Below are positions 1-61,354 of a stretch of 61,354 nucleotides of DNA, piece after piece; positions within the stretch are counted from its first letter, which is position 1; each line of letters begins with the position of its first letter. The translations under genes and the position numbers were made by a program. This stretch comes from Alicyclobacillus pomorum DSM 14955 (GTDB lineage: Bacteria > Bacillota > Bacilli > Alicyclobacillales > Alicyclobacillaceae), in assembly GCF_000472905.1 (NCBI RefSeq), contig NZ_AXAR01000001.1:365069-426422 (forward strand), read 5' to 3'. Below the pieces are notes generated by a model. The model made no database searches. It was given only the letters and a program-made list of their open reading frames with translations, and was not told the DNA's origin.

Positions 1-1
1 G

Positions 2-57
2 GCTCGGTCTTTGAACCAGTCTCCGAAAGCGCTGGAGGACGTCATCATTCGCGCTTG
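2..57 (+). CDS. C-terminal end of an unidentified protein (partial)
   Basis: The first frame-2 codons read as a short open tail (about 18 residues, ending in VIIRA) closed by TGA at 55-57. It converges on yfhH 27 bp downstream. The tail is too short to identify. In Bacillus, recX lies beside yfhH, so a RecX tail is conceivable, but nothing in these residues proves it. Confidence 0.3.
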
Positions 58-84
58 ACGGAGACGAGGGGCGATGACCAGGTG

Positions 85-405
85 TCAGTCGTCGTCTTTT
101 TCCTCCAGCATCGCAATGGGGACCGCTGCGGACTGCGCGGTGGACTCTCGTGTGCCCCAGGCCATGACACCTTCGATGAAGCTCACGGTCAGCCGGTCGT
201 ACTCTTCCGCAATGCGGTAGGTGCGACCAATTTCAATGTTCGCGGTATCCTTGATGAGGTATGACTTCGCCAGGTACCACTTTTTCATGTGCACTTCGTA
301 TTCGCTCCATCGCTGTTCGTCAAAGGCCGCTTGCCCTAGTTCTTGGAGGTGTTTCATCTCCGCTTGTAGTTCTTCTGGGGTCATCTGGCTGTATAATTTC
401 TTCAC
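85..405 (-). CDS. yfhH: YfhH family (DUF1811) protein
   Basis: A 106-residue soluble protein starting at GTG 405. It has the family hallmarks: an N-terminal SQMTPEEL helix, the AKSYL segment near residue 47, the GVMAWG strand near residue 80, and a C-terminal PIAML followed by an acidic tail. The length matches Bacillus YfhH. The biochemical role is unknown. It lies 18 bp downstream of ytrI on the same strand and may be the last gene of that transcript, although the usual ytrHI transcript is sporulation specific. No membrane segment or signal peptide is seen. Confidence 0.75.
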   Translation of the reverse strand: MKKLYSQMTPEELQAEMKHLQELGQAAFDEQRWSEYEVHMKKWYLAKSYLIKDTANIEIGRTYRIAEEYDRLTVSFIEGVMAWGTRESTAQSAAVPIAMLEEKDDD

Positions 406-423
406 TGCTTGCTCGCCTCTTTA

Positions 424-882
424 TCATGAGTTGTCTATCGGGGTGAGTGTGAGTCCAATGGTCAGCGTCTCCGCGAGAAAGGCATAACTCACTTTCACTT
501 TGTATTTGTTTTGGTCCACAGTAAAGATTTTATCATTCAAAAACTCCCTCGGCATGTTGGGGTGGCTATTGAGCGTCGAGACTTCGGTTCCTATCAGAAA
601 GCCAATCTGCTGTCGGACCCATTGATTGACATCCACTTGCGAAACACCAGCGGGGAGTTGTGGTTCCACAGTGACGGCAATACTCTGTATCAGTCGCTTT
701 GGATTCGACTGTTCAAGTTTTAAGGACAACAATTCTTTTTCGTGCGTGAGGTCGCTGTTTTCTTGTTTGAGACTGGCGTTGTTGTAGCGGAGTGTGTTCA
801 GGTCACGTGCTTGGAAGAGAAACATCGCAATCACACCCAGTATAAATCCGAACAATGCGGCTGCAAAACTGGGCTTGTTCAT
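424..882 (-). CDS. ytrI: Sporulation membrane protein YtrI-like
   Basis: A 152-residue protein with one N-terminal membrane anchor (about residues 7-23), then a charged heptad-like coiled-coil stretch (about 25-60), then an alpha/beta C-terminal domain. That domain ends with an FTVDQNKYKVKV strand pair resembling the C-terminus of Bacillus YtrI. The ATGA overlap with ytrH just upstream reproduces the B. subtilis ytrH-ytrI pair, which is known to be sigma-E dependent and needed for efficient sporulation. Sequence identity is modest, so the name rests partly on the neighbour. The likely place of action is the mother-cell membrane. Confidence 0.7.
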   Translation of the reverse strand: MNKPSFAAALFGFILGVIAMFLFQARDLNTLRYNNASLKQENSDLTHEKELLSLKLEQSNPKRLIQSIAVTVEPQLPAGVSQVDVNQWVRQQIGFLIGTEVSTLNSHPNMPREFLNDKIFTVDQNKYKVKVSYAFLAETLTIGLTLTPIDNS

Positions 883-1226
883 TGTTGCGCGCTACCTCCA
901 GCGAGCCAGTGGATCATGAGAGATCCCAACTGGCACCCGATAAAGGCCACAATCAGGTACGTTAACTGTCGACCGACTGTATCTAAATCACGCAACCACA
1001 CCCCGTCACCAATCGCTTTCAGCGCGTCCATGGATCCACCCAGCGCCGCCACCATGGCCCAGATTTTCAACCTCTCCGACAAACTGACCATAAAGAGAAA
1101 CGGCGGCCTGTGCGTCGTGAGCATCATGGCAATGCCACCAAGGATGGATCCCCCGACTACCATGCCAAACGCCACCATAAAGTTGATGAAGAGGTTAGAT
1201 AGCGTCGATGCCGATATTGACGACAT
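879..1226 (-). CDS. ytrH: Sporulation membrane protein YtrH
   Basis: A 115-residue integral membrane protein with three hydrophobic segments (about 8-36, 50-66 and 85-108). It carries the conserved YtrH patterns GGSILGG, SERLKIWA and a following AALGGS(M/F)DA. The ATG at 1224-1226 follows a strong GGGAGG seven bases upstream. The stop overlaps the ytrI start by four bases (ATGA), which indicates translational coupling. In Bacillus the gene is expressed in the mother cell from a sigma-E promoter. The upstream 100 bp holds no convincing sigma-E match that I can defend. Confidence 0.88.
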   Translation of the reverse strand: MSSISASTLSNLFINFMVAFGMVVGGSILGGIAMMLTTHRPPFLFMVSLSERLKIWAMVAALGGSMDALKAIGDGVWLRDLDTVGRQLTYLIVAFIGCQLGSLMIHWLAGGSAQQ

Positions 1227-1332
1227 AAAAAAACCTCCCTCGGCGCACCAGCTTGTACTGATGGATACGATCCGGAGGGAAGATTTATGCTTCGGCCAGT
1301 CATGTCATGTCTGTAGCGTGGCGTGAATACAG

Positions 1333-1725
1333 TCAGCGAATGGCCAATCCGTACGTCAGATAAAATGAGACACACAGAATCACCAAAAGAACGGCCAGAA
1401 AAACACCTGTCAGTACGACGTAGCCAGACACGGACCGAAAAGTACCGTCGTTGATACCTTTTCGTTTGACCATGTAACTGCAGACACTGTAGATGAGCGT
1501 GATCAGGCCGAACAACAAAGACGAAAAGCCCACGATTTTAATCAGGAAATCGGCCGGGCGACTCAAGTCCCGATTCAGTTCAAAGTGCAAACTCGTCGCC
1601 ACGATGCCGATGCCGACGACGGACAGGATGGTTCGAATCCAGGCCAGAAAGGTTCGCTCGTTGGCAAGGTGTTGCTGGATGTATTTAGAGTCTTCGGACG
1701 GGTGGATTTTCTCGCGAACTTCCAT
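1333..1725 (-). CDS. DUF202 (YidH-type) membrane protein
   Basis: A 130-residue protein with the DUF202 signature near the N-terminus: LANERTFLAWIRT (about residues 20-32) runs directly into the first of three membrane helices (about 32-50, 62-85 and 100-125). The family is of unknown function, resembles E. coli YidH, and sits in the cytoplasmic membrane. It lies 107 bp upstream of ytrH on the same strand, but the gap makes co-transcription uncertain. The start ATG at 1725 follows an AGGTG. Confidence 0.85.
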   Translation of the reverse strand: MEVREKIHPSEDSKYIQQHLANERTFLAWIRTILSVVGIGIVATSLHFELNRDLSRPADFLIKIVGFSSLLFGLITLIYSVCSYMVKRKGINDGTFRSVSGYVVLTGVFLAVLLVILCVSFYLTYGLAIR

Positions 1726-1840
1726 GTTGGAACACCTATGCTTTCGTTGTTGTCAACCAATATCATGGCATAGCTTGGCCAAACCGGGCAACCGTGAACC
1801 ATTTTCGCGCCTGAACATATCATGACTGGCCCAGTCGCGG

Positions 1841-1846
1841 TATAAT
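1841..1846 (+). promoter_or_regulatory. Putative -10 box upstream of the SNF2 gene
   Basis: A perfect TATAAT lies 34 bp before the helicase start, in the gap between divergent genes. No good TTGACA is seen 16-18 bp upstream, so this is a -10 candidate only. Confidence 0.35.
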
Positions 1847-1879
1847 CAATGAATAGCTATTTGTTCGGAGGTACTGTGC

Positions 1880-4800
1880 ATGGCCAAAACCAGCAGGAAA
1901 CTGCCAACAACTGAACAACCGACAGTGCAACTTTGTGGGCAGTATCTGCCGGGGAAAACATTTGCGGAACCAGGAACGGGAGTGTTTTGGTCCACCGAAA
2001 GTGACTTGACAGAGAAAGAAGTTGAACATCATCTGCGCTCCATACTCGGGGATGCGGCGGACGTACGGTTTTCCGCTGTGGGTGTGCAGCGTGTCGATGC
2101 AAAGAACGCCGTTTCGGTGGATGAAGCGACGTTTTTTGCAGTGGTCTGTAAACTGGCCTCCAGTGTGCGGCCTTCGTCGAATGCACTGGAGCCGTTTGGA
2201 CAGCAGGTGTCTTCAGAGCTTGCTTTTTACGCGCATCTCCTGAGGCTGGCAGCAGCACTCGTGGACAGTGGAGAGGTGTTGGCGTTTGCCGCTCCACAAA
2301 CCAGCGCGTGGCCGGACGTGTACGACATTTGCTTCGAGTTGGCTGCGAGCGGGGAAGATGCGCTTGGCGCATGGGGGTCAGCAGTGGGAAACTACAGTGC
2401 GGTGTGGGCGCCGGCTTGGTCCAATCCGAAGCATCGAGCGCTGCGCAGCATGTGGATGAGCGTGGCGGAGGAACTGTGGGCCAAGCCCACACCCTCTGGG
2501 CTTCGCGACCTGCGTGTACCCCACAGTCCGTCTCTGCTGGCGGAGCTGTGGATCTGGCGCTGTGTCGATATCCTCATGCGCAAATTCGGCAAACCCAAGC
2601 TCGCTTTGCGGCATGATTTGGGTTCTTCGTATCGGGTGATGTACCGCGGCGAGGAAGAACTGTTCGACCGCTGGGTGGCGGCATTGGAAGGCCCGGACAA
2701 TGCGTTTTTCGCCGACGGTTGGCTGATTTGGCGGACGCTGCGGCATGTGCTGGCGCCAAGCGGGTGGCAGAGGGAGTGGCTGACGGACAAATCCGGGAAG
2801 ACGAACTACCACCTGGAGGTGGAGCTGGTCCCACCTCCGATGGACGGAGCACTGGCGGACTGGAAACTCGTGCTGTACGTCGCACACAACGAGTGGAACG
2901 CGCGGGCGCCACTGGCGGACTGGTGGCTGCAATCGGGGCGGCGGTGGCAGATTGGACAAGAAATTTTAGAGGCGCCGGATACGTGGATTCTGCCGAAGTT
3001 GCTCGAGGTCGCAGACATCGTTCCTGCACTGAAACACGCACTGGGGCAGCCCGCTGTGTCAGAATGTTCGCTGTCGCCGGAGGAAGTGTTCACATTTCTT
3101 ACCGAGCAGTTGTTACAGTTGGAGGACATCAGTGTACCTGTGCGTTACCCGGACGTATCCACTCAATCTCTGGCGGACGTGCGCATCAAGATGCAAGTTC
3201 GGCGTACCCGTCCAAAAGCGACGTCGAGCCGCAAGGGAATGCCTGCTGAACGGTGGTTCTCGGCAGACCAACTGGTGGATTTCGACTGGACTGTGGTGCT
3301 GGGTGACGTCGAACTATCCCAGCAGGAATTTGAGCAGATGGTGGAGCGGCGGACGCCGTTCGTGCAAGTGGGCGGATCTTGGAGATTGGTTCCCATTCAG
3401 GCCGTGTTAGAGCAGATTGAGCAGTTGCGGGCTGGGCGAGGATCCGAGAATCTGGGTGCGGTGCAGTTTTTGCGGGCGGTGCTGATGGCACAGAGCGAAG
3501 GCGAAGACAGTGTCCAGGTGGACGTCGAGTTCGATGAGGGAGCGACGGACGCACGGCGCATCTTGAAGGCGTTGCTGGACGCCCGGACGCCCACGTTGCA
3601 GCCGACGCCGGACGGGTTCCAGGGGACGCTCCGGGATTATCAGCGGTTTGGCTACTCCTGGCTCTGGCATTTACGATCCGCGGGCTGCGGCGCGGTTCTG
3701 GCCGACGATATGGGGCTTGGCAAGACCATCCAGGTGCTCGCTTATCTGCTACGACTGAAGGAGACGGGATGCGCTCGCGGTGTACACCTGCTCGTCTGTC
3801 CAACCTCGCTGGTGCAGAACTGGCGGTCGGAGATGGCGAAGTTTGCGCCGAGTTTGAAAGTGTACGTGCACCATGGGGCAGATAGGAATGTGAGCGTGGA
3901 GAGTGGCCGCAGTCCGTTGGAGGTAGCGCTCGAGGAGTGCGACGTGGTGATGACCACGTACGCGACGGTCGTTCGCGACCTGGAGTTGTTGCAACCGTTG
4001 GCGTGGGACGTGGTGATTGCCGACGAAGCGCAGAACATCAAAAATCAGGACACCAAGCAAGCGCAGGCCATCTGTTCGTTGATGGGATACCATCGGGTGG
4101 CGCTGACGGGGACGCCGATGGAAAATCGCCTGGAAGAGCTGTGGTCCATCCTGCAGTTTGTAAACCCTGGGTATCTAGGCAGCGCGGCCTGGTTCCGCAA
4201 GACGTTTGCACAGCCGATTGCACAAGGTCGGGAAGGGGAGGCAGCCGCACGACGGTTACATCGGTTGCTGCAGCCGGTGCTCCTGCGCCGCAGCAAAACG
4301 GATCCAGCCATCCAAATGGAGTTGCCGGAGAAGTGGGAGTACACACAGTACGCGGGATTGACGACGGAACAAGCGGCGTTGTACCAGGCGATTGTGAACC
4401 AGTTGTTCGTGGAATTGCCGAGCGAAGGGATGTCCAGACGTGGGCAAATTCTCGCGTCGCTGGTGCGGCTCAAACAGGTCTGTGATCACCCCTGCCTGAT
4501 TCAGGGCGGGCGGACAGGGCCGGACAGATCCGGGAAGTTGAAACTGCTGCTCGATTTGTTGGAACCTGTGGTGAGTGAAGGCGAAGCGGCGCTGGTGTTT
4601 ACACAGTTCCGGGAAATGGGTTCCATTCTGTGCAGCGCTTTGGAAGAGCGGTTTGGCTGGCGGCCCAGGTTTTTGCACGGCGGCCTCAGCGCGAGCGAGC
4701 GTGGCGAGTTGGTCGAGCGCTTTCAGTCTGGGCAAGACCCGTCGCCTGTCCTTGTGTTGTCGCTCAAGGCGGGCGGTGTGGGGTTGAATCTCACGCGGGC

Positions 4801-5095
4801 CAACCACGTCTTCCACTACGACCGGTGGTGGAATCCGGCGGTGGAAGATCAGGCGACGGATCGCGCATTTCGCATTGGACAGGTGCGTGACGTTCAGGTG
4901 CATAAGCTGGTCTGTCCGGGTACCTTGGAAGAGCGCATTGATGCTTTGATTCAGTCGAAGCGAAGTCTGTCGTCCGCAGTTGTCGGCCGGTCGGAAAGTT
5001 GGATTACAGAGCTGGACAACGATGCGCTGCAATCTTTGTTTGCGCTGGATCTGCAAGCTGCATTGGAGGACGATGAATGGCGAAGCGAAAAGTGA
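1880..5095 (+). CDS. SNF2/Rad54-family ATPase (helicase-like)
   Basis: A 1071-residue protein with a long N-terminal region typical of bacterial SNF2 proteins (SNF2-associated domain, about residues 1-560), followed by the two RecA-like lobes. Visible motifs are the Walker A DDMGLGKT (about 609-616), the Walker B box DEAQ (about 715-718), the LTGTPMEN motif III and the C-lobe ATDRAFRIGQ (about 990-1000). These predict an ATP-driven DNA translocase that remodels protein-DNA complexes; the actual substrate is unknown. The start is ATG at 1880 with GGAGG nine bases upstream. The last 19 bases overlap the SWIM gene, so the two products are probably made together and may form a complex. Confidence 0.92.
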   Translation: MAKTSRKLPTTEQPTVQLCGQYLPGKTFAEPGTGVFWSTESDLTEKEVEHHLRSILGDAADVRFSAVGVQRVDAKNAVSVDEATFFAVVCKLASSVRPSSNALEPFGQQVSSELAFYAHLLRLAAALVDSGEVLAFAAPQTSAWPDVYDICFELAASGEDALGAWGSAVGNYSAVWAPAWSNPKHRALRSMWMSVAEELWAKPTPSGLRDLRVPHSPSLLAELWIWRCVDILMRKFGKPKLALRHDLGSSYRVMYRGEEELFDRWVAALEGPDNAFFADGWLIWRTLRHVLAPSGWQREWLTDKSGKTNYHLEVELVPPPMDGALADWKLVLYVAHNEWNARAPLADWWLQSGRRWQIGQEILEAPDTWILPKLLEVADIVPALKHALGQPAVSECSLSPEEVFTFLTEQLLQLEDISVPVRYPDVSTQSLADVRIKMQVRRTRPKATSSRKGMPAERWFSADQLVDFDWTVVLGDVELSQQEFEQMVERRTPFVQVGGSWRLVPIQAVLEQIEQLRAGRGSENLGAVQFLRAVLMAQSEGEDSVQVDVEFDEGATDARRILKALLDARTPTLQPTPDGFQGTLRDYQRFGYSWLWHLRSAGCGAVLADDMGLGKTIQVLAYLLRLKETGCARGVHLLVCPTSLVQNWRSEMAKFAPSLKVYVHHGADRNVSVESGRSPLEVALEECDVVMTTYATVVRDLELLQPLAWDVVIADEAQNIKNQDTKQAQAICSLMGYHRVALTGTPMENRLEELWSILQFVNPGYLGSAAWFRKTFAQPIAQGREGEAAARRLHRLLQPVLLRRSKTDPAIQMELPEKWEYTQYAGLTTEQAALYQAIVNQLFVELPSEGMSRRGQILASLVRLKQVCDHPCLIQGGRTGPDRSGKLKLLLDLLEPVVSEGEAALVFTQFREMGSILCSALEERFGWRPRFLHGGLSASERGELVERFQSGQDPSPVLVLSLKAGGVGLNLTRANHVFHYDRWWNPAVEDQATDRAFRIGQVRDVQVHKLVCPGTLEERIDALIQSKRSLSSAVVGRSESWITELDNDALQSLFALDLQAALEDDEWRSEK

Positions 5096-5814
5096 ACAAG
5101 GCAAATTTGGTTGAGTCCCATTGGAAAGTGCTGTTTGACAAGGCGGAGAGCAGTCGGCTGCGGCGCGCAAAGGTCACGGCGAAGCAGGGTGTGGTGAAAG
5201 GTGTCACTGTCGCTGATAAGGTGATTGTAGCAACAGTGAAATTGGGCAGGTCTGGAAGTTTTCGCGTGCAGGTTCCGACCGTAGACTGGTGGGCAACGTT
5301 TTTGGACGAGGTTGCGATATGGTTGTCGCGGCGTCCAGATTGGCTGGCTGCGCTATATGCCAAAACGTGGAACGACGAGTTTTTGGAGTTTGTGACGCAG
5401 GCGGGATTGTCGCTGTTTCCACAGCCATCGATGGTGGACGAGTGGATTTCCGGCGTGCGTTGCACCTGCTCCGACCGTGAACCGCTGTGCCCACACGTTC
5501 TGACACTGGTGTACCACCTGGTGTGGGAAATGCAAAGGAATCCACTGGCAGCGTTGACATACGTCGGCCTCGATGTTGAGAAACTGCTGTCCAGCGCAAA
5601 AGCCCACAGCGTCGTCGCGGCAAGGGCGTTGTGTGGGCGAATGACGACACCTGCACCCGCGTTGCAAGTGAACCTTTCCTGGCAGCAAGAGGAGGAAATC
5701 TGTCTTCTCGGCGCGTCGACAGAGACAAAATCGGTGCTGAGGCACCGAATTGAACCCGAAGTTCGATTGACCCCTTGGACGAACTGGAAGAAAACTCACA
5801 TGACGTGGGAGTGA
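5077..5814 (+). CDS. SWIM zinc-finger protein
   Basis: A 245-residue protein containing the SWIM pattern CxC-x6-CxH, seen as CTCSDREPLCPH at about residues 129-140. SWIM domains bind zinc and are thought to mediate DNA or protein contacts. The gene starts inside the end of the SNF2 gene, an arrangement common for this pair in Firmicutes and Actinobacteria, which implies a joint function. The residues after about 180 look divergent. The 3' end overlaps a small ORF on the other strand. Confidence 0.85.
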   Translation: MAKRKVNKANLVESHWKVLFDKAESSRLRRAKVTAKQGVVKGVTVADKVIVATVKLGRSGSFRVQVPTVDWWATFLDEVAIWLSRRPDWLAALYAKTWNDEFLEFVTQAGLSLFPQPSMVDEWISGVRCTCSDREPLCPHVLTLVYHLVWEMQRNPLAALTYVGLDVEKLLSSAKAHSVVAARALCGRMTTPAPALQVNLSWQQEEEICLLGASTETKSVLRHRIEPEVRLTPWTNWKKTHMTWE

Positions 5815-5942
5815 GGTGTGGGGGGCTCTGTGTCCGTATCCACTTCCATCGCTTGCTCTTCCGAGGATGCCAGTGCTTGCCGCCCGGCCATCCCCAGCAT
5901 CGCTCCCAGTAAAACAATGGTGAGTACGAATGCGAATCCCAT
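5796..5942 (-). CDS. Small single-span membrane protein (hypothetical)
   Basis: A 48-residue ORF starting at ATG 5940-5942, with a good GGGAGG eight bases upstream. It has a hydrophobic N-terminus (about residues 2-18), then AxxxALASS that could serve as a signal-peptide cleavage region, then a short acidic and His-rich tail. Its last 19 bases overlap the end of the SWIM gene on the opposite strand. I recognise no family. The Shine-Dalgarno site and the topology are the only support. Confidence 0.45.
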   Translation of the reverse strand: MGFAFVLTIVLLGAMLGMAGRQALASSEEQAMEVDTDTEPPTPHSHVM

Positions 5943-5975
5943 TTTGTGAACCTCCCTTGTGTTTACTCTTCGTAC

Positions 5976-5991
5976 CAGCGATTTGCAAATC
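5976..5991. repeat. Dispersed palindromic element, copy 1
   Basis: CAGCGATTTGCAAATC, whose core GATTTGCAAATC is a perfect 12-bp palindrome. It lies in the gap upstream of the small membrane ORF and imuB. Related copies occur at 12445, 20846, 20882, 21231, 31895 and 34092, nearly all between genes. Confidence 0.5.
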
Positions 5992-6110
5992 TGTCCCATA
6001 CATATAGACGCCTGTCAGAGTAAAAACGTTTCATCGGAGAAAAATGAATTTCAGTATGCAGCCACATGCTCGGTTAGAAAGTCTGCCCCAGAATGACCAG
6101 ACATTTCATG

Positions 6111-6124
6111 CGAACATATGTTTG
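6111..6124. promoter_or_regulatory. LexA (DinR) box 1
   Basis: CGAACATATGTTTG matches the Bacillus SOS-box consensus CGAAC-RNRY-GTTYG at every position. It overlaps or abuts the -35 region of the imuB promoter, so LexA bound here should block RNA polymerase. Confidence 0.88.
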
Positions 6125-6149
6125 TTTTTTCGGTGTGAGAGCATATAAT
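6122..6149 (+). promoter_or_regulatory. imuB-dnaE2 promoter
   Basis: The candidate -35 is TTGTTT (6122-6127) and the -10 is a perfect TATAAT (6144-6149), with a 16-bp spacer. The -35 overlaps LexA box 1. LexA box 2 lies just downstream of the expected transcription start near 6156. Confidence 0.75.
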
Positions 6150-6162
6150 GTGTAACAAAAAG

Positions 6163-6176
6163 CGAACATGTGTTCC
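6163..6176. promoter_or_regulatory. LexA (DinR) box 2
   Basis: CGAACATGTGTTCC matches the Bacillus SOS-box consensus at 13 of 14 positions. It lies about 14 bp downstream of the -10 box. With box 1 it brackets the promoter, 52 bp centre to centre, which is about five helical turns. Confidence 0.8.
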
Positions 6177-6196
6177 TGTGGAAGCCGGTGAAAGAG

Positions 6197-7441
6197 ATGC
6201 GCTTTACACTCTACGGAGAAGCCGAAGGGGTGCTCGGAAGTGCCAAAGAGACGCATTGGGCAACGGTTGCCCAGGGCGTTGTGACCGATGCTTCCGTCTC
6301 TGCGCGTACTCAGGGTGTGCTTCCCGGCATTTCGGCAAAGGCGGCAAAAGCGTTGGTTCCAGGGATTGTACTGGAAGACGAGCCTGATGAGCCCACTTCG
6401 GTCATGCGAGCGATTTGGGAGCGTTTGTGGGCTTCTTCTCCATGGCTGGAAACTGTGGGGAAACGGGTGTTCTTGCTGCAAATTCCCGGACGTACCCCGC
6501 CACTTCGTGAAGCCCGAAATCTGCTTTTGTCCCTCGAAGAACAATTGTCTGAAGAGCAGCGGATTCGCGCTGGCTTAGCGGAAAATCCATTTTTGGCGAG
6601 AGCGCTGGTGGAATGGAGCCGATTGGAGCGGGTTCCGGAGGCGCTGTATTACAAAGTGGGCAGACAGCAGTGGCTGTTATCTCCATCACTGGCTGCATGG
6701 CTTCGGAAGGGAGGGCCATACGCGCCATTTGGCACATGGGTGCACAACCTTCCGCTGGCGGCGTTGTGGACACTGCCAGCGGAGAGCAAGGACAGGTTGC
6801 TGAAGCTAGGAGTTTCCCGGCTTGGGCAGCTCGAACAGATTCCGAAGCCGCATCTGTTTCGGCACTTTGGCAAGGAGGTACTGCTTTGGCTTCGACTGCT
6901 CGACCAGGAGCCAGGTGGAACCGTACGGGTAAATTACCCGCCTGTGCAACGGAAAAAAGTTTGGATTGCACCGTTGGGAGAGCAGGTAGAAGTGGCTCAC
7001 ATGGAAGAACTGTTGCAGTCTCTGACTGGCGAACTTGCAGTGGAGTTGGAGCAGGCGGCTTGTGGTGCCTTGAATGTTCGCATGGATTGGGAAAGTGATG
7101 TAGCCGAGGGTTCTTTTGAAAGAGTCACAAAGAAACCTGCGTATACTGCGGAGGCGCTGCAAGCCGCACTGTGGCCAGGGCTGGATGCATTTCGTGGTTC
7201 GGCGCTTCGGCGGTTGGAAGTGTCCGTGGCTGACATTCGCCCTCTGCAGTCCGTTCAATCCTCGTTTGCCATCAAAAACGGTGCGTTTGTCCCGTCTGAA
7301 GAAGTGTCGCGAAACGACTTGAGCCGACTCCTGTACCACGTCAATCGGAAATTCCCGAAAGGACTGCAAGTGGGCTTACGTCCCACCTTTCGAGAACTTC
7401 GGTTGAAGGCCGTGCTCGAGGACGCGCACCACGGGGGCTAA
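6197..7441 (+). CDS. imuB: ImuB-like, inactive Y-family polymerase homologue
   Basis: A protein of about 414 residues. The SARTQGVLPGISAKAAKALVPG stretch near residue 50, split here at its PGIS turn, matches the palm/fingers start of ImuB. A helix-hairpin-helix-like thumb follows (RLLKLGVSRLGQLEQIP, about 210-226), then a little-finger-like C-terminus. The acidic catalytic triad of active Y-family polymerases is not visible, as expected for ImuB, which acts as an adaptor in the ImuABC (DnaE2) translesion mutasome. No C-terminal clamp-binding QLxLF is obvious. An in-frame ATG at 6170 lies inside LexA box 2 without a Shine-Dalgarno site, so ATG 6197 (or GTG 6188) is preferred. dnaE2 begins five bases after the stop. 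Confidence 0.82.
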   Translation: MRFTLYGEAEGVLGSAKETHWATVAQGVVTDASVSARTQGVLPGISAKAAKALVPGIVLEDEPDEPTSVMRAIWERLWASSPWLETVGKRVFLLQIPGRTPPLREARNLLLSLEEQLSEEQRIRAGLAENPFLARALVEWSRLERVPEALYYKVGRQQWLLSPSLAAWLRKGGPYAPFGTWVHNLPLAALWTLPAESKDRLLKLGVSRLGQLEQIPKPHLFRHFGKEVLLWLRLLDQEPGGTVRVNYPPVQRKKVWIAPLGEQVEVAHMEELLQSLTGELAVELEQAACGALNVRMDWESDVAEGSFERVTKKPAYTAEALQAALWPGLDAFRGSALRRLEVSVADIRPLQSVQSSFAIKNGAFVPSEEVSRNDLSRLLYHVNRKFPKGLQVGLRPTFRELRLKAVLEDAHHGG

Positions 7442-7445
7442 GCGA

Positions 7446-10400
7446 ATGTTTGTTCATCTGCACTGTCACTCACCATTTTCGTTTTTAGATGGGGCATCTT
7501 CCTTGGAATCCCTCGTGGCTCGGGCCAAACTGTACGGGATGTCTGCGCTGGCGCTGACGGATCACAACACCATCGCAGGTTTGCCGGAGTTTCACAAGTG
7601 GGCGTCTATCTACGGAATTAAGCCGATTTCCGGGGCTGAGATCACCCTGGATGATGAATCACATCTGACGCTGTTGGCAGAAAATCGAACGGGATACGCA
7701 AACCTCTGCAGGTTGCTGACGGCGGCGCACGCAGGCGAAGGCGGCAGGCTGGCGCCGCGCGTTTCAGAAACAGCGCTGTTTGAACACAGGGATGGATTGA
7801 TAGTCCTCTCCGGTTGTCGCAAAAGCAAAATTGCAAAACATCTGCTCTGCGGCGACAGCGAGGCTGCGGAAGATGTGGCCAGGCGGTATCGAGCCGTGTT
7901 TGAAGACGCGTTTTTTCTGGAAGTCGAGGCTGACGGATACCCTTCGTCGGAGTACTTACAACGGCAATTGGTAGGACTGTCGGAGCACCTCGGCATTCCG
8001 CTCGTTGCCACAGGCAACGTGCACTACGACCAACCGGACAAATTCCCGGTGCACGACATCCTGTCTTGTATTCGACTGAAGTGTGACATCCACACGCCGC
8101 ACGCAGATAGGCCGTTCAATCACGCGCGCTGGCTGTTTGACGAATCGGAAGCGAAGCGGCGCTTTGCGCGGTTGCCAACGACGGCGCTGACGAATACGCT
8201 GCACATTGCAGAGCGCTGCGAGGTCGTCTTGCGTTTGCATGATCCTCTGTTTCCAGCGTATCCACTTCCATCTTCTGAACGCGACGCTGCATCCTATTTG
8301 CGCACACTGGTGTATCAAGGTGCGCGAGAGCGGTATGGAAACGTGGATAGACATTTACAAAACCGCCTAGAACATGAATTATCCATTATTGAACAATTGG
8401 GTTACGTCGATTACTTTTTAGTCGTCTGGGATATCGTTCACTACGCGCGCCGTCACCGAATCCGCTGCGCTGGCAGGGGCTCTGCGGCGGATTCCGCCGT
8501 CGCCTACTGCCTCTACATCACCGATGTGGACGCTGCTGGACGCGGTCTGTTGTTTGAGCGGTTTATGAGCCTGGAACGAGCGGAAAAGCCGGACATCGAC
8601 ATTGATTTTGACAGCCGCCGCCGCGATGAAGTGATTCAGTACGTTTACCAAAAATACGGGGAACGCCACGTTGCGCGCGTGGCCACGTATCAGACGTTTC
8701 GCGGGCGTTCTGCCATCCGCGACATTGGCGGAGCGCTGGGCTTGCCTGACGCGGTGATTGATCTGCTCGCCAAGCGAGTGCCGTGGATGACACATGCGGA
8801 CAGGTTGGAGCAAGTGTTTGACTCCGTGCCGGAGCTGAAAGAAATCTCGCGATACCAGCGCCAACTCCAGTGGTTGTGGAAACTGTCCGCACAGGTCGCC
8901 GGATTCCCTCGACATTTTGGCATGCACGTTGGCGGACTGGTCATCAGCCGCCGACCCTTGCTGGAGACCACGTCCTTGCAGCCGTCTGCCAAAGGGGAGT
9001 GGATGACGCCCTTTGACAAGGACGGCGCGGAAGAGGTGGGGCTGGTCAAACTGGACCTGCTGTCGTTGCGGACCATGTCGGCGGTGGAAAATGCGATTGT
9101 ATTGCGGGAGCGGCAAGGTCACGCGCTGAATTACGACCAACTGCCGCTGGACGACGAGGCTACGTTTGAGATGCTCGGCACCGGTCACACGATTGGCGTG
9201 TTTCAGCTGGAAAGTCCCGCTCAGCGCGCACTGCAAGCCAGGCTCAAACCGGAAGGGCTGGAGGACATTGTGGCGAGTGTGGCGTTGATTCGCCCAGGTC
9301 CCATCAAGGGCAACATGGTGGACCCGTTCCTGGTGCGCCGCCGCGGTGAAGCGCCGATTACTTACCTGCACCCGAAACTGGAGCCGATTCTCGGTAAAAC
9401 GTACGGCGTGGTACTGTTTCAAGAACAGGTGATTGAAATTGCGACTTCCATTGCAAACTTCACACCCGGGGAAGCGGATCAGTTGCGGCGGGTCATGAGC
9501 CGGGCGAGATCCGGTGCGGAGATGGAGAAAATCGGCCAACACTTTCTCGAAAAGGCGAGTGCAGCCGGGGTTGATCCGGACGTGGCGGAAACGATTTTTT
9601 CCTACATCCAGGGATATGCCAGTTACGGGTTTTGCGAGGCACATGCCGCCGCGTTCGCTACCACGGCGTACAAGACGGCCTATTTAGTACAACACTACCC
9701 AGCCGAGTTTTACGCTTCGATTCTGAACCAGTACCCGATGGGCTACTACCCCGTTCACGTGATTTGCGCGGAAGCGCGTCGCCGTGGCATTGAAGTGCGG
9801 GGGGTGGACGTGAACCGCAGTGAATGGCAATGCGTGGTGGAGGAACCCGGCGCCATACGCCTTGGGTTTTGCCGGGTCAAGGGATTTCGCGAATCCGTGG
9901 CGATATCGCTCTGTGCGGAGCGCGAACGCCAAGGGACGTATACTTCTATTCTCGACTGTTTGCAGCGCGTCCCAGCGCTCGATAGACTGCTGGCAGAACG
10001 GCTGATCCGGATTGGCGCGTTTGACGGTGTATCCACCTCGAGGCGGCGGGCACTGTGGGCGCTTCCAGACTGGATGGCGCTTCGGTCGATGCCTTCGTTG
10101 CCGCTGTTGGCGGCGGGCCGGGAGGATTTTGGAGACGCTTCGGAATTACCGGAAGGCGATTTTCCGCTTGCGGCCAAGCTTGGTGATGAATACAATTTAG
10201 TCGGCGTTGGGATCTCTGGCCACTGGATGGAACTGTTTCGTCCGTACCTGAACGTCTCTGGATATCGGACAGCTGCTCAAGTGGAAGCGTGTCCGGACGG
10301 CGAAGTGCTGTGTACGGCTGGACTGGTGGTTCGTCCGCATCGCCCGCCGACCAAGAGTGGGAAAACAGTCGTCTTTTTTACATTGGAAGATGAGACTGGA

Positions 10401-10565
10401 TTTGTGGATGCTACGATGTTCGAGTCGGTGTATCACGAAAGCGGCGCCGTCTTGTTTACCCCCTTCGGTCGCTTTGTTGGCGTCGAGGGCACGGTACAAC
10501 GACGTGGCGGGAGTCGCCCTCAACTGGTGGTGTCCAAAGTCTGGTCGCTGTCCACCCGAGGGTAG
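7446..10565 (+). CDS. dnaE2: DnaE2-type error-prone DNA polymerase III alpha
   Basis: A 1039-residue C-family polymerase. Domains in order: PHP (about 1-200, opening with HLHCHSPFSFLDGAS), palm with catalytic aspartates in PDIDIDFD (about 382-389) and in KLDLLSLR (about 534-541), fingers, helix-hairpin-helix region, and a C-terminal OB fold (VVFFTLEDETGFVDATMF, about 974-991). The length of about 1040 is that of DnaE2/ImuC rather than replicative DnaE1 (about 1100-1160), and the pairing with imuB supports a translesion, damage-inducible role. It shares the SOS promoter at 6122-6149. It could in principle be the general Firmicute DnaE, but the context argues against this. Confidence 0.9.
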   Translation: MFVHLHCHSPFSFLDGASSLESLVARAKLYGMSALALTDHNTIAGLPEFHKWASIYGIKPISGAEITLDDESHLTLLAENRTGYANLCRLLTAAHAGEGGRLAPRVSETALFEHRDGLIVLSGCRKSKIAKHLLCGDSEAAEDVARRYRAVFEDAFFLEVEADGYPSSEYLQRQLVGLSEHLGIPLVATGNVHYDQPDKFPVHDILSCIRLKCDIHTPHADRPFNHARWLFDESEAKRRFARLPTTALTNTLHIAERCEVVLRLHDPLFPAYPLPSSERDAASYLRTLVYQGARERYGNVDRHLQNRLEHELSIIEQLGYVDYFLVVWDIVHYARRHRIRCAGRGSAADSAVAYCLYITDVDAAGRGLLFERFMSLERAEKPDIDIDFDSRRRDEVIQYVYQKYGERHVARVATYQTFRGRSAIRDIGGALGLPDAVIDLLAKRVPWMTHADRLEQVFDSVPELKEISRYQRQLQWLWKLSAQVAGFPRHFGMHVGGLVISRRPLLETTSLQPSAKGEWMTPFDKDGAEEVGLVKLDLLSLRTMSAVENAIVLRERQGHALNYDQLPLDDEATFEMLGTGHTIGVFQLESPAQRALQARLKPEGLEDIVASVALIRPGPIKGNMVDPFLVRRRGEAPITYLHPKLEPILGKTYGVVLFQEQVIEIATSIANFTPGEADQLRRVMSRARSGAEMEKIGQHFLEKASAAGVDPDVAETIFSYIQGYASYGFCEAHAAAFATTAYKTAYLVQHYPAEFYASILNQYPMGYYPVHVICAEARRRGIEVRGVDVNRSEWQCVVEEPGAIRLGFCRVKGFRESVAISLCAERERQGTYTSILDCLQRVPALDRLLAERLIRIGAFDGVSTSRRRALWALPDWMALRSMPSLPLLAAGREDFGDASELPEGDFPLAAKLGDEYNLVGVGISGHWMELFRPYLNVSGYRTAAQVEACPDGEVLCTAGLVVRPHRPPTKSGKTVVFFTLEDETGFVDATMFESVYHESGAVLFTPFGRFVGVEGTVQRRGGSRPQLVVSKVWSLSTRG

Positions 10566-10677
10566 ACCGTCATTTTCGGTGCGGCCCAACCGCGGCGAGA
10601 TGGGGATTGGGTTGAGTCGGAGGAAGCGGTTACGCGGCACCAACCTTTCGAGATTTCCAAAGCAGGGGAGAGAGACA

Positions 10678-11763
10678 GTGAGAAACTTGCTGAAGAAAAA
10701 AGGGGCTCGGTTTGTCCTTATACTGGCATCTACAGTCGGTCTATTGTCAGGATGTGCACTTCTCCCCAGTACTGGAGAAAAGCAACAAATTCAGCGCGTT
10801 CCCGCTCCCGTGACAGATCACGGTCTGACGCTGGATTGGGGACACGATGTGAAGACAGAAGCTTTGACCATGATTCAACACAGTCATAAATACTGTTATC
10901 TGGACATGTACGAATTGTCTGATCCAGACATCTTACACGCTTTGATTGAAGCCCACCAACGCGGCACGGACGTCCGCGTGGTGGTCGATGCAACAGAACA
11001 ACACAGTCAGCAACAGGCAGTGCCCACGCTTTCACACGCTGGGGTTCCTGTGGAATCGCAAAAGATTCACAAGGGAATCTCGCACATTAAGATGTTGATC
11101 ACCGACGGGCCTTCCGGTGGCGTATTAATTGGTGGAATGAACTTTGGCGACCGCAGTTGGGACAACAACGACGCATCCGTACATATTCCTTCTCCGAATC
11201 CCTCTTTTCTCGCGATATTCCATTGGGATTGGCAGAGGGCACAAGGCATTCCGTCTGCTCAGCCGTCGGTTCAACCGCCTCTTTTGAATGAACGAAGCAC
11301 TGAGCAGCACGTGGTACAGGCCATTCACAGCGCCAAATCCACGGTCTACCTCGAGGCGTTTAACCTGTCTGACTGGGGTGTATTGAACGCTTTGGAGGCC
11401 GCCAGTCGACGAGGTGTGACGGTCGAAGTGCTGTTGGATCCCCACCAATCGCAAAATGTGTCAGCTGCGAATCGACTGCGCGATGCAGGTGCCACGGTTC
11501 GGTTTTACAAGTCCTACGAGAATGAGTGGATGCACGCCAAGATTCTTGACGTAGACCATGGGGAAACGTTTATCATTGGCAGCGCGAATTTCAGCCACCA
11601 AGCTTACACATATAACCACGAAGGAGACGTTGAACTACACGGGTATCCGACGTTCGACCAATCTCTCAAGCGCGACCTTACCTTACAAATTGAGCGCGGC
11701 ACGGATTATCCCGCGCATCAGAAAAAGCACACAACCAACTCCGCGAGTTCGGAAGGTGACTGA
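10678..11763 (+). CDS. Phospholipase-D-like lipoprotein
   Basis: A 361-residue protein starting at GTG 10678 after GGGGAG. An N-terminal lipoprotein signal (KKK, a hydrophobic core, lipobox LSGC at about residues 19-22) predicts anchoring to the outer face of the membrane. Two HKD motifs are present: HIKMLITD (about 136) and HAKILDVD (about 286), each followed by the usual GxxN (IGGMNFG, IGSANFS). That is the arrangement of PLD/cardiolipin-synthase enzymes, acting on phosphodiester bonds by a phosphohistidine intermediate. The substrate (phospholipid or nucleic acid) cannot be told. The open frame extends upstream to 10357 but only overlaps dnaE2. A PAP2 phosphatase gene follows by 67 bp. Confidence 0.85.
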   Translation: MRNLLKKKGARFVLILASTVGLLSGCALLPSTGEKQQIQRVPAPVTDHGLTLDWGHDVKTEALTMIQHSHKYCYLDMYELSDPDILHALIEAHQRGTDVRVVVDATEQHSQQQAVPTLSHAGVPVESQKIHKGISHIKMLITDGPSGGVLIGGMNFGDRSWDNNDASVHIPSPNPSFLAIFHWDWQRAQGIPSAQPSVQPPLLNERSTEQHVVQAIHSAKSTVYLEAFNLSDWGVLNALEAASRRGVTVEVLLDPHQSQNVSAANRLRDAGATVRFYKSYENEWMHAKILDVDHGETFIIGSANFSHQAYTYNHEGDVELHGYPTFDQSLKRDLTLQIERGTDYPAHQKKHTTNSASSEGD

Positions 11764-11830
11764 GGCTACCTCTCGCGGGTTGGTCGTACAGTGACACAGT
11801 GAAACAGAGGCAGGTGTAGGACTTATCAAC

Positions 11831-12382
11831 TTGCGATTTCCATTTCTCTGGGAAGTCAAGCTGGCAGACAAGGTGCATGGTTGGTGGGACGTGTCCCCGA
11901 CGTTGAACGCTCTGATGGTGACCTTGGCGCAGTGGACCCCCGTCGTGATGACGGGGTTGATTGCATTGGCTGCAACCGGCTTCGCGACGCCAGCGGGATC
12001 CCTTCGATGGACCATGACGCACGGTTTACTTTCGGTTTGTTCGGCCATCGTGGCGCGCGTCCTGAATGAACCGGTGTCCGTTCAAGTCGCGCGACCTCGA
12101 CCGTTTGAAGTCCTGGGCTTTGCTTCGCTCACGGAACATTCTCGGGGAAACGGTTTCCCGAGTAATCATGCGACAGGTGCTTTTGCCTTGGCGGTAGGTA
12201 TGGCTGGGGTACCCCACTACTTTCCGATTTTGTTCGCGCTCGCCCTCCTGCTCGCTAGCGCACGCGTGTACACGGGATTGCACTTCGTGACGGACGTTGC
12301 GGCCGGTGCCTTGCACGGGACGGCGGTGTCCGTTTTCCTGCTTTTTACGTTTCACGGCATCCTGTCTGGGTCGTCTTTCTAA
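11831..12382 (+). CDS. PAP2-family membrane phosphatase
   Basis: A protein of about 183 residues starting at TTG 11831, with AGGA nine bases upstream. It has several membrane helices and the phosphatase signature in three parts: ARPRPFE (about 88), PSNHATG (about 113, PSGH-like) and ARVYTGLHFVTDV (about 143, SRx5HxxxD-like). Candidates are undecaprenyl-diphosphate phosphatase or phosphatidate phosphatase. Lying behind a PLD-like lipoprotein, it may act on the same lipid products, which is inference only. Confidence 0.82.
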   Translation: MRFPFLWEVKLADKVHGWWDVSPTLNALMVTLAQWTPVVMTGLIALAATGFATPAGSLRWTMTHGLLSVCSAIVARVLNEPVSVQVARPRPFEVLGFASLTEHSRGNGFPSNHATGAFALAVGMAGVPHYFPILFALALLLASARVYTGLHFVTDVAAGALHGTAVSVFLLFTFHGILSGSSF

Positions 12383-12444
12383 ATGCAGCAAATCGGACCA
12401 ATTGAACAGCATCAACGTAGCCTGGTTCGGTTACGTTATGGGAT

Positions 12445-12460
12445 GAGTGATTTGCAAATC
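12445..12460. repeat. Dispersed palindromic element, copy 2
   Basis: GAGTGATTTGCAAATC in the gap between the PAP2 and cupredoxin genes. It contains the same perfect palindrome GATTTGCAAATC as copy 1. Confidence 0.5.
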
Positions 12461-12543
12461 CACGAGAGTGGTCCAGCACACATCCACGATGTGTTTTATG
12501 ACTGCCTGAAACACGACGGGAACCGGATGGGAGGAGTAAGGGC

Positions 12544-12900
12544 TTGCATGTACAGCGAGTGGTCGCAGCGGCATGGGTCAGTTTCTCACTGGTCTGTGCC
12601 ACCTTTGCGCCAGTGGCATCCGCGCAATCCACATTTGAGGTCACGCTGCGGGACGGGAGCATTCAGCCTGCACAGATCTCCGTTCGCAAAGGCGACAAAG
12701 TCACCATCCACGTCACCAATGCGGGCGCGAATGTGCACAACTTTGTCATTCGTGACTTCTACGTTTTTTCCAACAATCTTCACCCCGGCGAGGATGTCAC
12801 CGTCGGTTTTACCCCTGACAAAACGGGTCGATTCCCCTTTTACTCTGACAAAGCCGGCAGACCGGAACCAGGCATGCGGGGGACGCTGACTGTGCGCTAA
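12544..12900 (+). CDS. Exported cupredoxin-fold protein with altered copper site
   Basis: A 118-residue protein starting at TTG 12544, seven bases after GGGAGGAG. It has a signal peptide (to about ASAQ, residue 28) and a single cupredoxin domain. The first copper-ligand histidine is present in NVHNFVI (about 60-66). The C-terminal loop reads FPFYSDKAGRPEPGMRG, where blue copper proteins have Cys and His in an FYC-PGH-GM pattern. Here Cys is replaced by Ser and His by Arg, while the axial Met remains. The fold is clear, but normal type-1 copper binding is doubtful. Confidence 0.8.
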   Translation: MHVQRVVAAAWVSFSLVCATFAPVASAQSTFEVTLRDGSIQPAQISVRKGDKVTIHVTNAGANVHNFVIRDFYVFSNNLHPGEDVTVGFTPDKTGRFPFYSDKAGRPEPGMRGTLTVR

Positions 12901-12983
12901 CCTTTGGACAGCGCTGTCGTATTCTTCAGGAAACCGCGCTACAATGAGAGCAGGACGTTTGTGGAGATTGCAGGAGGCGTAGC

Positions 12984-13439
12984 GTGATGGAGATGAGCAT
13001 TTCGGCACAGTGGCAAGGCAAGCGGCAGTTCGTGGCCCGAGGGGCCTCGGGACACCAAGTGACGATGGACGCAAAGCCAGAGGTGGGCGGGGAAGACAAG
13101 GGAAGTCGGCCGATGGAGATGTTGTTGATGGGATTGGCCGGCTGTACCGGCATTGACGTGACGATGATTCTGGAGAAAATGCGACAACAACTGGAACGGT
13201 TCAGCATAGAAGTGGTCGGTAAACGGCGTGAGGAATATCCGCAGGCGTTTACAGAGATTCACCTCACCTACCGCATGGACGGCGATGTGGATGCAGACAA
13301 AGCGTGGCGGGCGATTGTTCTCAGCGAGGAAAAGTACTGTTCCGCCTCTGCGTCGTTGAACGCCACCATCATTCCGCACCTTGTCTTGAATGGTACAGAA
13401 ATTCCCTCGCCCACAAACAACAGCGGCGCAGACGTGTGA
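12984..13439 (+). CDS. OsmC/Ohr-family protein
   Basis: A 151-residue protein starting at GTG 12984 or ATG 12987, after GGAGG. The two family cysteines are visible: GLAGCTGIDV (about residue 54) and EKYCSASASL (about 120). OsmC/Ohr proteins reduce organic hydroperoxides with this cysteine pair; the branch here resembles the YhfA-type proteins whose substrates are less certain. The upstream neighbour on the same strand is the cupredoxin-like gene, with an 83-bp gap. Confidence 0.87.
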   Translation: MMEMSISAQWQGKRQFVARGASGHQVTMDAKPEVGGEDKGSRPMEMLLMGLAGCTGIDVTMILEKMRQQLERFSIEVVGKRREEYPQAFTEIHLTYRMDGDVDADKAWRAIVLSEEKYCSASASLNATIIPHLVLNGTEIPSPTNNSGADV

Positions 13440-13449
13440 TCTGCGCCGC
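13423..13449. terminator. Hairpin between convergent osmC-like and hit genes
   Basis: A perfect 10-bp stem (GCGGCGCAGA / TCTGCGCCGC) with a 7-nt loop overlapping the osmC-like stop codon. It lacks a T-run, so it is a possible weak or bidirectional terminator between convergent genes. Confidence 0.45.
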
Positions 13450-13492
13450 AAGGCTGGCCGTATCCAGAGATTCACCGCTTCACTTTTGGAGA

Positions 13493-13837
13493 TCAACCGG
13501 GCGGCCACTGCAACTGGCGTCCCCCAATCAGGTGATAGTGTAGATGGGGGACGGTCTGTTGACCGTGTACTCCAATGTTTGTAACCAATCGATAGCCGTC
13601 GCTCGCGATACCTAAATCTTCAGCCACTTTTTGCGCTGCCAAATGCAGTCGACCCACCAGGGCCGCGTCTTCCGGCTGAATGTGATGTGCGGACGCGATA
13701 TGCTTTTTGGGAATCAGCAACACGTGCACGGGTGCCTGCGGGCGAATGTCGTGGAAGGCCAGGACTTCGTCTGTCTCGTACGCCTTCTTGCTGGAGAGCT
13801 CGCCCGCGACAATCTTGCAAAAAATGCAATCGGACAC
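13493..13837 (-). CDS. HIT-family (HinT-like) nucleotide hydrolase
   Basis: A 114-residue protein with the N-terminal CIFCKIVAGE segment and the histidine triad VPHLHYHLIGG near residues 97-107. HinT proteins hydrolyse purine nucleoside phosphoramidates and acyl-adenylates, with the middle His as nucleophile. The GTG at 13837 lies eight bases after AAGGAG and gives the standard length; a longer frame to 13888 has no ribosome site. It is divergent from the dat gene. Confidence 0.9.
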   Translation of the reverse strand: MSDCIFCKIVAGELSSKKAYETDEVLAFHDIRPQAPVHVLLIPKKHIASAHHIQPEDAALVGRLHLAAQKVAEDLGIASDGYRLVTNIGVHGQQTVPHLHYHLIGGRQLQWPPG

Positions 13838-13930
13838 ATTCACCACTCCTTCTGCTTGTAGTTTACCACGTCTCCACAGCACATTCATTCAAGACGCATC
13901 ATACTTTATCAACGAAAAGAGGGAGCGAGA

Positions 13931-14914
13931 ATGCCAGATATCTTTTACTACCGGGATCGATTTTTGGCACCTGAGGAGACCCCAGTCCCTATCGAGGAAC
14001 GGGGGCACCAGTTTGGCGACGGGGTCTACGAGGTAGTACGGGTGTACGGTGGACGCCCTTTTTTGCTGGATTGGCACTTGGATCGGTTTGAGCGAAGCCT
14101 GTCCGTACTGGAGATGGCCAACCCATTCTCTCGTCAGGAGTGGGTGGAACTCATTACAGAGGCCATTCGCCGCAGCGGATTCGCGGAAGCTCAAGTGTAC
14201 TGGCAGGTGACCCGTGGGATTGCGGCCCGATTACATACCTTTCCCGCTTCACCGACGGTACCGAGCTTGACCGTTCATGCAGCCACTCCCAAACACAAGC
14301 CTTCCGGTGAAACCCAGTTGCTCGCACTGCCTGATGACCGTTGGGCGAATGCGTACGTGAAGAGCATTAACTTGTTGCCAAACGTGGTGGCGAAGGAAAA
14401 TGCCAAACGAGCGGGTGCGGTGGAAGCTCTGTACGTGCGAAGTGGGGTGATTACGGAAGGAGCCGGCAGTAACGCCTTCTTCGTGCGCGACGGTAAACTC
14501 TATACAGCGCCCGCCAACCGCTTTATTTTAGGCGGAATCACCCGGCGTTTCGTGATTGAATTGGCGCGGCTCGCGAACATCCCTGTGGTGGAGCAAGCCA
14601 TCTCGCTGGACGACCTGGAGACCGTGGATGAAGTGTTTATGACGAGCAGCACACAGGAGATTCTCCCAATTCAGTCCATCGTGGTATCCAGAAACCACTT
14701 CCGCCAGCTGCACGCGCTACCGGAAGCCGCTCCGGAGCACCAGGTTTGCGAACCAGATGAATTGTTGACATTGTGGCGCACCAACGCCGTACCGGGACAG
14801 TTGACGGAACGTTTAGATACCGCCTTCCAGGCATTTGTGGAGGAATTTCGGAAACACGGCGTTACGCTCCCAGGGGATATATCCTTAAAAACATCTCAGC
14901 CATTTTCAAAATAG
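13931..14914 (+). CDS. dat: D-amino-acid transaminase (class IV aminotransferase)
   Basis: A protein of about 327 residues, longer than the usual 280-290. The PLP lysine lies in VKSINLLPN (about residue 144), as in Bacillus D-amino acid transaminase. Also present are the N-terminal ERGHQFGDGVYEV and the ITEGAGSN cofactor loop (about 178). It would interconvert D-alanine and D-glutamate for peptidoglycan. The C-terminal 40 residues or so are an extension beyond the core fold. Branched-chain aminotransferase or ADC lyase are alternatives in the same fold, but the KSINLLPN motif favours Dat. A terminator hairpin follows. Confidence 0.82.
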   Translation: MPDIFYYRDRFLAPEETPVPIEERGHQFGDGVYEVVRVYGGRPFLLDWHLDRFERSLSVLEMANPFSRQEWVELITEAIRRSGFAEAQVYWQVTRGIAARLHTFPASPTVPSLTVHAATPKHKPSGETQLLALPDDRWANAYVKSINLLPNVVAKENAKRAGAVEALYVRSGVITEGAGSNAFFVRDGKLYTAPANRFILGGITRRFVIELARLANIPVVEQAISLDDLETVDEVFMTSSTQEILPIQSIVVSRNHFRQLHALPEAAPEHQVCEPDELLTLWRTNAVPGQLTERLDTAFQAFVEEFRKHGVTLPGDISLKTSQPFSK

Positions 14915-14926
14915 CCACGAATAACG

Positions 14927-14959
14927 GGTTGAGCACACATCTTCCATGTGTGCTCAACC
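14927..14959 (+). terminator. Terminator-like hairpin after dat
   Basis: A perfect 14-bp stem GGTTGAGCACACAT / ATGTGTGCTCAACC with loop CTTCC, followed by GTTTC. It lies 13 bp after the dat stop. The T-tract is weak. Confidence 0.65.
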
Positions 14960-15076
14960 GTTTCAAAACGAAAAGTGCACGTCTCGTCGCGTTGAGGGAT
15001 TCTTATCCCTCGTTGAATTTTGCGAATTCATTGTGATTAAGAAAATGAAGGGCTGTTCAGTCACCGGAGAATTTGG

Positions 15077-15111
15077 TATGATAGTACATGAAAATCTACC
15101 GACCGGTCGGT
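15077..15111 (+). promoter_or_regulatory. fadNAE promoter -10 and operator palindrome
   Basis: TATGAT at 15077-15082 is a plausible -10. Sixteen bases downstream is the perfect 14-bp palindrome ACCGACCGGTCGGT (15098-15111), placed close to the transcription start as expected for a repressor site. TetR-type regulators of fatty-acid degradation bind such palindromes. No convincing -35 is seen. Confidence 0.6.
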
Positions 15112-15142
15112 CACGCTGACCGCGTGCGAGGAGGATTGGCAA

Positions 15143-17548
15143 GTGGCGCGACAAATCCGCAAAGCGGGTGTCATTGGGGCTGGTGTCATGGGGGCAGCGA
15201 TTGCTGCACACCTGGCCAACGTCGGGATACCCGTGATTTTGTTGGACATTGTTCCAAAGGAACTCACACCAGACGAGGCAAAAAAAGGCCTGACCTTGGA
15301 CTCAAAGTCTGTTCGCAACCGGTTTGCTGCTAGGGGACTGGAAGCCGCACGGCGTGCGAAGCCAGCATCGTTCTATTCGCCGGCAGATGCTGAGCTCATT
15401 GAAATCGGAAATCTGGAAGACGACCTTCACAAGTTGAAACATTGTGATTGGGTGGTCGAAGCCGTTGTCGAAAACTTGGCTGTGAAACAACAACTGTTTG
15501 CCAAACTGGAAAATGTCGTCCACCCAGATGCCATCGTTAGTTCGAACACGTCGGGCATCTCCATCGCTGAGATGGTCAAGGACCGCGGCGCGTCGTTTCG
15601 CAAGCGCTTTCTCGGCACGCACTTTTTCAACCCTCCGCGCTATATGAAGTTGCTCGAAGTCATCCCCGGTCCAGATACGGACAGTGAGATTCTCGCTTTC
15701 ATGCGGTCGTTTGGAGAGCGGGTCCTCGGCAAAGGGGTCGTATTTGCCAAAGATACGCCGAACTTCATTGCAAATCGCATCGGTACGTACGGATTGCTGG
15801 TGACACTACAGGCGATGGAGAAGTATGGACTTGGCGTCGACGAAGTCGACGCAATCACCGGACCTGCCATGGGTCGCCCAAAGAGTGCGACGTTCCGCAC
15901 CCTGGATCTCGTGGGCTTGGACACGTTTGTTCACGTGGCGAAAAACGTACAGGCATCTGTCAGCGATTCGACGGAAAAAGCCGCATTTCAGGTGCCAGCG
16001 TACATCGAAAAGATGGTTGAAAACCGTTGGCTCGGAGAGAAGACCGGGCAAGGGTTCTTCCGTCGCGTGAAGACTGCGGAAGGCAAAGAGATTCTTGCGC
16101 TCGACTTGTCCACGTTGGAATACCGTCCGCGCAAGAAACTGAAATCGCCTTCGCTCGACGCGGCCAAAGCGGCCTCGGGAGCAGGTCGTAAAATCAAGGC
16201 GCTGGTCAGCGGAAGGGATCTGGCCTCCCAATTCGCATGGGAAGTCCTCAAGAAAGTCCTGCTCTATACCGCGGCGAAGCAAGAAGAAATTGCTGACGAC
16301 ATCGTCGCGGTGGACAACGCCATGAAGTGGGGCTTCAACTGGGAACTCGGACCGTATGAGACGTGGGATGCGATTGGCGTGAAAGAATCGGTGGAACGCA
16401 TGCGTGCGGAGGGGGAGACCATCCCGGCGTTTGTGGAGAATCTGCTCAGCTCCGGTAAGACATCGTTCTACGAGCGCCCGAACGGGGAAGTTCCGCGTTT
16501 CTACGTCGGCAGTGGCGAGTTCCGCACGGTGGAGGAACCCAAAGAGTACATTTCCCTCGCTCGCCTCAAAGAGCAAGGCAAAGTGGTGCGAAAGAATGCC
16601 GGTGCCAGCCTGATTGACATTGGCGATGGTGTCGCCTGCCTGGAGATTCACTCCTTGAAGCAGGCACTGGGTGTCGATGTCATTCAGATGATGGACTTTG
16701 CTGCACAAGAAGTGTCTGCGAACTGGGACGCGTTGGTCATTGCTGCAGAGGCCAAGAACTTCTGTGTTGGCGCGAACTTGGCCCTCATGCTCATGGAAGC
16801 GCAGGACGAAAACTGGGATGAGATCAACCACATCGTGAAGCAGACCCAGTACACGTTCCTGAAGCTCAAGTACCTCGACAAGCCCGTGGTGACCGCGCCC
16901 TATGCGATGGCTCTGGGTGGCGGTCTGGAGGTCGCCTATGCAGGACACAGGATTCAGGCGGCGGCGGAAAGTTACCTCGGTCTCGTCGAAGTGGGCGTTG
17001 GTTTGATTCCAGGCGGTGGCGGCAACAAGGAGTTGCTCATTCGCATGGTGGAAAACGTGCCGCAGAACATCGACGAACGGCTGGATCAATTTGTACGCAA
17101 GGCATTTGAAAACATCGCGCTCGCAAAAGTGTCCACCAGCGCGAAGGACGCCAAGGAACTCGGATATCTGCGCGATTCTGATGGAATCAGCGTGAATCGA
17201 GACTACCTTCTCTACGACGCGAAACAGGTAGCGCTGGGCATGGCAAAGTCCGGTTACGTGCGCAAGCATCCGAAGAAGATACCGGTCATTGGCGAAGCGG
17301 GCGCCGCGATGCTGAAAATGGGCGTCTACGGCATGAAGTTGAGCGGTTACATCTCTGAACACGACGAAAAAATTGCGAACCATTTGATTCGTGTGTTGAC
17401 TGGCGGATCCGTACCGCGTGGCACGCTTGTGACGGAACAGTACTTGTTAGATCTGGAGCGCGAAGCATTCCTCAGCTTGATTGGGGAACCGAAGACGCAG
17501 CAGCGCATGCAGTATATGCTCACCGCCGGCAAGCCATTGCGCAACTAG
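15143..17548 (+). CDS. fadN: 3-hydroxyacyl-CoA dehydrogenase / enoyl-CoA hydratase
   Basis: An 801-residue two-enzyme protein collinear with Bacillus FadN. The N-terminal Rossmann domain has GAGVMG at residues 11-16, the dehydrogenase active region follows with SSNTSG and [15 protein letters not shown], and a C-terminal enoyl-CoA hydratase (crotonase) half includes [13 protein letters not shown]. It catalyses hydration and NAD-dependent oxidation in beta-oxidation. The start GTG 15143 follows AGGAGGA. It is the first gene of fadN-fadA-fadE, with the thiolase start 41 bp downstream. The operator palindrome upstream suggests acyl-CoA-responsive repression. Confidence 0.95.
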
Positions 17549-17588
17549 TCCGTGTAGCAACGATTTTCAGGGTAGGAGGGAAGATCCC

Positions 17589-18770
17589 GTGAGAGAAGCA
17601 GTGATTGTTGCCGGCGTACGAACACCTATCGGCAAAGCGCCGAAGGGCACACTCCGCAATACTCGCCCGGATGACTTGGGCGCATTGGTGGTTTCGGAGC
17701 TCATGAAGCGGGTGCCGCAGGTGTCGCCGGAGGACGTGGAAGACGTCGTGATGGGATGTGCAATCCCCGAGGCGGAACAGGGTATGAACGTGGCCCGGAT
17801 TATCGCCCTGCGAGCAGGGCTTCCGAACACAGTACCTGGCGTGACGGTGAACCGCTTTTGTTCTTCCGGGCTGCAGACGATTGCGATGGCCGCGCAACAG
17901 GTGATGACTGGGATGGCTGATGTGGTTATTGCCGGCGGGGTGGAGACCATGAGTCTCCTCCCGATGGGTGGGTATAACCTGTCCCCGAACCCGACGCTGG
18001 CCGAAACGTTCCCGGAAGTGTACATGTCCATGGGACATACCGCTGAACAGGTTGCAAGTCGCTTCGGCATCAGTCGTGAAGATCAGGACGCCTTCGCTCT
18101 TCGCAGCCATCAACGTGCTGCCGCTGCCATCGAGGCCGGCAAGTTCAAGGACGAAATTGTACCCGTACCGGTGAAGCACACGTACATCGACGACAACAAC
18201 AAACCGGTCCATCAAGAGTTTGTGTTTGACACCGATGAAGGTGTGCGCCGGGACACGTCCCTGGAAGCGTTGGCGAAGTTGCGGCCGGCATTTCGCGTCA
18301 ATGGTACCGTGACCGCGGGCAACTCGTCGCAGACCAGCGACGGAGCGGCCGCCGTGTTGGTTATGTCTGCGGATCGGGCGCTCGAATACGGGCTGAAGCC
18401 GCTGGCCGCCTTCCGTTCTTTTGCTGTCGCAGGGGTGGATCCCGACATCATGGGCGTCGGTCCCGTGGCCGCAGTTCCGAAAGCCCTCAAGCTCGCGGGA
18501 CTGTCGCTCTCCGACATCGACCTGATTGAGCTCAACGAAGCGTTTGCTTCGCAGGCGCTGCATGTGATTCGCACGCTGGAAATGGACGAAAACAAAGTCA
18601 ATGTCAACGGGGGCGCGATTGCACTCGGACATCCCTTGGGTTGCACGGGCGCTCGTTTAACGGTGTCCATTCTGAACGAACTGCAGCGTACAAACGGGCG
18701 TTACGGACTCGTCACCATGTGTATCGGCGGCGGCATGGGCGCTGCTGGGGTTTTTGAACGCATATCCTGA
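17589..18770 (+). CDS. fadA: Acetyl-CoA C-acyltransferase (thiolase)
   Basis: A 393-residue thiolase starting at GTG 17589 after GGAGGG. The acyl-accepting cysteine is in NRFCSSGLQ (Cys 91), with the C-terminal catalytic motifs [17 protein letters not shown] and [12 protein letters not shown]. It performs the last, thiolytic step of beta-oxidation. Length and order match Bacillus fadA between fadN and fadE. Confidence 0.95.
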
Positions 18771-18808
18771 CACCACGCCTGCGAGCAGGCGCAGAGGAGG
18801 AACCACTG

Positions 18809-20581
18809 ATGAGTACGACGGAACAACAACTGACCAAGGGTGGCGCGTTTCTGATTGAGGAGACCACACCGGAGCGCGTCTTCACCCCCGAAGATTTCAC
18901 GAAGGAACACCAGATGATTGCAGAGACCACGCGTCAGTTTGTCGAGGGCGAAGTGATCCCGAACCAGGAGACCCTGGAGCACCAGGACTGGGAACTCACG
19001 GTCAAATTGCTCCGCAAAGCCGGCGAACTCGGCTTGTTGGCGGCCGACGTACCGGAAGAGTACGACGGACTCGGCGCGGACAAAGTGACCTCGGCGCTGA
19101 TTACCGAGTATCTGACACGCGGCGGATCGTTTGCGTTGAGTCACGGCGCGCACGTGGGGATTGGCTCTTTGCCGATTGTCTTTTTCGGCACCGAGGAACA
19201 GCGCAAAAAATACCTTCCGGCACTGGCGAGCGGTGAGAAAATTGCGGCGTACGCGCTGACCGAGCCAGGATCTGGTTCGGACGCGTTGGGCGCGAAGACT
19301 GTCGCGAAACTGTCGGACGACGGAAAGTACTACATCCTCAACGGCACAAAGCAGTTCATCACGAACTCCGCGTTCGCGGACGTCTTCGTGGTCTACGCAA
19401 AAATCGATGGGGAGAAATTCTCCGCATTCATCGTCGAGCGCGACTTTCCGGGGGTTTCCACGGGCGTGGAAGAGAAGAAGATGGGCATTAAGGCCTCTTC
19501 CACCCGCCAACTCATTCTGGAAGATGCCAAGGTGCCGGTGGAGAACCTGCTTGGCGAACCAGGTCGCGGTCATGTGATTGCGTTCAACATCCTCAACATC
19601 GGCCGTTACAAGTTGGCCGTTGGCTGCGTGGGAGGCATGAAGGCAGCGCTTGAGACGGCTGTCAAGTACGCGAAGGAACGCAAGCAGTTCCAGACCGCCA
19701 TCGCGAATTTCCCGCTCATCCAACAAAAGATTGCCAACATGAACATCAAAGCGTACGTCACGGAGAGCATGTGCTACCGTTCTACGGGCGATATCGACAA
19801 GCAACTCGAATCCCTCGGCGGCAGCGCAGACGGCCGCACGGTCGCGAAGGCCATTGAGGAGTACGCGCTGGAATGCTCCGTGAACAAGGTGTACGCGTCA
19901 GAGGCACTCGACTACGTCGTGGACGAGACGGTTCAGATTTTCGGCGGGGCAGGGTTCATTCAGGACTACCCAGCGGAACGGATGTACCGCGATTCCCGAA
20001 TCAACCGCATCTTCGAGGGCACGAACGAAATCAACCGCTTGATTATCCCGGACATGTTGCTGCGCAAGGCGATGAAGGGCGAATTGCCGTTGTTGCAAGC
20101 GGCGCAAGGTCTGCAGGAAGAACTGATGGGCATGCTCCCGATGGCGGACGAGTCCGAGACGCTCGGTGCGGAAAAGCATCTGCTTCGCATGGCGAAGAAA
20201 ATCTTCCTGTTCGTAGGCGGTACAGCGGTTCAGAAGTACATGCAAGCGCTGAAGAACGAGCAGGAGATTCTTGCGAACCTCGCAGATATCATCATCGAAA
20301 TCTACGCCATGGAAAGTGCGATTGCACGCGCCTTGAAGTCTGTGGAAGCTGGTAAGGATGCCGAAAACAAACTCGACATGGTGAAGGTCTACGTACCGGA
20401 AGCCATGAGCCGGATTGAGAGCTACGCCCGCGAAGTGCTGGCTTCGATGGAGGAAGGTGACGCACTGCGTACGCAATTGGCGGTGTTGCGCAAACTGACT
20501 CGGTTCCAACCGGTGAACTCGAAAGTATTGAAACGTCGGATTGCGGCGCGCGTCATCGAGGCGGAGAAATACCTCGCCTGA
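18809..20581 (+). CDS. fadE: Acyl-CoA dehydrogenase
   Basis: A 590-residue flavoprotein of the FadE type. The FAD-binding segments [12 protein letters not shown] and the following [12 protein letters not shown] are visible, as is the C-terminal [20 protein letters not shown] motif. After about residue 400 an additional helical C-terminal region is present, typical of the longer Bacillus FadE (about 594 residues). It introduces the first double bond in beta-oxidation. The GAGGAGG-like site AGAGGAGG precedes the ATG. A strong hairpin 115 bp downstream ends the operon. Confidence 0.95.
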
Positions 20582-20696
20582 TCCAGGTGTTGCGTGGCGG
20601 AGCGCTGATGTCTGCTTCGCCTACCAAACCCTGACACAGAGACGTGTCTGCACCTGTAACCAACCGTTACCGTAAACGGCAGTCATGCCAATTCAA

Positions 20697-20749
20697 AAGC
20701 CATGGAATCTATGAAGTGCTCCTTCATACATTCCATGGCTTCTTTGATT
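20697..20749 (+). terminator. Terminator of the fadNAE operon
   Basis: A 20-bp stem with one mismatch (20697-20716 with 20722-20741), a 5-nt loop TGCTC, and the T-rich tail CTTTGATTT. Confidence 0.82.
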
Positions 20750-20845
20750 TGGTAGCGCTGCAACACAACATCACCGCTCAGGGCCGAATATGGCTAAAAA
20801 CGGCCATCCCATTCTTCTGGAAGGTCCTGAAACTTGATTGATGTT

Positions 20846-20896
20846 GAGCGATTTGCAAAATTCCTTTAGAGCTGTTCGTTGTTTTGCAAATCGCTG
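20846..20896. repeat. Inverted pair of dispersed element (copies 3 and 4)
   Basis: GCGATTTGCAAAA (20848-20860) and its exact reverse complement TTTTGCAAATCGC (20882-20894), separated by 21 bp. It sits just beyond the stop codon of the minus-strand gene at 20900, so it could also form a hairpin in that transcript's 3' end. Confidence 0.6.
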
Positions 20897-20899
20897 ATA

Positions 20900-21181
20900 C
20901 TAAGCCATCCCGAATTCCAACGCGCGAACTGGTTTGATATCAAATTCTTGCTTCATTGGAACTGCACTCAATAATGCGCATACAGAAGTTAAATCATTCG
21001 CTTCCACAAGAAAATAAAAAACGTGATCAGGATGCCCCATGACAGCAAAATGCACTTTTACTCCTAACTCTTTACACCGCTCAGGAATGGATGGAGCAAA
21101 TTCCTGTAATGCCTGTCTGATCTCTTCGTTGTACATTCCGCAGTTATCAACATGGTGCCTCGCAGTCACATGAAACAGCAT
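20900..21181 (-). CDS. Small alpha/beta protein of unknown function
   Basis: A 93-residue soluble protein starting at ATG 21181, with AAGGAG about 11 bases upstream. It begins MLFHVTARHHVDNC and has a beta-alpha-beta pattern resembling small dimeric alpha/beta-barrel (DUF3303/GYD-like) proteins; that resemblance is by eye only. Base composition is more AT-rich than the neighbours, with codons such as CAA, AAA and TTC frequent, which may indicate transfer. It is flanked by dispersed TTGCAAA elements. Function unknown. Confidence 0.6.
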   Translation of the reverse strand: MLFHVTARHHVDNCGMYNEEIRQALQEFAPSIPERCKELGVKVHFAVMGHPDHVFYFLVEANDLTSVCALLSAVPMKQEFDIKPVRALEFGMA

Positions 21182-21230
21182 GAAGTACCACTCTCCTTTG
21201 CAAATTCCTCCTGAACCAGGTGTTCGTCGT

Positions 21231-21247
21231 GATTTTGCAAACCGCTG
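21231..21247. repeat. Dispersed element, copy 5
   Basis: GATTTTGCAAACCGCTG, in reverse orientation CAGCGGTTTGCAAAATC. It matches the CAGCG-ATTTGCAAAATC consensus with one change. Confidence 0.5.
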
Positions 21248-21363
21248 ACTTCATTCTGATGTTCGATACATACTTTTTCAATGATTTTCTGTTTCATCAT
21301 TGGTGTATCGCCTTCTTGTATCAATTCGTGAAGATCTGGTTCTGCATAAGGTACCCACAAAAA

Positions 21364-21411
21364 GGGGCTGTCCCAAAACCCATCGTAAGATGGGGGGAGG
21401 GGACAGCTCCC
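21364..21411. repeat. Nested inverted repeat (possible mobile-element remnant or terminator)
   Basis: The outer arms GGGGCTGTCCC (21364-21374) and GGGGACAGCTCCC (21399-21411) pair with one bulge. The inner arms CCCATC / GATGGG enclose the loop GTAA. The outer arm, followed by AAAA, resembles the ends of some Firmicute insertion sequences, but no transposase is nearby. Confidence 0.5.
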
Positions 21412-21581
21412 AATTTCTTGTGGTTCTAGGCGTTTGTACCACATGTGGACCATGCACTAAAACCGCGCGAGATCCGTCTCTGTTTTCGAGTACGGTGCCA
21501 CATAGACATCCAACCAGGCCTGCGGTAGACTTTCAGTAAGCATGCAGACGGTGTTCAAAACGGGCCCGGGGAGGGACAGCG

Positions 21582-21845
21582 ATGATGGTTCCTGAACATT
21601 CGATGGCATGGATTGCGGGGGTGTTTCCGCTCCTCTCCATCATCATACCGTTCGCGTTGTACTACTGGTTGCAGCGAGCCTGGATATGCACACTGGTTAT
21701 TCTAGCAGGAACTTTGGCAGCGCTGGCGTTTGTTTTCACGTTCCATTTTTGGCCGTGGCTCTTGCTATATCTGTTTTTGTGCTGGCTGGCCTGTTGGGCC
21801 GCGCACATGGTCAAGACAGGACAGTTGTTTCCGAAAGCGCGTTGA
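21582..21845 (+). CDS. Small integral membrane protein
   Basis: An 87-residue protein almost wholly hydrophobic, with three likely helices (about 8-27, 33-51 and 54-73). GGGGAGGGA lies six bases before ATG 21582. The pattern FPLLSIIIPFALYYWL with a later aromatic-rich FHFWPWLLLY resembles DUF2651-type small membrane proteins of Bacillus, which have no known function. It converges on the LysM/3D gene with only 20 bp between the stops. Confidence 0.65.
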   Translation: MMVPEHSMAWIAGVFPLLSIIIPFALYYWLQRAWICTLVILAGTLAALAFVFTFHFWPWLLLYLFLCWLACWAAHMVKTGQLFPKAR

Positions 21846-21865
21846 CATCATGTCTCTGGACATTG

Positions 21866-22585
21866 CTACACGTTGTTTGGAGGCGTGTACCAGTCTGGAA
21901 GAATGTACACTGGAACGTTGTGTTTCACTCCAAAGTCGCGGGCAAACGACACGTTGTCGTAGTAGACGTCTATATGATTGCCCACAATCGCGCCGCCCGT
22001 ATCCTCCGCAACGCGGAACCCGACGCCAGGAATGTATAGCTTGCTGCCATATGGAATGATGCGCGGATCTACCGCCACCGTGACACCCTGAAGTGCTCTC
22101 GTCCCGATGGACGTGATGCCGAACCCTGGATCTCCCGGCCGTTTCCCGGTCGATTCATATCCCGCCGTATAGGCGGTGACGGTGCAGAAGAGAAGCTTGG
22201 TGCCCGTCGGCATCAACTTTGGCCGCGCGCCGCGAGACGCTAGGACTTCCTTCCGATTTAATACAATACGACGTGAGTCGGTCTCATCCGTTGGGGTCAT
22301 TGCAGTGTATGTGAGGTGCTGACCAACATGTAACTGTGTTGGGTTTGACACGTGGTTCAGCTGCATGAGGTTTTCTACGGTGACACCTAATTTTTTAGAT
22401 AAACCCCATAATGTGTCGCCTGGATGAACCGTGTACACCTGGGTCGCAACCGTTCTGAATCGAGCGACCAGCGTGTCAAATTTCTGCGGTACCGGATACA
22501 TCGCGCTCGCAAAGCACATCCAGGGAGTCAATAGAAAGACGACAGCGGCGGTTAACCACGCAAGTTCGGCTCGACGCATTCGCAT
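21866..22585 (-). CDS. Exported LysM and 3D-domain cell-wall protein
   Basis: A 239-residue protein starting at ATG 22585, where GAGGAGA and GGAGAG lie upstream. It has a signal peptide (to about FASA, residue 28), one LysM domain (YTVHPGDTLWGLSKKLGV, about 50-92) that binds peptidoglycan, and a C-terminal 3D domain (about 150-235) with the conserved Asp residues in VAVDPRIIPYG and EDTGGAIVGNHIDVYY. 3D domains resemble the lytic transglycosylase MltA core and occur in Bacillus YocH, Rpf-like and YuiC proteins. It is probably a cell-wall lytic enzyme. The open frame continues upstream over the nfo terminator to 22828, but that part lacks sense as protein. Confidence 0.87.
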   Translation of the reverse strand: MRMRRAELAWLTAAVVFLLTPWMCFASAMYPVPQKFDTLVARFRTVATQVYTVHPGDTLWGLSKKLGVTVENLMQLNHVSNPTQLHVGQHLTYTAMTPTDETDSRRIVLNRKEVLASRGARPKLMPTGTKLLFCTVTAYTAGYESTGKRPGDPGFGITSIGTRALQGVTVAVDPRIIPYGSKLYIPGVGFRVAEDTGGAIVGNHIDVYYDNVSFARDFGVKHNVPVYILPDWYTPPNNV

Positions 22586-22673
22586 CAACTCTCCGTCTCC
22601 TCTCATCTCTATCAATGCGTTGCTATCTACCAGCATGGACAGGGAGACGGAAAGATAAACCTCAGGTAGGCAC

Positions 22674-22711
22674 AAAAAAACACCGCTCGCCAACATCCGT
22701 AGGCGGCGGTG
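22674..22711 (-). terminator. Terminator of nfo
   Basis: On the minus strand, the stem CACCGCCGCC / GGCG-A-GCGGTG with one bulged base is followed by seven T. It lies just downstream of the endonuclease IV stop codon. Confidence 0.82.
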
Positions 22712-22733
22712 ATAGAGAGGCTGATGAGGTACT

Positions 22734-23588
22734 TCAGCGGCCAAGCAGGAGGTCAATTTCCGAGCGGTACTTGCCGCCAGGCGTCTCCAGAATCTGTGGA
22801 ATCTCCTTGAGTGCCTCGTGGTGGACAATGCGCCGAATCGCTTCTAGTCCGAGAGAGCCTTCACCGATATTGGCGTGCCTATCCTTGTGAGATTGAAACG
22901 GCGTCTTCGAATCGTTAATGTGTGCCACCTTCAGCCGGTCCAGTCCGATGACGTCGTCAAACTTCTGCAGGAACCCGTCAAAGTCGTTGACGATATCGTA
23001 TCCAAAGCTGTAGTTGTGGCAGGTGTCAATGCACACGCCCAGCTTTTCCTTGTGTTTGACCAGCGAAATGATTTCCGCGATTTGCTCCAGCGAGTTTCCC
23101 ACTTTGGATCCGTCTCCTGCCATGGTCTCCAGGCAAATCGTCACCTTCTCTTCACCCGTCAGAATCCCGTTGAGGGCTTCCGCAATCCGCTTGATGGCGT
23201 ACGCCTCTCCTTCACCCACGTGGCTTCCAGGGTGCATGACGATGTACCGAAAGCCAAGGTACTCCACGCGCTGAATCTCTTCGGTGAGCACAGATATACC
23301 GTATTCCCATGTGTCTTCTTTCGGACTGGCCAGATTCACCAGGTACGACAGATGCACGACTGGGTCCTCAATGCCATGCTCGGCCATCAAGGCGAGCCCT
23401 TCGTCGCGGTTGAAGTCTTCAATCGGGCGGGCCTTTCCGCCTCTGTTGCTGCGTGTATAGATCATGAAGGTATTTGCATCATAAGAAATGGTTTCTTCTA
23501 CAGCGGCCAACAGACCTGTTTTTGCGATGGACACGTTGGCGCCGAGGTAAATGCCTTTTTCTGTGTCATAGGTTCGCGGCGACGTCAT
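22734..23588 (-). CDS. nfo: Deoxyribonuclease IV (AP endonuclease)
   Basis: A 284-residue TIM-barrel endonuclease starting at ATG 23588 behind GAGGAGG. Recognisable zinc-site segments include VHLSYLVNLAS, MHPGSHVGEGEA, ICLETMAGDG, CIDTCHNYSFGYD and AHINDSKTPFQSHKDRHANIGEG. It cuts DNA 5' to abasic sites in base-excision repair. In B. subtilis nfo (yqfS) belongs to the same general neighbourhood as yqgE-pbpA, echoed here by the PBP2 gene that diverges from it and the MFS gene further on. Confidence 0.95.
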   Translation of the reverse strand: MTSPRTYDTEKGIYLGANVSIAKTGLLAAVEETISYDANTFMIYTRSNRGGKARPIEDFNRDEGLALMAEHGIEDPVVHLSYLVNLASPKEDTWEYGISVLTEEIQRVEYLGFRYIVMHPGSHVGEGEAYAIKRIAEALNGILTGEEKVTICLETMAGDGSKVGNSLEQIAEIISLVKHKEKLGVCIDTCHNYSFGYDIVNDFDGFLQKFDDVIGLDRLKVAHINDSKTPFQSHKDRHANIGEGSLGLEAIRRIVHHEALKEIPQILETPGGKYRSEIDLLLGR

Positions 23589-23742
23589 ACAGAAAGCCTC
23601 CTCAACGGTGGGATACTTGTCTAGCATACCAACTTTTCAACATAGAGGAAAACCCGGTTTGGAGCCGAGGCGGATGGCGCGACTCACCTGGATATCGGGC
23701 GCCGTGGGCAAGTGGTTGCGACAGAAGAAAGGGGGGATGCAC

Positions 23743-25842
23743 GTGGACAAAGAGGAATATCCGAGAATCGGGCGGGTTCGCGTTGTGTACGGCATCATTT
23801 TTCTTGCGTTGTCCTCTCTCATCATGCGACTTGGCTACTTGCAGATTGCCCGTGGCGCCGACTTTCGCGTACAGGCTCACACCACAATGTTGTCCCGCAT
23901 GTCCGTGTTGCCGTCTCGCGGTTGGATCTACGACGCCAACGGCGTGCTGTTGGCCTACAGCAAGCCCTCTTTTTCGATTTCACTCACTCGACTCAACGCG
24001 CACAAACAGAACTTTGTGGACATCGCGAAGACCCTGGCTCCGGTACTGGGGATGACCCCGAAGCAATTTCTCGGATTGCTGAACAATGACACGAACAAGA
24101 ATCAATCACAAGTCGAGCTGTACGACAATGCGAATGAGCAACAGGTGTCGTTTGTCCGGGAACATCAGTCAGACCTGCCAGGCGTGCACGTGGAGGTTGT
24201 CCCACAGCGTGTCTACAAGTACGGAGGACTCGCTGGACAGGTCCTTGGCTACGTTGGGAAACAATCGGACAGAGATAGGCCGAAGTACGCGGCCAAGCAC
24301 TACGGCATCCATCAACTGGTGGGAAAGGATGGTGTCGAACTCCAATACGAAAGCCTGTTGCAGGGGCAGCCTGGATATCGCTTGGTGCAGACCAACACAC
24401 TCGGTGTGCCCATCAAGGACCTGGGGCTTCATCCAGCACCTGCGGCGGGCAGCACCTTGCAGTTGACGATTGACTCGACGTTGCAGGCCTATGCGCAGCA
24501 AATTGTCCTGGACACCCTGAAGGCCGTCCGCGCCAAGCATCATTACAATCCCAAAGAAGCCAGCGCCATCCTGATGAATCCGAACGACGGATCCGTCCTC
24601 GCTCTGGTCAGTTACCCGTATTACAATCCGCAGTGGTTCATGGACCAGAAGACGTTGCAGAAGCACTTGGGCTACGTCTGGGATCCAGTGCAGACCCCGA
24701 CGCTTAACCACGTCATCGCGAGCCGCCATCCGCCGGGGTCCACTGTGAAACCTGTGAACTTGCTCGCCGCGCTGACAGAGGGTGTTATCACGCCGCATAC
24801 CACCATATCCGATCCGGGTTACGCCGTGGTCGGCACGTACAGGGCCAAGGACGATAGCTTCGCAGGACACGGCCAGGTGGATCCGGTGAAGGCGTTGCAG
24901 GTATCCTGCGATACATTTTTCTACCACGTGGGGATGTGGCTTGCAGACTGGTGGGGCGGACCTCCTGCAGGGCAAACCGTGGCAGAGTGGTTGTGGCGAG
25001 GACACGTGAAAGGGCTAAACACGCTGTTCCATTGGGAGACCTTGTTCGGACTCGGCAAGAGAACGGGCATTGACCTGCCGGGAGAAGCGCTTGGATCATT
25101 CTTTCAGGACGACGCCAGCAGGGGACGGGCCATCCCCTACAACCTGGATGAGGCCATGCGAGCGATAGATACCCAAGGGTATTACCGGAACAACTCTGTA
25201 TTGTATGACAATGCGGCAGCGGCGATTGGCCAGATGCAGCAGTTCACGCCCATCCAGTTGGCTCAGTACGTGTCCACCTTGGCGAACGGTGGCAGGCGAA
25301 TTCAACCCCACGTGCTGAAGACGGTCTATCCGTCGGGCGTCGTTCCAGCCAAAGATGCCAAAGGCCAAGTGGTGCAGCCGAAAGTTCTCGGGACCATCCA
25401 CATCAACCGACAGTACCTGAACATCGTGAAACGGGGGATGTACGACGTCGTAAACACGCTTGGCGGGACTGCGTACGGATCTTTCTACAACGCGCCGTAC
25501 AAAGCGGCGGGAAAGACCGGCACGGCACAAGTGGGCACAGGAAGGGAAGACACATCGGTGTTCATGGCGTACGCCCCTGCGGACCATCCAGAAGTGGCCG
25601 TTGCGGTCATGGTTCCGGGAGGTGGCAGCAGCTACGACACCGCAGTGCCCATGGCTCGGCAATTGTTGGACGTCTACTTCAAGGAACACCACGCACCGTT
25701 CTTTGCTCGGTCGGAGTGGATTGAAGCCACCGGTCCCCCACCGAACTGGTTTCAAATGCCCGCTTTCTTGGAAACAGAAGCGGCGGTAGGTTACCCATCG
25801 AAATCATCAAAAAATAGGATAGATTCTGGAGGCGTCTCTTGA
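23743..25842 (+). CDS. Penicillin-binding protein 2-type transpeptidase
   Basis: A class B PBP of about 700 residues. A short cytoplasmic tail and a single membrane anchor (VVYGIIFLALSSLIMRL) are followed by the dimerisation region (about 40-200) and the transpeptidase domain. The catalytic motifs are the serine in PPGSTVKP (SxxK), SCD (SxN equivalent) and KTGTAQ. It cross-links peptidoglycan, most likely with the elongation machinery (PbpA/MrdA type). Start choice is open: GTG 23743 follows a G-rich AAAGGGGGG; ATG 23737 and ATG 23674 are alternatives giving a longer tail. A hairpin terminator overlaps the stop. Confidence 0.9.
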   Translation: MDKEEYPRIGRVRVVYGIIFLALSSLIMRLGYLQIARGADFRVQAHTTMLSRMSVLPSRGWIYDANGVLLAYSKPSFSISLTRLNAHKQNFVDIAKTLAPVLGMTPKQFLGLLNNDTNKNQSQVELYDNANEQQVSFVREHQSDLPGVHVEVVPQRVYKYGGLAGQVLGYVGKQSDRDRPKYAAKHYGIHQLVGKDGVELQYESLLQGQPGYRLVQTNTLGVPIKDLGLHPAPAAGSTLQLTIDSTLQAYAQQIVLDTLKAVRAKHHYNPKEASAILMNPNDGSVLALVSYPYYNPQWFMDQKTLQKHLGYVWDPVQTPTLNHVIASRHPPGSTVKPVNLLAALTEGVITPHTTISDPGYAVVGTYRAKDDSFAGHGQVDPVKALQVSCDTFFYHVGMWLADWWGGPPAGQTVAEWLWRGHVKGLNTLFHWETLFGLGKRTGIDLPGEALGSFFQDDASRGRAIPYNLDEAMRAIDTQGYYRNNSVLYDNAAAAIGQMQQFTPIQLAQYVSTLANGGRRIQPHVLKTVYPSGVVPAKDAKGQVVQPKVLGTIHINRQYLNIVKRGMYDVVNTLGGTAYGSFYNAPYKAAGKTGTAQVGTGREDTSVFMAYAPADHPEVAVAVMVPGGGSSYDTAVPMARQLLDVYFKEHHAPFFARSEWIEATGPPPNWFQMPAFLETEAAVGYPSKSSKNRIDSGGVS

Positions 25843-25855
25843 CGCCTCCTGTTGC
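25828..25855 (+). terminator. Terminator of the PBP2 gene
   Basis: The stem GGAGGCGTC / GACGCCTCC with loop TCTT overlaps the stop codon and is followed by TGTTGC, a weak T-tract. Confidence 0.6.
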
Positions 25856-25871
25856 GTTCCCGTACACTGAA

Positions 25872-25889
25872 ACTGAGCGAGCGCTCAGT
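25872..25889. promoter_or_regulatory. Operator-like palindrome before the tetR gene
   Basis: ACTGAGCG-AG-CGCTCAGT has 8-bp perfect arms around two bases and ends 17 bp before the GTG start. Placement and symmetry are as for the autoregulatory site of a TetR repressor. Confidence 0.65.
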
Positions 25890-25906
25890 CGGAAGGAGGC
25901 AGGGGA

Positions 25907-26539
25907 GTGGGCGTACAGATTGGCAGTAATGTGAAGGACCCAGAGAGGATTCGCGAACGACGTCAGCAAATTGTGGAGGCGGCGGTTCGCCTTTTCTCCG
26001 AGAAGGGTTTTCACAAGACGACGACGCGCGAAATTGCCAAGGCGAGCGGATTGTCCAACGGTGCGCTCTACGAGTACGTGAACTCCAAGGAAGACATCCT
26101 GTTTCTCGTCTGCCAGCACATCCACAACGAGATTGCGCGGCAGCTGGACATCCATCTGACGGACGCTGATTCCGGTGCGGCCAAACTCCGGCGCGCGATT
26201 GAAGGGCTGTTTGCCGTCATGCAACGGATGCAGGCCGACGTGCTCCTCATTTACCAGGAGGCGAAGTCGTTGCCCCGGCCTTACCTACGCGAGGTGCTGC
26301 GGCAGGAACAGCGCATTGTGGAGATGTTTGAGCACCTGTTGCAAGAAGGCGTCAAGGACGGGACATTGAAGGTGTCCTGTGAACGGATTCCTCTGCTCGC
26401 TCACAACATCGTGGTGATGGGGCAAATGTGGGCGTTCCACCGCTGGGCGCTGAAAGACGTTTCGTTTGAACAGTTTGCAGAGCTGCAAACATCGATATTG
26501 ATGTCCGCCAGTGGCGCGGTTGACGCGCCTCTGGAGTGA
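25907..26539 (+). CDS. TetR-family regulator
   Basis: A 210-residue protein starting at GTG 25907 behind GGAAGGAGG. The N-terminal helix-turn-helix is clear ([18 protein letters not shown], then [21 protein letters not shown], split here at the turn). The C-terminal ligand domain is similar in length to FadR (YsiA)-type repressors that sense acyl-CoA. icmF starts 17 bp after its stop, so the two are probably one transcript, and the inverted repeat upstream suggests autoregulation. The ligand is not known from the sequence. Confidence 0.88.
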
Positions 26540-26555
26540 CGGAAGGATAGGAGGT

Positions 26556-29500
26556 ATGCGCGACGTGTCAACTCCCATACATGACCAGACCGCTGTACAG
26601 CCCGAGCATGAGGCCGTTGCAAACGCCACGAGCATCAATTGGGCGGAAACACAGGAGAAAGAACCTTACAAACCGGTCCATCCAGTGCGCTTTGTCACGG
26701 CATCCAGCCTGTTTGACGGTCACGACGCTGCCATCAACATTATGCGTCGCATTCTTCAAGGGACCGGCGTAGAAGTCATTCATCTCGGGCACAACCGTTC
26801 TGTCGAAGAGATTGTAAGCGCTGCCATTCAGGAGGATGCGCACGGCATTGCTGTGAGTTCCTATCAAGGCGGCCACGTCGAATTTTTCAAGTACATGTAC
26901 GACCTGCTGCAAGAGAAGGGCGCTTCTCACATTCACATCTTCGGTGGTGGGGGCGGCGTCATTGTCCCTGAAGAAATCGCAGAGTTGGAGGCGTATGGAA
27001 TCACCAAGATTTTCTCCCCGGATGATGGCCGCCGCCTCGGACTGCAAGGCATCATCAACTACATGGTGCGGGTCTGTGACCGTGCCCTGGAGAGTAACGT
27101 GGAATCCGCGTTGCAGCAGTTGTCTACCCAGGCACCGCACGCCATCGCGCGACTCGTGACGTATGTGGAACAAGCGGGCCAGACCGACTCGGAGGGATAT
27201 GAAAACGTCATCTCCGTACTTCGCGAACGCGCCAAGAACGTCCCTGTCGTCGGAATCACCGGAACCGGTGGAGCTGGCAAATCGTCCTTGACGGATGAAC
27301 TGGTGCGGAGGTATTTAAGCGATTTTCCGGACAAGACGATAGCTATTTTTTCGATTGATCCATCGAAACAGAAAACGGGAGGCGCACTGCTCGGAGACCG
27401 TATTCGCATGAACGCCGTTCACAATCCTCGCGTGTACATGCGGAGTTTGGCGACCCGGTCGGCGAGGAGCGAGCTGTCTGCAGCGACCAAGGACGCGATT
27501 CTCATTGCAAAGGCGGCGGGGTTTGACCTGATTGTCGTTGAAACCAGTGGGATTGGTCAGGGCGATGCTGACGTCGTTTCTGTCGCGGACGTGTCGCTCT
27601 ACGTCATGACGGCAGAGTATGGAGCACCGTCTCAGCTCGAGAAGATTGACATGCTCGACTACGCAGATCTGGTGGCCATCAACAAGTTTGACCGGCGCGG
27701 TTCCGAAGACGCGCTCCGGTATGTCAAAAAGCAGGTGCAGCGGAGTCGCAACGCCTTCCAGAAGAGCGTTGACGAAATGCCCGTCTACGGGACCATTGCA
27801 AGCCAATTCAACGACCCAGGCACGAACGTTCTGTACAAAGCTCTGATTGACACCGTGAATCAGAAATGCGGTACGGATTGGCAAAGCCAGCTCGAGGTAG
27901 GTCAGGCGGCGGATCGGAAACGGGCCATCATTCCTGGCGACCGGGAGCAATACTTAAGAGACATCGTGAACACCGTACGCAACTACAAGCAGCGGGTGGC
28001 CAAGCAGGTATCCCTTGCGCGGAAGGCGTACCAACTGAAGGGCGCCATGACAGTGGTTCAGGAATCCAGTCCAGGAGCAGACGTGACCGCAGTGTTGGAG
28101 AAGGTGTATCAGGACACTTGGGTACAACTGGACTACGATGTGCAGCGCATCATTGAAGGGTGGATGGAGAAAAAGTCACGCTACCGCGCGGACGAATTTG
28201 TCACCAAAATTCGCGACAAGGAAATCCGCACGTCGTTGTACACAAGGTCTCTTTCCGGGACGCGCATCCCGAAAGTGTGCCTGCCGAATTATGAAGATTG
28301 GGGCGAAATCGTCAAGTGGTCGCTCACGGAGAATGTACCGGGCGAGTTCCCGTACACAGCGGGCGTGTTTCCGTTCAAACGCACCGAGGAAGAACCCAAG
28401 CGGCAATTCGCGGGAGAAGGGACGCCGGAACGGACCAATCGCCGCTTCCACTACCTTTCCCAAAACGACACTGCAAAGCGCCTCTCCACGGCGTTTGACA
28501 GCGTCACACTGTACGGCGAAGATCCGGATACTCGGCCGGACATCTACGGAAAAATTGGGGAAAGCGGTGTCAACGTCTGCACGCTCGACGACATGAAGAA
28601 GCTCTATGCGGGTTTCGATTTGTGCGCGCCGACAACGAGCGTGTCCATGACCATCAATGGACCTGCGCCAATTCTTCTTGCAATGTTTTTGAATACTGCG
28701 ATAGACCAGCAAGTTGAGAAGTTTGTGGAGAGCACGGGGCGCCAGCCGACGTCCGCGGAGTACGAGGAAATCAAGGAGAGGACGTTGCAAACGGTTCGCG
28801 GCACCGTGCAGGCGGACATCTTGAAGGAAGATCAAGGTCAGAACACGTGCATTTTCTCCACGGAATTCGCTTTGCGCATGATGGGGGACATCCAGCAGTA
28901 TTTCATCGACCACAAGGTCAGGAACTACTACTCCGTCAGCATCAGCGGCTACCATATCGCGGAAGCGGGTGCCAACCCCATTTCGCAGTTGGCGTTCACG
29001 CTGGCCAACGCGTTTACCTACGTGGAGTATTACCTGAGTCGTGGTATGCACATTGACGACTTTGCACCGAACCTGTCGTTCTTCTTCAGCAATGGCATGG
29101 ATCCGGAGTATACGGTCATTGGCCGCGTGGCGCGGCGTATCTGGGCCGTCGTGATGCGGGACAAATACGGAGCGAATGAGCGCAGCCAGAAGTTGAAGTA
29201 CCACGTTCAGACGTCCGGTCGGTCATTGCACGCGCAGGAGATTGACTTCAACGACATTCGAACGACTCTGCAGGCACTCATTGCCATTTACGACAACTGC
29301 AACTCGCTGCACACCAATGCCTACGACGAAGCGATTACCACGCCCACGGAAGAATCTGTGCGGCGCGCGATGGCCATCCAGATGATTATCAACCGGGAGT
29401 TTGGACTGGCGAAAAACGAAAACCCGCTACAAGGCGCCTTCATCATCGACGAATTGACCGACCTCGTGGAAGAAGCGGTGATGCAGGAGTTCATGCGCAT

Positions 29501-29906
29501 CAACGACCGAGGCGGTGTGCTCGGCGCAATGGAGACGCAGTATCAGCGCAGCAAGATCCAAGAAGAGTCGCTCTACTACGAAGAACTCAAGCACTCTGGG
29601 CAGTTGCCGATTATCGGTGTCAACACGTTCATCAATCCCAAGACGCTGGCACCCGACTATCAACCGCCCAAGCTGGAACTTGCACGTGCCACGCAAGAGG
29701 AAAAGCAGCAACAGATTCAAAACCTCAAACGGTTCCAGGAAGCGCACAAGGAAGAAGCACCGGCTGCTTTGAAGCGACTGCAACAGGTTGCGCAGCGCGG
29801 TGAAAACATCTTTGCCGAGCTGATGGAAACGGTGAAGGTGGCGAGCCTGGGTCAGATTACGCACGCATTGTACGAAGTCGGTGGCAAGTACCGTCGCAAT
29901 ATGTAA
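26556..29906 (+). CDS. icmF: Fused isobutyryl-CoA mutase (IcmF)
   Basis: A protein of about 1116 residues. Domains in order: B12-binding (about 45-185, with DGHDAA), MeaI-type G-protein chaperone (Walker A GTGGAGKS at about 235-242), linker, and substrate-binding mutase barrel (about 540-1116). It rearranges isobutyryl-CoA and butyryl-CoA using adenosylcobalamin. By hand alignment the residues that set substrate choice are Phe (605/607, in GVFPFKR) and Gln 762 (in GQNTCIF), as in IcmF, and not the Tyr/Arg of methylmalonyl-CoA mutase. The start is ATG 26556 with AAGGA eight bases upstream; GTG 26565 is possible. A strong terminator follows. Confidence 0.93.
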
Positions 29907-29920
29907 TCCAGCGCTGGTCA

Positions 29921-29953
29921 AAAACGGCGCCAGGAGACTCCTGGCGCCGTTTT
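29921..29953 (+). terminator. Terminator of icmF
   Basis: A 14-bp perfect stem AAAACGGCGCCAGG / CCTGGCGCCGTTTT with loop AGACT. It is A-flanked and T-flanked, so it could work in both directions. Confidence 0.85.
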
Positions 29954-30070
29954 CATGTCTAGAACACGTGATTCAAGGCGGCTTTTTCGGGCACACTACT
30001 GCGCGAAGAACCAGCCGTGGTGTGTTGATCCGTACGCGGTATGGGAACGCAAATCGGAAGGAGGGACACC

Positions 30071-30553
30071 ATGAGACACAAGGAGTGTACGCAGCTCGGG
30101 GTGGCGTTGTGCGCTGTGCTACTGTGTCTAACCTCCACGATTGCTGGATTTCCACACGGGAAACACACCGTAAGCTTGGCAAACTCTGCCGTCCGACTGT
30201 CGGCGGTTTGTCCGGTGGACCCCAAGACCGACATCCGTGTGGTCCTTTACAAGGGATTGACGACGGACAACCCGGTCCTGACCGTCACGAATCTGGACAA
30301 GCCGACGTTTGTAAAGCTGGCCACCGGAATCAACGACGCCACGTTGCAAAACACGGCGCGAGATCCGTTGCAACACGTCCTTGTGTTTTACAAACGCGCG
30401 GGTGTAGTTGACCGAAGGTTCTACATTACGAGCACCGGCCTTCTCTACGAACCCGTACACAGCCGTTTCTTCCGACCGGATTCTTCGGCTTCTGCTTTTA
30501 TCTCCCGGCATCTTGGCGGAGACAACCCTGTTCATTGGAGGTGGTGGTTCTGA
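30071..30553 (+). CDS. Exported protein of unknown function
   Basis: A 160-residue protein starting at ATG 30071 behind GGAAGGAGGG. A signal peptide with a hydrophobic core of about residues 9-24 is followed by a soluble domain. The domain has a beta-rich look (VVLYKGLTTDN, VLTVTNLDKP) and a C-terminal aromatic WRWWF. I recognise no family. Its 3' end overlaps the start region of the MFS gene, which implies co-expression. Confidence 0.65.
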   Translation: MRHKECTQLGVALCAVLLCLTSTIAGFPHGKHTVSLANSAVRLSAVCPVDPKTDIRVVLYKGLTTDNPVLTVTNLDKPTFVKLATGINDATLQNTARDPLQHVLVFYKRAGVVDRRFYITSTGLLYEPVHSRFFRPDSSASAFISRHLGGDNPVHWRWWF

Positions 30554-31806
30554 CACGCGAGCCGTTTGCAGGGCGTGCGCGTTGGCTTCTAGTCATCAGC
30601 GGGATCTTCGCGTTGTCTGTGTCGTTGTCCAATACGTTTGTCAACGTATACCTGTGGAAAGTCGATAAGAGCTACGGCGCGATTGGCTGGTACAACCTGG
30701 CTGTGTACTGTGTGATGCCTGTCACATTCGTGCTGGCGGGGTGGATTGCCAAAAGAGTTCACAGTGTATTGACGTTGCGTATCGGCATCTGCCTACACGG
30801 CGTCTTCTATTTGACCGCTTTGATAGGCGGCACTTGGGTTGCGCGCTGGCCGACTCTGTTAGGTGCCATCATGGGGCTGGCGGGCGGTTTTTACTGGTGT
30901 TCGTTCAACGAGTTGAGCTTGCGATTTACCGAGAGTGGGTCGAGAGATCGGTTCTACGGACTCAACGGCGTCATGGGGGCCGTTGCTGGCATCGTCGCGC
31001 CACCTGTGGCTGGGTACCTGATCTCCCAAGAAGACCGGTGGGGTGGACTGTCAGGTTACCATTGGATCTTCGGACTGTCTCTAGCACTGTTTGCGTTGGC
31101 AACGGTACTCAGCGCCAAGCTTCGGGCCAAAGGGGTTGTAGGTAATCTGTCTCTCACGGTCGTGCGCGAGTCGTTCCGGGTGCGACCGTGGCGAATGATT
31201 CTGTTTGGTTGTTCCGTGTATGGACTGCGTGAAGGGGTGTTCCTGTTCCTCATCGCGCTGTTGATGTACATAGCCACCGGAAGTGAACTCAAACTGGGCG
31301 AATTCGTGCTTCTACAGAGTGCGCTGTCGTTCGTGTCATTCTACACGGTTAGTCGGCTGCTTTCAGCGCGCCGACGGCTGTGGTTTCTTGGTACGGGTTC
31401 GATTTGCATGGCGTTGACCGCGCTCCTGTTCCTACTGCCCGTTCGAGCCAGTTCTTTGGTGTGGTACGGTGCGTTGATTTCTGTCGCCTTACCGTTGTTT
31501 TTGGTTCCGCTTCAGGGCTTTGTCTTCGACACCATCAGCCAGTTGCCCAACGCCAAAGAACACCATATGGAGTACATCATCATGCGGGAAGTCTTTGAAA
31601 ACGTCGGTAGAGTGGTTGGAATTTCGCTGTTCATCGCGCTGGTGACCATCAGTCCCACTGCGAGAACGATTGGCACGTTTGCGGTGGGGTTGGGGTTTGT
31701 GCAGCTCATCACCTGGTGGTTGATTTACCTCGGGCAAAGGGAGCGAACGCCCATGGAAAACACCGGGCACCTATACGCGGTTCACCGTAAGGTCAGAGGT
31801 TCGTAG
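30535..31806 (+). CDS. MFS transporter (YqgE-like)
   Basis: A protein of about 423 residues with some 11-12 membrane helices and an MFS-like pseudo-repeat. In B. subtilis an MFS gene, yqgE, lies next to pbpA, and the presence of a PBP2 gene 5 kb upstream suggests a related origin; this is inference from gene order. The substrate is unknown. The start is uncertain: TTG 30535 precedes and GTG 30541/30544 touches the GGAGG at 30537-30541. The gene overlaps the preceding exported protein. A bidirectional terminator follows. Confidence 0.8.
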   Translation: MEVVVLTREPFAGRARWLLVISGIFALSVSLSNTFVNVYLWKVDKSYGAIGWYNLAVYCVMPVTFVLAGWIAKRVHSVLTLRIGICLHGVFYLTALIGGTWVARWPTLLGAIMGLAGGFYWCSFNELSLRFTESGSRDRFYGLNGVMGAVAGIVAPPVAGYLISQEDRWGGLSGYHWIFGLSLALFALATVLSAKLRAKGVVGNLSLTVVRESFRVRPWRMILFGCSVYGLREGVFLFLIALLMYIATGSELKLGEFVLLQSALSFVSFYTVSRLLSARRRLWFLGTGSICMALTALLFLLPVRASSLVWYGALISVALPLFLVPLQGFVFDTISQLPNAKEHHMEYIIMREVFENVGRVVGISLFIALVTISPTARTIGTFAVGLGFVQLITWWLIYLGQRERTPMENTGHLYAVHRKVRGS

Positions 31807-31842
31807 AACTTGGTCGCTTATCGGGAAATCCTCGGGAAAGAC

Positions 31843-31874
31843 AAAACGGGAACTTGGGGACAAGTTCCCGTTTT
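31843..31874. terminator. Bidirectional terminator between MFS and ferredoxin genes
   Basis: A perfect 14-bp stem AAAACGGGAACTTG / CAAGTTCCCGTTTT with loop GGGA, between convergent genes. The A-run on one side and T-run on the other serve both strands. Confidence 0.87.
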
Positions 31875-31894
31875 CTATCCCTACGCAACATTTG

Positions 31895-31911
31895 CAGCGT
31901 ATTGCAAAATC
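31895..31911. repeat. Dispersed element, copy 6
   Basis: CAGCGTATTGCAAAATC in the 3' gap of the ferredoxin gene. Confidence 0.5.
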
Positions 31912-31916
31912 TCAGA

Positions 31917-32153
31917 TTACTTCCGGAAGAAATCGCGGTTCTTTTGAATAAACTCTTTTTCTTCCTCTGGCACAAAATCTTCCATGTAAATGGCGGAGAC
32001 AGGGCAAACCGCCTCGCATGCACCACAATCAATGCACAAATCTGGATCAATGTAGTATTGATCTTCGCCTTCGTGGATTGCGTCAACGGGGCAAGTTTCA
32101 ACACAGTCAGCGGCTTTTTCGCCGATACATGGCGAGGTGATTACAAATGCCAC
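31917..32153 (-). CDS. Seven-iron ferredoxin
   Basis: A 78-residue protein starting at GTG 32153, eight bases after GAGGAGGAG. It has two cluster-binding motifs. CIGEKAADCVETCP (Cx7CxxxCP) is typical of a 3Fe-4S site, with the second cluster sharing a cysteine. CIDCGACEAVCP (CxxCxxCxxxCP) is the classical 4Fe-4S motif. The C-terminus is acidic and helical. It is a cytoplasmic low-potential electron carrier; its partner enzyme is not in the window. Confidence 0.93.
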   Translation of the reverse strand: MAFVITSPCIGEKAADCVETCPVDAIHEGEDQYYIDPDLCIDCGACEAVCPVSAIYMEDFVPEEEKEFIQKNRDFFRK

Positions 32154-32247
32154 GTAGGACTCCTCCTCAAACATGTTAAGTTACGATACTAGATCAATGA
32201 TATAACACCACCTACCCCATTTCAACCACGGTGTGGACGGCACGGGG

Positions 32248-33270
32248 TCAAGCCAGTTCCGAAACGCTACTGTGCCCGTCCGCGGCCGGCGCGGCGGCGT
32301 CTGATGAAGCAAAGTCGAGATGTGACGCTCGCTTCGCTTCCCACCAGCGGACGGCCAGAGGGCACAGCTGCGTCATGGCAACAGCCAGGGCGCCGCCGGC
32401 AATCACGTCGATGCCGTAGTGGAACCGCAGGTACATGGTAGAGCAGATGATCAAGGTGACCAGCGGAGCGTACAGCCACATCCACTTGCGCCGATACCGC
32501 CACACCGAGATCAGCATGACCAGGGATATACCGGTGTGAAGGCTAGGGAAGCAATCCCGTTCCACCAGCACCTGGTCGTGCGTAAACACGCTGGAGATCC
32601 CCCCGATGGGGTGCGCGAATTGCACGGTGAAAATAGGGCCAATGGCCGGAACCATGATGTAGGTCAAGTAGCCGATGTAAAAGGTGGACATGGCGGTGAA
32701 GACAAATTCCACCACCGCTTTACGGCTGTGCGTCATCATGACAAGGATGGTGCTGTAGGTCAAGACAAACCAGGACATGTACGCTGCGCTAAAAAGGTCC
32801 GTCAACGGTTTGCACGTGATATAGCTGAACCACTCGGCAGGAAGTTTTCCGAAGAACAACGCTCTGTCTATGCGCTGCAACGCGATGTCTCGGTCAAACG
32901 GGTTGAACACCGAGATGTAGAAGTTGACAATCTTATAAATAGCCAGCATTGTACAAAACGCCAACAGTACGCGAATGAGGTAAGCTAACTTGCGCAGAAG
33001 CTGATGGTTCTGTTTGCGTAAGAGCGCCAGCAAAAGTAACAGCAGCATAAACGCACCCGTAAACAGCCAGGTGAAGAGGTTCTGGTACATTCCCACGACA
33101 GCGTTTGCCACTTTCCAGTGGTAGTCGCTGATCCCGATAATCTCATCCAACCGCTTCGCAAATACGAAGAAGACCGCTATCGCCAAAGCGGATACGGCGA
33201 TACCGAGTATTTCGTACAATTCCAGTCTATATATGGACTGTACGCACTGGCGAACCCAACGCACCCGCAT
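32248..33270 (-). CDS. PAP2 / Aur1-like membrane phosphatase or transferase
   Basis: A 340-residue protein starting at ATG 33270 behind GAGAGGAG. It has about six membrane helices. The active-site motifs RDCFPSLHTGIS (about 256-267) and RFHYGIDVIAGG (about 300) match the PAP2_3 (Aur1/Ipt1-like) group, which acts on polyprenyl or phospho-lipids outside the membrane. The C-terminal 35 residues form a polar tail. The exact reaction is unknown. Confidence 0.85.
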   Translation of the reverse strand: MRVRWVRQCVQSIYRLELYEILGIAVSALAIAVFFVFAKRLDEIIGISDYHWKVANAVVGMYQNLFTWLFTGAFMLLLLLLALLRKQNHQLLRKLAYLIRVLLAFCTMLAIYKIVNFYISVFNPFDRDIALQRIDRALFFGKLPAEWFSYITCKPLTDLFSAAYMSWFVLTYSTILVMMTHSRKAVVEFVFTAMSTFYIGYLTYIMVPAIGPIFTVQFAHPIGGISSVFTHDQVLVERDCFPSLHTGISLVMLISVWRYRRKWMWLYAPLVTLIICSTMYLRFHYGIDVIAGGALAVAMTQLCPLAVRWWEAKRASHLDFASSDAAAPAADGHSSVSELA

Positions 33271-33774
33271 GGTGAACTCCTCTCGTATGTATGGAGTAAG
33301 TCCGGTTACACCCAATATTCCCCCGGACGTTCAAAATCGTCCAACTTTGATTGTAAATCGTTTGTGCGCCGCTGGAAAGCCATTGCGGCCACTCGTTCCA
33401 GTCTCCCCGCATTTGCACAAACCCTAGTCGTAGTGGACCGCAAAAAGTTTTGCAGCGCCACCAACCTATGTCTCAAGATTCCTCCATGTACTCCCGTTCT
33501 CGGCGAAAGGAAGGGGGATGACTCTGCCGTGAACACATCGGCCCATATGCTCATAGAATGACGTGTGACGTGGTTGCCGGCACGGTGCTCACCCGCCCGA
33601 GAGGGTGTTTATATAGGGGAATCTGGGTTCGTCCGCCTTGTCTCGGGGTAGGGCGGTAGGACCCACCTCCTCCCCCAATCAACGATGTTGTGTGAAAATA
33701 CTTTCCCCGTCCAGACCGCATACGGAGCACTATCCCGCCATATGAATGGAAAAAAAGAGAAGGAAGGGATTTCG
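33271..33774. other. Gene-free stretch between divergent genes
   Basis: About 500 bases between the PAP2 gene and the small zinc-finger gene. Open frames on both strands have no ribosome site or family signature. An imperfect hairpin at 33624-33665 is the only structure I see. Confidence 0.5.
33624..33665 (+). other. Imperfect hairpin in the leader of the zinc-finger gene
   Basis: TGGGTTCGTCCGCC (33624-33637) pairs with GGCGGTAGGACCCA (33652-33665), 12 pairs including one G-U around a 2x2 internal loop, with a 14-nt G-rich loop. TATATA (33610-33615) upstream might be a -10. It could be a leader structure or a small RNA; there is no match to a known riboswitch. Confidence 0.35.
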
Positions 33775-34020
33775 TTGTTCCAATGTCCAGTGTGCGGAGA
33801 GTTAATGGAGGCGCTTACAAATGTCCACTGCGTCGCACGCCACCAAACAACGAAACAGGAATTGATTGCGCGTCACGGTTCACCAAAGTACGTCGCGCCT
33901 CGAATTGACAGCGAGGTGCAACGGTGGATCCGTGACGCGCAAGTCATTACGAAGCTGGATTTTGAGCTTGCACAGGCTGCCGCTCGCACGATGCTCCGAC
34001 GCCGAACGTCTCACGGTTAG
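33775..34020 (+). CDS. Small zinc-finger-like protein
   Basis: An 81-residue protein from TTG 33775, six bases after GGAAGGG. It has a likely Zn site C-x2-C-x11-H-x4-H (residues 4-23: CPVCGELMEALTNVHCVARH) followed by a helical basic C-terminus (ELAQAAARTMLRRRT). The layout recalls short C2H2 transcription factors such as Ros/MucR, but this is appearance only. A longer frame runs back to 33685 (ATG 33742 possible) without a ribosome site. A terminator follows. Confidence 0.6.
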   Translation: MFQCPVCGELMEALTNVHCVARHQTTKQELIARHGSPKYVAPRIDSEVQRWIRDAQVITKLDFELAQAAARTMLRRRTSHG

Positions 34021-34091
34021 AAAAAGAGACTCCGCGTTGTTCGAGCCCGGCGCTCTGCAAAAGTGACATGCAAGTGATACGCAACCTAGCT

Positions 34092-34110
34092 CAGCGGCGT
34101 ATTGCAAAAC
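34092..34110. repeat. Dispersed element, copy 7
   Basis: CAGCGGCGTATTGCAAAAC, between the zinc-finger gene and its terminator. It shares GCGTATTGCAAAA with copy 6. Confidence 0.45.
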
Positions 34111-34160
34111 ACTAAGGTTGATAAACACGCCTCGAATCGATCATACTGGATTGTAAATGA

Positions 34161-34182
34161 AAAGAGGCACTGTGCCTCTTTT
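34161..34182 (+). terminator. Terminator upstream of ymfF
   Basis: The stem AAAGAGGC / GCCTCTTT with loop ACTGT, ending TTTT. It probably ends the zinc-finger transcript. Confidence 0.65.
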
Positions 34183-34202
34183 CTATGTGATAGCGACCGT
34201 GT

Positions 34203-35543
34203 GTGTCGTACATTGCCCACTCGTGGGAAAAGATTGGGGTGCCTAGTTTGGCCAATTTCGTAACGCATAAAGAGGGGCGGTTCTCCGTTCACGTACTTGC
34301 GACGGACAAGTTTCGTACACGCCATCTCGCGTTGAAGCTGTCGCGTCCTGTCCAACGTGAAACCGTCACTGAAAGTGCCATGCTGCCGTACCTGTGGATG
34401 GAGGGTACCGCGCAGCACCCGTCTGCATTGGAAATCACGCGCTACGCAGATGAGTTGTTTGGCGCCTCTGTTCGCACCTTTATCAACAAACGAGGAAATC
34501 GACACGTACTAGAAGTGCAGGCAAGTGCTCCCGAAGAAGGCACTGTAACCGGTGCCAAAGAGGTGATTGAGAAACTGGAGGACTTGTTGCTGCAAATCGC
34601 TTCGGACCCTGCGCTGGGCGACCGCGGCTTTCTTCCCGAGCACGTGGAGCGCGAACGGGGTCTGCACGAGCGGCGGATTCAAAGTGTGTTCGACGACAAA
34701 ATTACATACGCCATGGAGCGTTGCCTGGAGGAGATGTGCCAGGGACAGCCGGAAGGTCTGGCGCGCCTGGGGTATATCGAAGATCTGCGTAAGGTCGACA
34801 AGGATAGGTTGTGGCAAGTGTACCAGGAAATCCTCGCCACATGCGACGTCCACATGTACGTGGTGGGGCACGTGCAGGACGTTCAGGCGACCTTGCAACG
34901 CATGATGGGGAAGCTTCACCAGGCGTTTGGACAAGGTAATGCCCCTGACACGAAGCCGGTTCGCGCGCTCGCAATCCGCAACGGGGACACCAGAGAAGTG
35001 GTGGAGTCCGAGTCCGTGCAACAAGGAAAGCTGAACCTAGGGTTCCGCACAGGCGTTTCCTACGGCGATGCTGAGTACTTACCTTTACTCGTGGCAAACG
35101 GAATCCTTGGGGGGTTTCCTCACTCCAAGCTGTTCATGAACGTTCGCGAAAAGGCCAGCTTGGCGTATTACGCCTCCAGTCGCCTGGATGGCCTCACTGG
35201 TATCGTCGCAGTACAGACGGGCATCGAAGTGGGGAATAAGGCGCAAGCGTACGACATCATTTTACGGCAAGTGGAAGCGCTGAAGGCGGGTGACGTGACC
35301 GACGAGGAACTCGACTTCACGCTGCGCGGCTTGCGTAACCAGTATCGACAAGTGTTGGACCAGCCGATGTCGTTGACGGAGATCCATTTCAGTGGCGTGT
35401 TGGCAGGAATTCACCGAAGTGTTGAAGACTTGCTCGACCAGATTTCTGCGGTGGGCAAAGAAGACGTGGTTCGCGCCGCCCAGACACTGGAATTGGATAC
35501 CGTCTACTTTTTGAACAATCAGGAGGTGAACGCGAGTGCGTGA
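34203..35543 (+). CDS. ymfF: M16 peptidase-like protein YmfF/YfmF
   Basis: A protein of about 446 residues with the two-lobe M16 fold. It has no HxxEH metal site at the expected N-terminal place, so it is the non-catalytic partner. Segments such as TDKFRTRHLALKL and NVREKASLAYYASS match the family. Its partner gene ymfH overlaps its stop by 8 bases. In B. subtilis the pair takes part in the 5-aminopentanol modification of elongation factor P. The exact start is unsure: GTG 34203, GTG 34239 and TTG 34248 are all in frame with weak ribosome sites. Confidence 0.85.
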   Translation: MSYIAHSWEKIGVPSLANFVTHKEGRFSVHVLATDKFRTRHLALKLSRPVQRETVTESAMLPYLWMEGTAQHPSALEITRYADELFGASVRTFINKRGNRHVLEVQASAPEEGTVTGAKEVIEKLEDLLLQIASDPALGDRGFLPEHVERERGLHERRIQSVFDDKITYAMERCLEEMCQGQPEGLARLGYIEDLRKVDKDRLWQVYQEILATCDVHMYVVGHVQDVQATLQRMMGKLHQAFGQGNAPDTKPVRALAIRNGDTREVVESESVQQGKLNLGFRTGVSYGDAEYLPLLVANGILGGFPHSKLFMNVREKASLAYYASSRLDGLTGIVAVQTGIEVGNKAQAYDIILRQVEALKAGDVTDEELDFTLRGLRNQYRQVLDQPMSLTEIHFSGVLAGIHRSVEDLLDQISAVGKEDVVRAAQTLELDTVYFLNNQEVNASA

Positions 35544-36819
35544 AATCTCCTATGACAGACTTCACCAGACCCTTATCCAGGACAAACTGGACAACGGGCT
35601 CGTCGTGTATTTGCTGCCCAAACCTGGATTTCAACAAACGTTCGCCACGTTCACGACCCGGTATGGGTCGATTGACAGGACGTTCAAATTGCAAGGAGCC
35701 GCTGAGCCCACGACGGTTCCAGACGGGATTGCGCACTTTCTGGAACACAAAATGTTTGAAAAGGAACACGGCGACGTATTTCCAGAGTTTGCAAAACACG
35801 GCGCTTCAGCCAACGCGTTTACGACGTTTGACCTGACGACGTACTTGTTTTCCTGCACAGACGACGTGGCGAAAAACACCGAGGTGTTGCTCGACTTTGT
35901 CCAGGATCCGTGGTTTTCCGAGCGAAGCGTGGAAAAGGAAAAGGGAATCATTGGCCAGGAAATACGGATGTACGATGACAATCCGGATTGGCTGGTGTTC
36001 TTCAACTTACTGCAAGCCATGTACAAGGAGCATCCAGTGCAGGTGCCTATCGCGGGTACGGTGGAGTCCATCGCGAAGATAGACCCCGATACATTGTACC
36101 AGTGCCATAAAACGTTCTACCATCCGTCCAATATGGTGTTCTTTGCGGTTGGCGGATTTGAACCAAAGGCCATGTTGCAGTGGATCCGGGAGAACCAAGC
36201 CAAGAAGCAGTTCGGACCCGCACCTGTCGTAGAGAGAATTTTTCCTGAGGAACCTCCCCAGGTGGATGCACCAGAAGTCACGGCGAAGCTCGGCGTCAGT
36301 CAACCGCGCTGCTTTATCGGTTGGAAGGACGCAAAGACCGGCTTGACGGGTCCGGAGCAATTGGAGCAGGAAATCCTAACGGGCGTTCTGCTCGACGCGT
36401 TGTTCGGACGAAGCAGCGACTTTTACCACCGATTGATTGACGAGAACCTGATTGACCAGAATTTTTCCTGGGAGTACGAATGTGCCCCTACCTACGGATA
36501 CTCCGTTGTCGGGGGGAATACACCCAATCCGCAGCGCCTCGTGCAGACGGTTCAGACCCTGTTGACCGAGGCACAACAACGCGGCGTGTCCGAGGAGGAC
36601 TTCGAACGCAGTCGGCGCAAGGCCATCGGGCGCTTCATTACGTCCGTGGACAATCCCAACTATGTTGCACGCGCATTTGTGAGTTACGCGCTCCGCGGGG
36701 CGGACATGTTTGAGACGGCGGACGTGCTGGAACGGATTACGTTGGAGCAGGCAAATCAGCGACTGCGCGAGCACTTTGTGCCTGAGCAACGGTCGGTATC
36801 CATGGTGTTGCCGAAGTAA
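35536..36819 (+). CDS. ymfH: M16 zinc peptidase YmfH/YfmH
   Basis: A 427-residue M16 protease with the inverted zinc motif HFLEH (about residues 70-74) and the downstream Glu in the TTFDLTTYLF region expected for the third ligand. It starts at GTG 35536 inside the end of ymfF, with AGGAGGTG upstream. It probably forms a heterodimer with YmfF. In B. subtilis these genes affect the 5-aminopentanol modification of EF-P and swarming. A terminator lies 35 bp downstream. Confidence 0.9.
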   Translation: MREISYDRLHQTLIQDKLDNGLVVYLLPKPGFQQTFATFTTRYGSIDRTFKLQGAAEPTTVPDGIAHFLEHKMFEKEHGDVFPEFAKHGASANAFTTFDLTTYLFSCTDDVAKNTEVLLDFVQDPWFSERSVEKEKGIIGQEIRMYDDNPDWLVFFNLLQAMYKEHPVQVPIAGTVESIAKIDPDTLYQCHKTFYHPSNMVFFAVGGFEPKAMLQWIRENQAKKQFGPAPVVERIFPEEPPQVDAPEVTAKLGVSQPRCFIGWKDAKTGLTGPEQLEQEILTGVLLDALFGRSSDFYHRLIDENLIDQNFSWEYECAPTYGYSVVGGNTPNPQRLVQTVQTLLTEAQQRGVSEEDFERSRRKAIGRFITSVDNPNYVARAFVSYALRGADMFETADVLERITLEQANQRLREHFVPEQRSVSMVLPK

Positions 36820-36853
36820 ATTGGGGAACCATCAAATCGCATGACAGAACAAG

Positions 36854-36895
36854 TGACGTGCTGCAGGCTTCCACTGCGAGCACGTCATTGTTTTT
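36854..36895 (+). terminator. Terminator of ymfFH
   Basis: The stem TGACGTGCT-GCAG / CTGC-g-AGCACGTCA with one bulge, followed by TTGTTTTT. Confidence 0.8.
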
Positions 36896-36971
36896 GTGAG
36901 GTGACATTCTGAAGTTGTGCCTCAACGCGGGTAGTGAAGGTGCAGCTGTGCGCTGCGTGGGCAGTTCTCCA

Positions 36972-37742
36972 TTAATCTTCCGGGTATACGCCTGTGAGGT
37001 CGTGAATGACGACACTGGCCAGAATGAGCCCTGCGACGGACGGCACGTAAGCGGTGCTGGCCGGCGGCATCTTCGCTTTGCGCACCTTCGACGTAGCCTC
37101 CACTTCCGGTGAGACAATTTGCTGCCGCACGTCTTCCCTGGGCGTGCGCGGGCGCTCCGTCGAGCACACCGTTTTGACCCCTTTGGTGATGCCGTATTTT
37201 TTCAACTCTCGGCGCAACACCTTTGCGATGGGATCAATGCGCGTCTGTGACAAGTCCATGACACGAAAACGGGTTGGGTCCAGCTTGTTGGCTGCGCCCA
37301 TGCTGGACACGATGGGAATGTTTCGCTGGACACACTCTTTGATGAGGAGAATTTTCGCCGTGACAATGTCAATCGCGTCTACGACGTAGTCCAGCGGAAA
37401 CTGAAACAGCTGTTCTTTGGTGTCTTCGAGAAAGAACGTTTGCAGCGCGATGACTTCACAATCCGGATTGATTTGGGCAATGCGCTCTTTCATGACTTCA
37501 ACCTTCGGTCGACCGATGGTGGTCACCAGCGCAGGAATCTGCCGATTCACGTTGGTAATGTCCACCACATCTTTGTCAATCAGGATGAGCCGTCCAATGC
37601 CCGTTCGGGCGAGCGCTTCCATTGCGAACGAGCCAACGCCGCCTGCTCCAAGGACTGCGACCGTTTTGGTTTTCAGTTTTTCAACGCCTTCTTTGCCAAA
37701 GACGAGTTCGGTTCGAGAAAACTGCGTTAAAATCGCCAACAC
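36972..37742 (-). CDS. tcdA: tRNA threonylcarbamoyladenosine dehydratase
   Basis: A 256-residue E1-like (ThiF/MoeB/HesA) enzyme. The nucleotide-binding loop GAGGVGSFAMEALARTG (about 32-48) and the DxxNVNRQ element (VDITNVNRQIPA) are clear. The TVCSTERPRTP region (about 190) and the C-terminal PPASTAYVPSVAG match TcdA/YrvM. It uses ATP to cyclise t6A to ct6A in tRNAs reading ANN codons. The GTG start at 37742 abuts an AGGAA, so TTG 37739 is possible. Confidence 0.9.
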   Translation of the reverse strand: MLAILTQFSRTELVFGKEGVEKLKTKTVAVLGAGGVGSFAMEALARTGIGRLILIDKDVVDITNVNRQIPALVTTIGRPKVEVMKERIAQINPDCEVIALQTFFLEDTKEQLFQFPLDYVVDAIDIVTAKILLIKECVQRNIPIVSSMGAANKLDPTRFRVMDLSQTRIDPIAKVLRRELKKYGITKGVKTVCSTERPRTPREDVRQQIVSPEVEATSKVRKAKMPPASTAYVPSVAGLILASVVIHDLTGVYPED

Positions 37743-37918
37743 TTCCTGTCTTGTCGGAGTTCACGGCAAGAGGCCGCATACGCACATTATACGGAATTGT
37801 CTCGGACAATCCATACTCGTGCGGCGGCTTGCGTGGGAGCCTGCATGATTCAACATGCGTTTGTCTTTGCTGGGTTATGCGCGAGCGGAGGGGCGGCCGG
37901 GCCGTGGTGCGGCTCCAC

Positions 37919-38719
37919 TCACCCCGATGCCCCGTTCCGCTGAACCCAATGGCCTCTGTGTTCCATGGCGTACCACTGTCCCTGTACGTTTGCCACCAAT
38001 TGACTTGCGCCGTGCCTGCCGACAAAGTGGAGCGACTGCACGGGCGCGTCCGGCAGGTTGCCGCTGATGTCCGTCCACTGTGTGCCACCGTCAAACGTCT
38101 CGTACACGTGCCCTGGCAAGTCTGGTGTGGCGGCGGAATACCCGTCGAAGCCGACGACAGCCGCGTCCCCATCCGGTTTGTCCGGACAGATGGCAATCGC
38201 AGTGATGGTGCGGTTGGGCAACCCGAAGGACCTGTCCTGCCAATGACCGTTTACCCCGACGGAGAGACTGCCGGCGAGCGTTCCGACGTACCAGGTGGAT
38301 CCGAGTTTTGACAGTGCCGTGATCCCGTCGACGCGGTATCCCTCGGAGCCGGCTACTGCCGCCTCCGTCAAATCCGGAGAGATCTGCTGCCAACTCGATG
38401 TTTTCGAGTTCCACTTGGAAATAAAGTGCACGGCCCGATACACTTGCTGCCCATCTGTCCAATACACCGGTGCGGGTCCGTTCGGCAGAGGTGCGTCGCT
38501 TTGTGCAGTCACTGCAGCCGGCGAGAAAGAGGTCGCAGAAACGCCGGAATCTGCTTGTTTCACGACGGTACTGGGGTTCGCGACTTCGTCGCCCAGCCTG
38601 TGGGTGCTCCAATTCGAGATGAGTGTAGCCCCTTGCAAACTGACGGCCAGCAGTGCCACAACCGCGAGCCAGCCGACTGCGTTTCGCCGAGCCAGTGACT
38701 TTTGCCAGTTTGCATTCAT
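37919..38719 (-). CDS. Exported or membrane-anchored propeller-like protein
   Basis: A 266-residue protein with an N-terminal hydrophobic helix (about 15-36) that is an anchor or signal, then a Ser/Ala/Pro-rich linker (about 40-85), then a beta-rich domain. The segment YETFDGGTQWTDISG contains the Asp-box-like DGG-x-W pattern of BNR/YCF48-like propellers, and a second, looser repeat is YVGTLAGSLSVGVNGHWQDR. Only about three blades fit, so the propeller would be incomplete or multimeric. Function unknown. It is alone on its transcript. Confidence 0.65.
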   Translation of the reverse strand: MNANWQKSLARRNAVGWLAVVALLAVSLQGATLISNWSTHRLGDEVANPSTVVKQADSGVSATSFSPAAVTAQSDAPLPNGPAPVYWTDGQQVYRAVHFISKWNSKTSSWQQISPDLTEAAVAGSEGYRVDGITALSKLGSTWYVGTLAGSLSVGVNGHWQDRSFGLPNRTITAIAICPDKPDGDAAVVGFDGYSAATPDLPGHVYETFDGGTQWTDISGNLPDAPVQSLHFVGRHGASQLVANVQGQWYAMEHRGHWVQRNGASG

Positions 38720-38883
38720 GCCGATTTACCTCCGAATGCGAGTTTGGAACCAGCATAAAAGACACACTCGGAAAACCCTGTCAAACCGTTGGCGCAAAGG
38801 AGAAAAATGTTTCTACATCTTTCGCACTTTTGTGTGCCCGCATGACGCAATTCGACGTTGCAGGATTACGTGTCACGAGCTGT

Positions 38884-40572
38884 TCACTCGGCCGCGGCCG
38901 TGGTGTTGCGCGCACCGCGGACAAGCTGTGAGGGTGGCTCTGCGCAGAGGATGCAGAGTTTGTGCATGGCACGCGTACACGCAACGTAGAGGAGTTTGGC
39001 GTCGAGCGATTGCCGTCGATAATTGTCTTCACTGACGCCAGATATGATGACGCCGTCAAATTCAAGACCTTTGGTCAGATGGACAGGGGCAACCGAGATG
39101 CCGCCGTGGTACGTGGTGTCTTGCCCAGTCAGAGGTGCGCCTCCATTCCGAGGGCGTTCAGTTGGTCTGCCATGCGTTTGCCTTCGGCCAGCGTGCGCGT
39201 GACAACGGCTGCAGACTGCGTCCCTGCCGCTCGCCACGCGGACAACATCTCTGCGATGACGCGCGGTTGTTCACGGATGGGCACGGTCTGTACGAGGACC
39301 GGTTCGCCGCTGCGGAACACAGGCTTTGCCAGCGTCTCTTGGACGGACGCCTCGGCGAGTACAGAATTGGCGAACTCAATGATTTCCACCGTAGACCGAT
39401 AACTTCTGTCCAACGTAAATTTCTGAGATTTCCCCTCGAATAAGTCCGAAAACGCTTGCCAATCGGAAATTCCGTAGAGCGAGTAGATATTCTGGGCGGT
39501 GTCGCCGAGGATGGTAAACGAGTTGGAAGGACAGAACGCTTTGAGCACCCACACTTGAAATGGCGAAAAGTCCTGTGCTTCGTCGATAACCACGTGGTCG
39601 AACATGTACGAACTGTCGCTACCGCGAAGGCGGGTGTGCAGGTAGACCAGGGCTGGCAATTCTTCGCGGCGTACGGTGGTGTATCCCGTATGGACTTTCC
39701 GTGTCCGCTTCGACCGCGTGTTCTCCTCTGACGGGCCGGCAATTCCTAGGGCGACCACTGCTTCGCGGTAGACCTCCAGAGGCCGACAGTCCGGCCACAG
39801 CCGTTCATATGCCTTCAGCCGCTGCATGGCTTTCTTGCGGTCAAACGAAATCCCCTTGCTTTTCCGTACTTTGGCCTCTGTTTCAATCACGCGTTTCAAG
39901 CGCGAGAGGATTCTCTCTCGGCGTTGGGCCAGTGGGTAGTGCGCGTATTCGTGTGAGAACCACTCGCGAATGGTCGCCGAATCGACGCTCAGATGGCTGC
40001 CTGCGTCAAAGTCTGCAGCCGGTACCATGTTCGCTTCAAATCCGGACAAGTACGCGTCGAGGTCGCGAGCAAACTGAACGGACCCGCGGTATCGAATCTG
40101 CTCAACCAGCGCGTTGTCTGTCATTCCGTTGGGCTGGAACCACTGTTCCAGGATCTCGCTGTGGTCCGCCACTTTTACCGGTGCCGCTGACGACACCCTC
40201 TGGAGAGACGTATTGTGCTGTGTCCGTCGCACCGGTAAATGAATAGAAGAGACTGCTGACCGGCGCGCGCCAATCTGCCACCAGCACATCTCCCGTATCC
40301 GCCTTTTGCAGTCCGACCTTGCCGATGTACAGTGGAGTGGGTTCAGGAGCCTCATCAGGCTGAAAGTCGATTCGCCCGAAGTAAGGCTCTCGCGCTGCAA
40401 TGGCCAAGTTTGTACGCTGCTGTTCGCGGATGGCGTCCAACGACTGTTCGACGAGGTCTTCGCCGTAGTACCGTGGCAGACGGTCCAGTTTCTCACGTTG
40501 CCTATCAATCTCCGTGAGCGTCTCCGACAGTTTACGAGCTTCGTAAGCATACCCATGAGTGGATTCCATCAC
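38884..40572 (-). pseudogene. Decayed helD-like UvrD-superfamily helicase
   Basis: Three pieces in three frames reconstruct a HelD protein. N-terminal piece (40572 to about 40190): GTG start behind AAAGGAG, YFGRIDF and DWRAPVSSLFY. Middle piece (about 40190-39129): VVIDEAQDFSPFQ (Walker B) and TILGDTAQNIYS. C-terminal piece (about 39140-38884): HLTKGLEFDGVII and AKLLYVACTRA. Between the first two, roughly 200 residues that normally hold the Walker A loop are missing. The last break is explained by a CT duplication (39131-39134) that creates a stop at 39129. HelD recycles RNA polymerase; this copy should be inactive. Confidence 0.85.
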
Positions 40573-40805
40573 CGCACTCCTTTCTCTTCCAATCTTGAAT
40601 CCAACTCAGAGGACTCAAAATTCTACTGCAATTTCCAGCCAAAATCAACCAGAACGTTGGGCGGCAGTCGGTCCATTCCGTGTACTGGTGGTTCATGTAT
40701 TCCCGGTCGAGCGAAATTACGTTACAGTGAAAGAAGTGCGGATGATTGCCACAACTTTCATTTCTGTCTACACTTGGGACCACATCATGGAGAGGATGAC
40801 GACCT

Positions 40806-42008
40806 GTGCGAACGCTCGCTTTTCCGATTGCGCTCACGACGATGTTTCTCTTTGGAGCGTTCGACATCACACGGGGTGTCTCGGCACCGTTCATGCAGTT
40901 CGATTGGCAGCTGACGTATTTTCAACTCGGGATGGCCTTCGCTGCCAACTCCTTCGGATACGTTTTTGGCAGTTTCGTCAGCGGGTTTGCTGTCGATACG
41001 TTTGGGATGCGACAGGTGATTTTGTGCGGGGGATTGCTCACTGTTCTCGGATTAGCCACGTTCGTTTCGTTGCACGGGTTCGGCTGTGTCGTAGCTGGTT
41101 TTCTCCTGTACGGAATGGGCACAGGCACTTTGGAAATCGGCGTGAACGGCGTCGTTCCAGCAGTGGCTTCGACGGAGCAGCAAAGAGCGGGCTACTTCAA
41201 TACGCTGCACGGGCTCTACGGACTTGGCGCCTTCGGCTTTCCGGTGCTGGCGGCCTGGATCATCGGCGCGTTACATAGCTGGCGCAGTCTCTATGTGTTG
41301 TTGGGCGCGTGCCTTCTGTGCGTCTTGGGGGTCACATGGCTCAGTCGCGATCCGCTCCTGCGACGCACCGCCTCAGCCATTACTAGGCTCGCACGCACAG
41401 CGGACGGCCCGCGGCGCTCAGCGGTCTACAAAAGTCCCTTGCTTTACACGCTACTGGTTTCCATCACCGCGTACGTGATGGCGGAGACGGCCGTCTGTGG
41501 CTGGCTGCCCACTTATCTTGTGAACGTCCGCCACACGTCTGTCGAGCAAGGTTCACTGTGTCTATCCGGGTTTTACCTGACGTTTACCATCGGTCGCCTG
41601 AGCGCGCCACTGTGGGTTACGCGGCTTGGCAACTATCGCGCAATTCTAATCAGTACGTGCCTTTCACTCGGGTCCGTCGGCATGGCGCTGTCGGTGAAAT
41701 CCACGCTGCCCTTGTTCATGGTTGCAGGCGCCGGCTTTGCCATCGTCTTTCCGACCATTGCATCGGTTGCCAGTCACGAGTTTCGCGAGGACGCCGGTGC
41801 GGTGATAGGCTTTCTGTTCACGGCGGCTGGCGTCGGAACCATGGTGCTGAACACGTTCATCGGCTGGATGGCGTCGTCGTTTGGTTTGGCCCTCGGCTTT
41901 TCGTTCGTACTGGTTTTCTTGTTCCTTGTGTTGTTGAGTACGGCAGTGGCGCGTTGGCTCTCTCGACACCACGTGATGTTGGAGCAATCGAAAGCCATCG
42001 GGAGGTGA
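40806..42008 (+). CDS. MFS transporter, candidate 5-oxoproline carrier
   Basis: A 400-residue protein with about 12 membrane helices. It starts at GTG 40806, with GGAGAGGA upstream. The family resembles sugar/organic-acid MFS carriers (FucP-like), with GYFNTLHGLYGLGAFGFP in the middle region and a GRLSAPL motif in the second half. pxpB begins 8 bases after its stop, behind a GGGAGGTG that overlaps the end, so it belongs to the pxpBCA operon. Uptake of 5-oxoproline or a related acid is therefore a reasonable inference, unproven. Confidence 0.82.
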   Translation: MRTLAFPIALTTMFLFGAFDITRGVSAPFMQFDWQLTYFQLGMAFAANSFGYVFGSFVSGFAVDTFGMRQVILCGGLLTVLGLATFVSLHGFGCVVAGFLLYGMGTGTLEIGVNGVVPAVASTEQQRAGYFNTLHGLYGLGAFGFPVLAAWIIGALHSWRSLYVLLGACLLCVLGVTWLSRDPLLRRTASAITRLARTADGPRRSAVYKSPLLYTLLVSITAYVMAETAVCGWLPTYLVNVRHTSVEQGSLCLSGFYLTFTIGRLSAPLWVTRLGNYRAILISTCLSLGSVGMALSVKSTLPLFMVAGAGFAIVFPTIASVASHEFREDAGAVIGFLFTAAGVGTMVLNTFIGWMASSFGLALGFSFVLVFLFLVLLSTAVARWLSRHHVMLEQSKAIGR

Positions 42009-42015
42009 CTGAACC

Positions 42016-42708
42016 ATGTTGCGTACGCCCGAGGTATCACCGCTCGGCGACTCAGCCGTCCTGGTCTCGTTAGGGGACGTGATTGACAACGCTGTGTACC
42101 AGGACGTCACCCGGCTGGCGCAACAGTGTGAGCAGCATCCGTTTCCCGGTTACGTCGAACTCGTGCCTGCGTATAGTTCGCTTACCATCATATACAATCC
42201 AGCCACCATCGATTTCGAATCGGTGCGCGCATACGTTCTGGACCTTTGGCAGCAGCCGGAGGATGTCAGCGCCATCGCACGCGAACCGGTGGTGATTCCG
42301 GTCTGCTACGAGGGAGAATTCGGACCGGATCTGGAATACGTTGCGAAGTATCACGGTTTGACCCCAAGCGAGGTGGTGGAACTCCACACGTCTGGCTTGT
42401 ACGTGGTCTACATGATTGGATTCACACCCGGCTTTCCATATCTCGGGGGACTCTCAGAGCGATTGGCGACGCCACGGCGATCCGAGCCTCGGGTAGTCGT
42501 ACCAGCCGGTAGCGTGGGCATCGCGGGTCAGCAGACGGGCATCTATTCTTTCGACACGCCCGGAGGTTGGCAGATTATCGGGCGGACACCGTATCGCATG
42601 TTCAATCCGGACGCTCGCCCGCCGACCTTGCTTCACCCCGGCCAGCAGGTTCGATTTCAGGCCATCACGGCCGAACAATACGCTGCGTTGAGCAGCTCCA
42701 CTGTGTAA
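42016..42708 (+). CDS. pxpB: 5-oxoprolinase subunit PxpB
   Basis: A 230-residue protein of the allophanate-hydrolase-subunit-1/KipI family. The N-terminal PLGDSAVLVSLG and the central GFTPGFPYLGGL followed by PRVVVPAGSVGIAGQQTGIY (split at V) are signature blocks. With PxpA and PxpC it converts 5-oxoproline to glutamate with ATP. It is second in the operon after the MFS gene. Confidence 0.93.
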   Translation: MLRTPEVSPLGDSAVLVSLGDVIDNAVYQDVTRLAQQCEQHPFPGYVELVPAYSSLTIIYNPATIDFESVRAYVLDLWQQPEDVSAIAREPVVIPVCYEGEFGPDLEYVAKYHGLTPSEVVELHTSGLYVVYMIGFTPGFPYLGGLSERLATPRRSEPRVVVPAGSVGIAGQQTGIYSFDTPGGWQIIGRTPYRMFNPDARPPTLLHPGQQVRFQAITAEQYAALSSSTV

Positions 42709-42738
42709 ACTGTTTGGGCGCGAAGCGAGGGGATTTGT

Positions 42739-43734
42739 ATGTTGGAGGTTCTCCAGCCTGGACTGTTCACCACCGTGCAGGACGGTGGGCGTTCAGGGTA
42801 TCGAAAATATGGCGTCGGTGGATCTGGCGCCATGGACGCTGTGTCTTACCAGGTGGCCAACATCTTGGTTCAAAATCCGCTCGGGGCGGCAGCGCTCGAA
42901 GTAACACTCGTTGGACCGACATTGCGATGTACGAAAGATGTCGTTGTCGCCATCTGTGGCGCCGACTTTCATCCCACCGTGAATGGGGCGCCTGTGCCGA
43001 TGTGGCGTCCGCTGTTCATCCGAAAAGATGCCGTCTTGGCACTGCGCCAAGCGGTGCAAGGGTGTCGAGCGTATATCGCGGTAGCGGGGGGAATCGACGT
43101 TCCTTGCACCATGGAGTCGCGCAGTACGTATGTGCCAGCAGGCCTCGGCGGCTGGAAAGGCCGGGCATTGGTGCAAGGAGATGTGCTGCCAGTAGGGGAG
43201 GTGTCTTCTCACCCCAACATCGGCGGTTGGTGTGCACGCCAAGATGGTGCTTGTCACTGGCCGCGGTGGGGCGTCTCTCCTCGAATCTGGTCGGAGCTGT
43301 TGGCGAGCCGCATCCGTGCCCTGCCAGGAACGCATTTCGCGAAATTGTCCCGCGCGGCTCAGACTGCCGTGTGGAGCGCGAGTTTTCGCGTTACGCCCAA
43401 AGCGGATCGGATGGGGATGCGGCTGGATGGGCCATCGCTGCCGATTTCAATGGACAGAGAACTGGTGTCTGCGGGCGTCATGCCAGGGACGGTTCAGCTT
43501 CCGCCGGGTGGACAGCCGATGATTCTCATGGCGGACGCGCAAACCACCGGCGGGTATCCACGGATCCTACACGTGGCGACGGCGGATTTGCCCAGGCTGG
43601 CACAGAAGCGACCCGGTGATGTCATTCAGTTCGAGGAAGTGGACGTGGCGTCGGCCCGACGGGCGTGGCTTCGGCAACAGCGTGTACTGCACATCTTGAG
43701 ATGCGGTGTGACATGGTTGTGGGAAAGGAGATGA
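42739..43734 (+). CDS. pxpC: 5-oxoprolinase subunit PxpC
   Basis: A 331-residue protein of the biotin-dependent-carboxyltransferase-like (allophanate hydrolase subunit 2/KipA) family. It opens with EVLQPGLFTTVQDGGRSGY, a family hallmark, and later has the DRMGMRLDGP block and QLPPGGQPMILMADAQTTGG. It acts as the partner of PxpB in the oxoprolinase complex. Its end holds the AAAGGAG site used by pxpA. Confidence 0.93.
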   Translation: MLEVLQPGLFTTVQDGGRSGYRKYGVGGSGAMDAVSYQVANILVQNPLGAAALEVTLVGPTLRCTKDVVVAICGADFHPTVNGAPVPMWRPLFIRKDAVLALRQAVQGCRAYIAVAGGIDVPCTMESRSTYVPAGLGGWKGRALVQGDVLPVGEVSSHPNIGGWCARQDGACHWPRWGVSPRIWSELLASRIRALPGTHFAKLSRAAQTAVWSASFRVTPKADRMGMRLDGPSLPISMDRELVSAGVMPGTVQLPPGGQPMILMADAQTTGGYPRILHVATADLPRLAQKRPGDVIQFEEVDVASARRAWLRQQRVLHILRCGVTWLWERR

Positions 43735-43740
43735 CGTTCC

Positions 43741-44520
43741 ATGCCGCAGATTGACCTGAACTGCGATATGGGGGAAAGCTTTGGAACCTATCAGAAAGGC
43801 GCAGATGCCGATGTGTTGGCCTACGTGACCTCGGCGAACATCGCGTGTGGGTTTCACAAGGGCGATCCATCCACCATGCGAAAGACGGTGCGGCTCGCAT
43901 TGGACCATTCGGTCGCCATTGGTGCACATCCGGGGTACCCAGACCTGGTCGGTTTTGGACGCCGTGCCATGGATGCGAGCCCGCAGGAAGTCTACGATAT
44001 GGTGGTCTATCAGATTGGCGCACTTGCCGCGTTTGTTCAATCCGAAGGTGGACGTTTGCACCACGTAAAACCGCACGGCGCACTGTATAACGTCGCCGCT
44101 CGCCAGCCGTCGATTGCCACAGCGATTGCGAAAGCGGTCTACAAGGTCGATGAATCCCTCATTCTCTACGGATTGTCTGGAAGTGCGCTGATTGACGCTG
44201 GACGAGCCATCGGGTTGCAGACGGCGAGTGAAGTGTTCGCCGACAGAACGTATCAGGAGGACGGAACGCTGACGCCTCGGACGGCACCGGACGCGCTGAT
44301 TGAAACGGAAGAGGAAGCGGTCGCGCAGGTGCTGCGCATAGTCCGGGATGGGCGGGTCCGGTCGCAACAAGGCACGGATGTGGCAATTGCTGCGGATACT
44401 GTCTGCATCCACGGAGACGGACCACATGCGCTCATGTTCGCGAAGCGGCTGCGGCTGGCCTTGGATGAGGCGGGTGTGGCGGTTCAAGCGGTACGCCGCA
44501 GGAGGGACGGGTCGACCTGA
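43741..44520 (+). CDS. pxpA: 5-oxoprolinase subunit PxpA
   Basis: A 259-residue protein of the LamB/YcsF family. It begins with [12 protein letters not shown], and carries [26 protein letters not shown] and VKPHGALYN, all typical. In the complex, PxpA opens the phosphorylated oxoproline ring. It is the last gene of the MFS-pxpB-pxpC-pxpA operon. Confidence 0.95.
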
Positions 44521-44682
44521 CGCGGGGATATTGAGGCTCACCGCGCTGAAGTCGAAATCGACGCTTCAATCACGGCCTATCTTCTGTTATTCTAGATAGA
44601 GAAGTGTAAATATACTGAACCATGACAAATCGGGACCTGACCGAGGCGATGTTCGGCGGGGACAACAAGGAGGATAAGCTGA

Positions 44683-46638
44683 GTGACGACCGCATCCAAC
44701 AAACTCGACACACTGCTGCAAGAAACACGGACCTTTCAACCTTCGGAGGCGTTTCGTGCGCAAGCGAATTTCAACGACGTAAGCGTTTACGAACGAGCTG
44801 AGGCAGACCCCGAAGGCTATTGGGCTGAACAGGCTCAGCACCTCACGTGGTTCCGCCCTTTTGAGAAAGTGCTTGAATGGAATCCTCCCCACGCGAAGTG
44901 GTTTATCGGCGGCAAGATCAATGCTGCGTACAACGCCGTCGATAGGCACCGTGAAGGCGCGCGGAAAAACAAGGCGGCCATCATCTGGGAAGGTGAGCCG
45001 GGCGACAGCAAAGTGTTCACCTACGACATGCTCGGCCGCGAAGTGGACAAGGCCGCACATATGTTGACGAAACTCGGTGTCAAGAAAGGTGACCGGGTGA
45101 CGATTTACCTCCCGATGATCCCTGAACTTGCTATCTCATTGCTGGCGTGTGCAAAAATTGGCGCCATCCACTCCGTGGTGTTTGGTGGCTTTTCGTCGAA
45201 GGCGCTGCGGGAGCGGATTGTAGACTGCGACGCCAAGGTGCTGATTACCGCAGACGCAGGTTGGCGCAGAGGTGGATTGATTCCACTGAAACAAAACGCG
45301 GACGAAGCGGTTGTTGACACGCCGGTGGAAAAGGTATTGGTGGTGCAGCGCGTTGGCGAGCAGTCCGGTGCACAAATGCAGGAGGGCCGCGACGTGTACT
45401 GGCACGAGCTGTACAAGCAAGTGCCGAATACGCCGTATCCCGCGGAGGAGATGGACTCAGAAGACCCGCTCTTCCTCCTGTACACTTCCGGGACCACAGG
45501 CAAGCCGAAAGGCATCGTACATTCCACAGCAGGGTACTTGGTGGGCGCGAACACCTCTTTGCGCACCGTGTTTGACATCAAGGACAGCGACGTGTACTTC
45601 TGCACAGCGGATATTGGTTGGATTACAGGCCACACGTACATCGTCTACGGGCCTTTGTCCGCAGGCGCCACTGTGGTGATGTACGAAGGTGCACCAGACT
45701 GGCCGCACCGCGGGCGTTTCTGGGAGATTATCGAAAAGTACGGCGCGACCATTTTCTACACGGCACCGACCTCCATTCGCACGTTCATGAAGTGGGGGAC
45801 GGAGTATCTGGAGCAGTACAACCTGGATACGCTGCGGTTGTTAGGCACTGTGGGAGAGCCAATCAACCCAGAGGTGTGGATGTGGTTCCACGAACACGTC
45901 GGCAAGGGCAAGGCGCCCATTGTGGATACGTGGTGGCAGACGGAGACAGGGGCGGCCATGATTGCCCCGTTGCCAGGGATTACGTCGCTCAAACCGGGGT
46001 CTGCGACGCGGCCTGTGCCGGGCATCTCGGCGAAAGTCGTGGACGAAGAAGGAAACGAAGTGGAGCCGGGCAACGGAGGCTACTTGGTCATTACCAAACC
46101 TTGGCCGTCGATGCTGCGTACGGTGTGGGGCGACGACGAACGCTTCCGCAACACGTACTTTGGTAAATTCCAAGGCATCTACCTGCCGGGGGATGGCGCT
46201 CATCTGGACAAAGATGGGTACTTCTGGATTCTGGGGCGCATTGACGACGTCATCAACGTGTCCGGTCACCGCATCGGTACCATGGAAGTCGAGAGTGCCT
46301 TGGTGGACCATCCGAGCGTTGCGGAAGCTGCCGTCATTGGTCGCTCACACGAGGTGAAGGGGCAAGCCATCACTGCGTTCGTGACACTGAAGGACGGCGT
46401 GGAACAGACGCCGGAGTTGGTGGCGGAACTCAAGCAGCATGTGGTCGGAAAGATTGGAGCCCTGGCCCGGCCGGAAGAGATCATTTTCACGGCAGAACTG
46501 CCGAAGACGCGGAGCGCCAAAATCATGCGCCGGCTGTTGCGGGACATTGCGGAAGGCCGCGTGATTGGCGACACCACGACATTGGCGGACCCGTCTGTGA
46601 TAGATTCGCTGAAGACGATGTACAAGGATAGCGAATAA
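44683..46638 (+). CDS. acsA: Acetyl-CoA synthetase
   Basis: A 651-residue AMP-forming acetate-CoA ligase. The P-loop [15 protein letters not shown] (about 267-281), the WWQTETG motif (about 412) and the hinge/A8 [20 protein letters not shown] are present. The C-terminal lysine motif, normally PKTRSGKIMRR, reads [11 protein letters not shown], with Ala before the catalytic and acetylatable Lys. It starts at GTG 44683, nine bases after AAGGAGG. TATACT at 44611-44616 may be a -10. It is probably transcribed alone. It serves acetate use and complements the fatty-acid genes nearby. Confidence 0.95.
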
Positions 46639-46661
46639 TCCGGACATGTCCTGCCATCGGA

Positions 46662-46704
46662 GACGTCCCGCACCGCTGTGAGCGGTGGTGCGGGACGTCC
46701 TGTT
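46662..46704 (+). terminator. Terminator of acsA
   Basis: GACGTCCCGCACC-GCT pairs with AGC-GGTGGTGCGGGACGTC (one 3-nt bulge), followed by CTGTTTTG. Confidence 0.82.
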
Positions 46705-46819
46705 TTGTGAAGCACGTGCGTCGCAACGTGTGCATCGGTCATGGGATTTCTTGATTTTCGCGTTTCAACTTCAGTACGTTGATGAATATAGAATTTTTCG
46801 ATGATGGGAGCGCTCTGAC

Positions 46820-47218
46820 ATGAGACATCTTTCAGAACTGCGCGTGCGCTTCGGCGATACAGACATGTTGGGGCATGTGAACAACGCGTCGTACTTCACG
46901 TACATGGAAGAGGCGCGGTGTGACTTCTTACAAGCAGTTGGGATGACCGACATCCCACTCATTCTGGCTTCTGCCAAGGTTGATTTTCGCGCCCAAACCT
47001 ATTACCCCGACGTGCTGGAGGTGGAGACTTGGGTGACTCGAATCGGCAACACCAGCTTTGACGTCGCGAATCGCATGCGGCGGCAAGGTACGGACACTGT
47101 GGTGTTTGAAGGCGTGGCGGTGGTGGTGTACTTCGATTACGAAGCACAAAAGCCAGCGCCAGTTCCAGACGAGTTGCGCCAGGTGTTGGAGGCCTACCAC
47201 GAGCCACTCACGGACTAA
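46820..47218 (+). CDS. 4HBT-fold acyl-CoA thioesterase (copy 1)
   Basis: A 132-residue hotdog protein. The YbgC/FadM-type active site VRFGDTDMLGHVNNASYFTYMEEAR (split here after GHVNN, about residues 8-22) carries the catalytic Asp and the conserved HxNN. It hydrolyses acyl-CoA. A paralogue lies at 49800-50222, on the other side of an acyl-CoA ligase gene. Confidence 0.9.
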   Translation: MRHLSELRVRFGDTDMLGHVNNASYFTYMEEARCDFLQAVGMTDIPLILASAKVDFRAQTYYPDVLEVETWVTRIGNTSFDVANRMRRQGTDTVVFEGVAVVVYFDYEAQKPAPVPDELRQVLEAYHEPLTD

Positions 47219-47305
47219 GCGTTGGGTTTGTTCAGACGCGGACATGTCAATACCGATACGTAGGTTGGGTGATGAGACAACGAACCAAGACCTGTATCGG
47301 AGGAC

Positions 47306-48034
47306 ATGATGAGTCTATATTGGGTGTTTTTGACCGTCAGTATCCTGCTGACGTTTGTGATTTTACTGCTTTTGGTACGCTGGATTGGGAGTACACAATT
47401 GACGCAATTGACGTTTTTCAACTGGGTGGCCGGGGCCAGCATGGGAAACATTGCAGCCAACATGATGGCTGCGCGGACCGTACTGGACTGGGCCGCCTCT
47501 TGCTACACCCTGGTCGCTTTTACGGCAGCCACCATCATTGCTGCGTTTATTGCGTTGAAAAGCCGGAGGTTTCGCCGAATCTCCAACGGCGAGCCATTGG
47601 TGCTCATCCACAAAGGCGTCGTGTTGCGGGAAAACCTCGGGCGGACCAAAGTGAACCTGGACGTCCTGATGATGTTGTTGCGCGAAAAAGGTTATTTTTC
47701 TTATGCCGACATCGAATACGCCATTCTCGAGCCGACAGGAAACCTCAGCATCCTCCCGTCTCAGGCGTCACAGTCGGTTTCCAAGGCCGATTTGGCCTAT
47801 GGCCCGGATTTATCAGACAAGGGCCAGGGACCGTACGTGGAAATTATCATTGACGGGGAAGTGGACAACGACAAACTGCGCAGTACGGGGCACGACATGG
47901 AATGGCTATTGGAGCAGGTGAAGCGGCTCGGCGGCGAGTCCATCGAAGATGTGACGTATTTGGCTGTGAACGCCGAAGGAGAAGTGATTGGCGACATTCA
48001 CCGGAAAGGGACCCGTGACATTCCCCCTGTGTGA
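47306..48034 (+). CDS. DUF421 (YetF-like) membrane protein
   Basis: A protein of about 242 residues with three N-terminal membrane helices (about 5-24, 32-50 and 58-78) and a cytoplasmic alpha/beta domain carrying NGEPLVLIHKG and REKGYFSYADIEYAILEPTG, which is the DUF421 signature. Function is unknown; Bacillus YetF/YrbG relatives are spore or stress associated. Starts ATG 47306 and ATG 47309 both follow GGAGGA; the second has the better spacing. Confidence 0.88.
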   Translation: MMSLYWVFLTVSILLTFVILLLLVRWIGSTQLTQLTFFNWVAGASMGNIAANMMAARTVLDWAASCYTLVAFTAATIIAAFIALKSRRFRRISNGEPLVLIHKGVVLRENLGRTKVNLDVLMMLLREKGYFSYADIEYAILEPTGNLSILPSQASQSVSKADLAYGPDLSDKGQGPYVEIIIDGEVDNDKLRSTGHDMEWLLEQVKRLGGESIEDVTYLAVNAEGEVIGDIHRKGTRDIPPV

Positions 48035-48118
48035 CGAGGGACAGAGTAGGCCGGCCTCTCCGCAATCTACCTCCCTTTATGATAGAATATTCAGAAACAT
48101 GTGAGGGGATGAGGCTGA

Positions 48119-49726
48119 ATGAGCCACACTGTGACGGGGAACACAGAGACGGCGCCCTACGTTGCACGGGCCCGGCGCAATACCGTGGGAGACCTTTTGA
48201 CGCGAACGCGGGCACGGTATCCGAAGAAGCTGGCGCTGGTGTACGAGGACGTTCGTTGGACGTACCAACAGTTTGACGATGCCGTTCATCAGACCGCGCA
48301 TGCGCTCTCTGAAGACGGAGTGGACAAAGGCGCACGGGTGGCCGTATTGTCCCGGAACAGCCTGGATTTCGCGGTCATCAACTTCGCGTTGGCCCGCCTC
48401 GGAGCCACCATGGTACCCATCAACTATATGTTGAACGCAGAAGAAATCGCTTACATACTGCAGCACGCGGAAGTCTCCTGTCTGACGGCGTCTGGAGAAT
48501 TTGCGCCACTCCTCGACCAGGCTTGTCAGTTGTCCGGGCGGCAACCGAGCATTGTCGCGCGTTACCTGATGGATACGTCCGAAGTGCCAGCCGATTTGGC
48601 GCATTGGGTTCCACTTCAGGCACGGCGAGCCGCTGCGCCGATGACGCCGTTTGAATCGGATGTATCAGACGACGACGTCGCCCATGTGCTTTACACGAGC
48701 GGCACGGAGTCGCGGCCGAAGGGCGTCATGCTCACGCATGCCAATCTGATTTCGGAGTACGTCAGTTGTATTGTCGACGGCCGCATGGAAGCGCGGGATG
48801 TCGCGATACACGCACTACCTCTGTACCACAGTGCCCAGCTCAACTGTTTCCTCGGGCCCGGTGTCTACGTGGGCGCGACGGGCATCATCCTCCGTCAAGC
48901 TGCACCCGACGCCATTCTCGAGACGATTGAGCGGGAGTCCGCAACACAACTGTTCTGTCCACCCACGGTGTGGATTGCGCTGCTGCGGCATCCGGATTTC
49001 TCGACCCGCGACTTGTTAAGCTTGGAAAAGTGCTACTACGGTGCCGCCATCATGCCTGTAGAAGTTCTCAAGGAATTGTCGCAGCGATTGCCGCAGGCGA
49101 AGTTTTGGAACTTCTACGGGCAGACCGAAGTGGCGCCCCTGGCGACGGTACTTCAGCCGGAGGATCAGTTTCGGAAATTGGGTTCGGCTGGACGTCCTTC
49201 CCTCAACGTCGAGACGAAGATTGTCGACGACGATGGCAACGAACTACCACCAGGGCAGATTGGCGAAATCGTCCATCGCACGGCACACGCCATGAAAGGA
49301 TATTGGAAAGATCCGGAGAAGACTGCGGAAGCATTCAAAGATGGCTGGTTTCACAGCGGCGACCTTGGCGTGATGGACGAAGAAGGGTACCTGACGGTGA
49401 TTGACCGCAAGAAGGACATGATTAAATCGGGGGGTGTCAACGTGTCCAGCCGGGAAGTGGAAGAGGTCTTATATCAATTTCCCAGTGTTTCGGAAGTTGC
49501 GGTGATTGGCGTCCCTGACTCGTACTGGATTGAAGCCGTGACGGCCGTGGTTGTTCCGAAGCCTGGGGAAGTCATCGACGTGGATTCGCTGCTAGCGCAT
49601 TGCAAGGAGAAGTTGGCTCGATTCAAGGTACCCAAGCACGTCGTAGTGGTGGACGAGCTACCGAAAAATCCAAGTGGAAAGGTGCTGAAGAGGGAACTTC
49701 GAGCGCGATACAAGGACCTCGCGTGA
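48119..49726 (+). CDS. Acyl-CoA synthetase (AMP-forming ligase)
   Basis: A 535-residue ANL-family ligase. The ATP loop YTSGTESRPKGVMLTH (about 194-209), the FYGQTEVAPL adenylate motif (about 335), the hinge region GWFHSGDLG and DRKKDMIKSGGVNVSS (about 435-450), and the catalytic Lys in PKNPSGKVLKREL are in order. It activates fatty or other carboxylic acids; chain length cannot be told. A 4HBT thioesterase follows by 73 bp. Confidence 0.9.
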   Translation: MSHTVTGNTETAPYVARARRNTVGDLLTRTRARYPKKLALVYEDVRWTYQQFDDAVHQTAHALSEDGVDKGARVAVLSRNSLDFAVINFALARLGATMVPINYMLNAEEIAYILQHAEVSCLTASGEFAPLLDQACQLSGRQPSIVARYLMDTSEVPADLAHWVPLQARRAAAPMTPFESDVSDDDVAHVLYTSGTESRPKGVMLTHANLISEYVSCIVDGRMEARDVAIHALPLYHSAQLNCFLGPGVYVGATGIILRQAAPDAILETIERESATQLFCPPTVWIALLRHPDFSTRDLLSLEKCYYGAAIMPVEVLKELSQRLPQAKFWNFYGQTEVAPLATVLQPEDQFRKLGSAGRPSLNVETKIVDDDGNELPPGQIGEIVHRTAHAMKGYWKDPEKTAEAFKDGWFHSGDLGVMDEEGYLTVIDRKKDMIKSGGVNVSSREVEEVLYQFPSVSEVAVIGVPDSYWIEAVTAVVVPKPGEVIDVDSLLAHCKEKLARFKVPKHVVVVDELPKNPSGKVLKRELRARYKDLA

Positions 49727-49799
49727 CCAGAGCCCTTTCGATATGATGTGTATGGGAACAGCGGACGTAGCTTACAACGAACGAAGGGTGCGAATTGAT

Positions 49800-50222
49800 A
49801 TGTTTGTGAGAGAAATTGTTGTACGATTCGGAGAATGTGATGGGCTTGGTCATGTAAACAACGGGACCTACTTCACGTACATGGAAGACGCGAGAATGGA
49901 CGTGTTCCGGTTGTTCAATCCGACGCTGGAGCTCGGGAAGTGGAACCTGATTGTCGCGTCCACACGCTGCGACTTTTTGCAACAAGTCACGTATGCGGAG
50001 ACGCTCAAGATTTACACGTGGATTGGCAGGATTGGCAACTCCAGTTTTGTCGTCGAACACGCACTGCAAAATGTTCGGGGAGAGTGGGTCGCGCGCGGAC
50101 AGGCAACGCTGATTGCGTACGACTGCGCGGCCAAAAAAAGCGTGCCGCTGTGGGACGAGGTAAGGACCGCGTTACAAAGCCACACGGAAGGACCAGAGGG
50201 TGTTCCCGCCTCACGCGGATAG
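49800..50222 (+). CDS. 4HBT-fold acyl-CoA thioesterase (copy 2)
   Basis: A 140-residue hotdog protein starting at ATG 49800, with a weak AAGGGTG upstream. The YbgC-like motif VRFGECDGLGHVNNGTYFTY (about 8-27) shows Glu-Cys-Asp in place of the Asp-Thr-Asp of copy 1, keeping the catalytic Asp. It follows the acyl-CoA ligase and may clear or proofread its products. The longer frame from 49743 overlaps the ligase tail region without support. Confidence 0.85.
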   Translation: MFVREIVVRFGECDGLGHVNNGTYFTYMEDARMDVFRLFNPTLELGKWNLIVASTRCDFLQQVTYAETLKIYTWIGRIGNSSFVVEHALQNVRGEWVARGQATLIAYDCAAKKSVPLWDEVRTALQSHTEGPEGVPASRG

Positions 50223-50392
50223 CCGAAGCACACAGAAGCTTCTGGATGATTCAGAACCCGGCGGACTTCTTCGCCTGGTCGCCTCTGCTGCGTGGGAGAA
50301 GGGGAGGAATGGGTGGGCCCCGCGGTATTCCTGGTGTCGGATGCATCCAGTGATCTCACAGGGCACACCCGCTTGGTCGTCAGCGTGCTCCA

Positions 50393-51139
50393 TTACGGTG
50401 TCTGAGCCGCCACCTCGGACAAGTTCATCCGACGGACCTGGAACGCGGTTCGTGCCGCCTTCTCCAGTTCGTCGTCCAGCGGTTCAAGTTTCACATCGAT
50501 TCCGGCGTAATCGAGTGCCGTTTGCAGGATGAAGTCGGCCAGCGCCGGATTCTTCGGAAGCAAGGGCCCGTGAATATACGTGCCAAAGACGTTCTTGTAC
50601 CGAACGCCCTCGTGGCCGTCCGTTCCGTTGTTGCCGTGGCCCGAGATGACTTTGCCAAGGGGGGCGTGATGGTGTGTTGTCCGCCCTCCGTGGTTTTCAA
50701 ATCCGACGATGGTGCCACACTCGTCCGACTCAATCGCCACGTTTCCGATGAGGCGTGGCGATCCCGCCACGGTCACCATGTCGAGCAACTCAAGGCCCGG
50801 AACTTTGGTGCCGTCCGGCAACTGGTAGTACTCGCCAAGCAATTGGTACCCACCACACACCGCGAGCAGCGGCAATCCATCTTCTACTGCCGCTTTCCAT
50901 TCGTCGCGTGAGCGGCGAAGCGTCCGGCTCACAATCTCCTGTTCGCGGTCGGACCCCCCACCGAGCAACACGAGGTCGTAGTCGCCTGGTCGCGCTTCTT
51001 CGCTGCTGGTGACGAGCGTGACCTGTGCCTCCAGGCCACGCCACTCCAGGCGACGCTTCAGTGTCAGGATGTTTCCCTTGTCTGCGTACAGGTTTAACAG
51101 GTCAGGATACAGATGGGCGATACATAGCGGCCGGTTCAT
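50393..51139 (-). CDS. gatD: Lipid II isoglutaminyl synthase, glutaminase subunit
   Basis: A 248-residue CobB/CobQ-like class I glutamine amidotransferase. The nucleophile is the Cys in LLAVCGGYQLLG (about residue 94), and the catalytic His is in FGTYIHGPLLPKNP (about 189). It passes ammonia to MurT, which amidates the D-Glu of lipid II. The start lies inside the end of murT (38-bp overlap), giving tight coupling. Confidence 0.93.
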   Translation of the reverse strand: MNRPLCIAHLYPDLLNLYADKGNILTLKRRLEWRGLEAQVTLVTSSEEARPGDYDLVLLGGGSDREQEIVSRTLRRSRDEWKAAVEDGLPLLAVCGGYQLLGEYYQLPDGTKVPGLELLDMVTVAGSPRLIGNVAIESDECGTIVGFENHGGRTTHHHAPLGKVISGHGNNGTDGHEGVRYKNVFGTYIHGPLLPKNPALADFILQTALDYAGIDVKLEPLDDELEKAARTAFQVRRMNLSEVAAQTP

Positions 51140-52472
51140 TGTTGTGCGCCCTCCTTTTCAACAAGTCTGCGAGCGGGTACAGTGCGGTGTACGTCGACAA
51201 TACGTAGACCGGCACGTCCCCAGATGCCCTTGCCAATTCCAGCGCGTGGTCCAAGCCCGCTTCGAGTTCGGGTACGTAGGACAGATTGGATTCCGGATAA
51301 CCTCCGTATTTGAGGCGTAGCGCCATGTCTTCAGCGCGGAGCCCCGTCGTGACGCATTTGACGACACTGTCATCCTCTGTGATCAGTTCAAAATCGGCAT
51401 CCCACAGCCAGGACACGTCCTTGCCGTCGGCAGCGAGGTCGTTGATGGCGATGCACAGGACCTTGTCTCCAGGTTCCGAATGAATGGCCTGAAGCACGCT
51501 GTCGCAGCCCGTCGGGTTTTTGATGAGGTTCAACACCGTGTGCGGGCGGGTGGGGAACGCCTGCATTCGACCGAGCGGTGGTTGATATTGGCGTAGACCC
51601 TGCTGAATGACACTCGCGTCTAGGCCACACACGCGGGCCGCCGCAATCGCAGAGAGCGCGTTGTAGACATTGAAGATGCCACGCACAGGGAGTTGGAACG
51701 ATACGGGCGGCAGTTGACCCTGCGTCACCTCGAGTCGAGATTCCTGGAAGTGGCCGACAAAGTCAGGCACCGGTCGGAAAAAGTCGCAGTTCGGGCAGTG
51801 GTAGTCGCCCAATTGCCCGTAGTAAAAGCCGTCGTACTGAAGTTCGTGGCCGCATTGCATACAAAACGCGCCGTCGCGCATTTGGTCGCGGTGTTCCTGC
51901 TTCAGATGTTCCTTGGACATACCAAAGTACAACACCGTCTTTCCGTAGGACAAGCCAATGTGGCGGGCGAGGGGATCGTCCGCGTTCAGGATGGCGACAG
52001 CGTCCGTCTTGCGCAGTCCGGCCAGCAACTTCTCCACTGTCGTATCCAACTCTCCGTACCGGTCCAACTGGTCTCGGAACACGTTCGTCACCACAGCCAC
52101 CTTGATAGGCAATGTCTCGGCCACCAACGGCAGTGTGGCTTCGTCAATCTCAAACAGTGCAGTCTTGCGCCGCAGTCGTCCGAACCAACTGGTGTGGCGC
52201 AAGAGTGCGGTTGCGAGACCTTGCGGAAGGTTGGCGCCTTCCGTGTTGTGGATGATGGGGTCCTCTTGTTTCATGGCAGCCGCGAGGAGTCGGGCGGTCG
52301 TCGTCTTGCCGTTGGTTCCGGTCACGACGATGCACCTCTCCAGTTGCGTGCCGAGCTTGCGCAGCAAACGCGGGGACACTTTCAACGCAATTTTTCCTGG
52401 GAGACTGGTTGCTCGTTTACGCAACATACTCAGCAGGAGGAGGACAAGCTTACCAATCCAGACGCCGAACAA
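51102..52472 (-). CDS. murT: Lipid II isoglutaminyl synthase, Mur-ligase subunit
   Basis: A 456-residue Mur-ligase-like protein. It has the ATP loop VVTGTNGKTTTARLL (about 49-63), the central FDQLDRYGELD-like NVFRDQLDRYGELD, and a zinc ribbon CMQCGHELQ...YHCPNC (about 206-231) typical of MurT. It amidates the alpha-carboxyl of D-isoglutamate in lipid II together with GatD. It starts at TTG 52472, ten bases after AAGGAG. Confidence 0.95.
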   Translation of the reverse strand: MFGVWIGKLVLLLLSMLRKRATSLPGKIALKVSPRLLRKLGTQLERCIVVTGTNGKTTTARLLAAAMKQEDPIIHNTEGANLPQGLATALLRHTSWFGRLRRKTALFEIDEATLPLVAETLPIKVAVVTNVFRDQLDRYGELDTTVEKLLAGLRKTDAVAILNADDPLARHIGLSYGKTVLYFGMSKEHLKQEHRDQMRDGAFCMQCGHELQYDGFYYGQLGDYHCPNCDFFRPVPDFVGHFQESRLEVTQGQLPPVSFQLPVRGIFNVYNALSAIAAARVCGLDASVIQQGLRQYQPPLGRMQAFPTRPHTVLNLIKNPTGCDSVLQAIHSEPGDKVLCIAINDLAADGKDVSWLWDADFELITEDDSVVKCVTTGLRAEDMALRLKYGGYPESNLSYVPELEAGLDHALELARASGDVPVYVLSTYTALYPLADLLKRRAHNNEPAAMYRPSVS

Positions 52473-52735
52473 TCCAATTCAACTCCTTGTCAACGTGCTC
52501 TGGATGCGAGCGCAGAATGGCATAAATCCGCTGCGCGTGCAGCTCCAGAAGTCACTGATGCGTACGTTCTCGTGTCGTTCAACACCTTGCGATGAATGAC
52601 GGGCCACTCCGTCGAGCGTTCATCAAAGGACCGCGGGTCCGTCCGCAGAAGGTTGTCGTATGGATTATACTATACCGTATGGGACGTGGGGGCCTGAAAA
52701 CGGGCTCCACTGTGACAGATGAAGGAGTGACGCCG

Positions 52736-53239
52736 TTGTTTACCGTGACGGATTTGCAGTATAAGACAAAAGAACAGTTTTACAACATGGTGGTAGAGCA
52801 GGTATCTCACCTGATTGCCGGTGAACCCAATGAAATGGCAAACCTAAGCAATGTGGCGGCACTGCTGAATGTTCACATGAAAGACATCAATTGGGTTGGA
52901 TTTTACCTTTGGTACAGCGAAGAGCAGTCCCTCATTCTCGGCCCGTTCCAGGGGAAACCCGCTTGCATTCGCATTCCGCTGGGCAAAGGCGTCTGCGGAA
53001 CTGCTGCAGAAACTCGCACATCCCAAGTGGTACCGGACGTCCTTGCGTTTCCCGGGCACATCGCATGCGATCCGGACTCGCGCGCAGAAGTCGTCGTGCC
53101 GATGGTGAAGGACGGGGCGCTGATTGGCGTACTCGACATCGACAGTCCCATTCCGGGACGGTTTGACGAGGAGGACGCGGTCGGCCTGCAGAAGGTTGTC
53201 GACGTTTTGCTGGCAGGAACGAGATTTTTGACTCGGTGA
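52736..53239 (+). CDS. Free methionine-(R)-sulfoxide reductase (GAF fold)
   Basis: A 167-residue GAF-domain protein starting at TTG 52736 after GAAGGAG. The three redox cysteines of the fRMsr (YebR/YtsP) family are visible in PACIRIPLGKGVCGTAA and HIACDPDSRAE. It reduces free methionine sulfoxide. The frame runs back to 52592 but has no ribosome site there. Confidence 0.9.
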   Translation: MFTVTDLQYKTKEQFYNMVVEQVSHLIAGEPNEMANLSNVAALLNVHMKDINWVGFYLWYSEEQSLILGPFQGKPACIRIPLGKGVCGTAAETRTSQVVPDVLAFPGHIACDPDSRAEVVVPMVKDGALIGVLDIDSPIPGRFDEEDAVGLQKVVDVLLAGTRFLTR

Positions 53240-53270
53240 CCACCGGCGCAGACTAACAAACCGAGGGGTG

Positions 53271-53627
53271 ATGATCTTGGAATTTTACGGATACAAAAAA
53301 TGTTCAACGTGCCGCAATGCACACAAGTACCTGACGGAGCGCGGTGTGGACGTACCGTTTCAAGACTTCGTGAACCAACCGCCCACAAGAGAGCAACTGC
53401 AGTCGTGGGTGGATAAACTCGGGCAGGGTGTGGCGCCATTTGTGAACACCAAGGGAACCAGGTTCCGCGAACTCGGGCTGAAGGACAAGGTGTTGTCGGA
53501 TGACGAGTGGATGGACCTCTTGACGTCGGACGGCAAATTGCTGAAGCGACCCGTGCTCGTTGCGGGAGACACGGTTGTGGTGGGCTTTGACAAAGCAAAG
53601 TACGACGAACTGACGGCAAGGGGTTGA
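53271..53627 (+). CDS. ArsC/Spx-family thioredoxin-like protein
   Basis: A protein of about 118 residues. The redox CSTCRNAHKYL near the N-terminus keeps CxxC, and the fold continues to FNTKGTRFRELGLKDK-type segments (VNTKGTRFRELGL, about 60). The family includes arsenate reductase, Spx and MgsR; without further residues I keep it as ArsC-like. Starts GTG 53268, ATG 53271 or TTG 53277 all fall after GAGGGG. It is 31 bp after the fRMsr gene and 6 bp before thpR, so probably one operon with redox colour. Confidence 0.88.
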   Translation: MILEFYGYKKCSTCRNAHKYLTERGVDVPFQDFVNQPPTREQLQSWVDKLGQGVAPFVNTKGTRFRELGLKDKVLSDDEWMDLLTSDGKLLKRPVLVAGDTVVVGFDKAKYDELTARG

Positions 53628-53633
53628 CCGAGG

Positions 53634-54203
53634 GTGCCGAGACTGTTTTACGGTTTGGCGATACCACCCGACTGTAAGACGCAGGGGGCTGCCGTGCAGA
53701 AAGGTCTGCAGCAGCGCGGTGTGGTTGCAGGGAACTGGTCCGCTCCAGAACTCTTCCACATCACCGTGCTGTTCTTGGGTGAATTGGCCCCCGACTTGTT
53801 GCCTTTTCTGGACGAAGTGGGGGAGGCGGCGGCGAAGAGCGTGCGCCCGTTTGCACTTCGCCTCACGCATGCTGGGGCGTTTGAACGAAACCGCATTCTG
53901 TGGCTTGGCCTGGCAGAGGATGACGGGTATGAAACGCTACAAGCCTTGCACTCGTCTGTGCGGCGACACATTGTAAGGCACGGAGGCATTTCGGTAGAGT
54001 CACGGCCGTACCGTCCTCACCTGACCCTCGCGCGGAAACTGAACGTGCCCACGTTTCAAGCCGCCGGGAGTGGTGAAGGTTTCCCGCAGCAAGGCATTTC
54101 CTTTCCTGTGACGGAACTGTGCTTGTTCGAGTCCACGCGCGTGAACGGGAAACTGACGTATCCCGTTCTACGCTCGTATCCACTTTCCGGACATCTGACA
54201 TAA
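53634..54203 (+). CDS. thpR: RNA 2',3'-cyclic phosphodiesterase
   Basis: A 189-residue 2H-phosphoesterase (LigT/ThpR). The two catalytic HxT motifs are HITVLFLG (about 42) and HLTLARK (about 130). It opens 2',3'-cyclic phosphates of RNA. It starts at GTG 53634, six bases after the ArsC-like stop, with GAGG adjacent. A bidirectional hairpin follows. Confidence 0.9.
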   Translation: MPRLFYGLAIPPDCKTQGAAVQKGLQQRGVVAGNWSAPELFHITVLFLGELAPDLLPFLDEVGEAAAKSVRPFALRLTHAGAFERNRILWLGLAEDDGYETLQALHSSVRRHIVRHGGISVESRPYRPHLTLARKLNVPTFQAAGSGEGFPQQGISFPVTELCLFESTRVNGKLTYPVLRSYPLSGHLT

Positions 54204-54205
54204 CA

Positions 54206-54226
54206 GCGCCGGCTTATGCCCGGCGC
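54206..54226. terminator. Bidirectional hairpin between thpR and MBL genes
   Basis: GCGCCGG / CCGGCGC with loop CTTATGC, between convergent genes and overlapping the MBL stop. The T-run is weak. Confidence 0.55.
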
Positions 54227-55164
54227 CGTTGGCGTTCGTAGTGGATGAGGCCAAGGGCATCGACCATGAAGTCGAAGTTCAGGGGGGAGAGGTCCGCGCC
54301 TGGCTCACAGCCGATGCTCCGCAAATATTCCACCACCCATTCCCGCAGCGCTGGCACCACGTCCGCCGCTGAAATGTCCTCGTGGTACACCCGCGCGATA
54401 AGGGCGGCCATTTCATCCGCACCGCGGCGGGTCGCCGCAATCGCCTCTGCCTTTGGTGACCTTCCGTGGTGCGCGTGATACACAGTACTGAACGGCACCT
54501 GTTCCAACATGTCCAGCGTCCGATGGACTGCGACTGGGTCAAAGTCGACAGGCGATGTCGACGGCAACACCCATTCAAAGTCCCATCCGGTAAATCCCGT
54601 GCGATAGCGTATTCCGACTGCGTCGCCCGCAAACAAGGCGTCCGAGACCGGATCAAGAATGGTGAAATGGTGTTTGGCATGCCCTGGAGAATCGAAAAAG
54701 GTGAGCGTACGCTGACCGATATGGAGCGTATCGCCGTGGTTCCGGATCAAGATGCGCGATTCATCCACAGGTTTTACTGAGCCAAAATAGTGCTCCAGCT
54801 GGTCGCCGTACACTTGTCCCGCACCTGCCCAAAGTCGGGATGGGTCTGCCACGTGACGGGCTCCACGCGGGTGAACCACGAGGGTTGCATGTTTCGCCAA
54901 TTCCATGATGTGCCCTGCTCCGCCGGCGTGGTCCAAGTGTACGTGGGTAACAATCACGTAGTCCAGCATATCGGGCGTGACGCCAAGCTCCTGCAGCCCG
55001 TGGACCAATGTCTCGTGCGACTTGCCGGACCCGGTGTCAATCAGCACCATCTTCTCGTCCTGAATCAGGTACGCGCCGGTTCGGTAGGGGATGTCCTGTT
55101 CAAACAAGTCTATGAGCCAAACGTCGTGCCCCATGTCTTCGATATGTGTGCGAACGTCTGCCAT
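54214..55164 (-). CDS. MBL-fold metallo-hydrolase
   Basis: A 316-residue metallo-beta-lactamase-fold protein. The metal motif is THVHLDHAGGAGH (about 73-85), further ligands are in DSPGHAKHHF (about 165) and the Asp in ALFAGDAVG (about 184), and a C-terminal helical region follows residue 230. It is glyoxalase-II-like in outline; the substrate is unknown. It ends at the hairpin shared with thpR and starts 6 bp before ftsW/rodA's stop region on the same strand. Confidence 0.88.
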   Translation of the reverse strand: MADVRTHIEDMGHDVWLIDLFEQDIPYRTGAYLIQDEKMVLIDTGSGKSHETLVHGLQELGVTPDMLDYVIVTHVHLDHAGGAGHIMELAKHATLVVHPRGARHVADPSRLWAGAGQVYGDQLEHYFGSVKPVDESRILIRNHGDTLHIGQRTLTFFDSPGHAKHHFTILDPVSDALFAGDAVGIRYRTGFTGWDFEWVLPSTSPVDFDPVAVHRTLDMLEQVPFSTVYHAHHGRSPKAEAIAATRRGADEMAALIARVYHEDISAADVVPALREWVVEYLRSIGCEPGADLSPLNFDFMVDALGLIHYERQRRRA

Positions 55165-55170
55165 CTCTCA

Positions 55171-56610
55171 TCAATCCTTTCGAAACAACGATTTTCTCCT
55201 CGACTTACCTCCGTCTTTGTCGGACACAGGGCGGTTGGCTGCTTGGTGACGCTCTCTCCACGTCATGGGCATGGACGAAGGGCGAATTGTGGGCGTCTCT
55301 CGTCGCGTTGCCGCTACCTCTTGGCGGGCACGCCAGGAGCCCGTACGGTCTGCCTTCTGCTGGCGCCGCTGGTACAACGGCCGTACGTCCGCACGGCGTT
55401 CGGAGACCACGCTGAGCGGCGGTACATCCGATGCCTGGCCCAATCGCTTGCCTCGGCGTTGTTCCACGTCTTCTACGTAGATGACGTCCGCGAGTTGATC
55501 CACCTCTGGTTCTTCAGCGACGGTAGCGCGGGACACCGACAGTAACATGCCCATGGCAACGAGGTTCATCAGCAACGAGGTGCCGCCGTAACTAATGAAC
55601 GGCAGCGGGATGCCCGTGACCGGAAGCAGGCCAGTGACAGCACCGAGGTTGATGATGGTTTTGAAGGTGATCATGCCGGTCAAGCCGATGGAGAGCAGAG
55701 CACTGAACCTATCGGGCGCGTGCCGTGCCGTGTGGAATCCACGCCAGATGAGCACAGCAAACGTTGCCAGCAACGCGATAGCGCCGACAAATCCCCACTC
55801 CTCGACGAACACGGGGAAGATGAAGTCAATCTGGGGGACCGGGAGGTAGCCCATCTTTTGAATGCTCATGTCAAAGCCACGTCCAAACCATCCGCCAGCC
55901 GCCATGGCGGTGAAGCCGTGCAGCAGTTGGTAGGCCTGACTACTATGGAAGGGATCCAGCCAGGCTTTGATACGGGCGGATCGGTAAGACTCCATGAAGC
56001 CGAGTCCAATCACCACCGGCAATAAGGCGCCGCCCAGCATGAGGAGCGGCTTCAGACGGGCGCCAGAAGCAAACAAAATCACGATACATGTCGTCAACAA
56101 ACTCATGGCCGTTCCCATGTCCGGCTCCGCGATAATCAGGGCGAACGCCAAGCCGACCACAATGAGTCCGGGCAGGAGTCCGCGTTTAAAACTATGTATC
56201 AACGTCACTTGTTTCGTGAAGAAGAAAGACAGGTAGACAACAGCCGCGATGATGGCGATTTCTGAAGGCTGTATGAGCACACTGCCCGCACCGAGCCAAC
56301 GTCGCCCACCTAACGTCTCGTGACCGATGAAGAGAACGAGCAACAGTAAAAGCAAACTGCAACCCATAAATGGCACCGCTACTCGGTACCAAAATTTGTG
56401 AGGGAGGAAACTCACGCCAATCATCAGGACGATACCGATGACGGCGAATATCAACTGCCTGATTGCGTAATAGGAAGCCGGTAAATCACTCTGTAGAGCG
56501 ATGACCGTACTCGCGGAGTAGACGGTGAGAACACCGACCGCTGTCAAAATGAGCACTGTGAAGAAGAGTACATAATCCATCTGGTGTCGTTGTCTTTGCA
56601 AGCGCGTCAC
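55171..56610 (-). CDS. FtsW/RodA/SpoVE-family peptidoglycan polymerase
   Basis: A 479-residue SEDS protein. It has about ten membrane helices and the family blocks QPSEIAIIAAVVYLS, IAEPDMGTA, WLDPFHSSQAYQLL, PQIDFIFPVFVEEWG (holding the conserved Asp) and GIPLPFISYGGTSLL. It polymerises lipid II glycan strands with a cognate class B PBP; the PBP2 gene lies about 30 kb away. After about residue 375 it has an unusually long basic tail (about 100 residues, rich in R/K/Q) in the cytoplasm, which may bind partners. FtsW, RodA and SpoVE cannot be told apart here. Confidence 0.92.
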   Translation of the reverse strand: MTRLQRQRHQMDYVLFFTVLILTAVGVLTVYSASTVIALQSDLPASYYAIRQLIFAVIGIVLMIGVSFLPHKFWYRVAVPFMGCSLLLLLLVLFIGHETLGGRRWLGAGSVLIQPSEIAIIAAVVYLSFFFTKQVTLIHSFKRGLLPGLIVVGLAFALIIAEPDMGTAMSLLTTCIVILFASGARLKPLLMLGGALLPVVIGLGFMESYRSARIKAWLDPFHSSQAYQLLHGFTAMAAGGWFGRGFDMSIQKMGYLPVPQIDFIFPVFVEEWGFVGAIALLATFAVLIWRGFHTARHAPDRFSALLSIGLTGMITFKTIINLGAVTGLLPVTGIPLPFISYGGTSLLMNLVAMGMLLSVSRATVAEEPEVDQLADVIYVEDVEQRRGKRLGQASDVPPLSVVSERRADVRPLYQRRQQKADRTGSWRARQEVAATRRETPTIRPSSMPMTWRERHQAANRPVSDKDGGKSRRKSLFRKD

Positions 56611-56707
56611 CCCCCATCCAGTCTAGACAAATGAATCTTCTTCGACGTGGATGGAGACTTCCCCTGCTACGAGTTCGGGATTTCCACAGGGTGACGCGCG
56701 GTCAAGA

Positions 56708-57085
56708 CTACCACCAGTGCATGCCAATAGCTGTCACACCAAGGATGGCGGCGAGTGGAATAGCGAAGCCCCAACCTCCGCCGCCACCGCCCCAGCCAGG
56801 TCCAGGACCTGGTCCGGGTCCGGGTCCGTGACCGGGTCCTGGTCCTGGACCGTAACCAGGTCCCCCAGGTCCCCCAGGTCCCCAGGGACCACCCAAAAAC
56901 GGACGGGCATCACTCATCTCTTCCATGCTCCACGTTGGATCCATATATGGGGTGCGCGGTGCGGCAGAGAGAATGATGTGGCGCTTCGTGCAGTGAACGA
57001 TGACACCCCGAAATGTCCCAAAATGGGTATAGCAATGGATGTGTTGGCCAATGAATTTTTCCAGGAATCGGTGGGTGATTTTCAT
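56708..57085 (-). CDS. Gly/Pro-rich protein with a small N-terminal beta domain
   Basis: A 125-residue protein starting at ATG 57085 behind AAGGAGGGG. The N-terminal part (about 1-45: FIGQHIHCYTHFGTFRGVIV) looks like an Sm-like/DUF2642-type beta barrel. A GPGGPG-type low-complexity stretch (about 65-98) is followed by GWGGGGGGWG and a hydrophobic C-terminus that may insert in a membrane. Such proteins often occur in spore coats, but I can cite no named match. It is encoded on the strand where the tandem repeat is CCAGGTCC-like. Confidence 0.68.
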   Translation of the reverse strand: MKITHRFLEKFIGQHIHCYTHFGTFRGVIVHCTKRHIILSAAPRTPYMDPTWSMEEMSDARPFLGGPWGPGGPGGPGYGPGPGPGHGPGPGPGPGPGWGGGGGGWGFAIPLAAILGVTAIGMHWW

Positions 57086-57234
57086 GTGCCGCCCCTCCTT
57101 GGCACCAGTCTATGGGACATTTGCCTGTGTAGAGACGGCGAATGCCCAACTGGTCCAGTGCGGCAACAGAAGGGACGTCCTGATAATAAGATGATTATGA
57201 CATCTGATGACCAACAAGGTGGTGGGTAGCGGCC

Positions 57235-58053
57235 GTGAAGAGTGTGCATCCGTATTTGGAGAGTCCGTATCCGGTTGTCCTGGCGCATCAAGGCCATAGC
57301 CAGCAGGCGCCGAGCAACACGCTTCCTGCATTCGAACTGGCTCTGCAGTGCGGCGCAGATATTCTGGAAACGGACCTGCACTGGACGAAAGATGGTGTTC
57401 TGGTCTTCTGTCACGACGAAACCGTGGACCGCACAAGCAACGGTCGTGGAGCCATCAAGGATTTCACGCTCGCTGAACTCAAACGGTTGGACTTCGGTTA
57501 CCAATTTACAACCGACGCAGGCCAATCGTATCCGTTTCGCGGCCAAGGCATCGAGATACTGACACTTCAGGAAGCGTTGACCGCGTTTCCGAATGTGCGA
57601 TTCAACATCGATGTCAAGCCCAATCGACCGCTGAGCTTGCAACAGCTCGTCCGGCAGCTCTACGACTTTGGCGCCGAGTCACGTGTGTTACTCGCGTCGT
57701 TTCACCACCACGTCTTGCGGACCATTCGCACGATGACGCGCCGTATTGCAACCAGTGCATCGATTCGAGAATGCACCTGCTTTTTCTCGCGGACCTGGAC
57801 GGGACGCAACGCCTTCCCAGCGCTTCCGTACGTTGCGCTTCAAGTCCCCATGGACTTTTACGGATTCCCCGTCGTCACGCAAAAATTTGTGGATACCGCG
57901 CACCAGGCTGGACTCCAGGTGCACGTGTGGACCATCGACGACGGGGACATCATGTCTCGTCTGCTTAGTATGGGCGTGGACGGGATTGTCACCAACCGTC
58001 CGGACGTTGGCGTGGCTGTGCGAAGGAGGTTTTTACAGGAGCGGACCGCGTGA
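57235..58053 (+). CDS. Glycerophosphodiester phosphodiesterase-like protein
   Basis: A 272-residue TIM-barrel protein. GDPD family motifs are seen at ILETDLHWTKDGVLVFCHDETVDRTSNG (split at K/D, about 43-67), with metal-binding Glu, Asp and His, and FNIDVKPNRP (about 124). The usual HRG near the N-terminus reads HQG (AHQGH, residues 17-21), and PENT reads PSNT. It would split glycerophosphodiesters to glycerol 3-phosphate. It starts at GTG 57235. Confidence 0.88.
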   Translation: MKSVHPYLESPYPVVLAHQGHSQQAPSNTLPAFELALQCGADILETDLHWTKDGVLVFCHDETVDRTSNGRGAIKDFTLAELKRLDFGYQFTTDAGQSYPFRGQGIEILTLQEALTAFPNVRFNIDVKPNRPLSLQQLVRQLYDFGAESRVLLASFHHHVLRTIRTMTRRIATSASIRECTCFFSRTWTGRNAFPALPYVALQVPMDFYGFPVVTQKFVDTAHQAGLQVHVWTIDDGDIMSRLLSMGVDGIVTNRPDVGVAVRRRFLQERTA

Positions 58054-58186
58054 TTGCTCATGGAATTGTGCATGAAACGCCGCGTCCATGCACTTCTCCA
58101 ATCCACGCACCCGCGCTGAGCGGCTGAATGTACGCCTCAACTGTGGATACGCTAACGGTATTCGGCATCAAACGGAGGGGAGCCAA

Positions 58187-58450
58187 GTGACATTTCAATT
58201 TCGAGGCGTGCCCATTCGGGAAATCAACGGTCTGCCGTACGCGGTTCATCAGATTGGGGATCACCAGTGGCAGATTGTAATTGGGAACTGTGCGCGTCAT
58301 CCCGCGGGATACACGTATACACAGGTGTACGATTCGTACGAAGAAGCGTTGCGAGCTTTGGAACGTTGGCCGTCAGGGCGTGTCCGCGACGATGACAGTG
58401 CCGCTGGCGACGATACCAGCGCAGTATACGAAGCGCAATCGGACGGCTGA
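58187..58450 (+). CDS. Small soluble protein of unknown function
   Basis: An 87-residue protein from GTG 58187 behind GGAGGGGAG. It is a mixed alpha/beta N-terminal region (FRGVPIREINGLPYAVHQIG) with a C-terminal Asp-rich tail. No recognised domain. It lies 133 bp after the GDPD-like gene. Confidence 0.6.
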   Translation: MTFQFRGVPIREINGLPYAVHQIGDHQWQIVIGNCARHPAGYTYTQVYDSYEEALRALERWPSGRVRDDDSAAGDDTSAVYEAQSDG

Positions 58451-58542
58451 CGCGTTCTGGTGAATCGTTGGACCAGGCAAGGGCAGGAGGATGGTTCGGC
58501 CCTTACCTGGTTTTTGTCACGGCCGCGGGCAACTTCGCTCCA

Positions 58543-58983
58543 TCAGGAAATCTCGCGCCGAATAAAGTCCGCTAGCGATGCCTCGTCGTTCAATTGAGTG
58601 ACCGTCTCCACGAAGTCGTCATGCATGAGTTTGCGAGCCAACTTCGCCAAAATTTGCAGATGTTCCGTGTGGCTGCCTTCAGGGACAAGGATGAGGAACA
58701 GCGTGGACACAGGTTGTCCGTCCATGGCTTTCCAGTCGAGACCCGAAGTGGTCTTGGCAATAAAGAGGGAAGGTTCGGTCACAAAGGCAGACTTTCCGTG
58801 AGGAATGGCAATTCCCTTACCGAAACCGGTGGTGCCTTCCTGCTCTCGCTTCAGAACGGCTTCCGTGACACTCGCCACGTCTGTGACCTTGCCCAGTTCA
58901 AACGCTTTTTGCACCAAACGTTCAATCACGTCCCGCTGGCTACTCGCCGGGACATTGAGGAGTACTTGCTTTTCGTCAATCAC
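58543..58983 (-). CDS. PTS EIIA component, fructose/mannitol type
   Basis: A 146-residue PTS IIA-2 domain. The phosphorylated His is in GKGIAIPHGKS (about residue 62), followed by LFLILVPEGSHTEHLQIL. It passes phosphate from HPr to an EIIB. It is transcribed away from fruR-fruK-fruA and may serve that transporter, because the visible part of fruA begins with the EIIB domain. Confidence 0.9.
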   Translation of the reverse strand: MIDEKQVLLNVPASSQRDVIERLVQKAFELGKVTDVASVTEAVLKREQEGTTGFGKGIAIPHGKSAFVTEPSLFIAKTTSGLDWKAMDGQPVSTLFLILVPEGSHTEHLQILAKLARKLMHDDFVETVTQLNDEASLADFIRREIS

Positions 58984-59303
58984 ACGGATCCCTCCCGAAT
59001 GTACTGGGTTGCACGCATGTGCTCAATTGTGCTCGTTTCCGACGCCTTTTGACAGAGTGGTCATCCGAATTAGCGCTTCGCGTAACCGCCACCGCGGCAC
59101 CTTTGAATCCGAGAAAAGATAGCACGTGACAGCATGAAAGCGCTTGTCAGAAACGGTTGACACGTGTCATGTTATCAAACTATAATGAGCGCAATCAAGC
59201 AGAATCGTTCACAAACAAGCACATTGGGTTGCGAATGGCTGCTTGAATGACAATGAGTCGCGGCGGATGGATCCTTTGCTCGACTACAAACGGGTGGTGT
59301 CTG
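58984..59303. other. Divergent control region of the fructose genes
   Basis: About 320 bases between the EIIA gene and fruR. They hold a cre-like sequence (TGAAAGCGCTTGTCA, 59135-59149), a strong sigma-A promoter and a palindrome on its -35. No further gene is seen, although an alternative longer fruR start (ATG 59247) lies here. Confidence 0.6.
59157..59186 (+). promoter_or_regulatory. fruRKA promoter with operator palindrome
   Basis: TTGACA (59157-59162), an 18-bp spacer, and a perfect TATAAT (59181-59186). The -35 is overlapped by the perfect palindrome TGACACGTGTCA (59158-59169), and two further GACA/TGTC half-sites lie upstream (near 59126-59149). This is a good site for repression by the DeoR-family regulator encoded next. 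Confidence 0.85.
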
Positions 59304-60083
59304 GTGTTTGCCGATGAGCGCAGAAAGAAAATTTTAGAACGGTTGGCTCATGCGCAAAGTGTTACGGTATCGGCGTTAGCCGCAGAGTTTGGTTTGTCTG
59401 AGTCCACCATTCGGAGAGATCTACAGGAACTTGACGAGCTTGGTCTGTTGAAGCGAACGCACGGTGGGGCCGTACCGATAGAGGTGGCGTCCTTTGAGCC
59501 GACACTTCAGGAAAAACACACACAGCGCGCGAAAGAGAAGTCCGCTATCGCCAAAGCGGCGGTAGAGTGGATCCAGCCCGGAGACACTATCTTGTTGGAC
59601 TCGGGAACGACCACCTTGCAGCTGGCCAGACTGTTGCCGGACATGGAACTGACCGTCGTGACAAACAGTCTCATGATTGCCGAAGAACTCGCTTCCTATG
59701 AAAGAATTCACCGATTGATTCTCGGCGGCGAGTTGCGTACGACGACGGGCGCGATGGTCGGGCCGTTCACAGAACTCGTGCTCTCGAGACTGCACGTGGA
59801 CAAGTTTTTCTTGGGGGCCAACGGCGTCCACCTCACGTTTGGCGTCACGACGCCAAACGCCATCGAGGCCGCGACGAAACGTGCCATGATGCGTGCGGCT
59901 CGCGAAGTCATCCTGGTTGCCGACCACAGCAAACTGCAGCAAAGGAGTCTCGTGAAAATTTGCGATATCGATGAAATTCACACGTTTATCACAGACGCTC
60001 CGCTTGCGACGGATGAAGTTGAAGTATTGAACAGAAACGGCGTCAAGGTCGTTGTTGCCGAGGAAACACAACAAAAGGAATGA
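59304..60083 (+). CDS. fruR: DeoR-family regulator of the fructose operon
   Basis: A protein of about 259 residues. The N-terminal winged HTH (ADERRKKILERL, then VTVSALAAEFGLSESTIRRD) and the C-terminal sugar-phosphate-binding domain (LDSGTTTLQLARLLP and ADHSKLQQRSLVKI) are clear. By context it should sense fructose 1-phosphate and repress fruRKA. The start GTG 59304 fits the family's N-terminus; ATG 59247 is a longer choice. fruK begins 4 bases after its stop. Confidence 0.87.
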   Translation: MFADERRKKILERLAHAQSVTVSALAAEFGLSESTIRRDLQELDELGLLKRTHGGAVPIEVASFEPTLQEKHTQRAKEKSAIAKAAVEWIQPGDTILLDSGTTTLQLARLLPDMELTVVTNSLMIAEELASYERIHRLILGGELRTTTGAMVGPFTELVLSRLHVDKFFLGANGVHLTFGVTTPNAIEAATKRAMMRAAREVILVADHSKLQQRSLVKICDIDEIHTFITDAPLATDEVEVLNRNGVKVVVAEETQQKE

Positions 60084-60087
60084 CAAC

Positions 60088-61062
60088 ATGAACAATCAGG
60101 AAGAACGACTGAAGGCAGGAAAGCGTGTCGTCACCATTACTCTTACGCCGGCTGTAGATATGTTCGTGCAGGTAGAGAAACTCATGCCAGGGACGCTGCA
60201 TCGAATTCCGAAACCTGAAAAGTTCGTTGGAGGGAAAGGAATTAATGTGGCCAAGGCGCTGCAGGCGTTTGGAACGCCCGTCGTGGCGACAGGATTTCTC
60301 GGTGGGGCGAATGGTCGCTGGATAGAGAGTCAGCTCCAGCACTTGGGCATCGACGCTCGATTCGTTTCGACAGCGACAGAGACGCGCCTGAACGTGAAAG
60401 TGGTCGACAGCGAAGGTGTTCTGACCGAGTTCAATAGCAGCACCACATTGCCCTCACCAGGTGAGTGGACGGAGTTCGAAACGCGACTTGCGGCGTTGGC
60501 CGGCGAAAGCGAGTGGTTTGCGTTTTGTGGCAAACTGCCCGAGGGATGCCCTGCTCATTGGTATCAAGAGGCCATCGCCAAGGCCAAGGAACTCGGGCTG
60601 AAAACATTGCTTGACTCCAGCGGCGCTGCGTTGCGTCACGGCATTCTCGCAAAACCAGATGTGATTAAACCCAATTTGCACGAGCTAGAAGAACTCACAG
60701 GATTGGAACTCTCGAGCGTTGAGAAAGTGGTGTCTGTTGCGCAGGAGGTTGTTGCCGATGGCGTAGGCATGGTTCTCGTCTCGATGGGCGCTTCAGGTAT
60801 GGTGGTTGTCACGCAAGATGCAACGTGGGAAGTCCGCGTGCCGAAGGTGGAGGTTGTTTCGTCGGTCGGTGCGGGTGACACGGTGGTCGCTGGGATACTG
60901 CACGGTTTATGCACTGGTAAATCCATGAAAGAGACCATCCGTTTTGCAGCTGCTGCAGCGACCGCAGCCGTCACCACGGCAGGCACCAAGAGGCCGGAAC
61001 TGGCCGACGTACTTCATTTTGAGGCCGCCATCCAGGTGGTCGAACGGAGGGCGAATCGATGA
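60088..61062 (+). CDS. fruK: 1-phosphofructokinase
   Basis: A 324-residue PfkB-family kinase. It has the GGKGINVAKAL motif (about 48-58) and the C-terminal SSVGAGDTVVAGILHG (about 252-267) containing the catalytic Asp. It phosphorylates fructose 1-phosphate to fructose 1,6-bisphosphate. The start is ATG 60088 behind AAAGGAA. Its stop overlaps the fruA start (ATGA). Confidence 0.93.
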   Translation: MNNQEERLKAGKRVVTITLTPAVDMFVQVEKLMPGTLHRIPKPEKFVGGKGINVAKALQAFGTPVVATGFLGGANGRWIESQLQHLGIDARFVSTATETRLNVKVVDSEGVLTEFNSSTTLPSPGEWTEFETRLAALAGESEWFAFCGKLPEGCPAHWYQEAIAKAKELGLKTLLDSSGAALRHGILAKPDVIKPNLHELEELTGLELSSVEKVVSVAQEVVADGVGMVLVSMGASGMVVVTQDATWEVRVPKVEVVSSVGAGDTVVAGILHGLCTGKSMKETIRFAAAAATAAVTTAGTKRPELADVLHFEAAIQVVERRANR

Positions 61063-61354
61063 AAAAAATCGTAGCCGTAACGGCGTGTCCGACAGGTATC
61101 GCACACACGTACATGGCGCAGGAAGCATTGCTTCAGGCGGCCAAGAAGCTGGGGTATGAAGTGAAAGTGGAGACGCAAGGTGCTTCTGGCGTGGAACAGG
61201 AGCTGTCGTATGAGGACATTCAGAGCGCGGATGCCGTGATTGTCGCCGCGGACAAAGCCGTGGACCTACAACGGTTTCAAGGTAAGCGTTTACTACAGAC
61301 GTCTGTGTCCAGTGCCATCAAAGCGCCAGAGCAGCTGCTGGAAGACGCTTTGCG
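61059..61354 (+). CDS. fruA: PTS fructose EIIB-containing protein, partial
   Basis: The first 98 residues are visible before the window edge. It starts at ATG 61059, overlapping the fruK stop, with GGAGGG upstream. VTACPTGIAHTYMAQEAL carries the phospho-acceptor Cys of the EIIB fructose domain. The permease EIIC part is presumably beyond the edge. It imports and phosphorylates fructose to fructose 1-phosphate. Confidence 0.92.
   Translation, partial: MKKIVAVTACPTGIAHTYMAQEALLQAAKKLGYEVKVETQGASGVEQELSYEDIQSADAVIVAADKAVDLQRFQGKRLLQTSVSSAIKAPEQLLEDAL

Follow-up and report, generated by a model that had tools for sequence, protein, structure and literature searches.

Two LexA boxes bracket the -10 of a predicted SOS mutagenesis operon in Alicyclobacillus pomorum and its relatives

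The window, a stretch of 61,354 nucleotides from Alicyclobacillus pomorum DSM 14955, contains a promoter that would be repressed by LexA through two separate steric blocks and would control an SOS mutagenesis operon. This reading, to which a probability of about 0.87 is given, is built on the sequences, their conservation and spacing, the protein families and the gene order; together these point to LexA binding at both boxes, a putative start site between them, a presumed -35 role for the first box, probable induction by DNA damage and candidate partner proteins. Taken as a whole, the locus is a sound SOS switch of a fairly ordinary kind; what is unusual is the operon downstream of it. The elements are collected in Table 1.

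Table 1. Promoter elements and genes of the predicted SOS operon (positions in the window).
Feature	Position	Strand	Basis or remark
LexA box 1, CGAACATATGTTTG	6111-6124	+	Predicted; ends in TTG, the first three bases of the putative -35 hexamer
Putative -35, TTGTTT	6122-6127	+	Overlaps box 1; inferred from the distance between box 1 and the -10 and from the TTG-type hexamers of relatives
-10, TATAAT	6144-6149	+	Sequence; TATAAT or TATACT in 33 of 33 family promoters
LexA box 2, CGAACATGTGTTCC	6163-6176	+	Predicted; about +7 to +20 of the inferred transcript
Inactive Y-family polymerase-like protein, ImuB-like, 414 aa, no ImuB-C domain	6197-7441	+	PF00817 match below cut-off; profile; AlphaFold2; Foldseek
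4-bp gap where 33 of 33 relatives have a standalone ImuB-C-type gene (about 80 aa)	7442-7445	+	
dnaE2-type DNA polymerase III alpha subunit, 1039 aa	7446-10565	+	Pfam domains; NCBIfam; adjacent in all 34 loci

At the promoter, palindromes of the GAACN4GTTC type stand on either side of TATAAT, and the window sequence bears out the flanking arrangement described in an earlier, sequence-only reading of this DNA. The scores given there, a perfect box 1 and a box 2 matching at 13 of 14 positions, hold against the consensus CGAACNNNNGTTYG, from which box 2 departs by one base, but not against the Gram-positive consensus CGAACRNRYGTTYC (quoted in PMC2248561), which box 2 matches at 14 of 14 positions and box 1 at 13, the last base being off. 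The starts of the two boxes lie 52 bp apart, equal to 4.95 turns at 10.5 bp per turn, and a gap of 16 bp separates the putative -35 from the -10. The proposed hexamer is a weak match to TTGACA, agreeing at only 3 of 6 positions, and a mechanical promoter scan of the window called no sigma-70 promoter here. ATG 6197, and not GTG 6170, is the likely start codon of the first gene, since homologues align from this codon and a TGA lies just 5' of the aligned ATG in two relatives (G016 and G004). Directly upstream of the promoter, the frame at 5077-5814 encodes a protein without a Pfam match, carrying a CxC...CxxH motif that we take to resemble a SWIM zinc finger, and this frame is itself preceded by a gene for an SNF2-type helicase (1880-5095; PF00176, PF12419).

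Single boxes mean little, and genome-wide they barely rise above chance. With up to two mismatches, the window has 142 box matches where 148 are expected, and exact CGAACNNNNGTTYG occurs 18+13 times in the whole genome, compared with 7+11 for the reversed control. Many other matches in the genome fall within genes and look like chance. The paired arrangement, for which the sequence-only reading had suggested a genome-wide search, turns out to be uncommon: just 2 places in the 3.4 Mb genome have it, namely the imuB-type promoter and that of lexA, and the control gives 1 match. Over 41 family genomes the pairs number 55+54 against 16+7 in the control, a palindromic pair being scored on both strands. 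The decisive support comes from conservation at the same promoter, in 33 of 34 genomes including that of the window.

These 34 are the family genomes, among the 41, in which the first-gene protein was found, and 33 of them carry both boxes around a -10; the relatives include Alicyclobacillus contaminans (G016), fastidiosus, suci, acidiphilus and tolerans. The genomes are related, and the promoter counts are therefore not independent. In the exception, G030, the gene itself retains a box-2 core, and a full two-box promoter stands about 6.2 kb upstream of it. Inserted DNA splits its promoter at box 2, with the core ACATATGT at both edges beside IS-like ends, and the genes of the insert look, by eye, like transposition genes. 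In the sister family, 3 of 18 genomes match below 1e-40 and all three have both boxes around a -10; a fourth match, in G052, is a fragment only. Among 398 genomes drawn from the class (E up to 1e-20), matches outside the order occur only in two genomes of one genus, which from the gene order we take to be Kyrpidia. Both retain a box-1-like palindrome ending in GTTTG before TATAAT, in favour of the main reading; box 2 is absent from their promoters, which weighs against it.

The geometry of the 33 family promoters distinguishes a fixed element from a movable one. The distance from the start of box 1 to the -10 is 33-35 bp (sd 0.61), and box 2 follows the start of the -10 by 9-20 bp (sd 2.82). 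All 33 box 1 sequences have T at position 13 (GTTT-type), and all 33 box 2 sequences have C there (GTTC-type). The six bases from position 12 of box 1 read TTGTAT, TTGTTT, TTGTGT, TTGCAT or TTGCTT in 30 of the 33, and position 17, beyond the box, is T in 32. The near-fixed distance, combined with the TTG-type hexamers of the relatives, suggests that box 1 most likely also provides the beginning of the -35, its distance to the -10 being set by the promoter itself. Box 2, by its variable place, would most likely be a movable roadblock near +1. The 11 bp over which box 2 slides, together with its loss from the two Kyrpidia-like genomes, would suit an alternative in which one box matters, with box 1 repressing over the -35 and box 2 as a minor accessory; this is unlikely, however, as the GAACNNNNGTTC core of box 2 is intact in 33 of 33 family promoters.

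The same layout extends beyond this operon. Ten further two-box stretches were chosen because they hold TATAAT or TATACT, the near-identical copies in G004:C2 and G014:C252 being excluded. In nine of them box 1 lies 33-35 bp before the -10; in G006 the distance is 44 bp, which counts against the -35 reading and slightly lowers the odds of the main reading. The layout precedes a Y-polymerase gene in six of the ten (G004, G007, G008, G024, G026 and G028), an identity checked with Pfam for G007 and G028 only. A small gene comes first in five of these six and is taken, by its place, for yolD; that of G007, the sole one tested, has no Pfam match. The stretch in G006 precedes something other than a Y-polymerase gene, and that in G034 a frame with a weak Y-family match.

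The distance between the boxes bears on a second proposal of the sequence-only reading, that about five helical turns separate them and that repression may be cooperative or looped. In such a model, a pair of LexA dimers sharing a helical face would touch across these turns. Near five turns is indeed what the window has, but the figure does not extend to the family, where the spacing ranges over 42-53 bp (sd 2.63) with a cluster at 46-49 bp. The spacing is non-random (R = 0.35; Rayleigh p of about 0.016, a value that presumes independent promoters, which these are not), in favour of such contact, but it gathers near the half turn: 23 of the 33 spacings lie within 0.2 turn of a half turn, placing the boxes on nearly opposite faces, and only 8, the window's among them, within 0.2 turn of the whole turn expected of a cooperative or looped operator pair. 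About 50 bp is also short for a DNA loop, and this short distance and the half-turn cluster make looping unlikely. Bacillus thuringiensis LexA is, moreover, described as binding neighbouring sites independently, without cooperativity (PMC4551915). Cooperative or looped repression is thus highly improbable.

Elsewhere in the genome, a single match to the LexA DNA-binding family is followed by an S24 peptidase domain. Three boxes lie between the LexA domain and a divergent LysM gene; in our reading they precede the likely start of lexA, the listed open frame beginning among them. Repair-type genes are among the others that the box precedes; it stands before recA, an SRAP gene, a radical-SAM gene, a DinB-superfamily gene (PF05163) and a DUF5131/M78-peptidase pair, so that the genomic LexA is accompanied by the same box before both lexA and recA. 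The earlier claim of direct LexA control is upheld as far as the boxes, the -10 between them, the mutagenesis-type operon and the similar boxes before lexA and recA are concerned; from these we infer the binding of LexA itself.

The first gene encodes a protein whose match to PF00817 falls just under the cut-off. A profile of this protein and 17 relatives matches DinB-type polymerases, and the AlphaFold2 model has a mean pLDDT of 85.4 and a pTM of 0.65. All of the best 50 Foldseek rows are Y-family polymerases, with 14-18% identity. Their TM-scores are only 0.38-0.55 and the rmsd is large for most, which in our reading of the model would reflect shifted domains and not a different fold. At columns 90-91 of the HMMER alignment, the place of the catalytic D-E, the window protein has R90-V91; D-E is absent from these columns in 34 of 34 proteins, and none of the 34 has an acidic residue at 91. 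Three of them (G002, G003 and G011) show D-E one column earlier, where a register shift is possible. Judged by these residues, the protein is catalytically inactive. A viral-contig scan found no close relatives of it.

For the second gene, the best NCBIfam model is the error-prone DNA polymerase PRK05672 (902.5 bits, under the cut-off of 939); another DnaE and a PolC-like gene are present in the genome. In one relative (G014:C107:150502-152380) the dnaE2 matches come in four pieces with short open frames, and the gene there may be broken or misassembled. The imuB-dnaE2 pair named in the sequence-only reading is retained in the adjacency of Y-family and dnaE2-like genes, but not in the nature of the first gene, whose product is inactive and lacks an ImuB-C domain. 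Nor is the pair a standard cassette: a third gene, of about 80 aa, lies between the Y-family gene and dnaE2 in 33 of 33 relatives, and the window locus has no ImuB-C domain either on or beside the Y-family protein. This small gene fits the standalone ImuB-C described in PMC3765255 and PMC6511836. The Pfam DUF6504 cut-off is passed by two of three ImuB-C-type proteins tested and failed by the operon copy of G016. The operon is a Kyrpidia-type variant, with an inactive Y-family protein and a DnaE2-type polymerase, and not the standard ImuA-ImuB-DnaE2 cassette.

One full-length ImuB-C homologue of 79 aa is encoded elsewhere in the window's genome, with a LexA box that begins 31 bases before its start. 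That this is the operon gene in a new place was considered and dropped. A. contaminans carries two copies, one in the operon and one that is 61% identical to the stray copy; a tree of 80 columns groups the latter with the stray copy at support of 91/87 and resolves little else. Since A. contaminans thus holds an operon copy alongside a closer relative of the stray copy, the operon gene was probably deleted in the window's genome, not moved. The solo paralogue lies at L093 1498-1768 (G000:C33:43426-43696), has its own LexA box, AGAACAAACGTTCG (minus strand), and adjoins a gene that by eye resembles a broken transposase; a further ImuB-C-type fragment (L134 639-773, G000:C33) is 69% identical to it over residues 8-55. 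The loss is confined to one genome in 34, which leaves room for a degenerate mutasome, in which the DnaE2 pathway is dead without its ImuB-C gene and the promoter is a relic. Both remaining frames are nevertheless full length and the boxes intact, the paralogue with its own box exists, and Streptomyces coelicolor is described as having a PolY-DnaE2 pair without ImuB-C (PMC6511836); decay of this kind is rather improbable.

In the mechanism proposed for the LexA-repressed promoter, a LexA dimer on box 1 would cover the -35, which would begin in the right half of the box (GTTTG running into TTGTTT), and a second dimer on box 2 would cover the stretch just past the start site. Each would sterically block RNA polymerase, and jointly they would keep costly genes repressed. 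Upon damage, activated RecA would induce the self-cleavage of LexA, freeing both boxes, and the operon would then yield two proteins for error-prone lesion bypass, DnaE2 and the inactive Y-family protein. RecA presumably stands in for ImuA, and the ImuB-C paralogue, which has a LexA box of its own at another place in the genome, perhaps participates.

Some of the two-box matches mark the ends of insertion sequences of the IS1595 family, assigned through Pfam matches to the IS1595 transposase and zinc ribbon. A survey of 59 genomes gave 20 transposase loci in 13 of them (E up to 1e-60). At 19 of the 20, a LexA-type box lies within -120 to +30 relative to the estimated start, a raw count uncorrected for chance. 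IS1595-type elements lie inside LexA boxes at L161, L162 and L163 (also L151-L153) and at L136 4985, 5351-5413 and 11249. Two copies, in G016 and G021, are flanked by perfect 8-bp duplications of the box centre, ACATATGT and ACACACGT; together with the bases outside them, these duplications make up a LexA box at each junction. A third, in G017, also lies between LexA boxes; here the two 8-bp repeats are mismatched at two positions, and a different, outer pair of repeats was preferred by the automatic search. The degenerate copies at the imuB promoter of G030 form a fourth case. A duplication was found at 12 of the other 17 loci, none of them a LexA box, which would confine any targeting to one subgroup. 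It is tentatively proposed, at somewhat less than even odds, that LexA operators in this order, box 2 of G030 included, are insertion targets of a LexA-controlled IS1595-type element that duplicates the central 8 bp and, through its ends (TCTGG...CCAGA), re-creates a LexA box at each junction; the twelve copies outside LexA boxes lower these odds slightly. If true, the mutagenesis operon of the host would be derepressed by DNA damage together with an element that jumps into SOS promoters. For a transposase under LexA control, ISCR elements offer a described precedent (PMC13393415). In the titles and abstract openings of the best literature matches, no report of insertion into LexA boxes was found, which is not proof of absence. 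The viral-contig scan found no close relatives of the transposase, and plasmid records yielded IS1595 transposases only below 60% identity (382 records).

In conclusion, the promoter probably represents an order-wide SOS design in which the operator seemingly serves as the -35 and a second operator, flexible in position, acts as backup. The two boxes here and the single box in the Kyrpidia-like genomes offer a natural comparison for the role of the second, and the window lends itself to asking whether a DnaE2 mutasome works when the operon copy of ImuB-C is absent. A literature query for Alicyclobacillus and LexA matched PMC3919608 only, whose Alicyclobacillus passage concerns polymerase distribution; the best matches of a second such query did not mention Alicyclobacillus in the text retrieved.

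Among known systems, the LexA-regulated imuA-imuB-dnaE2 cassette is likewise described as a LexA-controlled operon for an inactive Y-family protein and DnaE2 (PMC3919608, PMC6511836), whereas the window operon lacks an ImuA gene and ImuB-C and has a Bacillus-type LexA box. The Kyrpidia tusciae operon is reported to encode an inactive Y-family protein, a standalone ImuB-C and DnaE2 (PMC6511836). In the Kyrpidia-like genomes the homologous Y-family gene is likewise followed by ImuB-C and dnaE2; these genomes lack box 2, whereas the window lacks the ImuB-C gene. The DinB2-DnaE2 pair of S. coelicolor, as described, also combines an inactive Y-family protein with DnaE2 without ImuB-C, a likeness by description only, but the window pair seems to be what is left of an operon of three genes. 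Multi-box LexA promoters of Firmicutes, with 1 to 3 occurrences of the motif per promoter (PMC2248561), share the same box and its repetition; in the window, by contrast, the two boxes keep conserved positions around the -10, and the -35 appears to come from one of them. LexA-controlled Y-family and DnaE2 operons and multi-box LexA promoters in Firmicutes are thus already known, and the novelty lies in detail: two boxes kept on either side of the -10, a box 1 that apparently serves twice, and an ImuB-C gene lost from the operon in this one genome.
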